Assembly (NCBI GenBank): GCA_003278855.1
Contig: QCCU01000001.1
Location: forward strand, 1-64,000
DNA from: Prochlorococcus sp. AG-347-M23
GTDB lineage: Bacteria; Cyanobacteriota; Cyanobacteriia; PCC-6307; Cyanobiaceae
Reading direction: 5' to 3'
DNA: 64,000 nucleotides
The notes under the pieces are model-generated. The model made no database searches. It was not told where the DNA came from and worked only from the letters and a program-made list of their open reading frames with translations. Shown here one piece after another: positions 1-64,000 of the stretch (its first letter is position 1; the number at the start of each line of letters is the position of its first letter). The position numbers were made by a program, and so were the translations under genes.

Positions 1-1761
1 TATTCTGAGCTGGCTGATTTAATAACAAAAGTCTCTTTTTCTTTCGAAAACTATGGTTTAAAAAAGGGAGATGTAGTTACTGTAATATCTGAAAATTCTC
101 CAAGATGGCTAGCAGTAGATCAAGGCTTAATGCGTTTAGGAGCTATAAATGCAGTGAGAGGTATTAATTCTCCTTCAGTAGAATTAGACTATATTATTGA
201 GCACTCTAATTCAGTAGGACTAATAGTTCAATCTAAGGAAATTTGGCTAAAGTTAGACAACAAAGAAGAATTAAAAAAAAGACTGAAATTTATAATCAAT
301 TTAGAAGATGAACAATTTGAAAGTTTAATAAGTTGGAGTACATTCATAAGTTCAGTAGAAAAAGAAAATTCACAAAATAATAAACTTGAAAAATTTAATC
401 CAGAAATTGATGACGTCGCTACTATTCTTTACACTTCTGGGACGACCGGAAAACCTAAAGGTGTGCCTTTGACTCATGCAAATTTTCTACATCAAATCAT
501 CAATTTAGCTTATATCGCTGATCCAGAACCAGGGACCTCTGTATTAAGTGTTTTGCCTATTTGGCATTCTTATGAGAGAAGTGCTGAATACTTCTTTTTT
601 TCATGCGGTTGTTCTCAATACTATACAATTCCAAAATTTCTTAAAGATGATATTACACAAATAAAACCTGTTGTCATGGCTACTGTACCGAGACTATGGG
701 AAGCAATACATGATGGTTTTTTTCAGGCTTTGAAAAAAATGCCTTCCAAAAAGCAAAAACTTATTAAGTTTTTGATAAGTAATAGTTCGGTTTTCAAAAG
801 AAGTCTTAGAAAGATAAGAAATATAGATATAAATCAAATAACTTTTAAATCAAAAATCCCCTTACTGGGTTCTGTTATTAGCCGATATCCTTTACATAAA
901 TTGTCTACTATTTTTTTATGGCCGAATATTCTTAGACAACTATGCGGAGAAAAACTGAAATTTCCCATTAATGGTGGAGGTGCATTGCCAGAACATGTAG
1001 ATCTTTTTTTTGAATCTTTAGGTGTAGATGTTTTGGTGGGATATGGACTCACAGAAACTAGTCCAGTATTAACTTGTAGGAGAAGAGAATTAAATGTTAG
1101 AGGATCATCTGGACAGCCTCTTTCATTTACTGAAATCAAAATAGTGAATGATGATAAAAAAAAGATTCTGAAGTTCAGAGAAGTCGGGAAAATTCTTGTT
1201 AGGGGGCCGCAAGTAATGAAAGGCTATCTTAATAATGAAATAGCTACAAATGATGTTTTATCCAAGGAAGGTTGGTTTGATACTGGTGATTTAGGATTTC
1301 TAATACCAAATGGTTCTCTGTTTATAACGGGAAGAGCTAAGGATACAATAGTGCTATCAAGTGGTGAAAATATAGAACCGAATCCGCTAGAGACTGAAAT
1401 TCTTAGTTCTGAATTTATTAATCAGATTCAATTAGTAGGACAAGATAAGAAATGTTTAACAGCCCTTGTAGTTCCTAATGTCGAATTGGTTAAAAGCAAG
1501 TTTTTGGAAGAAGACCTTTCAAAATTAAACCTGAATAAGAAAATTGGTATATTTTTCAAATCACAAATTAATAATTTGCTTAAAAGTCGATTAGGAGCAA
1601 GATCAGAAGAACAAATATTAGATTGTTATTTTGTTGATGCCTTTACTCTAGAAAATGGATTATTAACACAAACTCTTAAACAAAAAAGAAAAGATATAGA
1701 AAAAAAGTATTCATTACAAATAGAAAATATGTATGAAAACAAATTTAGTAAGAAAATTTGA
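1..1761 (+). CDS. aas: Acyl-ACP / long-chain acyl-CoA synthetase (AMP-forming), 5' end outside window
   Basis: The frame is open from base 1, so the start lies upstream and 586 residues are visible. It is an ANL-superfamily adenylating enzyme: the phosphate-binding motif YTSGTTGKPKGV starts at visible residue 144, the GYGLTETSPV motif is near 347 and the GWFDTGDLG motif near 422. The family joins fatty acids to CoA or ACP through an acyl-adenylate. In cyanobacteria the homologue is known as acyl-ACP synthetase, which re-activates free fatty acids released from membranes; that this one uses ACP is inferred from the family, since nothing here distinguishes the thiol acceptor. The enzyme is probably membrane-associated. 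The next gene begins 38 bases downstream on the same strand. Confidence 0.93.
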   Translation, partial: YSELADLITKVSFSFENYGLKKGDVVTVISENSPRWLAVDQGLMRLGAINAVRGINSPSVELDYIIEHSNSVGLIVQSKEIWLKLDNKEELKKRLKFIINLEDEQFESLISWSTFISSVEKENSQNNKLEKFNPEIDDVATILYTSGTTGKPKGVPLTHANFLHQIINLAYIADPEPGTSVLSVLPIWHSYERSAEYFFFSCGCSQYYTIPKFLKDDITQIKPVVMATVPRLWEAIHDGFFQALKKMPSKKQKLIKFLISNSSVFKRSLRKIRNIDINQITFKSKIPLLGSVISRYPLHKLSTIFLWPNILRQLCGEKLKFPINGGGALPEHVDLFFESLGVDVLVGYGLTETSPVLTCRRRELNVRGSSGQPLSFTEIKIVNDDKKKILKFREVGKILVRGPQVMKGYLNNEIATNDVLSKEGWFDTGDLGFLIPNGSLFITGRAKDTIVLSSGENIEPNPLETEILSSEFINQIQLVGQDKKCLTALVVPNVELVKSKFLEEDLSKLNLNKKIGIFFKSQINNLLKSRLGARSEEQILDCYFVDAFTLENGLLTQTLKQKRKDIEKKYSLQIENMYENKFSKKI

Positions 1762-1799
1762 TTTGTTCTATCTATATTAAAAAGGTAATTTAATTTTTT

Positions 1800-2243
1800 A
1801 TGGAAACAAAAAACTCAATATCTATAAAGCGCTCAATAGCTATTAAAGCTGTAGTTACGACAACTTGGAAGGAAGATGCTGAAAAAGAGTTAAGTAAAGC
1901 AATTTCAAACATTGATCAGCAATTATCGCAACTGGAGCAAGAGGGGCAGCAAATAGTAAATAATATTAGATCCCAATCGGTTAATCCCCTAGATCCAAGG
2001 GTTCAAGAACAGGTTAGTCAGGTGCAACAACAAGTCGCAGCAAAACGAAATGAAATTGAAGAACAAAAAAGAAATCTTCTTCAACAACAGAGTCAAGTTC
2101 GCGAATTAAAAATGGACGAAATTGTTGATCAAGGGCAAGTGGATAGTTTCTGTGATGTCACTGTGGGAGACAATCTTATTGAAAAAATGCAAGTATCGAT
2201 TACGGTTAAGGATGGAGTTATTCAATCTATAGATAATAATTAA
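1800..2243 (+). CDS. YlqD-like coiled-coil protein
   Basis: 147 residues. After a short beta-like N-terminal segment (SIKRSIAIKAVVTTTWKE), residues about 20-105 are rich in Gln, Glu and Lys with heptad-like spacing and look like a long coiled coil. The C-terminal 40 residues look compact, with the segment ISVTVKD-like (QVSITVKDG) near the end. The arrangement matches the YlqD family of small uncharacterised proteins found in firmicutes and cyanobacteria; the function is unknown. It has no signal peptide or membrane segment, so it is probably cytosolic. It follows the acyl synthetase closely and may be cotranscribed with it. The ATG at 1800 is the first start in frame. Confidence 0.8.
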   Translation: METKNSISIKRSIAIKAVVTTTWKEDAEKELSKAISNIDQQLSQLEQEGQQIVNNIRSQSVNPLDPRVQEQVSQVQQQVAAKRNEIEEQKRNLLQQQSQVRELKMDEIVDQGQVDSFCDVTVGDNLIEKMQVSITVKDGVIQSIDNN

Positions 2244-2343
2244 ATATAAGATTTAGTATTTTTGATAAATATAAGTAAATCTTAATTTCGAAAAGTTTTA
2301 AATTCTAATCGATCTAAATTATTACTTTCTTAAGTTTTAAGAG

Positions 2344-2372
2344 TTTCCACTGTGAACATGATTTCGTATAAT
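2344..2372 (+). promoter_or_regulatory. Candidate sigma-70 type promoter of the PDH E2 gene
   Basis: TTTCCA at 2344-2349 and a perfect TATAAT at 2367-2372 are separated by 17 bases, in the 218-base gap before the E2 gene. Transcription would begin near 2379, giving a leader of about 80 bases, long for this genus. This is a sequence match only; AT-rich DNA gives many chance -10 boxes. Confidence 0.4.
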
Positions 2373-2461
2373 TAAAACAAGAGTTTAAAGGGTTCTTAAC
2401 CATAAAAACTTTAGGAAGTTTGGTAGAAATCCCTTGAAACTTATGCAATAACAATTTTCTT

Positions 2462-3829
2462 ATGTCTCACGAAATATTCATGCCTGCCTTGAGTTCTACT
2501 ATGACGGAGGGCAAGATTGTGGAATGGTTGAAAAATCCAGGAGATAAAGTTGAAAGAGGTGAATCTGTCTTGGTTGTTGAATCTGACAAGGCAGATATGG
2601 ATGTTGAATCTTTCCAGGATGGATATCTTGCAGCTGTTTTAATGCCTGCAGGCAGCACTGCACCAGTAGGAGAGACTATCGGTCTTATTGTAGAAAATGA
2701 GGATGAGATAGCTTCTGTTCAAGAACAAAATAAAGGAAATCAACCCGAAGTTTCAAGTCCGGATCAACTTGAATTGGTAAGCAATAAAACTGAAGAAAAA
2801 CCAGTAGTTCAGACTGAAAATATCAATAAAAAAGCTGAAGAAGTCGTCTTAAAGAGTGAAAAGCCTGCACCATCTTTTAATGGTGATCAAATTAATGCTG
2901 CTACGAGTAATGTTTCTTCGAGGGTGATTGCATCTCCAAGAGCTAAAAAACTTGCCTCTCAAATGGGTGTTGATTTAGCAAAGGTTCATGGATCCGGACC
3001 TCACGGTAGGATTCAAGCCGATGATATTTTAAAAGCTAATGGCCAACCAGTCTCTATACCATGGATAGGTGAAGGTGGTTCTCCTGCAAGTATCCCTGGT
3101 GCAAATTTGGGAGTTGAAAGTAAACCAGAAACTTCAGGAAATAGTTTTGGTAATCCCGGAGAAACAGTTCAATTTAATACTCTTCAAAAAGCGGTAAATA
3201 AAAATATGGAATCTAGTTTAGATGTGCCAAGTTTTAGGGTGGGTTATTCCATAAACACAGATAAATTAGATAATTTCTACAAAAAAGTAAAACAGAACGG
3301 AGTTACCATGACTGCTTTACTAGTAAAGGCAGTTGCAAAGACACTAAAGAAACATCCGCAAGTTAACTCAAGTTTTTCAGAGAATGGAATTTCTTATCCA
3401 GAAAATATAAATATTGCTGTTGCTGTTGCGATGGAAGATGGCGGACTAATAACTCCAGTTTTAAAAGAACCATGCAATACTGATTTATTTGAATTGTCTA
3501 GGGAATGGAAAGATCTCGTAAAAAGATCAAGATCAAAACAATTAGAACCTGATGAATACTCAACGGGAACCTTCACTTTATCTAACCTTGGGATGTTTGG
3601 AGTTGATAGATTTGACGCAATTCTTCCTCCAGGTACTGGTGCTATTTTAGCCATAGCATCGTCGAAACCAACCGTTGTTGCTAATAGTGATGGTTCAATA
3701 TCTGTTAAAAAAATAATGCAAGTAAATCTAACAGCTGATCATAGAGTGATCTATGGAGCTGATGGAGCTTCATTCTTAAAAGACTTGGCTTCCCTGATTG
3801 AAGATGAGCCAGAGACTCTTGTCTCTTAA
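2462..3829 (+). CDS. pdhC: Dihydrolipoamide acetyltransferase (E2 of pyruvate dehydrogenase)
   Basis: 455 residues. There is one N-terminal lipoyl domain (about 1-75) with the lipoylated lysine K43 in ESDKADMDV. A flexible Glu/Lys/Pro linker follows, then a peripheral-subunit-binding domain (about 155-190, ASPRAKKLASQMGVDL). The C-terminal acyltransferase domain carries the catalytic DHRVIYGADG motif with His427. The enzyme moves the acetyl group from lipoamide to CoA in the pyruvate dehydrogenase complex and forms its core. The E1 and E3 genes are not in this window, as is usual for the scattered pdh genes of cyanobacteria. queA starts 7 bases after its stop, suggesting cotranscription. Confidence 0.96.
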   Translation: MSHEIFMPALSSTMTEGKIVEWLKNPGDKVERGESVLVVESDKADMDVESFQDGYLAAVLMPAGSTAPVGETIGLIVENEDEIASVQEQNKGNQPEVSSPDQLELVSNKTEEKPVVQTENINKKAEEVVLKSEKPAPSFNGDQINAATSNVSSRVIASPRAKKLASQMGVDLAKVHGSGPHGRIQADDILKANGQPVSIPWIGEGGSPASIPGANLGVESKPETSGNSFGNPGETVQFNTLQKAVNKNMESSLDVPSFRVGYSINTDKLDNFYKKVKQNGVTMTALLVKAVAKTLKKHPQVNSSFSENGISYPENINIAVAVAMEDGGLITPVLKEPCNTDLFELSREWKDLVKRSRSKQLEPDEYSTGTFTLSNLGMFGVDRFDAILPPGTGAILAIASSKPTVVANSDGSISVKKIMQVNLTADHRVIYGADGASFLKDLASLIEDEPETLVS

Positions 3830-3835
3830 ATTTAA

Positions 3836-4960
3836 TTGATTTCTCAAATTAATAATGCAGAAAGAGATCATAAGCTTGAAGCTTATGATTATCTACTTGA
3901 TCCTTCATTAATTGCTAGTAAACCTTCTGCAATTAGGCATGAATCAAGATTGATGATTGTTAGAAATAGTTTTTTAGAAGAAGACTGTTTAACTAATAAA
4001 TTTACCAAGAATCTTTTAGATGAATTTAGAGAAGGGGATCTTGTAGTTGTAAATAATACTAAAGTTATGAAAGCTAGGTTAAAGGTTGAATTAGAAAATA
4101 AGACATTAGTAGAATTATTAGTTTTAGAAAGATCCCATGAATGTGTTTGGTTATGTTTGGCAAAGCCAGCAAAAAAGTTAAAAATAAATAGAAAATTAAA
4201 ATTAAAATCTCCATTAGCACAAGATATTAATTTGATTGTTGATGAAGTTGATGAAGAAACTGGAGGGAGATTTATTAAATTTCCGGAAAGTATAACTGAT
4301 CTCAATTCAATGAATGAACTTCTTGATAAATACGGGGAAATCCCTCTTCCTCCTTATATAAAAAATTCCGAAGAAGAATCTTTTCATGAGAAGAGTTATC
4401 AAACTGAGTATGCAACAAATCCGGGGGCAGTTGCCGCACCAACAGCTGGTTTACACTTAAGCAAAAGTCTTATTTCCAATCTAAAAAAAAAAGGCGTAAT
4501 AATCTTACCGATAACTTTGCACGTGGGTTATGGAACATTCAAACCAATTGATCAAGAAGATTTAAGTAACTTAAAACTTCACAAAGAATGGGTAAGTGTT
4601 AAAAAGGAAGTAGTAGAGGAAATAAAAAGAATAAAGAAAACAGATAGAAAAATAATTGCTATTGGTACAACTAGCGTAAGAGCTCTTGAAAGTTGTTATT
4701 CTCACGAAATTAATGACTTTATTCCCATAGCTAAATACGTAGATTTAGTAATTAAGCCAGGTTATGAATTTAAGGTAGTTGATGGATTATTAACTAATTT
4801 TCATCTTCCTAAAAGTTCATTATTACTTTTAGTAAGTGCAATGATTGGTAGAGAAAGATTATTAGATCTGTATAAAAAAGCCATAAAAGAAAAATTTAGA
4901 TTCTTCTCTTATGGCGATGCGATGTATATTTCACCAGATTCACTACTGGAGAAACAATAG
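3836..4960 (+). CDS. queA: tRNA preQ1(34) S-adenosylmethionine ribosyltransferase-isomerase
   Basis: 374 residues. QueA transfers and isomerises the ribosyl group of SAM onto preQ1 at tRNA position 34, giving epoxyqueuosine. Family blocks visible include VVNNTKVMKAR (about 75-85), YGEIPLPPYI (about 165), the long conserved stretch TNPGAVAAPTAGLH (about 193), and LLTNFHLPKSSLLLLVSA near the C-terminus. The start is TTG at 3836, 7 bases after the E2 stop. The residues from this TTG match the N-terminus I recall for Prochlorococcus QueA, and no ATG lies in frame before the conserved domain. It is convergent with cysK, with only 2 bases between the stops. Confidence 0.95.
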   Translation: MISQINNAERDHKLEAYDYLLDPSLIASKPSAIRHESRLMIVRNSFLEEDCLTNKFTKNLLDEFREGDLVVVNNTKVMKARLKVELENKTLVELLVLERSHECVWLCLAKPAKKLKINRKLKLKSPLAQDINLIVDEVDEETGGRFIKFPESITDLNSMNELLDKYGEIPLPPYIKNSEEESFHEKSYQTEYATNPGAVAAPTAGLHLSKSLISNLKKKGVIILPITLHVGYGTFKPIDQEDLSNLKLHKEWVSVKKEVVEEIKRIKKTDRKIIAIGTTSVRALESCYSHEINDFIPIAKYVDLVIKPGYEFKVVDGLLTNFHLPKSSLLLLVSAMIGRERLLDLYKKAIKEKFRFFSYGDAMYISPDSLLEKQ

Positions 4961-4962
4961 AT

Positions 4963-5949
4963 TTAGGCTTTGACTGGTTCTTGAATTATTCCGCTTGGAA
5001 CTTCAGTAAACATAATTGATGATAAATACCTCTCTGCTAAATCAGGTAGAACAACTACAATTGTTTTCCCAGCATATTCATCTTGTTCAGCTAGTCTAAC
5101 AGCAGCAGCAGCGGCAGCCCCACAAGATATTCCTACTAATAGACCCTCCTCTTTAGCTAACCTAAGAGCCATCTCAATTGATTCGTCATTTGTTACTTGT
5201 TCGACCTTATCAACAATTGATAAGTCAAGGTTCTTAGGAATAAATCCTGCTCCAATTCCTTGGATTTTATGTGGTCCGGATTTAACCTCTTCTCCATTCA
5301 TTGTCTGTGTAATAACAGGACTGTGTGATGGTTCTACAGCTACAGAAGTAATATTCTTACCCTTCTCTTGCTTAATGTATCTTGAAACTCCTGTAATTGT
5401 GCCGCCAGTTCCAACCCCTGCAACTAGGACATCAATTTCACCATCGCAATCATCCCAGATTTCTGGCCCAGTAGTTTTGAAATGAATTTCAGGGTTTGCT
5501 GGATTATCAAATTGACCTGGCATGAAATATTGAGAAGGATTACTTTCTGCAATTTCTTTAGCCTTAGCTATTGCTCCAGGCATACCTTTAGATGCCTCTG
5601 TTAAAACAATTTCAGCACCCAGCACTGCCATAACCCTTCTTCTTTCAATTGACATGGATTCTGGCATTGTAAGGATGAGTTTATAACCTCTTGCTGAAGC
5701 AGTAAAAGCTAGAGCTATTCCTGTATTTCCAGAAGTTGGCTCAACAATAGTTTTGTCTTTTGTAAGTTTCCCACTTTTCTCGGCATCCCAGATCATGTTT
5801 GCGCCGATCCTGCATTTGACACTATAAGCGGGGTTTCTACCTTCAATTTTTGCAAGTACTGTAGCTTTCGCGTTTTTAGTAACTGATTTTAATTTTACTA
5901 ATGGAGTGTTTCCAATAGCAAAACTGTTGTCCTCATAAATTTTTGCCAT
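4963..5949 (-). CDS. cysK: Cysteine synthase A (O-acetylserine sulfhydrylase)
   Basis: 328 residues. This PLP enzyme makes cysteine from O-acetylserine and sulfide. The PLP lysine is K45 in [11 protein letters not shown]; the substrate loop TSGNTGIA is near residue 70 and the phosphate-binding loop GTGGTITG near 180. The length is typical of CysK. It is the third of three reverse-strand sulfur genes, after two transsulfuration paralogues, but an 84-base gap precedes it, so it may have its own promoter. The sequence [11 protein letters not shown] differs slightly from the commoner NP..SVKDRI: a Cys replaces the Asp after the PLP lysine, a change I have also seen in cyanobacterial CysK. Confidence 0.96.
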
Positions 5950-6033
5950 TTATATATTGAGAAAATATATATTAATACTAACTATTATTCAGAAAAAGAG
6001 TATATAAGTTTCTATACGGTAAATACTAGGAAT

Positions 6034-7503
6034 TTAGAAATTATTTAGTGCTTCAGAAAAGGTTTTCCATAATTGATCTTGGTCTTCTAATCCAACTGAT
6101 ACTCTAATAAGGTGCGACGGTATACCAAAACTTTCAGCCCAATCCAACTCGTCATAATGAGCTAGTAAAACATAAGGACAAACTAGAGTAAATTTTGTAC
6201 CTAAACTGGGTCCTTTAGATACTTTTAGAGAATCATAAAATTTTTTAGCTTTGTTCAATCCTCCATTTAATTCAAAGGATAATAAGCAGCCGTATCCCCC
6301 ATTAGAAGTAAGTAAAGAATTAAAATTTGGACAATTTTCAGGATGGAATATATTTTTAATCTCGCTATGAGTCTCTAATCTTTTTTTTAATTCTAAACAT
6401 GCTTTATTTTGTTCAAAAACTCTTTGATTTACATCTCTACTTACTTTCTCTAAATAAACTATATCTCCATCGGAAAGTATTGGAATATTAATCTCGTTTA
6501 ATGCATTTCTAAACTGATTAATCCATTTGCTTTTTGGATTTAGTATTAATGATCCTGCAAGAATATCACCACTACCTGAAAAAATTTTTGTAAGTGAAGT
6601 AAAAACTATATCTGCATGTTCTATGGAATTTATATTTAAATTCGAACCAATTGTATCGTCAACAATTAAAGGAATATTTAGCTTTTTTGCAATTTTTGAA
6701 ATTTTTTTAATGTTTACACATTTGAGCATTGGATTACTTGGAAGTTCAATAATTAATGCTGATGGATTTATTCTTTTGATTTCTAATTCAATATCAGCAC
6801 AATTTTCTTCTGTAATTAACTTTGCTCCGTGAAAGATTTTCATTGGTAATTTAAGTACATCTACATATGGAAAACCAACTTGGAGTGTTGGTTTAGCTGG
6901 AAATAATTTATATATGATTTCTAATGATGTATGCAATGCAGACATTCCAGATGAAGTTAAGTGAATATCATTAGAGTCAATTTTTGTAGATTTAGAAATT
7001 CTATTTTTTATTCTTTGAGAACATTCATTTACGTAAGATTTTGGAGGGCAATCTTCAAGACCTAGTTCTATAGCGGCAGCTCTTGAAGATAGACCAAGAC
7101 CAGTATGTTGCCAAAAATATTTTGCATAAATACTTCCTTCTTTTTCAGTTATTAAGAAAGCTAAATTATTTCTTTTTTCTATTAACGAGAATTGTTCAGA
7201 AGTATTTCTATCAATGTATTTTTTAGCTTTAAAAGCTATGCTTTCATTCGGATATGGCCAGATACTTTTATTGTTGTAATAATTATGCTTTTTTACTTTT
7301 TCGCATAATCTTTTCACTATGGGGTTTAGCCCGAATCGTGGGTAAATGGACTTCAATAAATTCATGCATTTTTGATCTTTTTCCTCGTAATTTATTACAT
7401 CATTCCAAGTTGGTAATGCTACAGAAACAGCATGAATACTATCAGGAATTGCATATCCCAACTCTAAATTTTTCCATATAGGTTTTTTAAGTAAATCTCT
7501 CAA
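6034..7503 (-). CDS. Cystathionine gamma-synthase-like PLP enzyme, long form
   Basis: 489 residues, about 100 longer than ordinary cystathionine gamma-synthase. The C-terminal 350 residues have the Cys/Met-metabolism PLP fold: LTSSGMSALHTSLEI (cofactor loop), IIELPSNPML, the PLP lysine in TSLTKIFSGSGDILAGS, and a C-terminal LIRVSVGLED. The N-terminal 130 residues (starting MRDLLKKPIW, with WPYPNESIAFKA) are an extension of unknown role. Family members make or cleave cystathionine or related thioethers; substrate cannot be read from sequence. It starts 3 bases after the stop of the shorter paralogue, so the two are almost certainly cotranscribed. It may work in methionine synthesis or have drifted to a new substrate. 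Confidence 0.88.
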   Translation of the reverse strand: MRDLLKKPIWKNLELGYAIPDSIHAVSVALPTWNDVINYEEKDQKCMNLLKSIYPRFGLNPIVKRLCEKVKKHNYYNNKSIWPYPNESIAFKAKKYIDRNTSEQFSLIEKRNNLAFLITEKEGSIYAKYFWQHTGLGLSSRAAAIELGLEDCPPKSYVNECSQRIKNRISKSTKIDSNDIHLTSSGMSALHTSLEIIYKLFPAKPTLQVGFPYVDVLKLPMKIFHGAKLITEENCADIELEIKRINPSALIIELPSNPMLKCVNIKKISKIAKKLNIPLIVDDTIGSNLNINSIEHADIVFTSLTKIFSGSGDILAGSLILNPKSKWINQFRNALNEINIPILSDGDIVYLEKVSRDVNQRVFEQNKACLELKKRLETHSEIKNIFHPENCPNFNSLLTSNGGYGCLLSFELNGGLNKAKKFYDSLKVSKGPSLGTKFTLVCPYVLLAHYDELDWAESFGIPSHLIRVSVGLEDQDQLWKTFSEALNNF

Positions 7504-7506
7504 TTT

Positions 7507-8670
7507 TCAGAATTTATTTAAAGCAAATAAAATGTCCGAGATTAAATCGTTTGTATCTTCACATCCTATTGATAATCTGACAAGAGTATCATCTATCCCT
7601 AGTAGATTTTTTGTTTTGTCATCAACAGAAGCATGAGTCATCGTTGCAGGGTGACAAATTAAACTTTCAACTCCTCCAAGGCTTTCTGCTAGAGAGAAAT
7701 ATTTGAGAGATTTGCAAAATTTAAAAGTATCCTCTTTATTTAAATTTAATTTTATGGTGATCATCGAACCTCCTGATCTCATTTGCGATTTTGCCAAATT
7801 AAATTGTGGATGTTTTTGATTAAAAGGATAAATTACTTTACTAATTATTTTATGATTCTCTAATTCTTCAGAAATTAATTTTGCACTTTGCGTTTGTTGT
7901 TCGATTCTTAAAGGAAGAGTTTTTACTCCTCTCGTAATGAGCCAACTATCAAAAGGAGATGGTTGAAGCCCTAGAGCTTTTTGAGAGAAAAGCATCTTAC
8001 TATTCCATACCTCATTATTTGTCAGCACTGCTCCACCAAGTGCATCACTATGTCCATTAATGAATTTTGTTGTGCTTACGAGTGATAGTGTTGCTCCAAG
8101 ATCTAATGGTTTTTGAATAAGTGCCGTAGAAAAGGTATTGTCTACAACTACTGGGATTTGCAGTTTATTCGCTTCATCACAAATCGCCTTAATATCAAGT
8201 ACCTTCAAAAGTGGATTAGTTGGACTTTCTAGCCATATCAATGTTGGCTCGAAGTTTGAAATCTTTTGGATTTTATTTTCGTTTGTAAAATCTGTGTATA
8301 AAACTTCTATTCCAAATTTCTTGAAAACTTTTTCGAACATCCTCACTGTACACCCATAAAGATTTGACTCGCAGAGTATCTTGTCACCTGATTTTAGTGT
8401 TGATGAAATTGCTGTTACCGCGCTAATTCCAGATCCAAAAACTGTACAGTATTTAGAATCTTCTATTGATTTAAGGATGGTTTCTAGAATTCTAAAGTTG
8501 GGATTGCCTGATCTGGTGTAGTCGAAATTATCTTTATTTCCATGTTTGAAAGTAGATGTAGAAAAAATAGGAGGCATAACGCATCCAGTTTCTTCAGCAA
8601 ATGTTTCCCCATGGTGAATGGATAAGGTCTTAAAACCTGGCTTTTTTATATTATTTTCCTTATTTCCCAT
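7507..8670 (-). CDS. metB: Cystathionine gamma-synthase / lyase family transsulfuration enzyme
   Basis: 387 residues, the standard length. Motifs in order are YTRSGNPN (about 50), VFGSGISAVTA (cofactor loop), WLESPTNPLL (about 150), VVDNTFST (PLP-binding Asp), STTKFINGHSDALGG with the PLP lysine (about 205), and VRLSIGCEDTNDL near the end. Enzymes of this family act at the cystathionine step between cysteine and homocysteine. Synthase and lyase forms cannot be separated with certainty by eye; gamma-synthase fits a photoautotroph making methionine. It is first in the run metB, long paralogue, cysK. A strong hairpin separates it from rpsD upstream. I see no SAM riboswitch in the 76-base gap. 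Confidence 0.9.
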   Translation of the reverse strand: MGNKENNIKKPGFKTLSIHHGETFAEETGCVMPPIFSTSTFKHGNKDNFDYTRSGNPNFRILETILKSIEDSKYCTVFGSGISAVTAISSTLKSGDKILCESNLYGCTVRMFEKVFKKFGIEVLYTDFTNENKIQKISNFEPTLIWLESPTNPLLKVLDIKAICDEANKLQIPVVVDNTFSTALIQKPLDLGATLSLVSTTKFINGHSDALGGAVLTNNEVWNSKMLFSQKALGLQPSPFDSWLITRGVKTLPLRIEQQTQSAKLISEELENHKIISKVIYPFNQKHPQFNLAKSQMRSGGSMITIKLNLNKEDTFKFCKSLKYFSLAESLGGVESLICHPATMTHASVDDKTKNLLGIDDTLVRLSIGCEDTNDLISDILFALNKF

Positions 8671-8693
8671 TATTTTTAAAAATAAGAATTAAA

Positions 8694-8726
8694 TTAAATC
8701 TCTCTTTTAAAAAAGGAGAGATTTAA
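8694..8726 (-). terminator. Terminator hairpin after rpsD
   Basis: A perfect 11-base stem (TTAAATCTCTC at 8694-8704 pairing with GAGAGATTTAA at 8716-8726) closes a loop of mixed T and A. It sits 20 bases past the rpsD stop on the reverse strand and before metB, and is followed on that strand by a T-rich stretch. It should end the rpsD transcript and insulate the sulfur genes. Confidence 0.7.
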
Positions 8727-8746
8727 TAATCCAAAGAAAAGTAGTA

Positions 8747-9355
8747 TTAAACTTTTCTTGAATAATATTCAACAACTAGTAATTCGTTTATTTCAAGAGC
8801 CACCCACTCTCTATCGCATTTCCCATTTATTGTTCCCGTTAATTTAGGCTTGTCTAAATCAAGATGAGGTGGGACATTTGCTAAGCCAGGGAATTCTATA
8901 TTACCTTCCACAAGTTTTTTGCTTGCTTTATTTTCTTTAATTCCGATTACATCGCCTGATTTGCATTGATAACCAGCAATATCAAGAACCTTTCCATTAA
9001 CGGTTACATGGCCATGATTTACTAATTGTCTTGAGCCTGGAATGGTACCTCCAAAACCTAATCTAAAACAAACATTATCCAGTCTGTTTTCTAAAAGTCT
9101 TAGTAGGTTAGTACCTGTAGATCCTTCTTGAGCTCTAGCTTTTTTCACATAACGTACTAGTTGTTTTTCAGAAACTCCATAATTAAACCTAAGTTTCTGC
9201 TTTTCTTCTAGACGAATTGCATATTCTGATCGCTTGCGACGGGCTTGGCCGTGCTGACCTGGAGGATTAGACTTCTTTGAAGCTTTCCTGGTGAGACCTG
9301 GTAGTTCTCCCAAGCGACGCGTAACCCTTAATCTGGGGCCGCGGTATCTTGACAT
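8747..9355 (-). CDS. rpsD: 30S ribosomal protein S4
   Basis: 202 residues, the normal bacterial length. It begins [20 protein letters not shown], typical of cyanobacterial and plastid S4, and carries the S4 RNA-binding domain from about residue 90 ([15 protein letters not shown], then [14 protein letters not shown]). S4 binds 16S rRNA early in small-subunit assembly. No zinc-type cysteine cluster is present at the N-terminus, so this is the zinc-independent form. It stands alone on the reverse strand, divergent from yidD, with a 95-base gap that must hold both promoters and a terminator hairpin downstream. Confidence 0.98.
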
Positions 9356-9450
9356 AATTTTAAATTAGATAGAAAATTGCAATAAATTGGATAATTGATT
9401 AAATTCAATTAAACTAATTACTACTGGAAATATTATTTTACATCATTAAA

Positions 9451-9687
9451 GTGTTCAAAACTATTAATAAATCAATTACTTCTATACTTCTTTTTATGAT
9501 TTCGTTTTATCAAAAGTGGTTTTCTCCTTTTTTCGGACCAAGATGTAGATTTATTCCAAGTTGCAGCTCTTATGGATATGAGGCAATTACTAGACATGGT
9601 CCTTGGAAGGGAGGGTGGTTAACCTTAAGAAGATTAAGCAGATGTCATCCTTTAACTCCCTGCGGATGTGACCCTGTGCCTGACTAA
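9451..9687 (+). CDS. yidD: Membrane protein insertion efficiency factor
   Basis: 78 residues starting with GTG at 9451. The core RCRFIPSCSSYGYEAI, then HGPWKGGWLTLRRLSRCHP and the end CGCDPVPD, are diagnostic of the YidD family (formerly UPF0161). YidD is a small amphipathic membrane-associated protein that helps YidC insert membrane proteins. The N-terminal 25 residues (SITSILLFMISFYQKW) form the membrane-lying helix. The glutaredoxin-like gene begins 5 bases after its stop, followed by murE, so the three may form a transcription unit. Confidence 0.94.
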   Translation: MFKTINKSITSILLFMISFYQKWFSPFFGPRCRFIPSCSSYGYEAITRHGPWKGGWLTLRRLSRCHPLTPCGCDPVPD

Positions 9688-9691
9688 ATGA

Positions 9692-9994
9692 ATGAAAATA
9701 TTTATTTTTGTTAGGCAGGGATGTTGCCTTTGTGATTCATTAAAAAATAAACTGGCAAAAATAAATCTTAATGAGTTATTTCCTAATCTAGAGGAACTTA
9801 AAGAAATTGATATTGATAGGGTCGATTTATATAAGGATAAATATAAAAAATATGATAATGAAGTACCTGTTATTGCTGTTGAAGGAATTAGGTCCGAGGA
9901 GATTATAGAATTGCCTCGCATTTCTCCAAGATTAAAAGATGATCAATTAAAGAATTGGTTTCAAAAAAATATTAGTACCATTCTGGAGAAATAA
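9692..9994 (+). CDS. Glutaredoxin-like thioredoxin-fold protein (DUF836 type)
   Basis: 100 residues. It starts with a thioredoxin-fold beta strand KIFIFVRQG followed at once by a CxxC-type site, CCLC, at residues 11-14, and has a cis-proline-like segment VPVIAVEG near residue 62. This fits the small glutaredoxin-like family often annotated DUF836. The probable role is thiol-disulfide chemistry in the cytosol, but the partner is unknown. It sits between yidD and murE with very short gaps (4 and 8 bases). The ATG at 9692 is used; the nearby ATG at 9688 is out of frame. Confidence 0.85.
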   Translation: MKIFIFVRQGCCLCDSLKNKLAKINLNELFPNLEELKEIDIDRVDLYKDKYKKYDNEVPVIAVEGIRSEEIIELPRISPRLKDDQLKNWFQKNISTILEK

Positions 9995-10002
9995 TTTTTC
10001 AT

Positions 10003-11538
10003 ATGAGATCTATAAAATTACATAAACTTTTAGATTTGGTAGGAATTATTCCTTCATTAGATTTAATCGATCATGAAATAAATAATATTTCTTTTAACTC
10101 TAAAGAAGTACAAAAAGGAACTTTATTTTTAGGTATGCCTGGTTTAAATGTTGATGGAGGAAAATATTGTATTGAGGCAATTGAAAATGGTGCAGAGGCT
10201 GCCATTATTGGGTCTGCGGCAAAAGAGAAAATTGGATCTATTGATCGAGAAAGGATTTTAGTTATAGAGGATAATTTAGATTATATTTTTGGTCAAATAA
10301 TCGCTGAGTTTTGGAATAGGCCTTCAAGAAAACTTAAACTTATTGGTGTTACAGGTACAAATGGAAAAACGACAATTACTTTTTTATTGGAACATCTTTT
10401 AAAAAAATTAGGGAAAAAGACTGCATTATTTGGGACCTTGCTCAATAGATGGCCTGGTTTTTCAGAAGTTGCTCTTCATACAACGGATTTCGCCGATAAA
10501 CTCCAAAAGAAATTAAATGCTGCTGTTGAGGCAGAATCTGAATTCGCGATATTAGAGGTAAGTTCTCATTCTATTGCTCAAAATAGGATATCAGGATGCG
10601 AATTTGAGGCGGCTATTTTTACTAATTTAACTCAAGATCATCTAGATTATCACTCAGATATGGAATCATATTTTCAAACAAAAAGAAAATTATTTTTCCC
10701 ACCTTACTTAAATGAAAAAGATGGGATTTGTGTATTAAATCATGATGACCATTGGATATCAAAATTATCATCTGATCTTGAAAAAAGATCTTTATTAGTC
10801 TCTACAAAGATTACTGAAAGTGAATTTGAAAATGATGATTTTTTTTTCGTAACAGATAAAAAATTTACTGAAAGTGGTTCTACCTGTATTTTTCATACAC
10901 CTAGGGAAAAAATTCAACTTTTTGTTCCACTTGTCGGTGAATTTAATTTAATGAATGCGATTCAAGCAATAACAATTTTGTATAAACTTAATTTTTCTTT
11001 AAAAGATCTATCAAAGTTAATACAATCTTTCCCTGGTGCTCCTGGGAGAATGGAGAAAATACAAATTGATAATAATGACGTTTCAAGATCTCTTCCAACA
11101 GTAATTGTTGATTATGCCCACACTCCTGATGGATTAAAAAAAGTTTTGCAATCAATTAAAAAACTTTGTGAAGGTAAACTAATAACTGTTTTTGGCTGTG
11201 GCGGAGATCGTGATCGTAGTAAAAGGCCTTTAATGGGATCAATAGCTGAAGAGTTGTCTGATCAACTTTTTATAACTTCAGATAATCCAAGATCAGAAGA
11301 ACCTCAAAAGATAGTAAATGATATTTTGATGGGTATAAAAAAAAGAGAAAAAATAACAATTGAAATTGATAGATTTAAAGCAATAAATGAATCTATTAAA
11401 TTTGCCAATAAAAAAGATATTGTTTTAATTGCAGGAAAAGGACATGAAGACTACCAAATTCTCAATGATAAGGTTATTAATTTTGATGATAGAAAAATAG
11501 CTCATAAATTATTAAAAGAAAAAAATAAATCTCAATAA
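10003..11538 (+). CDS. murE: UDP-N-acetylmuramoyl-L-alanyl-D-glutamate--diaminopimelate ligase
   Basis: 511 residues. The Mur-ligase ATP loop GVTGTNGKTTITF is near residue 118, the substrate loop HTTDFADKLQ follows, then SSHSIAQNRI and TNLTQDHLDYH, and DNPRSEEPQKI (about 427) is the motif that selects meso-diaminopimelate in Gram-negative MurE. It adds the third peptide-stem residue in cytosolic peptidoglycan precursor synthesis. It follows the glutaredoxin-like gene by 8 bases. The ligase fits the diaminopimelate-type wall of cyanobacteria. Confidence 0.97.
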   Translation: MRSIKLHKLLDLVGIIPSLDLIDHEINNISFNSKEVQKGTLFLGMPGLNVDGGKYCIEAIENGAEAAIIGSAAKEKIGSIDRERILVIEDNLDYIFGQIIAEFWNRPSRKLKLIGVTGTNGKTTITFLLEHLLKKLGKKTALFGTLLNRWPGFSEVALHTTDFADKLQKKLNAAVEAESEFAILEVSSHSIAQNRISGCEFEAAIFTNLTQDHLDYHSDMESYFQTKRKLFFPPYLNEKDGICVLNHDDHWISKLSSDLEKRSLLVSTKITESEFENDDFFFVTDKKFTESGSTCIFHTPREKIQLFVPLVGEFNLMNAIQAITILYKLNFSLKDLSKLIQSFPGAPGRMEKIQIDNNDVSRSLPTVIVDYAHTPDGLKKVLQSIKKLCEGKLITVFGCGGDRDRSKRPLMGSIAEELSDQLFITSDNPRSEEPQKIVNDILMGIKKREKITIEIDRFKAINESIKFANKKDIVLIAGKGHEDYQILNDKVINFDDRKIAHKLLKEKNKSQ

Positions 11539-11619
11539 AATTTCCTAATCAATTTAGAAAGATCTTTACGCAAATCACAAGAAAAGTTTCTTAGAATCAA
11601 TGGAGTTATTTTTAATAAA

Positions 11620-12324
11620 ATGAAAGGCTTAGCCTTAGTTGTAGGCGCAGGTGGAATTGGAACACAACTAGCTAAAGATCTGAATGAAAATGAAAAAGAT
11701 TTAGATGTTGTTTTGTGTGGAAGAAAAAGTGATTTTAATCCTTTTTGGGAATTAGATATAGAGGATTCTCAATCCCTTTTGCAGTTGAAAAATAAAATAT
11801 CAAATCATCCTTCAAAATTAAGGCTAGTTGTTAATGCTACAGGTAGACTCCATAGTGATTCTCTTCAACCAGAAAAAAGACTACAACATCTTGAAAAAAA
11901 TAATATGATGGAAAGTTTTTCAATAAATGCCTTTTCTCCTATTTTATTAGCTAAAGCGATTGAAGAATTTATACCAAAAGATTTTGATTTTAATTTTGCA
12001 AGTATAAGTGCAAGAGTTGGTAGCATTGGAGATAATCAAACTGGAGGTTGGTATTCATATAGAGCTGCAAAATCTGCGCAAAATCAGTTTTTTAAATCTT
12101 TAAGTATTGAATGGGCTAGACGTTTCCCAAAGGCTACTATCACATTGCTTCATCCAGGAACAGTAGATACTGATTTATCTAGACCTTTTCATAGATTTGT
12201 TCCAGAACATAAATTATTTAGTAAAGAAAAATCCTCCCAATTCCTGATCAATATTATTAAAAATCAATCACCAGAATCTACAGGAAAATTTATTGCATGG
12301 GACAACTCTGAGATACCTTGGTAA
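11620..12324 (+). CDS. Short-chain dehydrogenase/reductase (C-factor-like)
   Basis: 234 residues. The N-terminal Rossmann loop is VVGAGGIGTQLA (about 8), a slightly unusual GAGGIG in place of GxxxGxG. NATGRLH is near residue 72, the catalytic Ser lies in FASISARVG (about 125), and YSYRAAKSAQNQF (about 142) holds the YxxxK pair. The C-terminal TLLHPGTVDTDLSRPF is typical of the C-factor-like SDR group. The substrate is unknown. It is convergent with the cysteine lyase gene, with 27 bases between them, and stands 81 bases after murE. Confidence 0.88.
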   Translation: MKGLALVVGAGGIGTQLAKDLNENEKDLDVVLCGRKSDFNPFWELDIEDSQSLLQLKNKISNHPSKLRLVVNATGRLHSDSLQPEKRLQHLEKNNMMESFSINAFSPILLAKAIEEFIPKDFDFNFASISARVGSIGDNQTGGWYSYRAAKSAQNQFFKSLSIEWARRFPKATITLLHPGTVDTDLSRPFHRFVPEHKLFSKEKSSQFLINIIKNQSPESTGKFIAWDNSEIPW

Positions 12325-12351
12325 ACTAAATTTTTTTATATCAATAGATCT

Positions 12352-13527
12352 TTAAGTCAATATTTTTTTTATTTCTCTAGTAAGTAAATCAATCTCAGCT
12401 TCGGTAGTCATTTGGTGTACGCATGCTCTAAACCATTTTGGATCTTCTAAAACTCTAATCCAAATTTTCTGTTCTCCAAGTTTCTTTACAAATTTATCCT
12501 TATCTTTAATATTTTCGATATTAAAACTAACAATCCCATTTAAATATTTTTTTTCTAAAACTAATTCAACACCCTTTGATTGATTTAATTCATCCCAAAG
12601 TTTTTCACTTAATTTTTTGATATTTTTGTTTTTTTCTTTTTCATGGCAGTCTTTATCCAAAAGATCTAAAGAATTCCGGAGCCCAGCAAGTAAAGGTATA
12701 CAAGAGGTAGCTATTTCAAATTTCCTTGCATCATCATGAAAAAGATTATCTGAAGGCTCATAAATGCCTTGTTCTTTTTTTAATGATTTCCAACCAATTA
12801 TTGTTGGATCTGTTTCACAAATAAATCTATCTGAGACATAAATGGCTCCAAGTCCTTCTGGTCCACATGCCCATTTATGAGAAGTTATTGAATATAAATC
12901 AGAATAAAAAACTTCTTTTTCAATATTTATGTGCCCAAAGGTTTGAGCACCATCAACAAGTAAATAAGAATCTTCTCGATTATTTTTTAATTCGATGGAA
13001 ATTTGTTTTAAGGGAATTTTATATCCAAAGTTCCATAAGATATGAGAAATAATTAGGATCTTAGTCTTACTATTTAGATTTTTCAAAATCTCTAAAATTA
13101 TATTTTCGTCGTTTAGATTTTTAATTTTTTGGATTGGCAAAATTTTGAATATTAATTTATTTCTTCTGCAAAATTCTCGACTTGCAGCCACTACTCCAGG
13201 ATGTTCACAGTCACTTATTAACAATTCTTCTCCCTCTTCTACTTTTGTTCCCCAAAAGGTCAAAATCATACCGGAAGAGATATTTTCGGTAAAAGCTACA
13301 TTCTTTGAATTGACACCTAATTTTTGCGCAATGATTCTTTTTGTGGTCAATATTTCTTTGTAAATAAAAGGCCACGTATCATTGGTAAATGGTCCTAAAT
13401 CTTGGATGATTTCCCAAGTTTTAACTATTGCTTCTAGAGAAGATTTTGGTAATGGTCCTTGACCGCCATAGTTGAAATAATACTTATTTTTTAATGCGGG
13501 TATTTGATCTCTTAGATTATTTCTCAT
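12352..13527 (-). CDS. L-cysteine/cystine C-S lyase (C-DES type, class V aminotransferase fold)
   Basis: 391 residues. The sequence resembles the Synechocystis cystine lyase C-DES more than NifS/SufS: YFNYGGQGPLP near the N-terminus, DCEHPGVVAASREF (about 105), LLVDGAQTFGHI (PLP Asp), TSHKWACGPEGLGAIYV with the PLP lysine (about 218), and a C-terminal ACVHQMTTEAEIDLL. The known relative cleaves cystine to a persulfide and can feed sulfur to Fe-S cluster assembly in vitro. The recognition is from memory of that protein. The conserved SufS active-site Cys loop is not evident. It lies immediately downstream of the ArsM-like gene on the same strand. Confidence 0.85.
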   Translation of the reverse strand: MRNNLRDQIPALKNKYYFNYGGQGPLPKSSLEAIVKTWEIIQDLGPFTNDTWPFIYKEILTTKRIIAQKLGVNSKNVAFTENISSGMILTFWGTKVEEGEELLISDCEHPGVVAASREFCRRNKLIFKILPIQKIKNLNDENIILEILKNLNSKTKILIISHILWNFGYKIPLKQISIELKNNREDSYLLVDGAQTFGHINIEKEVFYSDLYSITSHKWACGPEGLGAIYVSDRFICETDPTIIGWKSLKKEQGIYEPSDNLFHDDARKFEIATSCIPLLAGLRNSLDLLDKDCHEKEKNKNIKKLSEKLWDELNQSKGVELVLEKKYLNGIVSFNIENIKDKDKFVKKLGEQKIWIRVLEDPKWFRACVHQMTTEAEIDLLTREIKKILT

Positions 13528-13562
13528 GGAAATTTATATTATATTTTCAACTCTTGAATTTT

Positions 13563-14357
13563 TTAAATATTACCCACTAAAGTTACTGTTCTAAATTCAA
13601 TATCCTCAATTACTTTCCAAGGCTCAGCACTCCTTTCTGCAAATTTTAAATTTTTAAATCCTAGTTTTTTAAAATCACTTATAAAATCTGGCTCATACCA
13701 TGCTCCACTGATACATCCTGTCCATAAATCATGATTATTTTGCAATCTTAAAGGAACTTTTTTGTTAGAGACGATATCGCTAATTGCAATTCTTCCATTA
13801 TCCTTTAAAACTCTTTTTATATTATTTAGAAGATTATTTCTAGATTCTGGACTTACCAAGTTTAAAACGCAATTACTTAAAATAATATCAACTGATTTAT
13901 CTGCGATTAATGGATTTAAATCTTTATCTAATTCATCAAGTTTTTCAATTGAACCTTCTAGAAATTTTGTATTGTTGAAACCTATATTTTTTGTAACTTC
14001 TTCAGAGGCTGATCTTGATAAAGAAAGCATGTCAGGATTCTGATCAACGCCAATAACTTTCCCTTCTTTCCCAACAATTTGAGCACAAATAAAAGCATTT
14101 TTGCCGCTACCACTTCCAAGATCTAAGACTGTATCATTTTTTTGAACATATTTTGTTGGATCACCACACCCATAGTCTCTTTCTATAACCTCTTGAGGAA
14201 TTGCTTCAAGTAAAACGGGATTAAAACCAACTGGTGTGCAAAGACAACTTTCTTTTTCTTGTGCTGCTGAGCCATATCTTTCTTGGATCGCATCTTTATG
14301 ATCGAATTGATTAGGTGCTTTATTCGATGTGTTTGTATTACAGCAACTTTCAGACAT
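13563..14357 (-). CDS. ArsM-like SAM methyltransferase
   Basis: 265 residues from the ATG at 14357. A longer frame begins at 14453, but those extra 32 codons read through the strong terminator hairpin, so the internal start is preferred. The protein opens MSESCCNTN, then DYGCGDPT, the SAM loop VLDLGSGSGKNAF, VIGVDQNPDML, SNCVLNL and GCISGAWYEP. Cysteines in the SNCVLNL and GCISGA blocks occupy positions like the arsenite-binding cysteines of ArsM. An arsenite methyltransferase is therefore likely, but a methyltransferase for another thiophilic substrate is possible. No arsenic regulator or pump lies nearby. Confidence 0.72.
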   Translation of the reverse strand: MSESCCNTNTSNKAPNQFDHKDAIQERYGSAAQEKESCLCTPVGFNPVLLEAIPQEVIERDYGCGDPTKYVQKNDTVLDLGSGSGKNAFICAQIVGKEGKVIGVDQNPDMLSLSRSASEEVTKNIGFNNTKFLEGSIEKLDELDKDLNPLIADKSVDIILSNCVLNLVSPESRNNLLNNIKRVLKDNGRIAISDIVSNKKVPLRLQNNHDLWTGCISGAWYEPDFISDFKKLGFKNLKFAERSAEPWKVIEDIEFRTVTLVGNI

Positions 14358-14390
14358 ATTTTTTAAAGGACTCTTGATAAATATAGCCAA

Positions 14391-14417
14391 AAAAAAGCCC
14401 CTGAAAAAGGGGCTTTT
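14391..14417. terminator. Bidirectional terminator between the DUF4278 and ArsM-like genes
   Basis: A perfect 9-base stem (AAAAGCCCC at 14393-14401, GGGGCTTTT at 14409-14417) with a 7-base loop. There is a run of A on one side and T on the other, so it works as an intrinsic terminator on either strand. It lies 17 bases past the DUF4278 stop on the reverse strand. It is the clearest factor-independent terminator in the window. Confidence 0.9.
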
Positions 14418-14433
14418 AATTTGTTTAATTAAA

Positions 14434-14607
14434 TTATTTAGTGTAATTAACACCTCTGTAATTTAATTCTGCTTTTTCATTACTTGAAGAAGCGTCATCC
14501 ATTCTGTTGGTGTATACGTTTCTTCTGTAGGTAAGTTCAACAAGTTGCTTTTTAGCAGCTTCTTTGTTTTGAACGTAGTTTTTACCTCTGTAAGTTAAAG
14601 TAGTCAT
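14434..14607 (-). CDS. DUF4278 small protein with repeated LTYRG motif
   Basis: 57 residues from the ATG at 14607, beginning MTTLTYRGKNYVQ. It is almost entirely a threefold motif of the type L-[TN]-Y-R-[GR]-x-x-Y: LTYRGKNY near the start, LTYRRNVY in the middle and LNYRGVNY at the end. The family is a common, uncharacterised cyanobacterial small protein. An in-frame extension upstream (from 14643, MERGMAVLSHRN) is possible but lies in a GC-rich leader that looks like RNA structure rather than coding sequence. No membrane segment is seen. A strong terminator follows, so it is a single-gene transcript. Confidence 0.8.
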   Translation of the reverse strand: MTTLTYRGKNYVQNKEAAKKQLVELTYRRNVYTNRMDDASSSNEKAELNYRGVNYTK

Positions 14608-14680
14608 GTTTCGATGTGACAACACGGCCATCCCCCGTTCCATGGTATGACTCGAACTGCGCCCTCAAATGAGGGTGAAC
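14608..14680 (-). promoter_or_regulatory. GC-rich structured leader of the DUF4278 gene
   Basis: Bases 14611-14680 hold 39 G or C in 70 by my count, in a window that is otherwise about one-third GC. On the reverse strand there is a 5-base GC stem with tetraloop (CCCTC/GAGGG, 14662-14675) and further self-complementary pieces (ACGG...CCGT and CCAT...ATGG) just before the start codon. It may be an RNA leader controlling translation, or an independent small RNA. The class is not identified; the Yfr2 family is one candidate to test. Confidence 0.45.
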
Positions 14681-14686
14681 GAAAAA

Positions 14687-14700
14687 GTAGCAATTGCTAC
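14687..14700. promoter_or_regulatory. Perfect 14-base palindrome, candidate NtcA-type site (GTA-N8-TAC)
   Basis: GTAGCAATTGCTAC is its own reverse complement and fits the consensus for the nitrogen regulator NtcA exactly. It lies 80 bases upstream of the DUF4278 start and 163 bases before the divergent gene at 14863. No -10 box stands at the usual spacing of about 22 bases on either side, which weakens the case. On the reverse strand it is followed by TTTTT, so a small terminator hairpin is the alternative. Confidence 0.35.
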
Positions 14701-14862
14701 CAAATAATTATAAGCCTATTTTTAACTGCATGTCTAGCTTTTACAAATAGAAACGAAGATTTAATGTTTTTTTAATTATTATCATAGGTAAATTTTTTTA
14801 TAAATAGTCTCTAAAAAGGTTTATGTTTATATTTGGTTTAATCTTCATGCAACTATTTATTT

Positions 14863-15120
14863 ATGACAGGTTTTTTATATTTCTTGGGAAATACTTTAAG
14901 GTGGCCAGTGTTAAAGCCAAAAGAATTTTTTTCACTACATGCTTATTTTTCAATTATTTATTTGATAACTTTTACTTTGAGTAAATATGATGTAAGCCAA
15001 TCAAATTTAGTTTTTACTTTAGGAATTCTTGCACCTCTTTTAATAGCTATTGGTCAAGGACTTCCAATTGATTGCCTTGATATGGAATCATCTTTGTTGA
15101 AGGAATTAAAAACTAAATAA
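14863..15120 (+). CDS. Small membrane protein of unknown function
   Basis: 85 residues, not recognised. It has hydrophobic stretches at about 28-42 (FSIIYLITFTLSKY) and 49-68 (LVFTLGILAPLLIAIGQGL), so one or two membrane helices, and an N-terminal FLYFLGNTLRWPVLKP segment. The ATG at 14863 follows a long non-coding gap. It is convergent with the NifU-like gene, 22 bases away. No functional hint comes from the neighbours. Confidence 0.7.
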   Translation: MTGFLYFLGNTLRWPVLKPKEFFSLHAYFSIIYLITFTLSKYDVSQSNLVFTLGILAPLLIAIGQGLPIDCLDMESSLLKELKTK

Positions 15121-15142
15121 TATAAATTTCAGTCAAAAATTT

Positions 15143-15388
15143 TTATAAAACCTGGACAACTTCGCTTATTTCAGGAATCATTTCTTTTAACTTTCTTTCA
15201 ATACCCATTTTTAGAGTCATAGTGCTACTTGGGCAACTACCACATGCTCCTTGAAGTCTGACTTTGACAATTGGACCATCTATTTCTGCAATCTCTACAT
15301 TACCTCCATCAGAAATTAAAAAAGGTCTTAGCTCGTCAAGGACTTTTTCTACATTTTCATTTGTCAGCGAGAGTGTTTCAGTACTCAT
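15143..15388 (-). CDS. nfuA: NifU-like C-terminal domain Fe-S scaffold
   Basis: 81 residues consisting only of the NifU C-terminal (Nfu) domain. The cluster-binding CxxC is C49 and C52 in [14 protein letters not shown]. Stand-alone Nfu proteins carry a transient 4Fe-4S cluster between subunits and hand it to targets. In cyanobacteria this short protein is known to be important for delivering clusters, including to photosystem I. It is a monocistronic gene, divergent from mqo across a 70-base gap. The length matches the cyanobacterial NfuA form without the N-terminal scaffold domain. Confidence 0.95.
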
Positions 15389-15458
15389 AATTTTGGATTA
15401 ACTTTATAATAAGCCTAGAAAGAAATCTGATTAATTGCAAAAAAGATAATTTTCTGTT

Positions 15459-16955
15459 GTGACTTCATCTAAAAACCCCACTAATGACAATAGCTACTTT
15501 GATGCAGTCTTAGTTGGAGCAGGGATAATGAGTAGTACTTTAGCCCTTCTAATTTCAGAAGTTTTACCAGATATAAAATTTCTTATTATAGAGAAATTAA
15601 ATGCTCCAGGAAGTGAAAGTACTGGCGCTTTTAATAATGCAGGTACAGGACATGCGGCTAATTGCGAATTAAACTATACCCCTCTAGATGAAAAAGGAAA
15701 TCTAAAAATAGATAAAGCGCTCTCAATAAATCGTTCTTTTGAAACATCCATGTCTTTATGGGCCTCATTGCATGAAGCAGGGAAAATTGATATTGAGAAG
15801 TTTCTAAAATTTATTCCTCATATTAGCTTTGTGTCTGGTCAGGATAATATTTCTTTTTTAAAAAAAAGATTTCAGAAAATGACTGAAAATCCTGAATTTA
15901 TCGATATGGAATTTTCTACATCTTTTGATGAAATTTCATCATGGGCTCCTCTAATAACAAAAGATAGAAATCCATCTACTCAAATTGCTGCTACCAGAAT
16001 AGGTAGAGGAACTGATATTAATTTTGAGGCTTTAACTAAAGAGTATTTGTCATTAGTTTCTTTAAACAAAAATGTTGAAATTAGATACAAAACAGAATTA
16101 ATAGATTTAAAGAAAATTGATAAAAAACAATGGGAACTAGAAATCAGTTCCGAAGGTAGAAAAACTTCAATTAGAACTGGCTACGTTTTTCTTGGTGCTG
16201 GTGGAAAAACAATTAATTATCTACAAAAATCAAAAATTCCAGAAGCAAAAAGTTATGGTGGATTTCCTGTTAGTGGTAAATGGCTTATTTGCGAGAAAAA
16301 AGATCTAACAGAAAAACATAACTCAAAAGTTTATGGTAAAGCTGATATTGGATCGCCACCAATGTCTGTGCCTCATTTAGACACCAGATGGATTGATAAT
16401 AAAAAACTTCTTTTATATGGACCTTTTGCAGGATTTACAACGAAATTTCTAAAACAAAGCTCATACTTTGACTTATTTAGTTCAATTAAAAAGAATAATA
16501 TTTTTTCTATGTTAGACGTTGGTTTCAAGAACAACGATTTAATTAATTACCTCATATCACAATCATTAAAGAACCATAACTCAAGAGTTAAGAATTTAAA
16601 GAATATGATGCCATCAGCTAATCCTTCTGATTGGTATTTAAAGAATGCTGGTCAAAGAGTCCAAATAATTAAAAAAACTGAAGGTGGTGGTTCTTTGAAA
16701 TTTGGAACTGAGATTGTAAATTCATCTGATGGAACATTATCTGCTTTGTTGGGAGCCTCTCCTGGAGCAAGTACTGCGGTTTCAATTATGGTTAAGGTTC
16801 TAGAAAAATCTGTTTTATTTTTAAACGATAAGCATAATCTTCAGAAAAAAATAAATGACTTAATTTATCCAGAACTATCAGTCTCTAAAAATTACAGTAC
16901 CTTCATAAAAGAAATTAAAAAAAGAAATAATTCCATTTTTGGTTTCCATCCATAA
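15459..16955 (+). CDS. mqo: Malate:quinone oxidoreductase
   Basis: 498 residues starting with GTG at 15459. The FAD loop [16 protein letters not shown] is at about 16-31, followed by [20 protein letters not shown] (about 52-72), a hallmark of Mqo. The C-terminal [18 protein letters not shown] is also conserved. The enzyme oxidises malate to oxaloacetate at the membrane and passes electrons to quinone, in place of an NAD-linked dehydrogenase. In a phototroph this feeds the plastoquinone pool. It stands divergent from nfuA and 55 bases before lepA. Confidence 0.95.
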
Positions 16956-17010
16956 TTCTAATTAGCTAATATTAATCAAGATGTAATAAGAGGAGAATTT
17001 TTCTTTCTAT

Positions 17011-18819
17011 ATGACTGATATATCGGTTTCAAAAATTAGAAATTTCTGCATAATCGCTCATATTGACCATGGTAAATCTACCCTTGCAGATAGGCTACTT
17101 CAAGATACTGGTACTGTGCAGCAAAGGGATATGCAAGAACAATTTTTGGACAGTATGGATCTTGAAAGAGAGAGAGGAATTACTATCAAGTTACAGGCCG
17201 CTAGGATGAAATATAAAGCTGACGATTCCCAAGAATATGTTTTGAACTTAATAGATACTCCTGGGCATGTTGATTTCTCTTATGAGGTTAGTAGATCTCT
17301 TCAAGCTTGTGAAGGCGCCTTACTTGTTGTTGATGCAAGTCAAGGAGTAGAAGCTCAAACATTAGCTAATGTTTATCTTGCCTTAGAAAATAATCTTGAA
17401 ATAATTCCTGTTTTAAATAAAGTTGATTTACCAGGGGCTGATGCTGAAAAAATAAAACAAGAAATAGAGGAAATTATTGGACTTGATACATCTAATGCAA
17501 TAAATTGTTCAGCAAAAACTGGAGTTGGTATTAAAGATATTTTGGAAGCAATCGTAAGAAGAGTACCTCCTCCTCAAGATGAAATAAAACTACCTACAAA
17601 GGCACTGATTTTTGATTCTTATTATGATCCGTACAGGGGAGTTATTGTTTATTTCAGGGTGATATCTGGGTCTCTAAATAAGAGAGAAAAAATATTATTA
17701 ATGGCAAGTAAGAAAAATTATGAACTAGATGAGATAGGAATAATGGCCCCTGATCAGCAGCAAGTTGATGAATTACATGCAGGAGAAGTTGGTTATTTAG
17801 CTGCTTCTATAAAATCAGTTGCTGATGCGAGAGTGGGAGATACGATTACTCTTTTAAATTCACCTGCCAATGATCCTTTACCTGGATATAAGACAGCAAA
17901 TCCTATGGTTTTTTGTGGCTTATTCCCGACTGATGCTGATCAATTCCCAGATTTAAGAGTATCACTAGAAAAATTACAATTATCTGATGCAGCTTTAAAA
18001 TATGAGCCAGAAACCAGTAGCGCAATGGGCTTCGGATTTAGGTGCGGATTCCTAGGACTTCTTCATATGGAGATTGTTCAAGAAAGATTAGAAAGAGAAT
18101 ATGACTTGGATCTAATCGTAACGGCACCATCAGTTATTTATAAAGTTAATTTAAATCAGCAGGAACATATCTTTATTGATAATCCTTCTACAATTCCTGA
18201 TCCACAACTTAGAGAATCAATAGAAGAGCCTTATGTGAAAATGGAAATTTATGCTCCCAATGAATTTAATGGGGCATTAATGGGTTTATGTCAGGAAAGA
18301 AGGGGAGTATTTATAGATATGAAATACATAACAACAGATCGAGTTACCTTGATTTATGAAATTCCATTAGCAGAAGTTGTTACAGATTTCTTTGATCAAA
18401 TGAAAAGTAGAACCCAGGGTTATGCCTCAATGGAATATCATTTGATTGGCTACAGAAAAAATGACCTTGTTAGATTGGATGTTCTAATAAATTCAGAAAG
18501 AGCAGATCCATTAACTTCTATTGTTCATAAAGATAAGGCTTATGGAATTGGTAGAAGTTTAGTTGAGAAATTAAAAGAACTTATTCCAAAACAACAATTT
18601 AAAATACCTATTCAAGCATCAATCGGTAGCAGGATTATTGCAAGTGAAAGCATAAGTGCTTTGCGTAAAGATGTTTTATCTAAATGTTATGGAGGTGATA
18701 TTTCTAGGAAAAAGAAACTTTTAAAGAAACAAGCCAAAGGTAAAAAGAGGATGAAGGCAATGGGTAAAGTTGAAGTCCCTCAAGAAGCTTTTATGGCAGT
18801 CTTGAAATTAAACCAGTAA
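17011..18819 (+). CDS. lepA: Elongation factor 4 (ribosomal back-translocase)
   Basis: 602 residues. The GTPase motifs are [10 protein letters not shown] (about 15), RERGITIK (about 51), DTPGHVDFS (about 85) and NKVDLPGA (about 139). The C-terminal LepA-specific domain contains [21 protein letters not shown] and ends in a Lys-rich tail (about 575-590) that touches tRNA. LepA acts on the ribosome during initiation or stalled elongation. The length is standard. The spacing of 55 bases from mqo allows either readthrough or its own promoter. Confidence 0.97.
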
Positions 18820-18898
18820 TTTCTTTTAATTTAAAATTTACAGCTATTTATTTTTAAAAGAATTGGGTATATTTCATTTGTATCTTTAAAAAAAGATT

Positions 18899-19744
18899 TT
18901 GGATATTAACTCATTTAATCGTGTCGGCGCAAATATCAGAAAAGCTGGATTTTTTATTGTACTTTTTTATCTTCTTGTTGTTTTAATAATCAAATTTTTG
19001 GAGGCCAATAATTTTTTTGGCTATTCATTTTCAATGTTAAGCAATGATATCTTTGCCCCTCCTTCTCTTAATCATTTTTGTGGCACAGATAGATTAGGAA
19101 GAGATGTTTGCTTAAGAACTTTGCAAGGATCATCATTAGCGATAGAAGTTGTATTCTTAGCTATTCTTTTTTCATTAAGTTTGGGTTTGCCATTGGGATT
19201 ATTAAGTGGATATTTTGGTGGTTTTTTTGACAAATGCTTAACACTAATAATGGATACTATTTTTTCAATACCTGTAATTTTGCTTTCAGTTGTTGTGGCT
19301 TTTGTTTTGGGTAAGGGTATACTTAACGCGGCTTTGGCATTGTGTATTGTTTACTCTCCTCAATATTTTAGATTAATCAGAAATCAGACAATATTGGTTA
19401 AATCCGAAACTTATGTGGAGGCAGCTCAAGTTGCAGGAGCTGATGTTAAAAAAATTATTTTTAAATATATTCTCCCAAATGTAATAACACCATTGCCTAT
19501 TCTGCTTACCCTCAATGCTGCAGATGCTGTTTTGGTATTAGGAAGTTTAGGATTTTTAGGCCTTGGCGTTCCTGCAGATGTCCCAGAGTGGGGAAGTGAT
19601 TTAAATCTGGCTCTTGCCGCTTTACCTACAGGTATCTGGTGGACGGCTTTGTTCCCAGGTTTGGCAATGTTTTTTTTAGTTTTAGGTCTTTCTTTTGTAG
19701 GAGAGGACCTTGAAGAAATTTTTGATAGTCAAAATTCTGAATAA
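18899..19744 (+). CDS. Orphan peptide/nickel-type ABC transporter permease (DppC-like)
   Basis: 281 residues starting with TTG at 18899; the next in-frame ATG would cut into the membrane domain. About six membrane helices are visible (near 15-35, 82-105, 115-140, 145-160, 205-225, 250-270). The permease loop EAAQVAGADVKKIIFKYILP (about 179) contacts an ATPase. This is the BPD-type inner-membrane component of the DppC/OppC group, which works as a pair with a DppB-type subunit. No partner permease, ATPase or binding protein is beside it. The substrate is unknown. Confidence 0.88.
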   Translation: MDINSFNRVGANIRKAGFFIVLFYLLVVLIIKFLEANNFFGYSFSMLSNDIFAPPSLNHFCGTDRLGRDVCLRTLQGSSLAIEVVFLAILFSLSLGLPLGLLSGYFGGFFDKCLTLIMDTIFSIPVILLSVVVAFVLGKGILNAALALCIVYSPQYFRLIRNQTILVKSETYVEAAQVAGADVKKIIFKYILPNVITPLPILLTLNAADAVLVLGSLGFLGLGVPADVPEWGSDLNLALAALPTGIWWTALFPGLAMFFLVLGLSFVGEDLEEIFDSQNSE

Positions 19745-19746
19745 AT

Positions 19747-20418
19747 TTAGTTATCTGTAATAGGATCAAGTTCTCCTTGATCATTCAACTTTGGATATTC
19801 TTTAGCTGATTTTTTATACACCGCAGCTAATTCTGGGTAACACCATTCAAAAAGTGTTTTTTGATATTCATCCATATTTAACCCTTCTCCATTAGAGGGC
19901 AATATACCTTTATTTTTTCTTTGGCGAACAGCTTCAAATAATAATATAGAAGCAGCAACTGAAACATTCAGAGATTGAACCATACCTCTCATAGGTATAA
20001 AAATTGATTGATCAACCATTGATATAAGTTCATTACTTAGTCCCCATTTTTCTGCTCCTAAAACAAAACATGTATTTTGAGAATAATCAAAATTTCTATA
20101 ATCTACTGATTCACTATTAAGAGTTGTTCCATATAATTTAAAACCCTTATTCTTTAAATCAGATATTGCCGTGATAGTGTTTTCATGATTATTAAGTTTT
20201 ACCCATTTTTGACTTCCTTGAGCAGTACTATTAAAAGTCTTAACGGCATTAGTTTTGCTAATAAAATTTGCTTCGAAAACTCCTGCCGCATCACATGTCC
20301 TTAATATCGCAGATAAATTATGTGGTTTATTGACATCCTCAACTAAAACAGTTAAGTTTTTCATTCTGCAATCTAAAACACTTTTGATTCGATCAAATCT
20401 TCTTGGCAAAATTGACAT
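19747..20418 (-). CDS. trmH: tRNA (guanosine-2'-O-)-methyltransferase, SpoU family
   Basis: 223 residues. The SPOUT motifs are seen: NLSAILRTCDAAGVFEANFI (motif 1, about 35), CFVLGAEKWGLSN (motif 2, about 118) and IPMRGMVQSLNVSVAASILL (motif 3, about 138). The fold binds SAM in a knot, and the order and C-terminal extension fit TrmH, which methylates G18 in tRNA. An rRNA target cannot be ruled out. It is tail-to-tail with the permease gene, 2 bases apart. Confidence 0.92.
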   Translation of the reverse strand: MSILPRRFDRIKSVLDCRMKNLTVLVEDVNKPHNLSAILRTCDAAGVFEANFISKTNAVKTFNSTAQGSQKWVKLNNHENTITAISDLKNKGFKLYGTTLNSESVDYRNFDYSQNTCFVLGAEKWGLSNELISMVDQSIFIPMRGMVQSLNVSVAASILLFEAVRQRKNKGILPSNGEGLNMDEYQKTLFEWCYPELAAVYKKSAKEYPKLNDQGELDPITDN

Positions 20419-20484
20419 TTATAATTTTTCACACTTTTAAATTATATTCAAAAAATATTGATTACCTATTAAATCTCTTGGTTT

Positions 20485-20490
20485 ATAATA
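20485..20490 (+). promoter_or_regulatory. Candidate -10 box (TATAAT) for the 67-residue protein
   Basis: A perfect TATAAT lies 24 bases before the start at 20514, which would give a leader of about 17 bases, in line with the very short leaders described for Prochlorococcus. No good -35 element is seen at normal spacing. Confidence 0.4.
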
Positions 20491-20513
20491 TTTTGGTAGT
20501 TTAAATTAACTCA

Positions 20514-20717
20514 ATGGCATACATAGAATGGGACTATACAGTAATAACAAGTATGGTAGAAAAACAAGGGTGGGATTTGCCTGATCGTGAATCGGAAGAG
20601 TGGAATAAATTTAACGATGAATTAGGAGAAAAAATGAGAGGTGTTGGACTTATTTTTGAAAAATATTGTAAATTTACTCCTGATGTTGGAGAAGGAGTTC
20701 ATCTTCTAGATGAATGA
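20514..20717 (+). CDS. Conserved small hypothetical protein
   Basis: 67 residues, not recognised. It is soluble, acidic and rich in Trp, Glu and Asp, with the segments IEWDYTVITSMVEKQGWDLP and RGVGLIFEKYCKFTPDVGEG. There is no signal or membrane segment and no metal-type cysteine pair. The gene has a good -10 box and a short leader. A hairpin follows at 20735, so it is probably a single-gene transcript. Confidence 0.7.
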   Translation: MAYIEWDYTVITSMVEKQGWDLPDRESEEWNKFNDELGEKMRGVGLIFEKYCKFTPDVGEGVHLLDE

Positions 20718-20734
20718 TCATAAATAGTTTTAAA

Positions 20735-20760
20735 CCATTGATGTATCCCTTAATCAATGG
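20735..20760 (+). terminator. Possible terminator hairpin
   Basis: An 8-base perfect stem (CCATTGAT at 20735-20742, ATCAATGG at 20753-20760) with a 10-base loop, 18 bases past the stop of the 67-residue protein. The T tract after it is poor (CTTATTAATTTAT), so termination would be weak. Confidence 0.45.
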
Positions 20761-20894
20761 CTTATTAATTTATAAGATAATATAATTTCACTAAATTAGA
20801 ACTGGCAATTATTAAGGCTTTATAAAGCTTGAACTCTAAAAAAAATTTTTTATTCCACAAAAAAGTTATTTAATTTCTATATTTGAATAAAAAT

Positions 20895-21287
20895 ATGAAA
20901 AATAAATTAACCTTTTTATTCGATGGTGGTTGTCCACTTTGTTTGAGAGAAACAAATTTTCTTAAAAAAAGAGATACCTTAAATCAAATTGCATTCATAG
21001 ATATTAATAGTAAGGAGTATGATCAAAGCCTTTTTAAGGACATCTCATATTCAGAAGCTATGTCAAACTTGCATGGGATTATTGAGAATGGTGAAATTAT
21101 TAGGGGACTAGATGTACTTGCATATTCTTATGAATTAGTTGGTTTAGGTTGGGTTTATTATCCCTTGAAGATTAAGCTCTTATCTCCATTATTGAGATTA
21201 GTTTACAGATATTGGGCAAAATATAGACTTCAAATTACAGGTAGATCTGATATTGAAAAACTTTGTACCTCACAATGTGAACAATAA
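20895..21287 (+). CDS. DCC-family thiol-disulfide oxidoreductase-like protein (DUF393)
   Basis: 130 residues from the ATG at 20895; an in-frame TTG at 20883 would add four residues (M-N-K-N) and is less likely. The N-terminal LTFLFDGGCPLCLRE contains the DxxCxxC motif that names the DCC family. The C-terminal half contains LDVLAYSYELVGLGWVYYPL and HHxx-like basic residues up to YRYWAKYRLQITGR. Proteins of this family have a thioredoxin-like fold; their targets are unknown. It is first in a tight run with the TIGR03643, DUF2256 and photolyase genes (gaps of 2 and 3 bases, then an overlap). Confidence 0.88.
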   Translation: MKNKLTFLFDGGCPLCLRETNFLKKRDTLNQIAFIDINSKEYDQSLFKDISYSEAMSNLHGIIENGEIIRGLDVLAYSYELVGLGWVYYPLKIKLLSPLLRLVYRYWAKYRLQITGRSDIEKLCTSQCEQ

Positions 21288-21289
21288 AT

Positions 21290-21526
21290 ATGGAAAGTAT
21301 CGACATAGACAGAATAATAGAAATGTGTTGGGAAGATAGAACACCCTTTGAAGCTATTGAGTATCAATTTGGTTTAAAAGAGGAAGATGCGATAAAAATT
21401 ATGCGTCAAAATCTTAAACCCAAATCTTTCAAAGTCTGGAGAAAGAGAGTTTCGGGAAGAAATACAAAACATATGGCCCTTAAAGATTCAACTAGATTTA
21501 AATCTACTCATAAAAGAAAATTATAA
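21290..21526 (+). CDS. TIGR03643 family protein, helix-turn-helix-like
   Basis: 78 residues. The body DIDRIIEMCWEDRTPFEAIE, then FGLKEEDAIKIMRQNLKP, looks like three short helices of a helix-turn-helix. A basic tail follows (WRKRVSGRNTKHMALK... to HKRKL). The family name TIGR03643 is a recognition from memory; members usually sit beside photolyase/cryptochrome genes, as this one does. The fold and charge suggest nucleic-acid binding, which is inference. The start is 2 bases after the DUF393 stop. Confidence 0.85.
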   Translation: MESIDIDRIIEMCWEDRTPFEAIEYQFGLKEEDAIKIMRQNLKPKSFKVWRKRVSGRNTKHMALKDSTRFKSTHKRKL

Positions 21527-21529
21527 ATT

Positions 21530-21661
21530 TTGAAAAATCTTTCTATTAAAACTTGTCCTGTTTGCAATAGGCCTTTTGAGTGGCGTAAAAAATGGAAAAA
21601 CTGTTGGGATGATGTTATCTACTGTTCAAAAAGATGCAGTAACAGGAAGTCGCAACGATGA
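21530..21661 (+). CDS. DUF2256 zinc-ribbon-like microprotein
   Basis: 43 residues starting with TTG at 21530, 3 bases after the preceding stop. Five cysteines (9, 12, 25, 32, 36) lie in TCPVC, NCWDD and YCSKRC, the pattern of the DUF2256 family, and would suit a small zinc site. The protein is very basic (many Lys/Arg, end RKSQR). Its stop overlaps the photolyase start by four bases (ATGA at 21658-21661), so the two are translationally coupled. The gene is easily missed because it is short and has a TTG start. Confidence 0.88.
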
Positions 21662-23148
21662 AACAAATATCAATTATTTTCCCGAATCAACTTTTTAGAG
21701 AAAGCCCAATATTAAAAATAAATTGTGAAGTTTTGATTTTGGAAGACTCATTATTTTTTGGAAATGATAAATTTCATAAATTAATTAACCATAAAAATAA
21801 GTTAGTTTTTCATAGAGCATCTATGCTCGCTTATAAAAATTATTTAGAAATATCTGGTTTTAAAGTTTTATATATCGAAAACAAAAATAATGTTTCTACA
21901 GTTGACTACTTGTCGGAATTTATTAAAAATAAATATCAGAAAATAAATCTAATTGACCCTCATGATTTTTTAATAATGAAGAGGATTAATAATTTTGTTG
22001 AAAGTAATAATTTAGCTTTAAATATTTTGCCTTCTCCTATGTTTATGAGTAGTGAAGATTTAAAAGATTTATTTGCATCAAATGCAAAAAAACCCCTCAT
22101 GGGGAGATTTTATGAGAATCAAAGAAAGAGCCAAAAGATATTAGTTAATCCTGATGATACACCTGAAGGTGGTAAATGGAGTTTCGATGAAATGAACAGA
22201 AAAAAATTACCAAAAAAAATTAATATACCCGATACACCTAAATTACAAAAAAATAAATTTGTAGTTAATGCAGAAAGGTCATTAGCCAATTTTGATATTG
22301 ATTTTATTGGAGAAAGTAATAACTTTTTATATCCAACTAATTTTCAAGAGGCAGATGAATGGTTAAATGATTTTTTTAAACATAGATTTTTCTTATTTGG
22401 AGATTATGAAGATGCTATTTCTAAAGAAAATTCTTTTTTATGGCACAGTTTACTTTCTCCTCTTTTAAATAGCGGCTTATTAACTCCAGATGTTGTAGTA
22501 AATAAAGCATTACTTTTTGCAAAAAATCATAATGTTCCTATTAACTCTTTAGAGGGTTTTATTCGTCAAATTATTGGATGGAGAGAATTTATTTGCCTCG
22601 TCTATAAAAAGTACGGAACAAAGATGCGAAATAGTAATTTTTGGAATTTTGAAGATAAGCCAATTCCAAAGTCTTTTTATCAAGGAAATACAGGAATTGA
22701 ACCAGTAGATGTTGTCATAAAAAATATTATTAAATTTGGGTATTGTCATCATATTGAGCGGCTAATGATTGTTGGTAACTTTATGCTTCTATGTAGAATT
22801 CACCCAAACCAAGTTTATAAATGGTTTATGGAAATGTTTATTGATTCCTATGATTGGGTTATGGTCCCAAATGTTTACGGAATGAGTCAGTTTAGTGATG
22901 GTGGTATCTTTTCAACAAAGCCATATATATCAAGCTCTAATTATGTAAAAAAAATGTCTAATTTTAAAAATGGCCCATGGTGTGAAATATGGGATGGCTT
23001 ATTTTGGAAATTTATTAAAGATAATGAAAGCTTTTTTAGAAAGCAATATCGTCTGGCAATGTTAACGAGAAATCTCGATAAAATGTCAGAGGAAAAATTA
23101 AATAATCACTTAAAAACAGCCGATAAATTTTTAAGAGATATTCAATAA
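21658..23148 (+). CDS. Photolyase/cryptochrome of the FeS-BCP group, Fe-S ligands lost
   Basis: 496 residues. The N-terminal SIIFPNQLF starts the antenna-type Rossmann domain. The C-terminal FAD domain has [13 protein letters not shown] (about 300), [17 protein letters not shown] (362-378) with the His-His pair H364/H365, and [18 protein letters not shown] (about 405-425). Prokaryotic (6-4) photolyases of this group hold a 4Fe-4S cluster on four cysteines. Here the TGMxC position is P349, and the block with CxxC and ACP is replaced by a shorter [13 protein letters not shown] with one Cys (C442). Repair of (6-4) photoproducts is inferred; a cryptochrome role is possible. Confidence 0.9.
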
Positions 23149-23252
23149 ATTTAGAGTATTAACCTACAGTTGTCTTTGAAAAATTAAAAGAATATTATGT
23201 TATGAAGAAATATTAAGTACGGATGTTAACTTAGAAAAAAAAGATTTATCTA

Positions 23253-23432
23253 ATGGAAATTGGAACACTTTTTTTAAAAAGTAATTTGACGGGAATTATC
23301 ACTTTTTCTGAATTAGATTGGATAACTACCCATCAATCTAATTTCACTAGATTGGAGGAATCCATAGCAATTAAATTAGGCAGAATGCTTGATGCAGGAT
23401 CTATCAATATTGGTTGCCGTTTAAAATCCTGA
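23253..23432 (+). CDS. Small conserved-looking hypothetical protein
   Basis: 59 residues beginning MEIGTLFLKSN. It has a hydrophobic/polar mix (GIITFSELDWITTHQSNF) and a C-terminal segment MLDAGSINIGCRL. No membrane span or known motif is recognised. Codon use is like that of the neighbours, and I recall similar short proteins in other picocyanobacteria, but this is not verified. It lies between the photolyase and rsmB genes in a 489-base region that has no longer gene. Confidence 0.6.
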   Translation: MEIGTLFLKSNLTGIITFSELDWITTHQSNFTRLEESIAIKLGRMLDAGSINIGCRLKS

Positions 23433-23451
23433 ATAAGTTTTTATTTTAATA

Positions 23452-23595
23452 ATGAAGTATCAAAAAGAGAAAAAAATATTTTTTCGGGAAAGAATACATT
23501 CTTTGAATATCTTTCTTTTTTTAGGATTTAACCTTTCACTTATTTCTATCTTAGGTTTTATTTGGTTTAATTCTGAAATTGAAAAAGTAGTTTAA
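23452..23595 (+). CDS. Single-span membrane microprotein
   Basis: 47 residues. A basic N-terminus (MKYQKEKKIFFRERIH) is followed by one hydrophobic segment of about 22 residues (from NIFLFLGFNLS to LGFIW) and a short acidic end. It would be an N-in single-span protein. It begins 19 bases after the previous small ORF. Function unknown; expression should be tested, since short hydrophobic ORFs occur by chance in AT-rich DNA. Confidence 0.5.
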   Translation: MKYQKEKKIFFRERIHSLNIFLFLGFNLSLISILGFIWFNSEIEKVV

Positions 23596-23637
23596 ATTTT
23601 TGTATATTAAAGTTATCTTTAAAAAATTAATTATATT

Positions 23638-24954
23638 TTGAGCATAGGATATTTACAAAGAAAGGCAGCTTGGGAAATTTTATTAAAAGTTAGTTCTGGT
23701 GATTTTTCTGATCATGCTCTTGAAAAGGTTTTAAAAAATTATCAATTTAATCCTCTTGATATAGCTTTTATTACGGAATTATCTTTTGGATGCATAAGGT
23801 ATAGAAAATTTCTTGATCTTTGGACGGATCATACATCAAAAATTACTCATAAAAAGCAACCTCCAAAGTTAAGATGGCTTCTACATATAGGTTTATATCA
23901 ACTATTGAAAATGGATAAAATTCCATTTCCTGCTGCTATTTCTACGACTGTAGAAGTAGCTAAAAAAACAGATTTAAATGGTTTAGCCGGAACTGTAAAT
24001 GCGATATTGAGAAATGCATCAAGAAAATTAGAACAAAAAATCTTTCCGGAATTATCTTCTGATAGAAAAGAAAGAATTTCATATCTTGAATCATTTCCAT
24101 TATGGCTTGTGAAGGATCTTTATAAATGGGTCGGCAATAGCGAGGGCGAAAATATCATTAAAGCATTTAATAAAAAACCATCAATTGATTTGAGAATTAA
24201 CCAATTAAAAACTAATTTAGATAACTTTTTGAAAGTACTTCATGAAAATAAAATTGACGCTGAAATTATTAAAGATTTACATAATGGAATTACTTTAAAA
24301 TCTAATCCAAGATCTATAAAAAATTTACCAGGATATAATGATGGACTTTGGACAATTCAAGATAGATCTTCTCAGTGGATAGCACCACTCTTAAATCCAA
24401 AAGAAGGTGACAAGATTTTAGATGCTTGTGCAGCACCAGGAAGTAAGTCTACCCACCTAGCAGAATTAACAAATGATAGTGCTGAAATCATTGCTGTAGA
24501 TAGATCAGCAAAAAGATTGAAAATACTGCAATCAAATTTAGAAAGGTTAAATTTGCAATCTGTTAATACCCTTAAGGCTGATGCTACGAGTTTGATTGAA
24601 TTAAATCCTATGTTTATATCTTATTTTGATAAGATTTTATTAGATGCTCCATGTTCAGGCATTGGCACTCTTTCCAGGAATCCAGATTCTAGATGGTCTT
24701 TGAGTAAAGAAAAAATAAAATCTTTAACTTTATTGCAGGAAAAACTTTTGGATAGTATTTTCCCTCTTTTGAAAAAAGATGGCACTTTAGTTTATTCAAC
24801 TTGTACTATTTGTCCCGATGAAAATAATCTATTAATTGAACGATTTATTAAAAAAAATAAAACTTTAAAATTGGTTAGCCAAAAGCAAATTTTACCTAGC
24901 TTGGATTATCCTGGTGATGGATTTTACTCTGCAATAATTTCTTATAAATCTTAA
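23638..24954 (+). CDS. rsmB: 16S rRNA (cytosine(967)-C(5))-methyltransferase
   Basis: 438 residues starting with TTG at 23638. The N-terminal 140 residues are the NusB-like RNA-binding domain (RKAAWEILLKVSSGDFSDHAL). The methyltransferase domain has DACAAPGSKSTHLAEL (SAM loop, about 262), LLDAPCSGIGTLSRNPD (about 340, one catalytic Cys) and LVYSTCTICPDENNLL (second Cys, about 386). RsmB puts a methyl group on C967 of 16S rRNA. It is convergent with the penicillin-binding protein gene, with 15 bases between stops. Confidence 0.95.
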   Translation: MSIGYLQRKAAWEILLKVSSGDFSDHALEKVLKNYQFNPLDIAFITELSFGCIRYRKFLDLWTDHTSKITHKKQPPKLRWLLHIGLYQLLKMDKIPFPAAISTTVEVAKKTDLNGLAGTVNAILRNASRKLEQKIFPELSSDRKERISYLESFPLWLVKDLYKWVGNSEGENIIKAFNKKPSIDLRINQLKTNLDNFLKVLHENKIDAEIIKDLHNGITLKSNPRSIKNLPGYNDGLWTIQDRSSQWIAPLLNPKEGDKILDACAAPGSKSTHLAELTNDSAEIIAVDRSAKRLKILQSNLERLNLQSVNTLKADATSLIELNPMFISYFDKILLDAPCSGIGTLSRNPDSRWSLSKEKIKSLTLLQEKLLDSIFPLLKKDGTLVYSTCTICPDENNLLIERFIKKNKTLKLVSQKQILPSLDYPGDGFYSAIISYKS

Positions 24955-24969
24955 AAATATAATTTATTT

Positions 24970-26742
24970 TTAAATTGGAATTTTATAAATTTCAGATATG
25001 AATTTCTTCCATAAATAAGCTGCATTACCACTAGATAATGTAGATTCCTTATTATCGTCGTAACCTATCCAGATCCCTGTTGTAAGGTTATCAATGGAAC
25101 CAATAAACCAGAGATCTTTATTTCCATCAGATGTTCCTGTTTTCCCATAAATTTTCTTTCCTTTTATGGAGGCTGCTTTTGAAGTGCCTTCTTTTACAGA
25201 TTTTTTAAGAAGTTTATTTATTTTCTTGTTTATTTTTAAATCTAATATTTTCTTGGAAATAGATTTGTTTTCCCAAATAGGCTTTTTTTTAAATGATTCT
25301 ATTTTTTCTATGATTTCAGGGCTTTGAATCTTACCATTATTGTTTATTGCTGAATATGCATTTGTGATGTTTAAAAGATTATCTCCGTAGGAGCCAATAG
25401 CTAATGATGGGAATTCCTCAAACTCTTGCTTGTAACCTAGTCCAAATGAATTCGCTAAATTAATAATATTTTTTAAGCCGATTTTTTTTGTTATTGATAT
25501 TGGAACGATATTTGATGAACTTTTAAATGATTCAATCAAAGATATTGAACCTCGATAGTCTTCTGAAAAATTTTTTGGGCAATAACTTTCCCAGCATGTT
25601 GGTAAGTCTTCAAATTTATCGCTTAATTTTATTCCCTCTATTAATGCAGCAGTATAAGGGATTATTTTAAAAGTAGAACCTAAAGGTCTTACAGATGAAA
25701 TCACTCTATTGTATTCATTAATTGATGGATGTTTGCTGGTTATCATTGTCCTAATTAGTCCTGTGTTTGATTCGATAGATAACAGAGCAAATTCAAGTTC
25801 TTTAGGCCCAGCATATCTTGATATTTGTTGACCTTTTTCTTGCCAATCTTTGTTTATAGAAGATTTAATTCTTAAAAACTTATAATCATTGTTACTTCCG
25901 ATTCTTTTATCTGTTTCCTGAAGAATAAAGTTAATTAGTAATTTATCATCTAAAAAATTTTCAGCTCTTTGATAATTTAATTTTATTTTTTCTTTAATAG
26001 CTTTATTCTTATTTGCAAGAGAAATATATCCATCAAAATACATTGATTCAAGAACTTTATTTCTATTTTTAATAGCTAGTTCTAAATTTTGATAAGGTGA
26101 ATAAATTGATGGAGCTGGAGCTAATCCTGCAATTAATGCGATCTCTGATAATGTCAATTCTTCTATAAATTTTCCAAAATAAACCTGGGCAGCCTCGTTT
26201 ATCCCATATGCTCCTGATCCTAGATAAATATTATTTAAATATATTTTTAAAATTTGATTTTTGTTATATCTAAATTCAAGTATGAGTGATATAAATATTT
26301 CTTTGATTTTTCTTTGAAAACTTAAATCATTATTTAGAAAAAGTAATCTAGCAACTTGTTGTGTAATCGTACTTCCTCCCTCTCTAACATAACCACTTCT
26401 AATATTTTGAATAAGGGCACGTGAAATACTTTTAAAATCTATTCCATTATGTTTATAAAATCTTTTATCCTCAGAAGATAGAAAAGAATGTTTAAGAAAA
26501 AATGGAATTTTATGATGACTATTATCTATTTCAAATTTGCGGCTTAATTTGCTTAGTATATTATTATCAGAAGATGATATTACATAAGAATATTTGGTTC
26601 CCCGAGACTTTTTATTATTAGATACGTCAAATTTTAAGGTACTAAATATTAGACTAAAAAAATAAAAAGATATTCCAGAAAAAATTAATATTGGAATTAT
26701 TAAAACAAAAGATTTGAATTTAATCTTTTGCACCTTAAGCAA
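24970..26742 (-). CDS. Class A penicillin-binding protein (glycosyltransferase/transpeptidase)
   Basis: 590 residues. There is one N-terminal membrane helix (about 10-35). The GT51 domain shows LSSEDKRFYKHNGID (catalytic Glu), REGGSTITQQVARLLFL and NNIYLGSGAYGINEAAQ. The transpeptidase domain has S356 in GSTFK, the SSN triad in SSSNIVP, and KTGTSDGNKDLWF. The protein builds and crosslinks peptidoglycan in the periplasm. It is shorter than E. coli PBP1a/1b because accessory domains are missing. Its start overlaps the end of chlG by 8 bases, so the two are coupled. Confidence 0.95.
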   Translation of the reverse strand: MLKVQKIKFKSFVLIIPILIFSGISFYFFSLIFSTLKFDVSNNKKSRGTKYSYVISSSDNNILSKLSRKFEIDNSHHKIPFFLKHSFLSSEDKRFYKHNGIDFKSISRALIQNIRSGYVREGGSTITQQVARLLFLNNDLSFQRKIKEIFISLILEFRYNKNQILKIYLNNIYLGSGAYGINEAAQVYFGKFIEELTLSEIALIAGLAPAPSIYSPYQNLELAIKNRNKVLESMYFDGYISLANKNKAIKEKIKLNYQRAENFLDDKLLINFILQETDKRIGSNNDYKFLRIKSSINKDWQEKGQQISRYAGPKELEFALLSIESNTGLIRTMITSKHPSINEYNRVISSVRPLGSTFKIIPYTAALIEGIKLSDKFEDLPTCWESYCPKNFSEDYRGSISLIESFKSSSNIVPISITKKIGLKNIINLANSFGLGYKQEFEEFPSLAIGSYGDNLLNITNAYSAINNNGKIQSPEIIEKIESFKKKPIWENKSISKKILDLKINKKINKLLKKSVKEGTSKAASIKGKKIYGKTGTSDGNKDLWFIGSIDNLTTGIWIGYDDNKESTLSSGNAAYLWKKFISEIYKIPI

Positions 26743-27682
26743 CTAAAAAACTATGTCCTATCGCTAAAGCTGTAACTAACATTCCAGTTATAAGGAACGG
26801 TTGGGCACTTGCTTGATATTTGACATCAAACTTTAGAGGATCTCTTAGTAACCACATATCTTGAAATGTAATTTGTGGAATTATCAATAAAACCAAAATT
26901 ACTGAGGCTAAATGTTGACCGATAATGACTAATACTACAACCATTGCTAATTGAAAAATGTCAATCAGTCCTGCACTTATTCTGCTTGCATTTTTAATTC
27001 CAAATACTACTGGTAGAGAATTTAAGCCTAGCTTTGAGTCTCCTTCAACACTTTTGAAATCATTAATAACAGCAATTCCAAGTCCTGAGAGGCTATAAGC
27101 AAGTGTTAGTATCGACGTCACGATAGTTAATTTGCCAAACAAGGCTTGTCCTGCCCACCAAGGTAAAGCTATATAAGATGCTCCTAATGCATAATTTCCA
27201 AGCCAACCATTCTGTTTTAATTTGAGTGGTGGAGCAGAATATATATAACTAACAAAGGAACCTCCTAATGCCAAAAGTAAGACGGAGGGGAAGCTGTGCT
27301 TAGCATATAAATCTAATAAAAAAGCAACTATTAAACCAGCTATAAGTAATACCCAGATTTGTATTTTTACATCTTTAATTGAAATTTTCCCAGAAGGAAT
27401 TGGTCTATTTGGTTCATTAATTGCATCAATTTCTTTATCAAAAAAATCATTTATGGTTTGGGTATAACCAGCCAGAAGTGGTCCGCTCATCAACATACAG
27501 GCTAATGAAGCTAAAACATTACTATATGTCCATTCAAAATTCCCACTTGCAGCTGCTCCACAAATAACTCCCCATATCAAAGGTATCCACGTTATAGGTT
27601 TCATTAACTGTATACGGAGTTTCCATATACTTGATGTTTCAGAGGCACCCTTAATTCCTAATAGTTGTTTTGGATCATTCAC
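26735..27682 (-). CDS. chlG: Chlorophyll synthase
   Basis: 315 residues. It is a UbiA-superfamily membrane prenyltransferase with about eight or nine spans. The first Asp-rich site is NDFFDKEIDAINEPNRPIPS (about 93) and the second is INDFKSVEGDSKLG (about 217). The sequence around ITWIPLIWGVICGAAASGNF is typical of ChlG. It attaches the phytyl or geranylgeranyl chain to chlorophyllide, the last step before incorporation into photosystems; in this genus the product is divinyl chlorophyll. The small DUF2862 gene lies 8 bases upstream, and the PBP gene overlaps its end. Confidence 0.96.
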   Translation of the reverse strand: MNDPKQLLGIKGASETSSIWKLRIQLMKPITWIPLIWGVICGAAASGNFEWTYSNVLASLACMLMSGPLLAGYTQTINDFFDKEIDAINEPNRPIPSGKISIKDVKIQIWVLLIAGLIVAFLLDLYAKHSFPSVLLLALGGSFVSYIYSAPPLKLKQNGWLGNYALGASYIALPWWAGQALFGKLTIVTSILTLAYSLSGLGIAVINDFKSVEGDSKLGLNSLPVVFGIKNASRISAGLIDIFQLAMVVVLVIIGQHLASVILVLLIIPQITFQDMWLLRDPLKFDVKYQASAQPFLITGMLVTALAIGHSFLVA

Positions 27683-27690
27683 TTTACTCT

Positions 27691-27915
27691 TTAACCTTTC
27701 TCAATTTCTTCTGGGAAAAACCAATTTTGCTCACCATTCTGAAATTTTGCGGTGATGCCAATACTTCTGCCGTCTGTCATTTTATAGCCTGTTATTACGG
27801 CTTTAGGATTCGCGGATATTTGATCGATTAATTTAGCTGGTAGTCTATCTTTTACTTTGTTAATGTTAATTTTGATTTTACTACCGATTTTGGGTAATAA
27901 TTTTGTTTCAGCCAT
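27691..27915 (-). CDS. DUF2862 small protein
   Basis: 74 residues, basic and soluble. The core KIGSKIKININKVKDRLPAK and a C-terminal ITAKFQNGEQNWFFPEEIE look like a small beta-barrel-type fold. It matches the DUF2862 family of cyanobacteria and plastid-bearing organisms; the function is unknown. It is the first gene of the DUF2862-chlG-PBP run, 60 bases from the divergent hisF gene. Confidence 0.85.
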   Translation of the reverse strand: MAETKLLPKIGSKIKININKVKDRLPAKLIDQISANPKAVITGYKMTDGRSIGITAKFQNGEQNWFFPEEIEKG

Positions 27916-27974
27916 AAGAGGTAAAATGGAAGCTATTATGCAAGATTAACAGCATTTGGACAATTTTTACTAAA

Positions 27975-28745
27975 ATGGTAGCTCTTCGTTTAATTCCTTG
28001 TTTAGATGTCGCCCATGGCAGAGTGGTTAAAGGCGTAAATTTTGTTAACTTGAGAGACTCAGGCGATCCTGTTGAATTGGCTTGTAGGTATTCTGATGAG
28101 GGCGCAGATGAATTAGTATTCTTAGATATTAGAGCTAGTGTAGAAAATAGAAATACATTAGTTGACCTTGTCTCAAGGACCGCAAAATCAGTAAAAATCC
28201 CATTTACAGTAGGTGGTGGAATAGATTCTGTTTCTTCAATTAATGATCTTTTAAGAGCTGGCGCGGACAAAGTGAGTTTGAATTCCTCAGCCGTAAGAAA
28301 TCCCGATTTAATTTCTGAAAGTTCTAGAGAATTTGGTAATCAATGTATCGTGATAGCAATTGATGCTAAAAGAAAAGTTAATAAGACTGATGAATGGGAG
28401 GTATATGTAAAAGGAGGGAGAGAAAATACTGGAATAGATGTATTAAGTTGGGCAAAGAAAGTTGAGGAGTTAGGCGCAGGGGAAATTTTGCTTACTTCAA
28501 TGGATGGTGATGGCACGCAGAGTGGATATGATTTACATCTGACTAAATCTGTTGCCAATATTGTTAACATCCCATTGATTGCTTCTGGAGGAGCTGGTTC
28601 TTTAGAAGATATCTATGATGTTTTCAATGAGGGCAGGGCATCTGCCGCACTTTTAGCATCATTACTTCATGATAAGAAACTGACTTTAAAAGAAATAAAA
28701 ACTTTTCTACTTGAAAAAAAACTTCCAATTAGACCATATGAATAA
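27975..28745 (+). CDS. hisF: Imidazole glycerol phosphate synthase subunit HisF
   Basis: 256 residues, a TIM barrel. The first catalytic Asp lies in [13 protein letters not shown] (D11), the second in VIAIDAKRK (about 130), and phosphate sites are GGGID (about 82) and ASGGAGS (about 202). HisF closes the imidazole ring with ammonia from HisH in histidine synthesis and releases AICAR to purine synthesis. hisH is not beside it. A short stretch near 28015 resembles a tRNA D-arm but is ordinary HisF coding sequence. Confidence 0.97.
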
Positions 28746-28789
28746 AAAATTAATTTAATCCCCAAAAGAAATAAGTTTAAAATTTAAAA

Positions 28790-29491
28790 ATGAAATTCAC
28801 AAAAACTATCGAAGTCAAAAATATATTTAATAAAATTTCTTATAAATATGACTTTTTAAATAATTTATTAAGTTTTGGACTGCACAGATTATGGAAAAGG
28901 AAATTAGTTAATTTATTGGAACCTCTAAATGGTGAAGATTGGGCTGATTTGTGCTGTGGAACCGGAGATTTGGCATTCTTAATTTCTGAGAGAGTTAGTC
29001 CAATGGGCTCAATTACTGGAATTGACAGTGCAGATGACATCTTAAATATTGCAAAGAAAAAATCAGAGCTAAAAAAAAATAAATTTATTAAGTGGGAAAT
29101 TCAAGATGTATTGGAAATTAATGATTATTCAAGAAATTTTGATGGGATTTGCATGTCATATGGACTAAGAAACTTGAATAATGTTGAAGAAGGAATAAAA
29201 AAAGTTTTCTATCTTTTGAAAGATAAAGGAAGGGCGGGATTTTTGGATTTTAATCACTCAACAAAAAGTTCTTTATCAAATATTTTTCAGAAAATTTATT
29301 TGAGATATATTGTAGTAACCATTTCGCGTCTTTTTAATTTAGGTCCAGAGTACGCATATATTGAAAAAAGTATAAGAAATTTTCCTAAGAAAAATGAGCT
29401 TATAAATATTGCTAAGGAAGTTGGATTTAAAAAAGCTGAATATAGGACAATTTTGGGGGGACAAATGGGAATACTAATTTTAACTAAATAA
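28790..29491 (+). CDS. menG: Demethylphylloquinone methyltransferase (UbiE/MenG family)
   Basis: 233 residues. FNKISYKYDFLNNLLSFGLH opens the UbiE family signature, followed by the SAM loop WADLCCGTGDLAFLI (about 51) and CMSYGLRNLNNVEEG (about 118). The C-terminal GGQMGILILTK is typical. In cyanobacteria it methylates demethylphylloquinone, giving the phylloquinone cofactor of photosystem I. It starts 44 bases after hisF and ends 5 bases before the convergent DUF721 gene. Confidence 0.93.
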   Translation: MKFTKTIEVKNIFNKISYKYDFLNNLLSFGLHRLWKRKLVNLLEPLNGEDWADLCCGTGDLAFLISERVSPMGSITGIDSADDILNIAKKKSELKKNKFIKWEIQDVLEINDYSRNFDGICMSYGLRNLNNVEEGIKKVFYLLKDKGRAGFLDFNHSTKSSLSNIFQKIYLRYIVVTISRLFNLGPEYAYIEKSIRNFPKKNELINIAKEVGFKKAEYRTILGGQMGILILTK

Positions 29492-29496
29492 AGAAT

Positions 29497-29982
29497 CTAG
29501 TTATTTATTTTTCTCCAACAAAAAGAACACTTGCCCCATCTTTTGATTTCGCCCTCAGGAGTAGGAGAATTACAGAGAGTACAAATGATCATATTATTTT
29601 GATAGATTCTGCTTGGATGCTTTGCCCAAACTATCTTTGCATTAGTAGCTTTGATATTTTTATTTTTAATTTCATAATTTTGTATTATTTTTATTTCATT
29701 TAAATTTATTCCAATTTTCTCTATTCTCTCTTTTAATTTATGTTTGTTATAGATTAAAGCTTGACGCCACTGTGGATGATTTACTGCAATAGTAAGTATT
29801 TTCTTTTCAATATTTAATGGTTTGCATTCTTGAAATAGTTCCAAACCGATTAATTTCTTCCAGTTTTCGTTAATTTTAGAAAGCTTATCTAAGTCTTCCC
29901 ATGATTTTTTGAAATTATCAAGACAATTTTTTAATGGATGTGGATTCCTTTTATTCACTATTAGCAAATACTTATTGTCCAA
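29497..29982 (-). CDS. DUF721 (DciA-like) protein with C-terminal zinc finger
   Basis: 161 residues. The DUF721 domain is at about 12-105 (NWKKLIGLELFQECKPL, then LTIAVNHPQWRQALIYNKHKL). The C-terminus has CTLCNSPTPEGEIKRWGKCS followed by FCWRK, a CxxC pair set that probably binds zinc. DUF721 proteins include DciA, the replicative helicase operator of many bacteria. That this copy loads DnaB is inference; the added zinc finger is a distinguishing feature and could be for DNA binding. It is divergent from birA, 75 bases apart. Confidence 0.82.
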   Translation of the reverse strand: MDNKYLLIVNKRNPHPLKNCLDNFKKSWEDLDKLSKINENWKKLIGLELFQECKPLNIEKKILTIAVNHPQWRQALIYNKHKLKERIEKIGINLNEIKIIQNYEIKNKNIKATNAKIVWAKHPSRIYQNNMIICTLCNSPTPEGEIKRWGKCSFCWRKINN

Positions 29983-30057
29983 TTTGTAAAAATTTACTGA
30001 TTAAGATTAAAGTTAATCTAAACTTAAAAAAGATGCTCGTTTTTTAATAAAGAATTT

Positions 30058-30807
30058 GTGAAAGTTATTGGATCTGCAGCTAAGACAGTTTTTTATTTAA
30101 AAAAAATTCAGGGTCAATATCCAAGCTGGAGACTTCTTTACAAAATCAAATGTAAAAGTACTGAAAATGAGTTAACAAACATTCTTGGATATTCTGAAAT
30201 AAAGAAAAACAAGCCAGTAGCGATAATCGCAAGAGAACAGTTCTCAGGGTGTGGACAAAACTCAAAAACTTGGGTTTCTCCAAATGGCGGGATTTGGTTA
30301 AGTGCCGCTTACCCAATATTTTCAAAAGAATTTGCAAGTCAAATATTTAATTTGTCTTTAGGTATTAAGTTATGTGAAATGCTTAGAGAAGAGAATATAA
30401 ATGTTTGTTTGAAATGGCCAAATGATATTTTTTTTGGTTCAAAAAAGTTGATTGGATTTTTACCAAGGGTGATAACAAGAGGCAAAGAAATTATCTATGT
30501 AAGAGTAGGACTTGGCATGAATATTTTAAATTACACTCCATCAGAGGGTATTTCATTATCAAAAGTACTTCAAACTAAGAATATTAATCAACATTATTGG
30601 ACAGCTAAAGTTCTTAAAGCTTTTTATGATTCAATTGAATCTAATAAGAAGAAAGAATATGTGATTAAATCTGCAAATAAGTTTCTTACTAAAAGTTTTT
30701 TACCTAGTGGTTATTGTCCTCATATATGGAAAATTAAAGATATTGATTCCAATGGCAATTTAAGAATTGAAAATGAAACTGAACTGAAGGTTATTAGAAG
30801 GTTTTGA
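30058..30807 (+). CDS. birA: Biotin--[acetyl-CoA-carboxylase] ligase
   Basis: 249 residues from GTG at 30058. Motifs are AREQFSGCGQNSKTWVSP (about 57, the adenylate loop, where GRGR is changed to SGCGQ), GGIWLSAAYP, and CLKWPNDIFFGSKKLIGFL (about 117). There is no N-terminal helix-turn-helix, so this is a single-function ligase and not a biotin-operon repressor. It activates biotin and attaches it to the carboxyl carrier protein of acetyl-CoA carboxylase. The altered adenylate loop is unusual. The convergent ABC ATPase gene ends 2 bases downstream. Confidence 0.9.
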   Translation: MKVIGSAAKTVFYLKKIQGQYPSWRLLYKIKCKSTENELTNILGYSEIKKNKPVAIIAREQFSGCGQNSKTWVSPNGGIWLSAAYPIFSKEFASQIFNLSLGIKLCEMLREENINVCLKWPNDIFFGSKKLIGFLPRVITRGKEIIYVRVGLGMNILNYTPSEGISLSKVLQTKNINQHYWTAKVLKAFYDSIESNKKKEYVIKSANKFLTKSFLPSGYCPHIWKIKDIDSNGNLRIENETELKVIRRF

Positions 30808-30809
30808 AT

Positions 30810-31496
30810 TTAATTTACTTTTAATTCAACTATTCTTCCATCCTTAAATTTGGCAATTTTTTTTGCGCGATTTGCTACTTCATCTTCATGAGTAACTAAA
30901 ACTATAGTTATTCCAGATTCATGGAGCTTGTCAAAAAGATCTAATACATCTTCAGTGGTTTTTGAATCTAGTGCTCCAGTAGGTTCGTCTGCCAACAAAA
31001 TTGCAGGTTTATTGATAATAGCCCTCGCAATAGCAACTCTTTGTTGTTGACCTCCGGATAATTGGTTTGGACGATTATTCATCCTTTCTGAAAGGCCAAC
31101 TTTTTTTAAGGCAGTCTTGCCTCGCTCTAATCTTTGTTCAGGATCAATACCAGCATAAATCATAGGCAAAGTTACGTTTTCAAGTGCAGTGGCGTCTGAT
31201 AGAAGATGAAATTGTTGAAAAACGAAGCCTAATTTTTGGTTACGTATTTCCGCGAGCTCATCATCAGATAAATTCTCAACAGGAATTCCATTTAATTTAT
31301 AAATACCTTCAGATGGTCTATCTAAACATCCAATAATATTCATAGCTGTACTTTTACCTGAGCCACTAGCTCCCATTACAGCTAAATAATCACCTTTATA
31401 AATTTCTAAGTTTATGCTGTCTAAGGCTTTAACGGTTAGATCCTCTTTCCCATATGTTTTAGATATATTTTCTAAACTCGCGACTTTCTTAGACAT
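30810..31496 (-). CDS. ABC transporter ATP-binding protein, LolD/MacB/DevA type
   Basis: 228 residues. Walker A is MGASGSGKSTAMN (about 40), the signature is NQLSGGQQQRVAIARAI (about 143), and Walker B is AILLADEPTGALDS (about 165). The sequence EISLEN-like N-terminus and the short length belong to the MacB/LolD/DevA subfamily, which powers lipoprotein release or export of glycolipid-type substrates. No permease is adjacent; it stands 16 bases after the ndhB stop on the same strand, so it may be read from the ndhB promoter. Confidence 0.92.
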   Translation of the reverse strand: MSKKVASLENISKTYGKEDLTVKALDSINLEIYKGDYLAVMGASGSGKSTAMNIIGCLDRPSEGIYKLNGIPVENLSDDELAEIRNQKLGFVFQQFHLLSDATALENVTLPMIYAGIDPEQRLERGKTALKKVGLSERMNNRPNQLSGGQQQRVAIARAIINKPAILLADEPTGALDSKTTEDVLDLFDKLHESGITIVLVTHEDEVANRAKKIAKFKDGRIVELKVN

Positions 31497-31512
31497 TTTT
31501 TAAATAATTCTT

Positions 31513-33033
31513 CTAGGAAATATTGTTTGCTGTAGCAATAATATCTTGTAAGAAAGGAGTTTCTGAAACTGCTGTATTAGCTAATTTAAAAAGAGGATTG
31601 GACAGGATTCCTCCAAGAGCAGTTACTGCGACACAAGTATAAAGTGCAATCCTCAAGGGTGGTAATCCTACAATTCCCCAATTAATTTCAGGATATGATT
31701 TGACTATTTCAGAAGCTTCCTGTGGTTCTTTAACTACCATCATTTTTATCACTGAAATGTAGTAATAAATAGATATTACTGAAGTTACTAATCCAACTAT
31801 TACTAATAGATATTGATGATTTTCCCAACCTGCAAAGAACAAGTATATCTTTCCAAAAAATCCTAACATTGGAGGTAAACCTCCAAGAGATAGAAGGCAA
31901 AGGCTTAATCCTAATGTAATGAGAGGATCTTTTTGGTAAAGTCCTGAGTAATCGAGAATTCTGTCAGAACCAGTTCTTAGTGAGAAAAGTATTACACAAG
32001 AAAATGCACCTAAATTCATAAACAAATATGCAGCCAAATATAAAACAGCTGCTGATAAACCATCTTGTGTGCCAGATACTATTCCAATCATTACGAATCC
32101 GGCTTGTCCAATAGAACTGTAAGCTAGCATCCTTTTCATTGAGGTTTGAGCTAGAGCTACAATATTTCCTAGAGCCATGCTCAATATGGCCAAAATGGTA
32201 AATAAAAGTTTCCATTCTTCGTTAAAAGAAGAGAAAGTCGTGATTAATATTCTTATTGCAAATGCAAAGCCCGCTGTTTTTGAACCGACAGATAAAAAAG
32301 CCACTACAGGTGTAGGTGAACCCTCATATACATCAGGAGTCCATTGATGAAAGGGAACAGCCGCAATTTTAAATGCAACTGTTGATAAGACAAATACAAG
32401 AGCTAGTGATGTAATAAAGGATGGCTTATTGATAATCTCTAAGCCTATTGTCGCTAAGTTTGTTGAACCACTTAACCCATAAAGAAAAGAGGATCCATAC
32501 AAATAGACAGCAGCAGCCGCTGATCCAACAAGGAGGTATTTTAAGGCCGCTTCTGAACTTCTTGGATCTCTCTTGAGGTAACCAGAAAGTAAGTAACTTG
32601 CTACAGATAAAGTTTCCAGAGATATAAATACGCTAATAAGGTCAGTAGATCCACACAAAAGCATTGCTCCAAGGGTGGCCGAAAGAACTATCGCGGCAAA
32701 CTCGCCAATTGGGCTACCACTTTGTTCTGTGTATCGCCAACTTATAAGTAAAGATACTAATGTTGATAAAGAAATTATTGCTCTAAATGCGATTGCCAAA
32801 TTATCTGAATTAAAGGACCCAAGAAATGCGCTTTCTACCGGATTACTCCATTGCAATGCCAAACTAATAAGAGAGCTGCCAATTGATAAATAACAAATTA
32901 TTGGGGCCCATTTTGATGCAGTTTTTTCTCCAGCTAAATCTACAAGAAGTGTTCCAACGATACCTAATAAAATAAAAGCCTCTGGAATAATGGCTTGAGC
33001 ATTTAAATTAATTGTAAAGATTTCGTTGGGCAC
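31513..33033 (-). CDS. ndhB: NAD(P)H-quinone oxidoreductase subunit 2 (NDH-1)
   Basis: 506 residues with about 14 membrane helices. Antiporter-like family blocks include [20 protein letters not shown] (about 127), [16 protein letters not shown] (about 235), [18 protein letters not shown] (about 305) and [17 protein letters not shown] (about 384). NdhB is a proton-pumping subunit of the thylakoid NDH-1 complex, used in cyclic electron flow and respiration. The length is normal. It is divergent from topA across a 175-base gap. Confidence 0.97.
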
Positions 33034-33208
33034 TTTATTAAATTGGATTAAATTAGATGTTTGATTGTAAGGGTCTAAGAGTTAATCTTAACTTGATTAT
33101 AATTTGTGGGTATGATTTTTGAAATTTTAAGAAGAAATTACTTGAAAAAGCTTCAAATAATCATAATATGCCCTAACTGAACAAAAACACCAATTTTTGA
33201 AATAAACC

Positions 33209-35815
33209 TTGGATCACACACTTGTTATTGTTGAAAGTCCCACCAAAGCAAAAACCATAAGAAAGTTTTTGCCTTCTAATTATGAAGTTCTCGCTTCAAT
33301 GGGACACGTAAGAGATCTTCCAAAAGGAGCTGCTGAAATACCTGCTGCGGTTAAAAAGGAAAAATGGTCAAGGATAGGAGTTAATACAACAGAAGATTTT
33401 GAACCACTTTATATAGTCCCAAAAGATAAGAAAAAGGTTGTTAAAGAGTTAAAAGATGCAATGAAAGGTGCGACCCAGCTATTACTAGCAACTGATGAAG
33501 ATAGAGAGGGAGAGAGTATTAGCTGGCATCTCCTGCAAATACTTAAGCCTAAAATACCAACTAAGAGAATGGTTTTTCATGAAATTACTAAAAAGGCAAT
33601 TAATAAAGCTTTAGATCAAACAAGAGAAATTGATATGGAACTTGTTCAGGCTCAAGAAACAAGAAGAATCTTGGACAGGCTTTTTGGATATGAATTATCT
33701 CCTTTACTTTGGAAGAAGGTAGCCCCCCGATTATCCGCTGGTCGTGTTCAATCAGTTTCTGTAAGACTTCTTGTTAGGAGAGAGAGAGAAAGAAGATCCT
33801 TCAAAAAAGCTAGTTACTGGGGGATTAAAGCTTCCCTAGTAAAAGATAATATTACTTTCGAAACTAAATTATACAGTTTGAACGGTCAAAGAATTTCTAA
33901 TGGTTCCGATTTCGATGAACAGACCGGCAAATTAAAACATGGAAATAAATCTCTAATTATTGGAGAAGAAAAAGTAAATGACTTATTGAAGATTTTTTCC
34001 TCTGAGGATTGGTTAGTCTCAAAAATTGAAAAAAAACCAACTACTCGTAAGCCAGTGCCTCCATTTACAACTAGTACATTGCAACAAGAAGCAAACAGGA
34101 AGCTTCGTTTGTCTGCAAGAGAAACAATGAGATGTGCCCAAGGGCTATATGAGAGAGGTTTCATAACATATATGAGGACTGATTCGGTTCATCTTTCCGA
34201 ACAAGCTACAAAAGCTGCCAGAGAATGTGTCAGCTCTATGTATGGAAAAGAATATTTATCTAACTCACCAAGAAAATTTAATTCAACTGCAAGAAATGCT
34301 CAAGAAGCACACGAAGCAATTAGGCCTGCAGGTGAGGTATTTAAAACACCAAAGGAAACTAATCTAACTGGTAGAGACTTATCTCTTTACGATTTAATTT
34401 GGAAAAGAACCGTAGCAAGTCAAATGGCGGAAGCTAGGATAACAATGATCAATGCTGAAATTAGTGTGGGGGATGGTTTATTTAAATCGAGTGGAAAAAG
34501 TATTGATTTCCCAGGATTCTTCAGAGCTTATGTCGAGGGAAGTGATGACCCAAGTTCATCCCTTGAACAACAAGAAATTATTCTCCCAAACTTAGCTACC
34601 GGAACATGTCTTGAAGTTACTAATAAGGAATCTACTTTTCATGAAACAAAACCGCCCGCAAGATATACAGAGGCTGCATTAGTTAAAGTTCTTGAAAAAG
34701 AAGGGATTGGAAGACCATCTACCTATGCAAGCATTATTGGGACAATTGTAGATAGAGGTTATGCAAATATATCTTCCAATACTTTGGCTCCAACGTTTAC
34801 TGCTTTTGCGGTTACCGCACTATTAGAAGAACATTTTCCTGATTTGGTTGATACTACTTTTACTGCAAAAATGGAATCTTCATTGGATGAAATATCTTCA
34901 GGTAATCTTGAGTGGTTACCATATCTTGAGACTTTTTATAAAGGTAAAAATGGTCTTGAGATAAAAGTTCAGAAAACAGAGGGTGATATTGATGGTAAGG
35001 CTTATAGGCAAGTTGATTTTGAAGACCTTCCCTGCGTAGTCAGAATAGGCTCCAATGGACCATGGCTTGAAGGTACAAAAATTGATGAATCTGGAAACGA
35101 AATTCAGGCTAAAGGTAATCTTCCAATGGATATTACTCCTGGAGATTTAGATAAAAAGCAAGTTGATCAAATTTTAAGTGGCCCATCAGATCTTGGAACT
35201 GATCCAAAAACTGGGGAAAAAGTCTTTTTAAGATTTGGGCCTTATGGACCTTACGTACAATTGGGAAATAATGATCAAGATAAAGCTAAACCAAGAAGAG
35301 CTTCATTACCCAAAGAATTGAAAACTGATGATCTAACTCTAGATGAGGCTCTTACACTGTTAAGTTTGCCTAGATTATTAGGAGCTCATCCTGAAGGCGG
35401 TGTTGTTGAGGCTGATAGAGGAAGATTTGGCCCTTACATTAAATGGACTAAAAATGAAAATGAATCTGAAAACAGATCATTAAAAAAAGAGGATGATGTT
35501 TTCAAGGTTAATTTAAAACGAGCATTAGAAATCCTTGCGATGCCAAAAATGGGTAGAGGTGGTCAAGAGGTACTCAAAGATTTTGGAAAGCCAAAAGAAT
35601 TCAAAGAAAAAATTCAAATATTAAATGGAAGATATGGGGTCTATTTAAAATATGGCAAAACTAATGTTTCTCTTGCAAAAGATACTGATTTAGAAAAATT
35701 CACAATAGATGATGCTTTATCTCTTTTAGAAGAAAAACTTAAAGATAAAAAAGGCTCTATTTTAAAAAAAACAAAGATGAATAATAAAAAAACTACAAGG
35801 AAAAAGAAAAGTTAG
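33209..35815 (+). CDS. topA: DNA topoisomerase I
   Basis: 868 residues starting with TTG at 33209, giving MDHTLVIVESPTKAKTI, the Toprim domain start. ATDEDREGESISWH (about 95) is the metal site, and the active tyrosine is Y321 in FITYMRTDSVHLS. The C-terminal 300 residues have no zinc ribbons; they carry repeats of the type FGPYVQLG, GRFGPYIKW and GRYGVYLKYG, as in cyanobacterial TopA. It relaxes negative supercoils. The Lys-rich tail (NNKKTTRKKK) may bind DNA. A lipoprotein gene begins 8 bases after its stop. Confidence 0.97.
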   Translation: MDHTLVIVESPTKAKTIRKFLPSNYEVLASMGHVRDLPKGAAEIPAAVKKEKWSRIGVNTTEDFEPLYIVPKDKKKVVKELKDAMKGATQLLLATDEDREGESISWHLLQILKPKIPTKRMVFHEITKKAINKALDQTREIDMELVQAQETRRILDRLFGYELSPLLWKKVAPRLSAGRVQSVSVRLLVRRERERRSFKKASYWGIKASLVKDNITFETKLYSLNGQRISNGSDFDEQTGKLKHGNKSLIIGEEKVNDLLKIFSSEDWLVSKIEKKPTTRKPVPPFTTSTLQQEANRKLRLSARETMRCAQGLYERGFITYMRTDSVHLSEQATKAARECVSSMYGKEYLSNSPRKFNSTARNAQEAHEAIRPAGEVFKTPKETNLTGRDLSLYDLIWKRTVASQMAEARITMINAEISVGDGLFKSSGKSIDFPGFFRAYVEGSDDPSSSLEQQEIILPNLATGTCLEVTNKESTFHETKPPARYTEAALVKVLEKEGIGRPSTYASIIGTIVDRGYANISSNTLAPTFTAFAVTALLEEHFPDLVDTTFTAKMESSLDEISSGNLEWLPYLETFYKGKNGLEIKVQKTEGDIDGKAYRQVDFEDLPCVVRIGSNGPWLEGTKIDESGNEIQAKGNLPMDITPGDLDKKQVDQILSGPSDLGTDPKTGEKVFLRFGPYGPYVQLGNNDQDKAKPRRASLPKELKTDDLTLDEALTLLSLPRLLGAHPEGGVVEADRGRFGPYIKWTKNENESENRSLKKEDDVFKVNLKRALEILAMPKMGRGGQEVLKDFGKPKEFKEKIQILNGRYGVYLKYGKTNVSLAKDTDLEKFTIDDALSLLEEKLKDKKGSILKKTKMNNKKTTRKKKS

Positions 35816-35823
35816 AAAAAAGT

Positions 35824-36420
35824 ATGATTTTAAAAAAAAAAGAATTTTTTTTATTAATTTTTTTAATTTTTTTGCAATCATGCTCTGGAGGGAGGGTTGG
35901 AAATTTTCTTGAAAGTAGTTTTAATGATCTAGAAAAAACAAGCCAAAATGAAGATTTACAAAATAATTTAGTTAATAAAAAAATTCTAGAAAAACAAAAC
36001 AAAGAAATTGATGATAAAAAAAATAAACAAATTAAAAAGATAGAAAAGCAAAAAAATGTTCTTGGAAATAAAAAGGAAGCAAATTTAGAAAAACAAAACA
36101 AAGAAATTGATGATAAAAAAAATAAACAAATTAAAAAGGTAGAAAAGCAAAAAAATGTTCTTGGAAATAAAAAGCAAGCAAATTTAGAAAAAGAAAATAA
36201 AGAAATTAATGGTATAAAAAATAAAAAACTTAAGAAGTCAACAAAAAAAAGAAATATTGATCTTCAATCTTACAAAATAATATTCATTTTAAAAGATGTA
36301 GATCCAAAAGACCCTACTGAAGAGTTAAGTTCCATATTAAGTAATTCTGAGGTAAATTTTGAAATAGAAAAGATTGAACGTATCTTAGATTCAAAAAATA
36401 AAAATATGAATAATAATTAA
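35824..36420 (+). CDS. Lys-rich lipoprotein with tandem 33-residue repeats
   Basis: 198 residues. A signal peptide with a long Phe/Leu/Ile core ends at a lipobox (FLQSC, Cys20), so it is an anchored lipoprotein. From residue 55 come two almost identical 33-residue repeats (each beginning LEKQNKEIDDKKNKQIKK) and a diverged third copy, then a C-terminal domain (about 145-198, YKIIFILKDVDPKDPTEELS). The repeats are highly charged and helical, probably a coiled-coil spacer. Function unknown. It sits 8 bases after topA and 21 before a DUF2232 membrane protein. Confidence 0.82.
   Translation: MILKKKEFFLLIFLIFLQSCSGGRVGNFLESSFNDLEKTSQNEDLQNNLVNKKILEKQNKEIDDKKNKQIKKIEKQKNVLGNKKEANLEKQNKEIDDKKNKQIKKVEKQKNVLGNKKQANLEKENKEINGIKNKKLKKSTKKRNIDLQSYKIIFILKDVDPKDPTEELSSILSNSEVNFEIEKIERILDSKNKNMNNN
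35986..36183 (+). repeat. Two near-identical 99-base tandem repeats
   Basis: Copies at 35986-36084 and 36085-36183 differ at 3 of 99 bases by my count, including changes that alter Ile/Val and Glu/Gln. A diverged partial third copy follows to about 36240. The unit is 33 codons, so the frame is kept. The near-identity indicates a recent duplication or repeat homogenisation. Confidence 0.93.
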
Positions 36421-36441
36421 TTAAAAATATTCAACAAAAAA

Positions 36442-37080
36442 ATGAAAATAACAACAAAAAATGAAGCATTAAATATTGTCGAAACCTCGTATTTAGCATC
36501 TCTTTCGTCTTTATTATGGGTTGCATTATATTATTTACCAATTGGGGGAGCCTTATTAAGGTTGATTTTACCCCTCCCAATGATCCTGCTGCACTTGAGA
36601 AGGGGAACTAAAACTGCATTGGAAGGACTCCTAATACAATTTCTACTTTTATTCATAATCATGGGTCCTGTTAGAGGAACTTTATTTTTATTTCCTTATG
36701 GAATCTTGGCTCTTTGGTTGGGTTGGTGTTGGTTTAGAGAAAAAAGTTGGAGATTTAGTTTAACTATAGGAGTTATTATTGGAACCCTTGGCTTTTTATT
36801 CCGAGTAATAGCATTATCTACGTTGGTTGGGGATAATCTTTGGGTGTTAATTACTAGAGCAAGTTATGGTCTACTAGAAAAGTGCATTGGATTATTAAAT
36901 CTATCTTTTTCACCCTCAATATTAAGTATCCAATTGGGTGCAATTTTTTTAATAATTTTTCAAGAAATAGTTTATGTTTTGACGGTACATATAGTTGCAT
37001 ATTCTTTGTTTCCAAGATTTAAATTAAATATCCCAGCTCCTCCAAGATTATTAAGTGCCTTAGTTGATTTGAATAATTGA
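36442..37080 (+). CDS. DUF2232 integral membrane protein
   Basis: 212 residues with about six membrane helices (near 18-35, 38-52, 62-80, 85-98, 105-130, 165-195). The segment YYLPIGGALLRLILPLPM and the Arg-rich loop LRRGTKTALEG fit the DUF2232 family. Many bacterial members are of unknown function. It lies between the repeat lipoprotein and the CobT-like gene; the latter begins at or just past its stop, so all three may be cotranscribed. Confidence 0.83.
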   Translation: MKITTKNEALNIVETSYLASLSSLLWVALYYLPIGGALLRLILPLPMILLHLRRGTKTALEGLLIQFLLLFIIMGPVRGTLFLFPYGILALWLGWCWFREKSWRFSLTIGVIIGTLGFLFRVIALSTLVGDNLWVLITRASYGLLEKCIGLLNLSFSPSILSIQLGAIFLIIFQEIVYVLTVHIVAYSLFPRFKLNIPAPPRLLSALVDLNN

Positions 37081-37091
37081 AAAAAGTAAAC

Positions 37092-38249
37092 ATGTATAGT
37101 GCAGAATTAGGTATAAATTTTTTTGGTAATGAATCCAATGAAAAAAGGCAACTTAACAAGATAGAAATACTGAAAAAGAATATTAAAAATTTAAAAATAT
37201 TTCTTATAATTGCTGGTACTGATACATCACAAATTCCAGGAATTTCCGCAGCAGGTATTAATGCAAAATCAAGGAAAAAAACTGCGCTCGCAGATGCCGA
37301 ATTTTTGCTTGAGGGTGCTTCAAAAGATCATAAATATAAATTGCCTCTTCTCAATGCAGGAGTAACTCCGGCCCTAATCAGTCATGTTTGTTCAAAGCTT
37401 ATAAATATTTATCCAGTGATTGTTCCTTTGGGAATAGGAGCAAAGCCTTATTTTAATCATTTGGTTGTAGAAGATATAAATTTGGGGCCATCAAATTGTC
37501 TTACTACTGGTAAAGCGATGACTAAAGAGAGAGTTTTAAATCTCTATGAAAAAGGTCTTGCAATAGGAAAATCCCTAAAACAACCAGTTTTAATTTCTGA
37601 ATCTGTACCGGGGGGCACTACAACTGCTCAGGCAGTAATGGAAGCTTTTGGTTTGCAGGTATCTAATTTAGTAGGGAGTAGTTTATTTAAAGCTCCAAGA
37701 GAACTAAAAAGACAAGTAGTTAAAAGAGGACTTCTCAATTCAAATTTCAAGGCTGATTTCGACTCTTTTGATGTTATCGCGGCGGTAGGTGATCCTTTCC
37801 AAGCTTTCTCAATGGGTCTACTAATTGGTGCCAGGTTAGCAAAACAACCTGTAATATTGTCAGGAGGAAGTCAGATGTTAGCGGTTATTTTGCTTGTATT
37901 AGAATTTTTAGAAGAAAAAAATAAAGATGAATTTATTGAAGATGTTTTTATTGCGACAACTGGGTGGCTTTTGAAAGATAATTCTCTAAATGATTTAGTA
38001 AATCTAATTAATGAAAAATATGATGTCAAATTATTAGGTTTAGCCAGTCCTTTAAATTTCAAATCTTCAAAATACAAAGAATTGAGGGATTATGAATTAG
38101 GTCATGTAAAAGAAGGTGTTGGTGCTGGTGGAATATCATTGCTTGCCTTTTTAGATGGATTTAAAAATGAAGAAATAGTTTCATTGTGTCAACTAAATCT
38201 GGAAATGATGAAGAGCTTAGGTCAAATTTCTTTAGAGAAGGATTGTTGA
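37092..38249 (+). CDS. cobT: CobT-like nicotinate-nucleotide phosphoribosyltransferase (UPF0284)
   Basis: 385 residues from the ATG at 37092, the N-terminus I recall for Prochlorococcus UPF0284 proteins (MYSAELGINFFG). The frame can also open at TTG 37077, inside the previous stop. Blocks are IIAGTDTSQIPGISAAG, NAGVTPALISHVC, LISESVPGGTTTAQAVMEAF, VILSGGSQMLAVILL and GHVKEGVGAGGIS. The family builds the lower-ligand nucleotide of cobamides. Marine picocyanobacteria make pseudocobalamin with adenine as lower base, so an adenine substrate is a reasonable inference. The potD-like gene starts at the next base after its stop. Confidence 0.88.
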   Translation: MYSAELGINFFGNESNEKRQLNKIEILKKNIKNLKIFLIIAGTDTSQIPGISAAGINAKSRKKTALADAEFLLEGASKDHKYKLPLLNAGVTPALISHVCSKLINIYPVIVPLGIGAKPYFNHLVVEDINLGPSNCLTTGKAMTKERVLNLYEKGLAIGKSLKQPVLISESVPGGTTTAQAVMEAFGLQVSNLVGSSLFKAPRELKRQVVKRGLLNSNFKADFDSFDVIAAVGDPFQAFSMGLLIGARLAKQPVILSGGSQMLAVILLVLEFLEEKNKDEFIEDVFIATTGWLLKDNSLNDLVNLINEKYDVKLLGLASPLNFKSSKYKELRDYELGHVKEGVGAGGISLLAFLDGFKNEEIVSLCQLNLEMMKSLGQISLEKDC

Positions 38250-39248
38250 ATGTTCTCAAAATTTGCAACCAGAAGAGAATTTTTAAATTGTGGTAAGCTT
38301 TCGCTTTTATTATTCTTAAACTCTTGCAGTAATATACCAAATAAAGTAAAAATTACATTACAAAATTCTTTTTATCCAGAATCTTTTATAGATACGATTC
38401 CAAAAGATTGGAAGCAGGAAAAAATCAATTTTGAAAATATTCGGCTACAAAAAAATAGAAATACAATTTTCAATTCTGACTTTACTTTAATAAATGATGG
38501 ATGGATTTCTAGTATAGATTTTTCAGAATTTGAAAAAATAAATGAATATTCACTGTTCGAAAATTTGGATAATAGATCGATAGATTTTTTGGGAAGCTTT
38601 AATCAAATTCAGAGGAGTAAATTATTTCCTATTGGCGTAGTACCCTATACAATTATCATTAAAAATAATAAAGAATTAACAAGTTCAGCCAGAATATCTT
38701 GGGATTTTCTTCTTTCTAAAAAATTAACTGGGAAAATTATTTTTCCAAAAAGTCCCAGAATAATATTATCAATTGCTCAAAAAATTAATTCATCTAATTC
38801 TTTAAAAAAGCTCAAAAACCAAGCACTGTTATTTGATGATAAAAATATGCTCAATTGGTTGATCAATTCTGATGCTATTGTCGCAATAGTTCCTTATAGT
38901 CTTTGTTCAAAATATTTAAAAATAGATCCAAGGCTTTCTTTAGTTTTCCCAAGCCAAGGCGTACCTTTGATGTGGCATTTTCTACTTAGTCGATCAAATC
39001 TAAATAATGCAATATTAATTAAATGGATTAAATCTTTAGAAAATAAATCAATAGTAGATAAATTAGTAAGCCAGGGTTGGTATCTTCCATTCAATAGTGA
39101 TTATTTGCAAAGTAAATATAAATCTGAAATGCTCCCCATCTCAGGACCTTCTGAGAAATGTTGGGAACATAGTTGGTCTTTCCCTGCCTTGACAAATGAA
39201 CAAAAAATTAATCTTAAAAATATCTGGAATGAGTCCTTATCCCCATAA
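38250..39248 (+). CDS. Orphan extracellular solute-binding lipoprotein, PotD-like
   Basis: 332 residues. The N-terminus has a twin-arginine-type sequence TRREFLNCGKLSLLLFL and then a lipobox LNSC (Cys about 27), so it may be a Tat-exported lipoprotein. The body looks like a periplasmic-binding fold of the iron/polyamine group (IGVVPYTIIIKNNKEL, LTGKIIFPKSPR, DAIVAIVPYS, GVPLMWHFLLS). No ABC permease or ATPase is adjacent. The substrate is unknown. It starts immediately after the CobT-like gene and overlaps the convergent reductase gene by 12 bases. Confidence 0.82.
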   Translation: MFSKFATRREFLNCGKLSLLLFLNSCSNIPNKVKITLQNSFYPESFIDTIPKDWKQEKINFENIRLQKNRNTIFNSDFTLINDGWISSIDFSEFEKINEYSLFENLDNRSIDFLGSFNQIQRSKLFPIGVVPYTIIIKNNKELTSSARISWDFLLSKKLTGKIIFPKSPRIILSIAQKINSSNSLKKLKNQALLFDDKNMLNWLINSDAIVAIVPYSLCSKYLKIDPRLSLVFPSQGVPLMWHFLLSRSNLNNAILIKWIKSLENKSIVDKLVSQGWYLPFNSDYLQSKYKSEMLPISGPSEKCWEHSWSFPALTNEQKINLKNIWNESLSP

Positions 39249-40379
39249 TCTTTTTGTAGGATTTTCATTTAATAAGTTATGAGTTTCCTTTAATAAATTT
39301 GGTATATCTAATTTACTAGGACATTTAGGAACACATTCATTACATTCTTGACAAAATGAGGAATTTTTTTCTTCCCACCAGTGGCCGGCTTTTCCTATTA
39401 AATTGTATCTTTCTTTTGAAAACTCTAATTGGCCATAACCAATAGATATATTTCTTAAACGAAGTATTTCTGGAATAGGCACTTCATTTGGACATGGAAG
39501 ACAAGATCTACATTGTTCACATTTGGTTGAGTTTAATCTTTCATTAGAAACTTCCTTAATTTTATTTAGGGCGCTTTTTTCAAGTTTTGTAAGCTTCTCG
39601 AATGAGTTTCTAAGTTTATGCGCAAATTCAAAATCTTTTTTGTTTGTCGCCCCCAAAGATAAAGTTGTAATGCCTTTTGCCAGCAGAAATCGATACGCTA
39701 ACTCTAATGGATGAAAAGGCTTAGAGGCCTCTATCAAAATATCACTTGGAGAATACAATTTACCGCCTTTATCCGCAGGTGATATTGCTAAAACTCCCAT
39801 ACCTTTTTTTATGGCTTTCTCTGCTAGAGCAATCTTAGATTGATCTAAATAATGTAAATGAAGACTACAAAAAGTAAAAACTTCACAGTTAATTGCATCT
39901 TTAATTAGTGAATAACTTCCGTGAGAACTAAAACCAACTTGATCAACTAGTTCCTTCTCAAGTATCCAAGATATGAATTTCTTACCATCTCCAGCAATAA
40001 CCCAATCTAGATGTTGTTTTAAGTTGAGTCCGTGAATTGCAAGATTATTAATTTTCTCGCGATTTAAATTTTTAAGAGACTTTTTAAAATTATTTTTTAA
40101 AAAGTCAAAATCACCCTTTGGTAAAACTTTGGAAGTAATCACCCAATTTTTTTCTTTTATATTCTCTTCTATTGCTAATTTTTTTATTGAATTTCCAATA
40201 AGTGATTCAGCATTACCATAAGAGGGTGCTGTTTCTATATGGTTAATTCCTACATAATATGCATCTTTTATTATGCTATACATTTTGTCGAGACTTTCAG
40301 TTGCTCGCATTGTCCCTAAAGTGAATAAGCTCACTTTCGCCCCTCTACCAAATGATCTTTTTTGTGAATTAATAATCAT
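39237..40379 (-). CDS. Aldo/keto reductase fused to a two-cluster ferredoxin domain
   Basis: 380 residues. The N-terminal 270 residues are an AKR barrel (LGTMRATESLDK, GINHIETAPSYGNAESLIG, SKVLPKG), with a divergent active site. The C-terminal 110 residues hold two cysteine sets, CEQCRSCLPCP and CQECNECVPKCP, each fitting a 4Fe-4S cluster. This fusion occurs in a group of uncharacterised cyanobacterial reductases; electrons probably come from ferredoxin. The tail of the gene overlaps the solute-binding gene by 12 bases. Substrate unknown. Confidence 0.9.
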   Translation of the reverse strand: MIINSQKRSFGRGAKVSLFTLGTMRATESLDKMYSIIKDAYYVGINHIETAPSYGNAESLIGNSIKKLAIEENIKEKNWVITSKVLPKGDFDFLKNNFKKSLKNLNREKINNLAIHGLNLKQHLDWVIAGDGKKFISWILEKELVDQVGFSSHGSYSLIKDAINCEVFTFCSLHLHYLDQSKIALAEKAIKKGMGVLAISPADKGGKLYSPSDILIEASKPFHPLELAYRFLLAKGITTLSLGATNKKDFEFAHKLRNSFEKLTKLEKSALNKIKEVSNERLNSTKCEQCRSCLPCPNEVPIPEILRLRNISIGYGQLEFSKERYNLIGKAGHWWEEKNSSFCQECNECVPKCPSKLDIPNLLKETHNLLNENPTKRLWG

Positions 40380-40491
40380 CTAAATATGATCAATTTCTTT
40401 TTATTTAACCTTTAATTTATTTATAGTTGAAAATCATTTAAAGTAAATTAAAGTAAATACAAAATTTTGCAAAATATTTTTTCTTAAATCT

Positions 40492-41145
40492 ATGTTTACA
40501 GGAATAATTCAATCAGTTGGAAAACTAAGACAAGAAAAAAATATTTTAGAAATTGAAATTCTAGATAATTTATTTGATATGGAAATCGGCGACAGCATAG
40601 CTGTTGATGGAATTTGTTTGACAGTTAAAGAGATTTTTCAAAATAAATTTACTGTTGATGTTAGTGAGGAGACATTAAAAAAAACAACTTTAGGAGTAAA
40701 GTCGAACCTCAATCAGATTGTTAATTTGGAACCCGCTCTTAGGGTGTCTGACCGTCTAGGAGGGCATATTGTCAGCGGACATGTTGATGGCCTTGGAACA
40801 GTTGAGAATATAGAAAAATTAGAGAAATCTTGGCTCTTATCAATAAAGTGGAAAAATAATAATTTTTCAAAATATGTAGTTAATAAAGGGAGTATTTGTG
40901 TAAATGGTATAAGTCTTACGATTGCAAAATATGAGCAGGAAGGAGAAATATTTACTATTGCGATAATTCCTCATACTTGGCATAACACAAATCTGAATAA
41001 ATTAAATATCGGTGACAGCGTAAATCTTGAGGCAGATGCACTAATTAAATATGTAGAGAAATTACTTTTATTTAATAAAAATAGTAATCAAGATTTATCT
41101 GCAAATAATATTTCTTCCGAGTGGCTTAAAGAAAACGGTTGGTAA
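40492..41145 (+). CDS. ribE: Riboflavin synthase alpha chain
   Basis: 217 residues made of two lumazine-binding repeats. The first starts MFTGIIQSVGKL and ends near GDSIAVDGICLTV; the second contains RLGGHIVSGHVDGLG (about 90) and NKGSICVNGISLTI (about 135). The enzyme converts two dimethylribityllumazines into riboflavin. There is no FMN riboswitch in the 112-base gap upstream, which contains only AT-rich sequence and a short AAAGTAAAT repeat. It is convergent with the AbrB gene, 11 bases apart. Confidence 0.96.
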   Translation: MFTGIIQSVGKLRQEKNILEIEILDNLFDMEIGDSIAVDGICLTVKEIFQNKFTVDVSEETLKKTTLGVKSNLNQIVNLEPALRVSDRLGGHIVSGHVDGLGTVENIEKLEKSWLLSIKWKNNNFSKYVVNKGSICVNGISLTIAKYEQEGEIFTIAIIPHTWHNTNLNKLNIGDSVNLEADALIKYVEKLLLFNKNSNQDLSANNISSEWLKENGW

Positions 41146-41156
41146 ATTATATTTTT

Positions 41157-41510
41157 TTAATTTAATGGAATCAGATAAATTGTTTTTGACTCTTTTTTAA
41201 GATAGATTTTAAATTCCTGACCAGGTTCTAGACCTAATTTTTTGGTGTAGGCATGACCAATTAAGAGGTTCCCATTGCCATGAACTTTAGTTTTGAATTC
41301 TGTCTGCCTGCCTCTTGAAGCTCTATTACCATTTTTTCCCAAACGACCATTTCCTATTTTGTAACCCTTAGCTTCTATAAGCGCCCTATAAAAACTTTTT
41401 CTTAAGATTCTTCCACTTGGACCCACGTACCCACAACCTTTTGCTATCTCATCTTCAGATTTTTTACTTAATAACTTTGCTTTTTCAAGAAGTTCTTTTC
41501 CTTCTAGCAT
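41157..41510 (-). CDS. AbrB-family transcriptional regulator of cyanobacterial type (cyAbrB)
   Basis: 117 residues. The N-terminal 50 residues (MLEGKELLEKAKLLSKKSED..GYVGPSGRILRKSFYRALIEA) are the cyanobacteria-specific extension, and the C-terminal swapped-hairpin AbrB domain spans about 65-117 (GNLLIGHAYTKKLGLEPGQE). cyAbrB proteins are known to control nitrogen and carbon metabolism genes and bind DNA with low sequence specificity. It is a single gene, 97 bases upstream of the ctaE end. Confidence 0.93.
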   Translation of the reverse strand: MLEGKELLEKAKLLSKKSEDEIAKGCGYVGPSGRILRKSFYRALIEAKGYKIGNGRLGKNGNRASRGRQTEFKTKVHGNGNLLIGHAYTKKLGLEPGQEFKIYLKKESKTIYLIPLN

Positions 41511-41607
41511 TATCTGACAAAATCATAATTATATATTCTTACTAAAAAGGAGAACCGTGGCAATATAAATTAATAAAAAATATATTTAATTTTTGAAATT
41601 TAGTTTT

Positions 41608-42210
41608 TTATAAAAGATACAAAATAATAAATAAAACAACCCATATTCCATCTACAAAATGCCAGTACAATTCAACAGCTTCCAATGGGAACATATTTTG
41701 ACTAGTTAATCTTCCGCCATTAATTCTCGATTGCCAAGCAATAATTAAAATCATTAAAGTGCCTAAAGTGACATGTAATCCATGAAAACCAGTAAGAGCA
41801 TAAAAAGTACTTGCAAATAAATTATCTGTTAATCCAAAAGGTAAATGAAAATATTCAAATAATTGACATATTAAAAATATAATTCCAAGAAAAGCAGTAA
41901 AAAATAACCATTTTTGGGAATCTGAGTTTTTATCTTTTAAAAGTGCTTTGCCTGCTTTATGGAAAGTTGCACTACTAACAAGTAACAAAATTGTATTGAG
42001 AGTAGGTATTGGTAGTTCTAATTCATAAATAGCACCATCTGGTAATGGATTTACTGCTTTATAAGTTAAATAAGCTGCAAAGAATCCAGCAAAAGTCATT
42101 CCGTCCGCAATTAAGAAAGTTATAAGACCAAACATTCTGAAGTCTTCATGTGTTTCATTTACTTGAGAATTATTTTTTTGAATTTCTTTTGAGCTATCTA
42201 GTGTTGTCAT
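41608..42210 (-). CDS. ctaE: Cytochrome c oxidase subunit III
   Basis: 200 residues with about five membrane helices, the short form usual in cyanobacteria (mitochondrial forms have seven). Conserved pieces are FLIADGMTFAGFFAAYL (about 30), FYALTGFHGLHVTLGTLMIL (about 142) and ELYWHFVDGIWVVLFIILYL at the end. It is the last gene of ctaC-ctaD-ctaE, 6 bases after the ctaD stop. Confidence 0.96.
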   Translation of the reverse strand: MTTLDSSKEIQKNNSQVNETHEDFRMFGLITFLIADGMTFAGFFAAYLTYKAVNPLPDGAIYELELPIPTLNTILLLVSSATFHKAGKALLKDKNSDSQKWLFFTAFLGIIFLICQLFEYFHLPFGLTDNLFASTFYALTGFHGLHVTLGTLMILIIAWQSRINGGRLTSQNMFPLEAVELYWHFVDGIWVVLFIILYLL

Positions 42211-42216
42211 ATGTTT

Positions 42217-43842
42217 TTATTTTTGTTTAGAAATTTTTTTTCCATAACCATATGGTTCTTCAACTAATGGAGCTTCTCCTTCCCAATTTTCAACTGGAGG
42301 TGGAGAAGATGTTAACCATTCAGGGGTAAGAGCATTCCAAGGATTATCTCCAGCATTTTTTCCATTTCTCACACTAAGGAATACGTTAATTAAAAAAGGA
42401 ATTGTACTTATAGCCATCAAAAGAGCCCCAAGGCTACTAATTTGATTAACGAACTGGAATTGAGGATCATATTCTGCAACTCTTCTTGGCATTCCATTTA
42501 AACCAAGCCAATGTTGAGGGGCAAAGCACAAGTTAAATCCAATAAAAGTAATGATAAAGTGTAAAATTCCTAATTTTTCATTGAGCATTTTCCCAGTTAC
42601 TTTGGGGAACCAATGATAAATTGAAGAGAAAATAATAAAAACAGTCCCTCCATAAACTATGTAATGAAAATGGGCTACAACGAAATAGGTATCATGTACG
42701 TGAATATCGAAAGGTACCTGTGCCAAAGCAACTCCTGTAATACCTCCAAAAACAAAATTTATAATAAATCCGCAAGAGAATAACATTGCACTATTGATGG
42801 AAATTTTACCTCCCCATAATGTTGCAACCCAATTGAAAAATTTTATACCTGTCGGAACAGCAATAAATGCTGTGGCGATAGTAAAAAATAATCTCATCCA
42901 AGGGGGCGTTCCACTCGTAAACATGTGATGCGCCCAAACAACTAAACCTAAAACTACTATCCCCATTATTGAAAAAACCATTGTTGTATATCCAAAAAGT
43001 GGTTTTCTAGCATGTACAGGAAGTATTTCACTAACCAAACCAAAGGCAGGAAGGACCATAATGTATACAGCTGGATGAGAATAAAACCAAAATAAATGCT
43101 GATAAACTACGACATTGCCACCTAAAACAGGATTGAAAAAACCTGTATTAGCGATGATATCGAAGCTAAGTAGAATTAAAGTGCCTGCTAAAACAGGAGT
43201 TGATAAAACAACTAATAGACTTGTTCCAAGCATTGCCCAACAATACATTGGCAATTGCATAAGTTTTAATCCTGGCCTTCTTAGTTTGATAATGGTCGCG
43301 ATAAAGTTTATTCCACCAAATATAGAACTGCCTCCAAGTAATATAACGCTCATAATCCAAATAATTTGTCCCGATTGAGGAGTAGTTATGCTCAAAGGAG
43401 GATAAGCCGTCCATCCAGCTTGAGCAGCACCCTCAACAAAATAGCTTGCTACCAGCATTAAACCTGAAGGAGGAATTAACCAAAAAGCTACTGCATTTAA
43501 TCTTGGGAATGCCATATCTCTTGCACCTACATAAAATGGAATTAAATAATTTCCAAAAGCACCGTTAACTACAGGCACTATCCAAAGGAATATCATTATT
43601 GTTCCGTGTAAAGTTAAAACTTGGTTATAAACATCTCTTGGCATAAAGTCAGACATTGGACTAGCTAGTTCAATTCTTATAGCGCTAGCTAACGTTCCTC
43701 CTATTAAATAGAAAAGAAAACCGCAAACTAAGTATTGTATCCCAATTACTTTATGATCAAGGCTAAAACTAAAGTATCTAAACCAGCCTTTAGGTTGAAG
43801 GCTTTCATTATTAGTTTTTTGTGGATCAATTGATATTGTCAT
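42217..43842 (-). CDS. ctaD: Cytochrome c oxidase subunit I
   Basis: 541 residues with 12 membrane helices. The heme-copper core is seen in LHGTIMIFLWIVP (heme-ligand His), HLFWFYSHPAVYIMVLPAFG (CuB His-Tyr), VWAHHMFTSG (CuB His-His) and FDIHVHDTYFVVAHFHYIVYG (heme a and a3 ligands). It reduces oxygen in the respiratory chain of thylakoid or cytoplasmic membranes. Its start overlaps the ctaC end by 4 bases. Confidence 0.97.
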   Translation of the reverse strand: MTISIDPQKTNNESLQPKGWFRYFSFSLDHKVIGIQYLVCGFLFYLIGGTLASAIRIELASPMSDFMPRDVYNQVLTLHGTIMIFLWIVPVVNGAFGNYLIPFYVGARDMAFPRLNAVAFWLIPPSGLMLVASYFVEGAAQAGWTAYPPLSITTPQSGQIIWIMSVILLGGSSIFGGINFIATIIKLRRPGLKLMQLPMYCWAMLGTSLLVVLSTPVLAGTLILLSFDIIANTGFFNPVLGGNVVVYQHLFWFYSHPAVYIMVLPAFGLVSEILPVHARKPLFGYTTMVFSIMGIVVLGLVVWAHHMFTSGTPPWMRLFFTIATAFIAVPTGIKFFNWVATLWGGKISINSAMLFSCGFIINFVFGGITGVALAQVPFDIHVHDTYFVVAHFHYIVYGGTVFIIFSSIYHWFPKVTGKMLNEKLGILHFIITFIGFNLCFAPQHWLGLNGMPRRVAEYDPQFQFVNQISSLGALLMAISTIPFLINVFLSVRNGKNAGDNPWNALTPEWLTSSPPPVENWEGEAPLVEEPYGYGKKISKQK

Positions 43843-44642
43843 AAATTTACCTCTGGTTTTTTATTTTTGTTAAACCATTCGTTGTAATCAGATTCTTCTT
43901 CAACAATTATGGAGGCTCTCATCCCTCCATGATATGGGCCACATAATTCTGCGCAAATTATCGGATATTTTCCTACTTTTGTAGGAGTGAAATTTAGAAT
44001 AGTGGGTTGCCCAGGAATAATATCCTGTTTAATTCTGAACTCTGGCACCCAAAAAGCATGAATGACATCTTTGGATTCCATTTTCATTGATACTTTTTGA
44101 TCAACAGGAACGTGCAGTTCTCCTGATATGAAATTGCCCTTTGGATAATTGAATAGAAATGCAAATTGCATAGCTGAAACTTCAATTGATAAATTATTTA
44201 TTGCTATTTCATTATCAGAAGATTGACTTATTCCAGCCCATATTTTTTCAGTGTTAGAATTCATCATTTCGTGGTTATGATTTAGTTCCTTCATTCCTCC
44301 CATTCGATCGTAGATGTTGTAGCTATATAAACCTATTAACAAAACAATTATTGAAGGAATAATTGTCCATACAATTTCTAAGCTTAAATTTCCCTCTAAA
44401 GCTATACCATCACCTATCTGATCATTTCTTTTCCTAAACTTAAATAAGCTATAAATAACAGCTATTGTCATCCCTATAAAAATAATTAATCCAATGATAA
44501 ACAGAATTTTAAAGAGTTCATCGTAAATTGGTGCATTAATACTTGCTTCAGTTGGGAGCAAATTTACATTAAAACCAATCCAAAAAGATATAGCAAAAAC
44601 AAGTGAAATAATTAATATTAAATAAATGTTTTTATTTAACAA
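43839..44642 (-). CDS. ctaC: Cytochrome c oxidase subunit II
   Basis: 267 residues. There are two membrane helices (about 7-25 and 45-70), then a periplasmic CuA domain with HAFWVPEFRIKQDIIPG and CAELCGPYHGGM, the standard ligands. CuA takes electrons from cytochrome c. It is the first gene of the ctaCDE run and is divergent from ctaA across 215 bases, which must hold promoters for both units. No consensus promoter stands out in that gap. Confidence 0.96.
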   Translation of the reverse strand: MLNKNIYLILIISLVFAISFWIGFNVNLLPTEASINAPIYDELFKILFIIGLIIFIGMTIAVIYSLFKFRKRNDQIGDGIALEGNLSLEIVWTIIPSIIVLLIGLYSYNIYDRMGGMKELNHNHEMMNSNTEKIWAGISQSSDNEIAINNLSIEVSAMQFAFLFNYPKGNFISGELHVPVDQKVSMKMESKDVIHAFWVPEFRIKQDIIPGQPTILNFTPTKVGKYPIICAELCGPYHGGMRASIIVEEESDYNEWFNKNKKPEVNL

Positions 44643-44857
44643 TTGCTCTCTAAAAATTTGTATTTATATCCTCAAGATATTCAATTTTTTTAATCCTGCA
44701 TCCTTTGTTAAAAGAAAAACATTTAAATTCACAACTTCTTAAGATTTATGAAATAAAAGGGGTATTATAAATAACTTTTTAGAGTTAATTGTCAGGGAAA
44801 AAAGATTAAATCAGTAAATTATTTTTTAAATTAAACATATTAATTTTTAATTAATGT

Positions 44858-45832
44858 TTGGATTTTGAATCTAATTTATTATGCAAAATAATAGGTTTTA
44901 TCCATTTGATTAATAACCAATTATATAAATCAAAATATCTAACAATTTTTAAAAGGTTGGGCAGCCATAGTGTATTTGCACTAATAGCACTAATCGTAAT
45001 TGGAGGTACTACGAGAGTCATGGAGGCAGGACTTGCTTGTCCAGATTGGCCATTATGTTATGGATCTTTTTTGCCTTTTAAACATATGAACTTAAGAGTA
45101 TTTCTAGAGTGGTTTCATCGTTTAGATGCTTTTCTGGTTGGAATATTAATTCTTTTTAAATTTGCGCTTTCAATTATTTGGAAAAATGAAATTCCAAATT
45201 GGTTACCTAAAACTTATTCACTATTACTTTTTCTCGTTATTGTCCAAGGATCTTTTGGAGCTTTAACAGTAATAAACTTACTTGATTCATATACTGTTAC
45301 TGGCCATCTTTTAATAGCTTTTCTACTTCTCATCACAACAATTTCAATAAATCAAAATTTAGAAAATGACGATATAGAAGAGCCATTAATTTGGTGGAGA
45401 TTTTTATTGTTTTTTCCTCTTTTACTTACTCTTATTCAATCTTTTATTGGAGTAAGGCTTTCATCAACCTGGTCAGCACATATTTGTTTATCTTTTAATA
45501 AACAATGCCTAATTCTAAATACTCATAAATTATTTGCTTTTCCAATTGCTTTTTCAATTCTATTGATTATTGCTACTGCAATTTATAAGAGAAGTTTGCT
45601 AAATGAAAATTGGAAATATCTCTCAGCACTTATTTTTCTATTGTTTTCCCAAATTGCTTTGGGTGTTTTAAGTCTTAAAACAAATTTGAATGAACCTATT
45701 TTTATTATCGGTCATCAACTTAACGCCTCTTTATTTATTTCGATATTAACAACATTAATTTTTAGAAATCCTTTTACCAAAAAAGGTATAAACCTCTCCC
45801 TAAATTCACAAATGCTTGGTATCAAATCATGA
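44858..45832 (+). CDS. ctaA: Heme A synthase
   Basis: 324 residues starting with TTG at 44858; an ATG at 44853 runs into a stop. About eight helices are visible. [20 protein letters not shown] (about 59) is the family's Cys-containing loop, and [24 protein letters not shown] and [10 protein letters not shown] supply the heme-ligand histidines. It oxidises heme O to heme A for the oxidase encoded divergently. The ctaB start overlaps its stop by 4 bases. Confidence 0.95.
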
Positions 45833-46830
45833 ACAGTAGTAACTTAGAAAACTTGAATTATAAATCTTCAATTAGGGATGAAGTTGTACCTTCAAGAAAA
45901 AAAATAACTTTGCCGCCTTGGCTTGAAGTAGCAAAACCCAGATTAATCCCTCTTTTACTGGCAACAACTTTGGGAGGAATGGCTTTAACTGAAGAATGGC
46001 CTTTGTCTTCACCGAAACTTATCTGTACTTTAGGAGGCGGAGCCTTGGCAGCAGCAGCAGCAGGAGCTCTTAATTGCTTGTGGGAAATGGAATTAGATAA
46101 AAGGATGACCAGAACTAGCAAAAGAGCTTTGCCAGCAGGAAAGTTGTCATCTGAGACTGTATTTTTAGCTGCCGTATCATGTACTTTGGCAGCTTCGATG
46201 CTATTAGTAAGTGGTGTAAATTTTTTGGCTGCGGGATTAACTCTTCTTGGTTTATTTAGCTACGTAATTTTATATACAGTTATTTTGAAACCTCGTACAA
46301 CAAAAAATATTGTCTTCGGAGGAGTTGCTGGTGCGATACCACCTTTAGTTGGGGCATCTGCTGCTACAGGGCATGTAGGTCTTAGTGGTTGGTGGTTGTT
46401 TGGTTTAGTAATGTTATGGACCCCAGCTCATTTTTGGGCACTTGCAATTTTGTTGAAGGATGATTACGCATCTGTTGGTATTCCTATGCTCCCTTCTGTT
46501 AAAGGATCTGTTTTTACTGCTAAAGCGATTTCTCGTTATGGATGGGCAACAATTTTAATGAGTATTATGGGAGTTTTTGCCTTACCTGAAGGGGGTCTTT
46601 TATACGGAATTATGTTATTGCCATTTAATGGAAGACTTTTGCAATTAATAAACGAATTAAAGAAATCTCCTGATGATCTTTCAAGAGCAAAGTCACTCTT
46701 TAGATGGTCTATTCTCTATATGTTTGGTATTTGTCTTTTGTTATTAATTTCCAGAACCCAACTATCTGTAGAATTTGAGCAGCAATCTATGCAAATATTT
46801 TTATCTATAGTATCTCTGCTTAGTAATTAA
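45829..46830 (+). CDS. ctaB: Protoheme IX farnesyltransferase (heme O synthase)
   Basis: 333 residues. It is a UbiA-type prenyltransferase with about nine spans. The first Asp-rich site is [20 protein letters not shown] (about 82); ALPAGKL follows, and the second site is in [20 protein letters not shown] (about 206). It adds the farnesyl chain to heme B, and the product goes to CtaA. It overlaps ctaA and is followed after 39 bases by an ABC exporter. Confidence 0.96.
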
Positions 46831-46869
46831 ATTAGATGTAAAATGTTTTTTAAGTAAATTGTAAGTTTG

Positions 46870-47886
46870 ATGGATTATATAAAAGTAAAAGGGCTTTCAA
46901 AATCTTATTCAGATATCAAGGCATTAAAAAATTTATCGATAGAAATTGAAGCTGGCACATTATTCGGAATACTAGGCCCGAATGGTGCTGGCAAATCAAC
47001 ACTAATAAAAATACTTGCTACTTTAATAGAGCCTGATAGTGGAGAAGTTTTTATAAATAATATTAATCTGATAAAAAATTCAAGGAGAATTAGAGAATTA
47101 ATTGGTTATGTTGCCCAAGACATTGCACTCGATAAAATATTAACTGGACGAGAGCTTTTGGATTTTCAATCAGATTTATATCACATCAACAAAAATAAAA
47201 AATTTGAAAGGATAAATAAATTAATAGATCAATTAGAAATGAATGATTGGATTGATCGTAAGTGCGGAACTTATTCAGGGGGAATGAAAAGAAGAATAGA
47301 TCTGGCAGCTGGACTTTTACATTTGCCCCAAGTATTAATTTTGGATGAACCTACAGTTGGTTTAGATATTGAAAGTAGAAATATTATATGGCAACTTTTG
47401 AAAGATTTGAGAAATAATGGAATGACCATTATTTTAAGTAGTCACTATCTTGATGAAATAGATAAATTGGCAGATAGATTAGTGATAATTGATGATGGAA
47501 GAGTTATAGCAAAAGGGACTCCTGCAGGGCTCAAAAATAAATTAGGAGGAGATAGAGTAACTTTGAAAGTAAGAGAATTTAGTAATCAGGAAGAAGCAAA
47601 TAATATATCTAAAATTTTATCTTCAATAGATGGAATTAGTCAGATTATCATAAATGAAGCTCAAGGTTTCTCGATAAATTTCGTAGCAGATAAGCAAAAA
47701 GATTTACTTACGAAGCTAAAAGTGGAATTGGCTTTCTCAAAGTTTGAAATTTTTTCTCTTACCCAAAGTCAGCCAAGCTTGGATGATGTATATCTTCAGG
47801 CAACTGGAAAAACATTATTGGATGCTGAAATTTCTATGGCAGGGAAAAGAGACCTAAAAAAAGAATCAAAGCAATCCATGCGATAA
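46870..47886 (+). CDS. ABC-2 type transporter ATP-binding protein (DrrA-like)
   Basis: 338 residues from ATG 46870; a TTG one codon upstream is an alternative. Walker A is GPNGAGKSTLIKIL (about 36), the signature YSGGMKRRIDLAAGLL (about 137), and Walker B VLILDEPTVGLD (about 155). The C-terminal 100 residues form the DrrA-type extension (GDRVTLKVREFSNQEEA). It should energise the membrane protein encoded 48 bases downstream. The substrate could be a lipid, polysaccharide or drug-like compound. Confidence 0.92.
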   Translation: MDYIKVKGLSKSYSDIKALKNLSIEIEAGTLFGILGPNGAGKSTLIKILATLIEPDSGEVFINNINLIKNSRRIRELIGYVAQDIALDKILTGRELLDFQSDLYHINKNKKFERINKLIDQLEMNDWIDRKCGTYSGGMKRRIDLAAGLLHLPQVLILDEPTVGLDIESRNIIWQLLKDLRNNGMTIILSSHYLDEIDKLADRLVIIDDGRVIAKGTPAGLKNKLGGDRVTLKVREFSNQEEANNISKILSSIDGISQIIINEAQGFSINFVADKQKDLLTKLKVELAFSKFEIFSLTQSQPSLDDVYLQATGKTLLDAEISMAGKRDLKKESKQSMR

Positions 47887-47934
47887 AAAAACTTTTGGTT
47901 AACTAACTATAATGAAGACTAATTACTGCTAATT

Positions 47935-48759
47935 ATGGAATTACAACAGTATAATTTATTTTTTTTATATCAAGAAACATTTGCCTTAACAAAGAGATTA
48001 TTTATTCAATTAAAAAGAAGACCATCAACACTTTTAGCGGGAATATTACAACCAATAATTTGGCTTTTTTTATTTGGGGCATTATTCTCTAAAGCGCCTG
48101 AAGGTTTTTTACCAGGTGTTGATTCTTATGGGAATTTTTTAGGAGCAGGACTTATTGTTTTTACTGCTTTTAGCGGAGCCCTTAACTCCGGTCTTCCTTT
48201 AATGTTTGATAGAGAGTTTGGATTTCTTAATAGATTACTTGTAGCTCCTTTAACGAGTCGATTATCCATAGTTTTATCTTCTTTTTTTTACATAACAATC
48301 TTGAGCTTTGTTCAGAGTATTGTAATAATGATTGTTTCATACATTTTGGGTTATGGATGGCCCAACTTATATGGTTTAGCAATTGTATTTATAACACTAA
48401 TTTTATTAGTTCTTTTTGTGACATCAATAAGTTTATGTTTAGCGTTTGTTTTGCCGGGACATATTGAATTAATCGCTCTTATATTCGTAATAAATTTACC
48501 TCTTCTATTTGCGAGTACTGCTTTAGCTCCAATCTCTTTTATGCCAAATTGGCTGGGCTGGTTAGCTTCATTAAATCCATTAACTTTTGCTATTGAACCT
48601 ATTAGGACTGCCTATACAAAAACTATGGATTTAGAATTAGTGGCTTTACATGCCCCATATGGTGATTTAACTTGTAAAAGTTGTATCTCAATTTTATTTT
48701 CTTTAACAGTTTTTTCCTTGATTATTATAAGGCCTCTGTTAAATAGAAAGTTAAATTAG
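47935..48759 (+). CDS. ABC-2 type transporter permease
   Basis: 274 residues with about six membrane helices and the ABC-2 family pattern (TLLAGILQPIIWLFLFGALF, about 32; ALAPISFMPNWLGWLASLNP, about 195). It is the membrane partner of the ATPase just upstream, and the pair stands behind ctaB. A role in exporting a lipid or glycan is possible but not shown. The next gene begins 7 bases later. Confidence 0.91.
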   Translation: MELQQYNLFFLYQETFALTKRLFIQLKRRPSTLLAGILQPIIWLFLFGALFSKAPEGFLPGVDSYGNFLGAGLIVFTAFSGALNSGLPLMFDREFGFLNRLLVAPLTSRLSIVLSSFFYITILSFVQSIVIMIVSYILGYGWPNLYGLAIVFITLILLVLFVTSISLCLAFVLPGHIELIALIFVINLPLLFASTALAPISFMPNWLGWLASLNPLTFAIEPIRTAYTKTMDLELVALHAPYGDLTCKSCISILFSLTVFSLIIIRPLLNRKLN

Positions 48760-48766
48760 AAATTTT

Positions 48767-49180
48767 ATGCTTTTAAAAAATCATTTAATAGAAGTTTTTA
48801 AACAAGCCTCTTTAGAAAATAATTTTTTGCTTAAAGAAAATATTGTTCTTAAGTGGGTCCATAGATTTGGGATTGATTCATTAAATGATTTATTAATCTA
48901 TAGTTCACTACAAAAAGAAAATCAAGAACATATATCTTTAATTGATGAAGTGCATGAAGAAAATCAAGAACAAATTAAGCTTGAATTATCAAAAACTTTT
49001 GAAAATATTGAAGAAACAAAGATGGAATCAAATGGCATGGAAACTGCTAGAAGCAATGAAATTTCTTGCAATAATCAAAATCCTAATAAAATAAATCAAT
49101 TTACTGAAACCCCAAAATTGCCTCTACCTTATATTAAAAATTTAAGAAAGTGGATTAACAACGATAAAAAAGCTAGTTAG
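48767..49180 (+). CDS. Hypothetical acidic protein
   Basis: 137 residues, not recognised. The first 60 residues may fold (LLKENIVLKWVHRFGIDSLN), the middle is Glu/Asn-rich with an internal near-repeat (KENQEHISLI and EENQEQIKLE), and the end has PKLPLPYIKNLRKW. There is no signal or membrane segment. It follows the ABC permease by 7 bases, and its stop is 3 bases from the convergent groEL stop. Confidence 0.7.
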   Translation: MLLKNHLIEVFKQASLENNFLLKENIVLKWVHRFGIDSLNDLLIYSSLQKENQEHISLIDEVHEENQEQIKLELSKTFENIEETKMESNGMETARSNEISCNNQNPNKINQFTETPKLPLPYIKNLRKWINNDKKAS

Positions 49181-49183
49181 CTT

Positions 49184-50881
49184 TTACATCATACCCGGCA
49201 TTCCCATGCCACCCATTCCTGGCATTCCCATGCCACCCATTCCTGGCATTCCCATACCACCCATTCCTCCCATTGGATCTCCACCTGGTCCTCCAGGGGC
49301 TGCGGCTTCGGGCTCTGGAATGTCTGCCATCGCAACTTCTGTTGTGAGGAGCATAGCTGCAATAGATACTGAATCTTGAAGAGCTAATCTTATTACTTTG
49401 GTTGGATCTAAGATTCCTGAATCTTTTAAATCCTCATATTTTCCTGAATTAGCATTAAAGCCTTTTTTAAGTCTTTTAATTTCAGCCACAACTACATCTC
49501 CATTAAACCCAGCATTTTTTGCTATCTGTTTGGTGGGTTCCAAAAGGGCTTCTTTGACTATATTTATCCCTGTTCTTAAATCATCTGAAGATGTTTCACT
49601 TAAATTTAAAAGGTCATCTGATATTTCAATTAAAGTTTGTCCTCCTCCAGAAACAACACCCTCTTCAATAGCAGCTTTCGTAGCATTAAGGGAATCTTCG
49701 ATTCTCAACTTTTTATGCTTCATCTCTGTTTCTGTAGCAGCTCCTACCTTGATAAGAGCTACTCCTCCGGCTAGTTTGGCTATCCTTTCATTTATTTTAT
49801 CCTGATCATACTCAGATTCAGTTATATTAACTTCTCTCTTTAATTTCTTTACTCTCGCTTTAACTAAATCTTTAGTGTCTTCAAAGGCAACAATTGTAGT
49901 TTTATCCTTTGTGATAGTTATTTTTTTTGCTTTTCCTAAATCATTAAGCGATACTTTATCAAGAGTCATCGATTTATCTTCGCTAATTAACTTAGCCCCT
50001 GTAAGAATTGCAATATCTTCGAGGGCTGCTTTTCTTCTCTCACCAAATAACGGAGCTCTAACGGAAGCAACATTTAAAACCCCACTATTCTTATTTAAAA
50101 CCAGAGTAGTTAAAGCTTCTCCTTCGATATCTTCAGCAAGAATTAGAAAAGGTGAACCTGACTTCTGAATTTCTTCAAGTATTGGAACTAGATCAACTAA
50201 AGTTGAGACTTTTTGATCAGTTATTAATATTTTAGGATTTTCAAGTTCACAAATTTGTCTTTCTTGGTCTGTTACGAAATATGGAGAACTATAACCTCTA
50301 TCAAAAGACATACCTTCAGTTATATCTAATTCTGTTTCTAGTGATTGAGATTCTTCGACAGTTATTACACCATCTGAAGTAACAATATCCATTGCTTTCG
50401 AAATTATAGATCCAATTTCTTCATCACCTCCAGCACTAACTGTTGCAACTTTTTGGATATCAGAACCATTTAATGAAATACTTTTGGAACTTAATTTTTC
50501 TAAGACAAAAGCTAGGCCTGCCTCCATACCTTTTTTTAACTCCATAGGGTTGGCGCCAGAAGCAATATTTTTTAATCCCTCCTGAACCATCTTCTGAGCC
50601 AGAATGGTTGCTGTTGTTGTTCCATCACCAGCACTCTCTTTTGTCTTGGATGCAACTTGTTCTATTAATTTCGCACCTAAATTAGAAATAGGGTTTTCAA
50701 TCTCGATCTCTTTAGCAACTGTAGATCCATCTCTTACTATATCTGGTGAACCAAATTTCTTTTCTATTACAACGTTTTTTGCCTTCGGCCCAATAGTAAC
50801 CTTTACCGCATTAGCTACGAAATTAACACCTTTTTCTAGCGCTTCTCTTGATTCATTAGAAAAACTTAACTGTTTAGCCAT
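49184..50881 (-). CDS. groEL: Chaperonin GroEL, copy without groES
   Basis: 565 residues. The ATPase motif [18 protein letters not shown] is at about 86 and [12 protein letters not shown] at about 410. The C-terminus has a GGM-type tail (MGGMGMPGM repeated three times, then GMM). GroEL folds cytosolic proteins. No groES lies next to it, so this is the second, unlinked cyanobacterial copy (often called groEL2). I see no CIRCE inverted repeat in the 131 bases upstream. These second copies are generally regarded as less essential. Confidence 0.96.
49197..49268 (-). repeat. Three 24-base tandem repeats encoding the GGM tail of GroEL
   Basis: Units lie at 49197-49220, 49221-49244 and 49245-49268 (forward-strand unit starting GGCATTCCC). 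Units 1 and 2 are identical, and unit 3 differs at one base. Each codes eight residues of the flexible C-terminal tail. Copy number may vary between strains. Confidence 0.9.
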
Positions 50882-51012
50882 GTTTGCTCGATCTTTTGTC
50901 TTATTCTAATCTCCCATAGAATCATTTTTAAGGGATATTTTATTAAGTGGGGAAAGCCGAATTTCTTTTAATAGGACATACAAATTAACTCAAATAAGAG
51001 TATCTTTAAGTT

Positions 51013-51192
51013 ATGGAAGAAACAAATAATCTTATTTTTACTCTTACTGCAATCCTCGCGATTGCTATGACACTAATATACTTTCCTTTAAGATTTTTCT
51101 TAACATTAACTGCTAGAAGTCGAAGACTAAAACTTTTACAAAAAATTAGAAGGTTGAGAGATGAATTAGGCCAGCCTTATGAAAGTACATAA
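51013..51192 (+). CDS. Single-span membrane protein of unknown function
   Basis: 59 residues. One hydrophobic segment (about 7-33, LIFTLTAILAIAMTLIYFPL) is followed by a basic helix (SRRLKLLQKIRRLRDELGQ). It is too short for usual gene calling. It ends one base before the fabG stop on the other strand. The pattern suits a small bitopic membrane protein with a positive cytosolic tail; I recall similar ORFs in picocyanobacteria but cannot check. Confidence 0.65.
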   Translation: MEETNNLIFTLTAILAIAMTLIYFPLRFFLTLTARSRRLKLLQKIRRLRDELGQPYEST

Positions 51193-51942
51193 CTAAATAC
51201 TCATACCCCCGTCTATACTGATTGTTTGCCCTGTAATGTAACTTCCTGCATCACTTGAAACTAAGAATGACACTAAGTTTGCAATTTGAGTACAACTTCC
51301 TAATTTCCCTAAAGGGATAACTTTAAGTATCTCTTCAGTATTAAGTTTTTCAGTCATTTCTGTTTCTATAAAGCCTGGAGCTATTGCATTTACGTTTATA
51401 CCTCTTGAAGCAAATTCTTTAGCACAAGTTTTGGTGAATCCAATAACTCCAGCTTTAGCTGCAGAATAATTTGCTTGACCGGGATTACCAATTATTCCAA
51501 CAACAGATGAAATATTTACGATACTACCACTTCTTTTTTTCATCATAAATTTTGAAGCATATTTTGTACAAAGAAAAACCCCTTTTAAGTTTGTATTTAA
51601 TACATCATCCCATTGTTCCGATTTCATTCTCATCAATAGTCCATCTCTAGTAATACCAGCATTGTTAATAAGAATATCAATGGAACCATTAATTTTTATG
51701 ATTTCTTCAAAAGCTGAACTGACAGAATCCTCTCTTGATACATCAAATTTTAATTTATGAGCTTTACCTCCCGAATTTTTTATTGAATTTACAACTTCTT
51801 CAGCTTTTTCATCAGAAGAAGAGTAATTAATAAAAACTTCTGCTCCTAAGCGGCTTAGTTCTAAAGCAATTTCTTTACCAATTCCTCTGCTAGCTCCAGT
51901 GATTAAAGCAACTTTGCCTGATAATGAATCTGTATTTGACAT
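51193..51942 (-). CDS. fabG: 3-oxoacyl-[acyl-carrier-protein] reductase
   Basis: 249 residues. The cofactor loop is TGASRGIGKEIA (about 16), then NNAGITRDGLLMRM (about 90), the catalytic Ser in IVNISSVVG (about 143) and YSAAKAGVIGFTKT (about 156). The end SYITGQTISIDGGMSI is typical of FabG. It reduces beta-ketoacyl-ACP in fatty acid synthesis with NADPH. It is divergent from ispD across 92 bases. Confidence 0.95.
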   Translation of the reverse strand: MSNTDSLSGKVALITGASRGIGKEIALELSRLGAEVFINYSSSDEKAEEVVNSIKNSGGKAHKLKFDVSREDSVSSAFEEIIKINGSIDILINNAGITRDGLLMRMKSEQWDDVLNTNLKGVFLCTKYASKFMMKKRSGSIVNISSVVGIIGNPGQANYSAAKAGVIGFTKTCAKEFASRGINVNAIAPGFIETEMTEKLNTEEILKVIPLGKLGSCTQIANLVSFLVSSDAGSYITGQTISIDGGMSI

Positions 51943-51976
51943 TATGAAATTTTATAATTTTCAATCGTAGTACTAT

Positions 51977-52006
51977 TTGTGTAAAGATATTACTTTTATT
52001 TATAAT
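51977..52006 (+). promoter_or_regulatory. Candidate promoter of ispD
   Basis: TTGTGT at 51977-51982 and TATAAT at 52001-52006 are 18 bases apart; transcription would start near 52013, about 22 bases before the GTG start of ispD. The short leader fits the picture known for Prochlorococcus. Sequence match only. Confidence 0.45.
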
Positions 52007-52034
52007 TGTCTAGGAAATATTAAGTCCTTCTATT

Positions 52035-52706
52035 GTGCACTTTTTAATACCAGCTGCTGGGAGTGGTAGCAGAATGAAAGCTGGAAAAAATAAATTACTT
52101 ATTGATTTAGAGGGAGAGTCTTTAATTTATTGGACACTTAAATCTGTATTTTCTGCAAGCTCAACAAACTGGGTTGGAATAATTGGGCAACCGAAAGATA
52201 AAAACTTATTATTAAATTCAGCTAAGGATTTTGCCCATAAAGTTCATTGGATTAATGGTGGTGACACCAGACAACAGTCAGTTTTTAATGGTTTAAAAGC
52301 GTTACCAAAAGATGCTGAAAAAGTTTTAATACATGATGGCGCTAGATGTCTAATTAATCCTGAATTGATAGACCTTTGTGCCAAGCAATTAGATGAAAAT
52401 GAAGCTGTAATTTTAGCTACTAAGGTAACAGACACTATAAAGATTGTTGATAATGAAGGTTTTATTAAAGAAACACCAGACAGAAATTATTTATGGGCAG
52501 CGCAAACTCCTCAGGGCTTTTTAGTAGATAGATTAAAAAAAGCTCATAAGATGGCAATTGATAAAAACTGGAAAGTCACAGATGATGCTTCTCTATTTGA
52601 AATGCTTAATTGGAAAGTGAAGATTATTGAAGGAACTTATTCAAATATAAAAATTACATCCCCTATAGATTTGAAAATAGCAAAACTTTTTGTGAAGAAC
52701 TCCTAG
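52035..52706 (+). CDS. ispD: 2-C-methyl-D-erythritol 4-phosphate cytidylyltransferase
   Basis: 223 residues from GTG at 52035. The nucleotide-binding start is IPAAGSGSRMKAGKNKLLIDL (with the Arg and Lys that contact CTP), HDGARCLINPELI is near 100, and WAAQTPQGFLVDRL near 155. It makes CDP-methylerythritol in the MEP route to carotenoids, quinones and the chlorophyll tail. The stop is next to the convergent peptidase gene. Confidence 0.96.
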   Translation: MHFLIPAAGSGSRMKAGKNKLLIDLEGESLIYWTLKSVFSASSTNWVGIIGQPKDKNLLLNSAKDFAHKVHWINGGDTRQQSVFNGLKALPKDAEKVLIHDGARCLINPELIDLCAKQLDENEAVILATKVTDTIKIVDNEGFIKETPDRNYLWAAQTPQGFLVDRLKKAHKMAIDKNWKVTDDASLFEMLNWKVKIIEGTYSNIKITSPIDLKIAKLFVKNS

Positions 52707-53576
52707 TTAAAAAGGTTTATCTATACTAAGAATGCCGTTGTCACCATTTAAGGTTGCTTCATACCCTAACGGGATGCATGCATTCCCTGATATGTGGCCT
52801 ATTGGGAGATCAAAAAGAATAGGAAAATCGAACTCTTGAAGTCTTTCAATAATGCAGTTTTTTAGTAAATCATTCCATTCAAGGTCGCAGGAATCATTAG
52901 AAAAACTTCCGAATCCAATACCCGCAATTTCAGAAATTGTTTTAGTCATTCTAAGGTAAGTCAACATGCGATCAATTTTATAAATATCTTCATTAATGTC
53001 TTCAAAAATTATTATTTTCCCTTTGCAATCTGGAAAGTGATTAGTACCAATTAAAAAAGTAGCAATAGTTAAGTTAGAAACTATTATCTCTCCTTTCGCT
53101 TTCCCACCTCTTAAAGGAATTCCTATTATGTCCTCAACATATCCCTCAAAAAGTAAATTTCTTAATCTCTCAAGACTCCACTCTGGTTCTTTGAAAAGGC
53201 TAGTAACCATGGGGCCATGGATAGAACCTATAAATCCTTGAGAATATTTAGATAGTAATAAAGAACATGTATCTGAGAATCCAAGCATTAAACCATGTTG
53301 CCAAGAAGGTTTTTTTTCTAAAAGTCTTGCTGAACCCCAGCCTCCTTTTGCAAAAATGATTAGCTTACTATTTTGTGCTTTTTCAAGTTCTTCAAATCTA
53401 CTTAGATCATTGCCTGCAAAATAACCAAATTTTTTTGATAGAGAATTATTTTTATTAATTTCCAAACCCCAGTTTTTTAAGATTTCTATGCCTTTTTGAA
53501 AATTTTCGTCTTCATCAATAAAGGAGCCTGGAGCTAAAATATCTATTAAATCCCCTTTTTTTAATCTAAGAACCAT
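52707..53576 (-). CDS. LD-carboxypeptidase-like protein (peptidase S66)
   Basis: 289 residues. The S66 serine nucleophile lies in LMLGFSDTCSLLLSKY (about 97-112), and KGGWGSARLLE and IHGPMVTSLF precede or follow it. The C-terminal half includes EDINEDIYKIDRMLTYL and a late PIGHISGNACIPLG with the probable His. LdcA-type enzymes cut the L,D bond in recycled muropeptides; related members of the clan degrade microcins. It is adjacent to ispD and the prenyltransferase gene. The role in wall recycling is inferred. Confidence 0.88.
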   Translation of the reverse strand: MVLRLKKGDLIDILAPGSFIDEDENFQKGIEILKNWGLEINKNNSLSKKFGYFAGNDLSRFEELEKAQNSKLIIFAKGGWGSARLLEKKPSWQHGLMLGFSDTCSLLLSKYSQGFIGSIHGPMVTSLFKEPEWSLERLRNLLFEGYVEDIIGIPLRGGKAKGEIIVSNLTIATFLIGTNHFPDCKGKIIIFEDINEDIYKIDRMLTYLRMTKTISEIAGIGFGSFSNDSCDLEWNDLLKNCIIERLQEFDFPILFDLPIGHISGNACIPLGYEATLNGDNGILSIDKPF

Positions 53577-53585
53577 ATTTAGAAT

Positions 53586-54494
53586 TTATGAGGCAATAAT
53601 AATTCCTAATAAAATGACTCCTCCATAAATTGATTGATTTTTGAAATGATTGCCAATATTTTTTATTGATTGCTTTTCCTCAGGAAATACTTTTAGTATA
53701 TCTCTCTGCATTAAGATTAACGTTGCAAGCCAAATTGGCCAAAAAATAAAATCCATTTGATTAATAAATCCGCATATTGCGAGAAAAAAAGAAGTTAAAA
53801 AATAACAAATTTGAATGGTAATTCTTGTATTGTTCTGGAGGTTAACTGCGGAACTATTAATTCCAATTTTGATATCATATTTTTTATCTGCTAAAGCATA
53901 AATCGTGTCAAAGCCAAAAGTCCAAAAAATGGTAGCTAGCCAGCAAAATAGTAAAACAATACTATTTAAATTGCCTTCATTTGCGGCCCAGGGAATTAAG
54001 ACAGCAAAACCCCAGCATATGGATAAGATTAATTGAGGATATTTAAACCATCTTTTAGCAGAAGGATAAATTAAAATGATAGGTAAAGCTAAAAAAGCAA
54101 GTGAAATTGAAAGGATTCTTCCAGGCTGAGGTAGTGACAAAGTTAGAAAGAAGCTACATAAAATTAAAAAGAAAAGAATTGAATAAGCTGTTTTAAGACC
54201 GATTTTATTTGCAGCTAGAGGTCTATTTTTTGTCCTAACAACTCTTTGATCAATTTTTTTGTCCCAAATATCATTAACTACGCAGCCTAATCCACTTACT
54301 AGTAGTCCTCCCAGTATTATTCTTAGCAACATTAAAAATGTTGGATTAGCATCTGGGGTTAAATATAAACTCCATCCAGCAGGAATAAGTAAGATCATTC
54401 TTCCAGTCGGCTTATTCCACCTTAATAATTCAAAAAAAGTACTTAATTTAATTTGTCGATTTTTATTTTGCATATGATCTATTGTATATTTCAT
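53586..54494 (-). CDS. ubiA: 4-hydroxybenzoate polyprenyltransferase (UbiA family)
   Basis: 302 residues, about eight membrane helices. The first Asp site is GCVVNDIWDKKIDQRVVRTK (about 70) with NRPLA after it, and the second is FDTIYALADKKYDIKIG (about 205). In cyanobacteria this enzyme prenylates 4-hydroxybenzoate as the first committed step to plastoquinone. The start could instead be at the internal ATG (MQNKNRQ, residue 8). It is 9 bases upstream of the S66 peptidase on the same strand, so they may be cotranscribed. Confidence 0.93.
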   Translation of the reverse strand: MKYTIDHMQNKNRQIKLSTFFELLRWNKPTGRMILLIPAGWSLYLTPDANPTFLMLLRIILGGLLVSGLGCVVNDIWDKKIDQRVVRTKNRPLAANKIGLKTAYSILFFLILCSFFLTLSLPQPGRILSISLAFLALPIILIYPSAKRWFKYPQLILSICWGFAVLIPWAANEGNLNSIVLLFCWLATIFWTFGFDTIYALADKKYDIKIGINSSAVNLQNNTRITIQICYFLTSFFLAICGFINQMDFIFWPIWLATLILMQRDILKVFPEEKQSIKNIGNHFKNQSIYGGVILLGIIIAS

Positions 54495-54598
54495 AACTTT
54501 AAATAATCTTACTAGGATTAAATGATTTCTATTATTTAATAATCAATGTTGGGTATATTTATTAATGGATTAAAGATATCTTCGTCTTATAAAAAGAA

Positions 54599-56194
54599 AT
54601 GATACTCAAACAAGATTTAAGATACTTTCAAGAAAAGCAAATTTTAGTAGCTTCTATAGATATTGGAACTAACTCTACACATCTCTTGGTAGCAGAAATT
54701 AATTTAGAATTAAAATCATTTTCAATAAAATTTACTGATAAATCAACCACTCGTCTTGGAGAAAGAGATGAGGAGGGTAATCTTTCTAAAGAATCAATCC
54801 AAAGGGCATTAGTTACTCTTAAGCGATTTAAGGAATATTGTAAAAGTAATGGAGTAAAACAAATCGTAACAGCAGCAACAAGTGCAGTTAGGGAAGCTCC
54901 AAACGGTCAAGATTTTATTAGAAGAGTTCTTGATGAAACTGATATTCAAATAGAAATGATAAGTGGTTCTGAGGAAGCCAGATTAATTTACCTTGGTGTT
55001 CTTTCTGGTATGTCTTTTGAAGATCAATCTTTTGTAATCATAGATATTGGAGGAGGATCTACAGAATTAATACTTGCAGATAAAAAAGATGCTATAGCTC
55101 TTACCAGTTCGAGAATTGGTGCGGTAAGACTTAAAAATGATTTTTTAAATAAAGGGTCTATAACTTCAGAAAGATCGAATTTTTTAACAACTTTTATTAA
55201 AGGATCTTTAGAACCATCTGTTCGAAAAATAAAAAGTAGATCTAAGGGAGATAAGCCTTTATCTATGATTGCAACTAGTGGTACTGCAACCTCATTAGGA
55301 AATTTGATTTCAGATGATTTGGGAGAATCTAAACAAAAATTGCATGGTTATAAATTCAAAAGGGAAAATTTACAAAATGTATTGGAAAAACTAATTAAAT
55401 TGCCGGTTTCGGAAATTAAGAAAATACCTTCATTAAGTGAGAGAAGAGCAGAAATAATTATTCCAGGAGCATTGATATTAAACACCGCAATGGAGATGCT
55501 GAACTTTGATGAATTAATAATAAGTGAGAGGGCGCTTCGAGAAGGTTTGGTTGTGGATTGGATGCTTCGTAAAGGGATAATTAAAAATGAGTTAAATATT
55601 CAAGGCAATATTAGAAAAACAACTATAGTTCATCAGGCCAGAAAGTTTGGAGTAGATAATACAAGAGCTGAGAAAGTTATTGATATTGCTTTTCAAATCT
55701 ATGATCAGACTAAAAATATCTTTCATAGCGATAATGACCCTAAAGCTAAAGAACTTCTTTGGGCAGCTTCTAATCTTTATAATTGTGGGAAATATGTGAA
55801 TGTTGGTTCATATCACAAACACTCTTGGTACTTAATAAAAAATTGTGAGTTGTTGGGATATTCTGAAGCAGAAACAAATATTATTGCTTCAATTGCTAGG
55901 TACCATAGAAAGACTCTACCCAAGAAAAGACATGAGTCTTGGCAAAATTTAATATCCAAAGAAGATAAAACATTAGTTCTTGAAATGTCATTAATCCTGA
56001 GACTAGCAGCAGCTCTTGATCAAAGACCTGACAAGGTGATCTCCTCAGTTCAAATACAATTGCAGGAAAATAATCTTACATTTCAACTTTTACCCTTAGA
56101 TAGAAACCATGATCTTCTTCTTGAAAAATGGAACTTAGGATTATGCCGTAATGTAATAAAAGAACTAAAGAATTTGGAATTAAAAGTTATTTAG
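54599..56194 (+). CDS. ppx: Exopolyphosphatase (Ppx/GppA family)
   Basis: 531 residues. The sugar-kinase/Hsp70-like fold shows SIDIGTNSTHLLVAE (about 21), TAATSAVREAPNGQDFI (about 92) and VIIDIGGGSTELILA (about 145). The C-terminal 200 residues are HD-like. It removes terminal phosphate from polyphosphate, and related members also hydrolyse pppGpp. Length fits the long Ppx form. It overlaps the RodZ-like gene by 8 bases at the end, tail-to-tail. Confidence 0.95.
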   Translation: MILKQDLRYFQEKQILVASIDIGTNSTHLLVAEINLELKSFSIKFTDKSTTRLGERDEEGNLSKESIQRALVTLKRFKEYCKSNGVKQIVTAATSAVREAPNGQDFIRRVLDETDIQIEMISGSEEARLIYLGVLSGMSFEDQSFVIIDIGGGSTELILADKKDAIALTSSRIGAVRLKNDFLNKGSITSERSNFLTTFIKGSLEPSVRKIKSRSKGDKPLSMIATSGTATSLGNLISDDLGESKQKLHGYKFKRENLQNVLEKLIKLPVSEIKKIPSLSERRAEIIIPGALILNTAMEMLNFDELIISERALREGLVVDWMLRKGIIKNELNIQGNIRKTTIVHQARKFGVDNTRAEKVIDIAFQIYDQTKNIFHSDNDPKAKELLWAASNLYNCGKYVNVGSYHKHSWYLIKNCELLGYSEAETNIIASIARYHRKTLPKKRHESWQNLISKEDKTLVLEMSLILRLAAALDQRPDKVISSVQIQLQENNLTFQLLPLDRNHDLLLEKWNLGLCRNVIKELKNLELKVI

Positions 56195-56681
56195 TTTTTT
56201 TAATAAGTTCTTGTTTTGGAGTTTGATTCGGAGAAGAATCTGAAAATAAATTGAAAATTAAGGACGAGGCGATTAGTCCGAGAAAGCCTGAAATTAAAAT
56301 AAATATTAGGAATCCTAGTGGATTAAAATTCTTAGATTGCCTAGTTTGATAGTTTTTTTTGGAAACTTCTTCAACTATTTCTTCAATTTTCACTTCTTTC
56401 CTCTCTGTCTTGAATTCATCCATTAAAAATTCTGTATCAAGTTTTAGCTTCTGTGAAATCCTTCTAATCATTGCTTTGATAAATACTTTTTCAGGTAGTT
56501 TTTCTTCATTACCTTCCTCTATGGCTTCAAGTTGATGAGCTCCAATTTTTAAATCAGAAGCCAATTCTTCAATTGATTGATTTTTACTTAACCTAGCCTC
56601 TTTTATGAAATTTCCGATTCTCTTTAAAGAGGAATCTCCTTCTTTATTGTTGATTCCCGAAACAGATTTTATTTCTTTCAA
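56187..56681 (-). CDS. RodZ-like helix-turn-helix membrane protein, no periplasmic domain
   Basis: 164 residues. The N-terminal HTH is at about 20-85 (GNFIKEARLSKNQSIEELA, then LKIGAHQLEAIEEGNEEKLP), of the HTH_25 type found in RodZ. A single membrane helix lies near 122-145 (LGFLIFILISGFLGLIASSL), followed by a short tail of about 18 residues. RodZ of rod-shaped bacteria has a large periplasmic domain, absent here. It may help shape or division control, or be a simplified anchor protein. cobM starts 58 bases upstream. Confidence 0.82.
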   Translation of the reverse strand: MKEIKSVSGINNKEGDSSLKRIGNFIKEARLSKNQSIEELASDLKIGAHQLEAIEEGNEEKLPEKVFIKAMIRRISQKLKLDTEFLMDEFKTERKEVKIEEIVEEVSKKNYQTRQSKNFNPLGFLIFILISGFLGLIASSLIFNLFSDSSPNQTPKQELIKKTK

Positions 56682-56739
56682 AGCAAATAAATTTTTACTA
56701 ATTATAGTAATTAATATTTTTCTATCAACTTTAAGATTA

Positions 56740-57492
56740 TTAATTCCTAAAGAGATGCTTATAAGATGGATTATAAAGATTAGATCTTTTTTGAGAATTA
56801 CTAATTGCTGGGCTAATTATGTAAATGGTTGTTCTAATTAGTTTTTTCTCAATAGAAAATTTTTCCATATCTTTTAATTCTATTAATGATGTCCAACCAT
56901 CATCCCAAGATACTCTAAATCCAACAATCACTTTAGTCTCTGGAGGGTAAAACTCTAGTAAAGTCTCTTGAGACCTTTTCACATGCCTAGCACTTAGATA
57001 TAGACATATAGAGGAATTGTGTTTCGCAAGATCTTTCAGAGATTCTTTTTCGGGCATCCCTGTTCGACCTCCTGCTCTAGTTAAAATTATTGTTTGCGTT
57101 ACGTCAGGGATGGTTAACTCAGCTTCATGATATGCTGCGGCAACTTGAAAAGCACTTACTCCAGGAACAACCTCGATTTCAATTTTTTCGTTTTTTAAAA
57201 TTTCGATTTGCTCTCTTATTGCTCCAAAAAGGCAAGGGTCGCCATCATGCAACCTTACAACAGTTTTCCCTGCCTGAAATTTTTCTATCATAATTGAGGT
57301 GATTTGCTCTAAGTTAAGTGAACTCGTTTTTATTTTTTCAGAACCTTCTTTAGCAGAATCTAAAATCTTTTCAGGAATTAAAGAATCAGTCCAAATAATG
57401 ATATCTGCAATTTTTATCTTTTTTAATGCTTTTAAAGTTAATAATTCTGGATCGCCTGGACCAACACCAATAAAGGATATTTTGTTATCCAT
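56740..57492 (-). CDS. cobM: Precorrin-4 C(11)-methyltransferase
   Basis: 250 residues from the ATG at 57492; an upstream in-frame ATG at 57513 would add seven residues inside the lgt gene and is less likely. The tetrapyrrole methylase motif [20 protein letters not shown] opens the protein, and [19 protein letters not shown] (about 77) and [20 protein letters not shown] (about 105) follow. It adds the C-11 methyl in cobamide synthesis. It overlaps the lgt end by 8 bases. No cobalamin riboswitch is visible. Confidence 0.93.
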
Positions 57493-58378
57493 TCTTTCTA
57501 TTTTTCCCACCATATGTTCTCAATCTTAAAAAAAATATTCCAATTAATCCAGAAGAAAATAAAAAAATACTTATAAATTGAGCCATTCTTATACCGCCAT
57601 CACAGAAAGGTGGAAGTCCACCAATGCATAGTGGGTCAGTTCTTAAACCTTCAATCCAGAATCGTCCAAAGCTATAACTTATTAAATAAAGACAGCTAAT
57701 AAAGCCGGGCCTGAAAAAATCTGTTTTATTTTGTTTATTAAAGGTAATAATAAGGACAATGAAAATCAAAAGATTCCACAATGACTCATAGAGAAATGTA
57801 GGATGAAAAAATTCATAATTAATAAATTCTAAAGGCCTATTTTGGATAGGTATAAATAATTTCCAAGGCAAATTTGTAGGCACTCCAAAGGCTTCATTAT
57901 TGAAAAAATTTCCCCACCTTCCTATTGATTGTCCAAGAATAATCGAGGGTATTAATATATCTATAAAGGTTTTTAAATTAATTTTTTTCGACTTACAGAA
58001 ATAGATCATAGATATTAATCCTCCAATTAGACCTCCATGGATTGCTATGCCTCCTTCCCAAACTGCAAGAAAAGAAGGTATTTGAATGATGTTATTGAAT
58101 AGTTCAAAAGAAGTAAAAAAGTTCTCTCCGCTATATTGCCTCCACTCAAAAATTACGTAATAAGTTCTAGCTCCAATTATTGAGGAGATTATTAATGATG
58201 GAAGTATTTCACTAATGTACTCTGGGTTAATATTTCTTGCCTTTGCTAGTTTTTTAGAGACAAATAGGCCTATTAAAACTGAAAACGAAATAAGAAATCC
58301 GTACCATCTGATAGTTATAAATCCTAAATTTAAAAAAGTTTCTCCTGGAGATTGTATAAAAGCTTGAAGTATAAGCAT
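57485..58378 (-). CDS. lgt: Prolipoprotein diacylglyceryl transferase
   Basis: 297 residues, about seven membrane helices. [17 protein letters not shown] (about 105) and [17 protein letters not shown] (about 147) are family signatures with the essential His and Arg/Asn residues. Lgt adds the lipid anchor to the cysteine of lipoprotein signals, and would process the lipoproteins at 35824 and 38250. It lies 10 bases after petA on the same strand and overlaps cobM. Confidence 0.96.
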
Positions 58379-58388
58379 TTAGAGAAAG

Positions 58389-59342
58389 TTAGATACCCTC
58401 AGCTGCTTGCACTTTTTCTACTTGTTTTTTCTTTAATACTAAAAGTATTTGTGTTAAGCCTACACCAATGAAGAATGCAATCAATCCAATAACTCTATAA
58501 GGGCTCTGAAGTACAACCTCAGCATCTAATTGCCCAAAGCCGCCAACGTTGGGATCATTAGTAAGAGGGTCACCTACATTAATTTTGTCTTGCGCTTTTA
58601 CGATAAGTTGAGGACCAACAGGCACTGCTTCAGTAATTATTTCACCATTATCGTTTTCTATATTGACTTGATAGCTACCATCTTCAATTGTTTCTATTGA
58701 ATTTATAATTCCTGCGGTGGTAGAAGTGAATACCACATTATTACTCTTGTCTCCAGTTGGATATACCTGACCTCTGCCTCTATTGCCTCCAATATGTAAC
58801 GAGTATTTCCCATAGTGATATTCTTTATTAGTGGATGGGTCAGGGGAAAGTACAGGGAAAACGATTTCTTTATTGGTATCGCCTGGTAAAGGTCCGACAA
58901 TAATGATATTGTCTTTCTCTTCACTGTAGTTAGTAAAATAAACCCCTTCTGTCTCCTCTTTTATTTCTTCTGTCCATCTTTCTTGTGGAGCAAGTTTAAA
59001 GCCATCAGGCAGCATTACAACAGCACCAACTTGTAATGGGACTTCCGAACCATCAGCCCCTATCTCTTTTAAATCATTTTTGTAGGGTATTTTGACTACA
59101 GCTTTGAAAACACTGTCTGCCCCAACAGATTGTGGAACCTCTGCAATTGTAGGCATCTGAGCTAGATGACAATTTGCACAGACTATCTTACCTGTGGCTT
59201 CTCTTGGGGATTCGTAGTTTTGCTGAGCCCAAAATGGATAAGCAAAACTGATCTCTGGATAAAATACAATGCTTGAAATGAAAAGCAGAGTACAGATAAA
59301 TAAACTAGTTTTTTTCATGATTTGATTTTTAAGACCTTTCAT
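58389..59342 (-). CDS. petA: Cytochrome f
   Basis: 317 residues from the ATG at 59342; starts at 59360 (overlapping petC) or 59318 also fit. A signal peptide ([20 protein letters not shown]) ends with SFA before the mature N-terminus [11 protein letters not shown], whose first Tyr ligates heme. The heme site is [12 protein letters not shown]. One C-terminal membrane helix (about 288-308) anchors it, leaving a short stromal tail. It is the c-type subunit of cytochrome b6f, carrying electrons to plastocyanin. petC lies immediately upstream on the same strand. Confidence 0.97.
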
Positions 59343-59347
59343 TTTTT

Positions 59348-59884
59348 TTATGCCCACCATGGATTTTCATTAGTTCTAAAGTCAGTTTCTGACCATTGTT
59401 TGACGAGTACAGCATCATCTTCAATATCGACATGAGCTAGAGCTAAAGATAAAGGTGCAGGCCCTCTTACTACCTTCCCGTTAGTATCGTACTGACTGCC
59501 ATGACAAGGACATATGAATTTATTAGCACCACTATCCCATGGGACAACGCAACCTAAATGAGTACAAATTGCATTTAACCCAAATTCTCCTATATCTCCA
59601 CCCTCATTAACAATTAAATAAGTTGGATCTCCCTTTAGACCCTGAACGAGACTTCTGTCTCCTGCTTGATGGGTAGCTAACCAACCTGTCTTAGTTATTG
59701 GATTCCCTAATTCATCTTTAGCAGAAGTTCCACCTCCACCTCCGCCTGCTCTTAAAGGCATGAAATAATTCGCTACAGGGTAAAGGGCTCCTAAAGCTAC
59801 ACCAGTTGCAGTACCAAATGTAAGAAGATTCATAAATTGCCTTCGACCCATAGAAGGGACATCGTTGGAACTTAATTGAGTCAT
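59348..59884 (-). CDS. petC: Rieske iron-sulfur protein of cytochrome b6f
   Basis: 178 residues. The N-terminus has a twin-arginine motif (GRRQFMNLL) in front of a hydrophobic helix, which serves as the uncleaved Tat signal-anchor. The 2Fe-2S ligands are [10 protein letters not shown] (about 106) and CPCHGSQYD (about 124). It passes electrons from plastoquinol to cytochrome f. petA follows with a gap of 5 bases, and tatC lies close by on the same strand. Confidence 0.97.
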
Positions 59885-60007
59885 TCGCTACTTGGTTCTG
59901 TTATTTATTAGTTATTATGGAGCAAATTGTTCAATTTCTGTTGCAAATAGATAGGACTTTTAATAATTTAAAGTAAAAGTTAAGGAAGTCTTAATTAATC
60001 GATTTAA

Positions 60008-60325
60008 ATGAACCCATTGCTAGTAGATGAAGTTATACATTATTTGATTCATCGCTGGGGAAAAAAATATGATTTTAGACTCTTTAGAAGAGGAAAATTT
60101 TTGTATTTTCAAATGATGTGGGGATTTCTTGGACAGGAATCATTCCCTTTAAGTGAAGATGAATATAAAAAATCGATAGCTGATAAAATCGAGATTTTAA
60201 ATAGATGTGGATATTCAGAAGAAGTAAGGGAATGGCTAAAGAAAGTCAATGCTAAGCCTAGGTTAGGTAGAGCTGTCAGCTTGCAATTAGATCTTAATGA
60301 GAAGATGAAAGAGTTTTTGACTTAA
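60008..60325 (+). CDS. DUF3067 protein
   Basis: 105 residues, soluble, basic and aromatic. Segments IHYLIHRWGKKYDFRLFRRG, FLYFQMMWGFLGQESFPLS and NAKPRLGRAVSLQLDLN match the DUF3067 family, present in cyanobacteria and plastids; function unknown. The pairing with petC/tatC on the other strand suggests a photosynthetic role, but this is inference. Its end overlaps the tatC end by 32 bases. Confidence 0.87.
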   Translation: MNPLLVDEVIHYLIHRWGKKYDFRLFRRGKFLYFQMMWGFLGQESFPLSEDEYKKSIADKIEILNRCGYSEEVREWLKKVNAKPRLGRAVSLQLDLNEKMKEFLT

Positions 60326-61052
60326 GATTTTCTGATAAGTAAGTTAATCCAGTACCCACAAAAAATAAAAACACAATCGATATAGATAGCAATGACATAG
60401 TCAATGGGTCAGTTGAAGGGGTAATCACTGCAGATAATATTGCAGATGAAATTACAACTATCTTCCAATTCGAAATCATTTTTTCTGTTGTAATTATTCC
60501 AAGAGAACCAAGAATAAACTGTAATACTGGTAATTGAAAAGCTATTGCAGTGCTGGACATTAATAATAGAACAAAATCAAAATATCTTTCTATCGACCAA
60601 GTTGGTTCAACAATGTCAGCACCGAAACTAATAAAGAAATTTATAGCTGCAGGGACTAATATCCACCACGAAAAAATTAATCCTAAAAAAAACAGAAGAC
60701 CTGAACCAAATACTGCGGGCAAGATAAGGCTTTTTTCTTGTTTTGTTAAACCAGGAGAAATGAATAATATTATTTGATAAAAAATATAAGGCATAGAAAC
60801 TATCAATCCGCTGTATCCTGCAACTTTAATAGCGACAAATAAAAACTCTCCTGGAGCAAGTTGTAGTAAATGAATATCACCAGCTGGGATTTCTAAAAAA
60901 GATATTAATGGCTTTATGATGAGAAAGCTAAAGAATATTGAGACAAGTATTGAGCAAATTGAGTTTAGTATCCTTTGACGAAGCTCCTCAAGATGATCAC
61001 TAAAAGTCATCGAATCTGATAATTTATTTTCACTTTGACCTGTACCTCTCAT
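60294..61052 (-). CDS. tatC: Sec-independent translocase protein TatC
   Basis: 252 residues with six membrane helices. FSDHLEELRQRILNS is the conserved N-terminal block, and the Glu after the third helix and the long periplasmic loop (KPLISFLEIPAGDIHLLQLA, then PGEFLFVAIKV) are typical. TatC reads the twin-arginine signals of folded exported proteins; PetC nearby is a known Tat substrate. No tatA lies in the window. It is tail-to-tail with DUF3067, overlapping by 32 bases. Confidence 0.96.
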   Translation of the reverse strand: MRGTGQSENKLSDSMTFSDHLEELRQRILNSICSILVSIFFSFLIIKPLISFLEIPAGDIHLLQLAPGEFLFVAIKVAGYSGLIVSMPYIFYQIILFISPGLTKQEKSLILPAVFGSGLLFFLGLIFSWWILVPAAINFFISFGADIVEPTWSIERYFDFVLLLMSSTAIAFQLPVLQFILGSLGIITTEKMISNWKIVVISSAILSAVITPSTDPLTMSLLSISIVFLFFVGTGLTYLSENLKSKTLSSSH

Positions 61053-61132
61053 TAGTTATTTGATAAAGATTTTGTGAAAAAAGGTTTAAAATTACTATTG
61101 TCAAAGTCCAATTTATTTTTATATAAACTTAA

Positions 61133-61393
61133 TTATTTGCTTAATTTCGGATTAGTGGGATCTGGTAATAAGAAAGGAGGGGCATCATTCAAAGATGATT
61201 CACCATAAGTTTCATATTCTCTATATCCGCCCATTTTTCCATTTGTTTTCATTAGAGCGCTTACGAAGGCAAGTAGCAAGAAAACAGTAGGAGCTCCAAT
61301 TATTAATGCAGCACCAAATAGATATCCAACAATAAATTCGGGAAAACTATGATTTCCTAAAAATTCATGAGTGCCCAAAAGAAAATCAAACAT
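61133..61393 (-). CDS. Small membrane protein, unknown
   Basis: 86 residues, not recognised. One hydrophobic segment (about 22-48, VGYLFGAALIIGAPTVFLLL) is followed by a hydrophilic C-terminal tail of about 38 residues ending PPFLLPDPTNPKLSK. It stands between tatC and the RqcH-like gene, in the same direction as petC-petA, so a thylakoid location is a guess from context only. Confidence 0.72.
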   Translation of the reverse strand: MFDFLLGTHEFLGNHSFPEFIVGYLFGAALIIGAPTVFLLLAFVSALMKTNGKMGGYREYETYGESSLNDAPPFLLPDPTNPKLSK

Positions 61394-61423
61394 TTAGATT
61401 TAAAAAATTTTTTTTATTATAAA

Positions 61424-63148
61424 CTAAATTATTGTTTTAAGATTTTTTTTAATGTAATCTTCTCCTCTTGTAGGATTTCCCCAAATAATTTCACCATTTT
61501 TAAAGGAAACGCAACCCGGTCCTCCTTTTTTGATTTTTTGTAAATCTTTAACTTTTACTAAATTAATTGGTACTTTAATGTTTCTTTTTGCCTTACTAAA
61601 TAAAGCAGCTAAATCTGCAGCTATTTGAAGATCCTGTTCAGATGCTGCTTGGGATGAAGACTTCAAAACTACATGGCTACCAGGTGATTCCTGTGCATGA
61701 AACCATAAATCGCCTTTTTTTGAAAACTTAAAGCTTATTAAGTCATTTTGCCTCATATTTCTTCCTACCTGCAGTTTCAATCCTGTGGGAGTGTTAACTT
61801 GAATTGGTGAAGATTGTATCTCATATGTACTTTTCTGATCTTCTCTTTGCCTCTTGATATTGATATTAAACTCGTTACAAATTTCTTCCATAATTTCTTC
61901 TAGCAGTTTGATTCTCATAAAAAGTTTTTCATGATTTAAAGAATTTAAATTTTCCATAAGAGTAGTAAATTCTTCTAATCTTTCAATATTTGTTTTGTAA
62001 ATATCTAATCTTTCTTTTATCAATTCTCTAGATCTCTTAAGTTTTTTTGACTTTTTATATAGTTTTTGTCCTTTAATAATATCTCGTTTTGTAATTTCAT
62101 TTGAACTGAATATATTATCAGCTTTTTCTTTATATTCCTCGTAATTCTCTGATTTTGTCAGAAGATCATTTTGAATATTTAAATTCTTCTTCTCAGTATT
62201 GGTCTGTTTAAAAATTATCCCTTCAATTTTCTTTTTCAATAATTCAACTTTTTTTTGTTTTAGATAATAATCATAATAATTCTCTAAACTGGTGCATAAA
62301 TCTATTTTATTTTCGCAATTAATTTCTTTATTAAAAAACCAAACGCAATAAAAATCATTGTTAAAAGTAGAAAAATTAAAGTTATTGTTTTTAAACCTAT
62401 TTATCCAAATCTTCCAATTTTTAAATATCTCTTTTAAGTCCGAATCGCTTATGAAATCGATATTTTTTTCCATTATTTGCGGATTGTCAGTTTTGCTAAT
62501 AAAATCTAATTGTTTTGTGAGGATAGGGCTTACTCCTTGATAGGTATTTATTAAACAGTATTTCAAAGACTCAGGTACTATTGAAATTGAGTTTTTCCAT
62601 GATTGAAAAGACTCATTTTCTATGGGTTGTTTTTTGAGATTAATTGGAGGGCCAGAATAAATTGATCCTGTTGAAATTGTTCTAAAACTAGATTGACTTG
62701 ATTTAATTTGTTTACCAACGGCAATTATTTTTTGTTTATTATCCAAATAAAAAATATTGCTATGTTTCCCCATTAATTCAAAAATTAAATATTTATTAAT
62801 TTCATCTCCAGGTTTTTTCGCAAAACTAAATTTTATAACTCTCTCGAAATCATCTTGATCAATCGAAATTAAAGCCATATACTTTAATCCATATCTTATT
62901 TGTTTAGAAAGTGTGCTTTCTCTTCCAATCTTTTCGGGCTTATTTATCTTTAGTATTCTAGGTGAGTCTCCATTCCATGAAACTTCTAACCATGTTTGAG
63001 AATCAACTCCTCTGAAACATAATTGAATTGTATTAGGTTCTGGTTGTTGAGCAGTTTCAAACTTTGTAGGTAAGATATTCCTTGTCAAATAATGCAAGAC
63101 AGATCTAATAGATGTAATGTCCATTATCTGTGGAACACCTTTTTGCAT
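61424..63148 (-). CDS. RqcH/NFACT-type ribosome quality control protein
   Basis: 574 residues. The NFACT-N domain is at the N-terminus, a long coiled coil at about 290-440 (many Lys/Glu, ENLNSLNHEKLF), and the NFACT-R domain at the C-terminus (LWFHAQESPGSHVVLKSS, GGPGCVSFKNGEIIWGNPTR). Homologues (B. subtilis RqcH, eukaryotic Rqc2) add alanine tails to stalled nascent chains. In RqcH a conserved Asp-Arg pair is needed; here the local sequence is FERVIKF (E102-R103 from this start), a conservative Glu for Asp. The start may be the second Met (63124). Confidence 0.88.
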   Translation of the reverse strand: MQKGVPQIMDITSIRSVLHYLTRNILPTKFETAQQPEPNTIQLCFRGVDSQTWLEVSWNGDSPRILKINKPEKIGRESTLSKQIRYGLKYMALISIDQDDFERVIKFSFAKKPGDEINKYLIFELMGKHSNIFYLDNKQKIIAVGKQIKSSQSSFRTISTGSIYSGPPINLKKQPIENESFQSWKNSISIVPESLKYCLINTYQGVSPILTKQLDFISKTDNPQIMEKNIDFISDSDLKEIFKNWKIWINRFKNNNFNFSTFNNDFYCVWFFNKEINCENKIDLCTSLENYYDYYLKQKKVELLKKKIEGIIFKQTNTEKKNLNIQNDLLTKSENYEEYKEKADNIFSSNEITKRDIIKGQKLYKKSKKLKRSRELIKERLDIYKTNIERLEEFTTLMENLNSLNHEKLFMRIKLLEEIMEEICNEFNINIKRQREDQKSTYEIQSSPIQVNTPTGLKLQVGRNMRQNDLISFKFSKKGDLWFHAQESPGSHVVLKSSSQAASEQDLQIAADLAALFSKAKRNIKVPINLVKVKDLQKIKKGGPGCVSFKNGEIIWGNPTRGEDYIKKNLKTII

Positions 63149-63197
63149 TATTCCTTCTTAATTCACAAGATTTTTATTTTACTGTAAAAAATTTAAT

Positions 63198-63752
63198 ATG
63201 AAAAATCAAAAAAAACTTATTATCCTTACTGGACCCAGCGGGGTAGGTAAAGGAACAGTTGTTAAAGAAATATTAGATAAAGAAGAAAATTTTTGGCTTT
63301 CAATTTCTGCAACTACTAGAGAACCTAGAGATGGTGAGAAGGACGGAGAAAATTATTACTTTTTAAATCAAGAAAAGTTTAAAGAAATGATTGAACAAAA
63401 CCTTTTCCTTGAATGGGCTCAATTCGCTGGAAACTACTATGGAACTCCTTTGTCTTCTGTTAATGAGAAAATAAAAAAGGGATTTACCGTTCTACTTGAA
63501 ATTGAAGTAGAGGGTGCAAGGCAAATAAAAAATAAGTTTCCGAATTCACTGTCAATATTTTTACTTCCTCCGGATAAAGAAGAGTTAGAGAGACGAATAA
63601 GAAATAGAGGTACAGAAAAAGAAGAGGCAATTAAAAAAAGACTCTCAAGGGCTAATTATGAGATTTCAGTATCAAATCAATTTGATTTTGCATTAACAAA
63701 TCACAATGTTGATGAAACAGCAAAAAAAATAATCAAGTTAATAAAAACTTGA
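63198..63752 (+). CDS. gmk: Guanylate kinase
   Basis: 184 residues, standard length. The P-loop is LTGPSGVGKGTVVKE (about 10), then STTRxPR-like SATTREPRDGEKDGENYYFL (about 34) with substrate-binding Arg and Tyr. It turns GMP into GDP. The last eight codons and the stop codon are part of a strong hairpin terminator (63726-63759). It is divergent from the RqcH-like gene and convergent with psaJ. Confidence 0.97.
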   Translation: MKNQKKLIILTGPSGVGKGTVVKEILDKEENFWLSISATTREPRDGEKDGENYYFLNQEKFKEMIEQNLFLEWAQFAGNYYGTPLSSVNEKIKKGFTVLLEIEVEGARQIKNKFPNSLSIFLLPPDKEELERRIRNRGTEKEEAIKKRLSRANYEISVSNQFDFALTNHNVDETAKKIIKLIKT

Positions 63753-63759
63753 TTATTTT
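63726..63759. terminator. Terminator hairpin overlapping the gmk stop codon
   Basis: A perfect 14-base stem (AAAATAATCAAGTT at 63726-63739, AACTTGATTATTTT at 63746-63759) with a 6-base loop, having A on the left and T on the right arm. It lies inside the last codons of gmk and 7 bases past the psaJ stop, so it can end transcripts from both sides. Confidence 0.85.
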
Positions 63760-63766
63760 CTCATTT

Positions 63767-63901
63767 TCAACTCATTGGATGGAATAATAAATCTGGGAAA
63801 AACCTATTAAATTCAATAATTATTCCTGCTGTAAGGCTTAGCCAAATTGCTGCTACCACTGGAGCAGATCTGACAAATTTTGTGTTTAGAATTTTGAACA
63901 T
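63767..63901 (-). CDS. psaJ: Photosystem I reaction center subunit IX (PsaJ)
   Basis: 44 residues. The sequence begins [20 protein letters not shown], followed by one membrane helix (to [11 protein letters not shown]) and the end LLFHPMS. The family is well recognised: a single-span PSI subunit next to PsaF. The gene is 28 bases past psaF and probably cotranscribed with it, as in other cyanobacteria. A hairpin terminator follows. Confidence 0.95.
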
Positions 63902-63929
63902 TTGTTTTATGAAAGTTTTTTAAGGATGT

Positions 63930-64000
63930 TTAGCGAGGACCATTAAGTGTAATGTTGTTATCTTTCTCTCTTAAATCTCCATTTCTGCCTTGTTTATTAG
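63930..64000 (-). CDS. psaF: Photosystem I subunit III (PsaF), C-terminal end only
   Basis: Only the last 23 codons are in the window (a partial codon, then NKQGRNGDLREKDNNITLNG, then P-R and TAA). This matches the recalled C-terminus of cyanobacterial PsaF, the subunit that docks plastocyanin/cytochrome c6 on the lumen side of PSI. psaJ follows on the same strand, supporting the call. The rest of the gene lies beyond base 64000. Confidence 0.87.
   Translation of the reverse strand, partial: NKQGRNGDLREKDNNITLNGPR

What the first reader, a model, noticed from the sequence alone, without database searches (positions are those of the whole stretch)
20895..23148. Four-gene photolyase cluster with Fe-S-less photolyase and three small companions
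DUF393 (DCC thiol motif), TIGR03643 (HTH-like), DUF2256 (zinc-ribbon-like) and an FeS-BCP-type photolyase lie in one strand with gaps of 2 and 3 bases and a 4-base overlap, which implies joint expression. The companions carry redox, metal and nucleic-acid-like features, yet have no assigned role. The tight linkage suggests they mature, guard or recruit the photolyase. Seen: order, spacing, motifs. Known: association of such families with photolyase genes, as I recall it. Inferred: a functional system.
Basis: partly seen in the sequence, partly recalled or inferred. Interest (0 to 1): 0.72.

Follow-up and report, generated by a model that had tools for sequence, protein, structure and literature searches.

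The report
Photolyase with two conserved helper genes
In this Prochlorococcus genome a light-driven DNA-repair enzyme that lacks the cysteines for the usual iron-sulfur cluster is encoded with three small genes, two of which, in the bacterial genomes surveyed, were found only where a photolyase-family sequence is also present and so are likely its helpers, though what they do is untested.

Summary
In detail: four same-strand ORFs at 20895-23148, gaps 2 and 3 bases, overlap 4, all under purifying selection in Prochlorococcus. The photolyase is known (PromaPL/Phr2, Fe-S-less 'subgroup M' of prokaryotic (6-4) photolyases). The finding lies in its companions. In 279 Pseudomonadota genomes DUF2256 is in 69 of 84 with a PhrB-type photolyase, 10 of 88 with only other photolyases, 0 of 107 with none; TIGR03643 in 25, 1 and 0. 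Both cluster with PhrB in at least five arrangements, in Cyanobacteria, Bacteroidota, Pseudomonadota and on Acinetobacter plasmids. In one flavobacterial cluster the photolyase slot holds an Fe-S or an Fe-S-less enzyme beside the same companions, which argues strongly against Fe-S maturation. The E. coli control lacks both families, yet marine Synechococcus phr2 works in E. coli (published), so they are not strictly required for catalysis. Best reading: accessory proteins, likely acting on the DNA side (predicted HTH and treble-clef zinc finger). DUF393 is a local addition. Against exclusivity: TIGR03643 also sits in phage contigs without a detected photolyase, and 7 of 20 further TIGR03643 genomes lack PhrB. 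The held-library searches showed no paper on the association.

The parts
20895..21287 (+). DUF393 / DCC1-like thiol-disulfide oxidoreductase family protein (130 aa, CPLC motif)
   Evidence: PF04134 85.3 bits; present in all 24 window-like Prochlorococcus loci L093-L116, in two pieces in L100; no hit beside T-D-P in L027, L120 and L144
21290..21526 (+). TIGR03643 / DUF2805 protein (78 aa), predicted helix-turn-helix with a basic tail
   Evidence: TIGR03643 123.7 bits; AlphaFold2 pLDDT 79.8, helices 3-15, 20-27, 31-41, 44-55; dN/dS 0.059
21530..21661 (+). DUF2256 protein (43 aa, TTG start), four conserved Cys, predicted treble-clef-like zinc finger
   Evidence: PF10013 64.2 bits; AlphaFold2 pLDDT 85.1; start codon conserved in 24 of 24 loci
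21658..23148 (+). Fe-S-less PhrB-type photolyase (PromaPL / Phr2, prokaryotic (6-4) photolyase subgroup M)
   Evidence: PF04244 149.5 bits; PDB relatives include 4DJA/5KCM PhrB; none of the four cluster Cys; falls in the Fe-S-less clade

Best explanation
The window holds a four-gene cluster in which a photolyase without the PhrB iron-sulfur cysteines lies directly behind TIGR03643 and DUF2256, two small families that in 425 surveyed bacterial genomes were found only where a photolyase-family sequence is also present, and these two are likely accessory proteins that help the photolyase engage DNA in the cell. Shown: order and spacing, purifying selection, co-occurrence, clustering in different gene orders, indifference to the Fe-S cluster. 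Predicted from models: TIGR03643 is a helix-turn-helix protein with a basic tail, DUF2256 a treble-clef-like zinc finger of the YacG/TRASH type. Inferred: TIGR03643 would bind nucleic acid, DUF2256 would be the protein adaptor, and together they would raise the in-vivo efficiency of lesion search or access rather than build a cofactor. DUF393 is a lineage-specific neighbour that may keep thiols or flavin reduced.
For: Pseudomonadota, 279 genomes: DUF2256 in 69/84 PhrB genomes, 10/88 with other photolyases only, 0/107 with none; TIGR03643 25/84, 1/88, 0/107 (tallies 39, 55). Cyanobacteria, 146 genomes: DUF2256 in 39/42 PhrB genomes and 26/104 others. All 36 DUF2256-without-PhrB genomes of the two samples match PF03441, 35 over its cut-off. 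Linkage: 39 of 69 Pseudomonadota genomes with both have DUF2256 within 20 kb of PhrB, 26 of them within 1 kb of the PF04244 match. Arrangements: T-D-P (Prochlorococcus), T-P (G019, G024), T-P-D (G340, G403), P-T (G396, G414), P-D with convergent T (G384; Acinetobacter plasmids), D-cry-P-phr-T (Flavobacteria). Fe-S indifference: Fe-S-less enzymes in L151, L156, L159, L166, L169, L171 and Fe-S enzymes in L128, L131, L146, L158, L161, L167 at the same place between DUF2256 and TIGR03643. Not strictly required for catalysis: E. coli is among the 14 controls (it rings for PF03441) and rings for neither family, yet Synechococcus RS9916 phr2 gives light-dependent UV survival in E. coli (PMC9426592, passages). 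Folds: many HTH-type hits for TIGR03643, YacG and FCS-finger hits for DUF2256.
Confidence: 0.4

Rival explanations
1. TIGR03643 and DUF2256 are local regulators: TIGR03643 would bind promoters or RNA polymerase and DUF2256 would be its partner, setting photolyase expression by light or UV.
For: Fold hits of TIGR03643 include sigma region 4, LsrR, DeoR and Lrp HTH domains. Phage contigs carry it without a detected photolyase.
Against: TIGR03643 is nearly invariant across phyla (21 invariant columns in 40 rows), unlike what I would expect of regulators with changing operators. In many genomes both genes lie away from the photolyase. phr2 transcripts of WH7803 are reported not to rise after UV, unlike other phr genes (PMC9426592, passage).
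Confidence: 0.2
2. They serve the flavin or antenna chromophore: delivery, reduction or protection of FAD, lumazine or folate, with DUF393 as a thiol-redox helper.
For: FAD is the cofactor shared by the photolyases involved. GTP cyclohydrolase I follows TIGR03643 in L166 (Pfam). A Flavodoxin_2-type gene lies within 300 bp of TIGR03643 in 20 of 79 viral loci. DUF393 joins in the window-like Prochlorococcus loci.
Against: The E. coli control lacks both families, yet S. elongatus PhrB made in E. coli repaired (6-4) products (PMC9178010, passage) and RS9916 phr2 works in E. coli. The Flavodoxin_2 profile hits 0 of 148 bacterial TIGR03643 loci (flanks mostly of 1.5-6 kb, near-copies included). No enzyme fold was seen for either family.
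Confidence: 0.2
3. They are co-inherited light-stress genes in islands and have no direct link to the photolyase.
For: The flavobacterial cluster L166 also holds SDR, GTP cyclohydrolase I and further photolyases. TIGR03643 or DUF2256 stands alone on some plasmids and TIGR03643 in phage contigs.
Against: 0 of 107 genomes without any photolyase match have either gene. The genes are adjacent in Prochlorococcus but apart in Synechococcus-type genomes. Three-gene plasmid cassette. DUF2256 overlaps a photolyase gene in Salinivibrio.
Confidence: 0.15
4. They assemble or repair the [4Fe-4S] cluster of PhrB.
For: Cys-rich DUF2256 and the DUF393 thiol motif; 97 of 150 aligned PhrB-type rows carry the four Cys.
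Against: The window enzyme and its clade lack the four Cys, and members across it keep the companions; both enzyme types sit in the same flavobacterial slot.
Confidence: 0.02

Closest known systems
PromaPL / Phr2, Fe-S-less prokaryotic (6-4) photolyase (subgroup M)
   Same: Same enzyme: PF04244 + FAD domain, four cluster Cys lost, Prochlorococcus and marine Synechococcus (PMC9178010 and PMC9426592, passages)
   Different: Neither main text holds a DUF family name: 'duf' 0 times in PMC9178010, only the author Dufresne in PMC9426592. The RS9916 context that PMC9426592 gives for phr2 is uvrC upstream. The companions are not mentioned in what I read
FeS-BCP / PhrB of Agrobacterium, CryB of Rhodobacter
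   Same: Homologous, 228 and 201 bits over about 450 residues (4dja, 3zxs)
   Different: They carry [4Fe-4S]; the window enzyme lacks all four ligands
YacG (DNA gyrase inhibitor) and FCS zinc fingers
   Same: Small treble-clef-like finger; YacG is the best Foldseek hit of the DUF2256 model (prob 0.89, TM 0.61, E 0.29); DUF2256 is listed in the TRASH clan with FCS fingers (PMC4047054, passage)
   Different: No significant sequence match to solved structures (best E 0.044, ribosomal L24); genomic partner is a photolyase; gyrase binding untested
nudix hydrolase-photolyase operon of Prochlorococcus MED4 (Osburne 2010, seen only as cited in PMC9649867)
   Same: Another photolyase gene in an operon with a partner in Prochlorococcus
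   Different: Different partner family; no nudix gene among the four

Membership tests
Prokaryotic (6-4) photolyase, Fe-S-less subgroup M | PF04244 N-domain plus photolyase FAD domain | tested here: met
   149.5 and 32.6 bits
Prokaryotic (6-4) photolyase, Fe-S-less subgroup M | Groups with Fe-S-less members apart from the four-Cys members | tested here: met
   112-row quick tree: 29 Fe-S-less rows on one side of a branch, SH-aLRT 100, one change (the four Cys columns were not removed, some long branches flagged)
Prokaryotic (6-4) photolyase, Fe-S-less subgroup M | Repairs (6-4) photoproducts | not testable with these tools
   Literature disagrees: (6-4) in PMC9178010, suggested CPD in the PMC9426592 discussion
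FeS-BCP (Fe-S bacterial cryptochrome/photolyase) | Four Cys for [4Fe-4S] | tested here: not met
   Aligned columns read P, gap, gap, E in the window; 97 of 150 aligned rows have all four Cys and 53 have none
TIGR03643 / DUF2805 | Score over the curated cut-off | tested here: met
   123.7 against 66.55 bits
DUF2256 | Score over cut-off and CxxC...CxxxC | tested here: met
   64.2 against 25 bits; C9, C12, C32, C36 invariant in 22 rows
YacG-like gyrase-binding finger | Shared treble-clef fold | tested here: inconclusive
YacG-like gyrase-binding finger | Binds GyrB | not testable with these tools
   No complex prediction available
DCC1-like thiol-disulfide oxidoreductase (DUF393) | PF04134 over cut-off and CxxC | tested here: met
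   85.3 against 27.8 bits; CPLC in the sequence
Photolyase accessory module (proposed) | Physical or functional interaction with photolyase | not testable with these tools
   Needs bench work

The most novel reading that the evidence does not exclude
Prokaryotic photorepair is a three-part machine: photolyase, a HTH DNA-binding factor (TIGR03643) and a zinc-finger adaptor (DUF2256) that directs the enzyme to chromosomal DNA. The parts travel together on plasmids, reassemble repeatedly on chromosomes, tolerate exchange of the photolyase itself, and large marine phages carry the HTH factor alone to enlist their host's photolyase.
Probability: 0.12. Interest if true: 0.85.

Novelty: new variant of a known kind. 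Interest (0 to 1): 0.6.

Why it matters
In the passages I read, photolyases are treated as enzymes that work alone. Two families of unknown function, DUF2256 (named in PMC11796252 among domains frequent in proteins of up to 50 aa) and TIGR03643, would gain a role as photolyase partners. The presence of Fe-S and Fe-S-less enzymes in one and the same cluster type is a natural experiment that separates the companions from the unexplained Fe-S cluster. The genes are short and appear unlinked in Synechococcus-type genomes, so single deletions could test this directly in a strain with published phr2 phenotypes.

Tried and rejected
Fe-S maturation: rejected, see rivals. Natural fusions as interface evidence: P0003 is a 123-aa TIGR03643+DUF2256 read-through in Prochlorococcus-like DNA; the alignment with both domains was misaligned, so the two were folded apart and no interface was modelled. 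Long open frames around TIGR03643 (L189, L192, L211) were judged read-through, not fusions. DUF393 as a core member: rejected; outside the window-like Prochlorococcus loci and the window's own and close copies (L001, L025, L028, L092, L281) the profile grown from the window protein hits only L004 and L194 (near TIGR03643) and L267 (near PhrB); distant DCC1 relatives may be missed. No TIGR03643 match in the 50,697 INPHARED records. Promoter and terminator scan uninformative. DUF2256 in 37 viral-contig loci, with a photolyase ORF in only two (L393, L425), was not resolved into virus or host flank. Passages of PMC3204975, PMC12082625, PMC9498864 and PMC8612252 gave nothing on the companions. A family absent from the VIA-align lists is not excluded by that.

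Dropped rows and partial looks: the photolyase alignment kept ORFs over 330 bits and 440 aa, so split or truncated copies (L085, L100, L144, the G047 remnant) are not in the Fe-S counts; the 150 rows include near-copies and the window's own repeats, most of which the tree dropped. I fetched flanks for 20 of the 36 DUF2256-without-PhrB genomes, viewed 7 of 43 TIGR03643 plasmid records and 5 of 125 DUF2256 plasmid records, and ran PF03441 on 50 of 79 viral loci. In one search a PF03441 match means E <= 0.001; that of G320 is below the family cut-off. Bacteroidota had no genome-wide survey.

Full report
What is there. Four same-strand ORFs lie at 20895-23148: DUF393/DCC1-like, TIGR03643 (Pfam DUF2805), DUF2256 and a PhrB-type photolyase, with spacings of +2, +3 and -4 bases. 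All score over the curated Pfam cut-offs. In 23, 24, 24 and 23 Prochlorococcus copies, window included, pooled pairwise dN/dS is 0.162, 0.059, 0.159 and 0.153 in gene order, and the TTG start of DUF2256 is unchanged in 24 of 24, so the small ORFs are real genes and TIGR03643 is the most constrained. Two copies with broken photolyase ORFs were seen (L100, L144).

The enzyme. phmmer against the PDB gives prokaryotic (6-4) photolyases, PhrB and CryB at 201-231 bits. The four Cys columns that read CCCC in 97 of 150 aligned PhrB-type rows are all lost in the window and in 52 other rows, near-copies included. In a 112-row quick ML tree the 29 Fe-S-less rows form one side of a branch (SH-aLRT 100; Cys columns not removed). 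This is the known subgroup M that contains PromaPL (PMC9178010, passages), called Phr2 in PMC9426592 (passages). In Synechococcus RS9916 its disruption lowers UV-B survival about 1,000-fold, and RS9916 phr2 gives E. coli light-dependent survival (PMC9426592). Whether it repairs (6-4) products or CPDs is viewed differently in these two papers.

Co-occurrence. The same 279 Pseudomonadota genomes were searched for TIGR03643/DUF2805 (PF10985), DUF2256 (PF10013), PF04244 (PhrB type) and PF03441 (photolyase FAD domain); tallies are. DUF2256: 69 of 84 PhrB genomes, 10 of 88 with only another photolyase match, 0 of 107 with neither. TIGR03643: 25 of 84, 1 of 88, 0 of 107. In 146 genomes of the window's phylum (tally 39) TIGR03643 is in 27, DUF2256 in 65, PhrB in 42; 39 of 42 PhrB genomes have DUF2256; 16 of 27 TIGR03643 genomes have PhrB (one, G047, as a truncated remnant); all 27 have DUF2256. 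All 36 genomes with DUF2256 but no PhrB (26 and 10) match PF03441, 35 over cut-off; they include all 11 cyanobacteria with TIGR03643 but no PhrB. Within the window's family, four sampled genomes have all three genes and two have none. Outside these surveys, of 20 further TIGR03643 genomes, chosen mostly because no photolyase lay near the gene, 13 have PF04244 and 7 do not; other photolyases were not searched in those 7. Fisher p-values are but ignore shared ancestry, so I rely on the zero classes and on linkage.

Linkage. In Pseudomonadota 39 of 69 genomes with both have DUF2256 within 20 kb of PhrB, 26 within 1 kb of the PF04244 match: 9 just upstream and 16 just downstream on the same strand, 1 downstream on the other strand. 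TIGR03643 lies within 20 kb of PhrB in only 6 of 25. In named loci anchored on TIGR03643 (the best 80 of 574), 47 are outside Cyanobacteria, most from Bacteroidota: 23 have a PhrB, 30 any photolyase and 21 DUF2256 within up to 6 kb; 15 have none of these. Four further cyanobacterial loci (L130, L154, L162, L163) have none either. Gene orders differ: T-D-P in Prochlorococcus, T-P in G019 and G024, T-P-D in G340 and G403 and P-T in G396 and G414, P-D with convergent T in G384 and on three Acinetobacter plasmids, and D-cry-P-phr-T in Flavobacteria. The three genes are far apart in G136 of the window's family, and no partner lies near TIGR03643 in the Synechococcus loci L118, L121 and L140, whereas they are adjacent in the Prochlorococcus loci and in G134. 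The Prochlorococcus cluster was therefore likely assembled from scattered genes, with DUF393 added in the window's lineage.

A test of the maturation idea. In the flavobacterial layout DUF2256 - photolyase - PhrB - photolyase - TIGR03643 (in L166 a GTP cyclohydrolase I follows) the PhrB slot holds an Fe-S enzyme in L128, L131, L146, L158, L161 and L167 and an Fe-S-less one in L151, L156, L159, L166, L169 and L171 (L161 lacks the photolyase between PhrB and TIGR03643). Since the two enzyme types are separate clades, the enzyme was likely exchanged while the companions stayed. The companions are therefore unlikely to be Fe-S assembly factors. E. coli is among the control genomes and has neither family, which with the published E. 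coli results argues that they are not needed for basic catalysis.

Evidence that the link is not exclusive. TIGR03643 occurs in 79 IMG/VR loci, one with the trio (L375, same contig as L425), 78 without a photolyase ORF in the flanks. None of 50 such contigs has PF03441, although these may be fragments. One locus is plainly viral (major head protein near TIGR03643 in L314). A Flavodoxin_2-type gene lies within 300 bp in 20 of the 79 loci, many of them near-copies, and the same profile hits none of 148 bacterial loci. TIGR03643 stands without photolyase or DUF2256 in the flanks viewed on a Vibrio and a Spirosoma plasmid, beside DUF2256 but no photolyase on a Pseudoalteromonas plasmid, and DUF2256 without photolyase on Pantoea, Erwinia, Agrobacterium and Hirschia plasmids. 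In Salinivibrio DUF2256 overlaps the end of another photolyase gene, which suggests a link wider than PhrB.

Prior art. Full-text searches of the held library for DUF2256, TIGR03643, DUF2805, PF10985, PF10013 and DUF393 with photolyase listed 13 papers in all. I saw passages of five (PMC3597751, PMC6856373, PMC4047054, PMC11796252, PMC8612252) and only the listing of the rest, mostly Plasmodium and other eukaryote papers. None connects these families to photolyases as far as seen; subscription papers are not covered. PMC3597751 places DUF2805, by metagenome correlation, among translation-related domains.

Verdict. Real, conserved and functionally associated (I put that at about 0.85). The exact role is open; DNA-side help to the photolyase is my leading mechanism (0.4), ahead of regulation and flavin service (0.2 each).

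Noticed in passing
L314-L392 (IMG/VR contigs): TIGR03643 genes in large phage contigs (up to 380 kb) without a detected photolyase; in 20 of 79 loci a Flavodoxin_2-type gene lies within 300 bp.
   Followed up: partly
L430, L433, L434 (Acinetobacter plasmids): A compact TIGR03643 / DUF2256 / PhrB cassette beside nudC on plasmids typed as mobilizable. PMC6856373 lists a rare DUF2805 + NudC-type nudix domain architecture, so a nudix link may be worth a look.
   Followed up: partly
L166:1064-7025, L128:1017-7005 (Flavobacteriaceae): Light-stress island: DUF2256, three photolyase-family genes, an unassigned 142-144 aa protein, TIGR03643, then GTP cyclohydrolase I and SDR (Pfam-tested in L166 only), with a fourth photolyase further on.
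   Followed up: partly
L441:3383-5144 (Salinivibrio): DUF2256 gene overlaps by 11 bases the end of a gene annotated deoxyribodipyrimidine photo-lyase.
   Followed up: no
L017 (G047), 1308-1529: A truncated PhrB reading frame (48 of 224 Pfam positions) next to an intact TIGR03643 gene, as if the photolyase was lost first.
   Followed up: no
P0003: Natural TIGR03643-DUF2256 fusion (123 aa, 13 member sequences) in an otherwise Prochlorococcus-like sequence.
   Followed up: no
L096: A contig filed under a Rhodobacteraceae MAG carries the Prochlorococcus cluster at 100% TIGR03643 identity; likely a binning error.
   Followed up: no
L305, L306, L311: In three cyanobacterial flanks DUF2256 sits beside a gene that looks by eye like an isoaspartyl peptidase/asparaginase instead of a photolyase.
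   Followed up: no
window 20514-20717: 67-aa ORF upstream of the cluster, no Pfam or NCBIfam match; a similar ORF lies upstream in L028.
   Followed up: no
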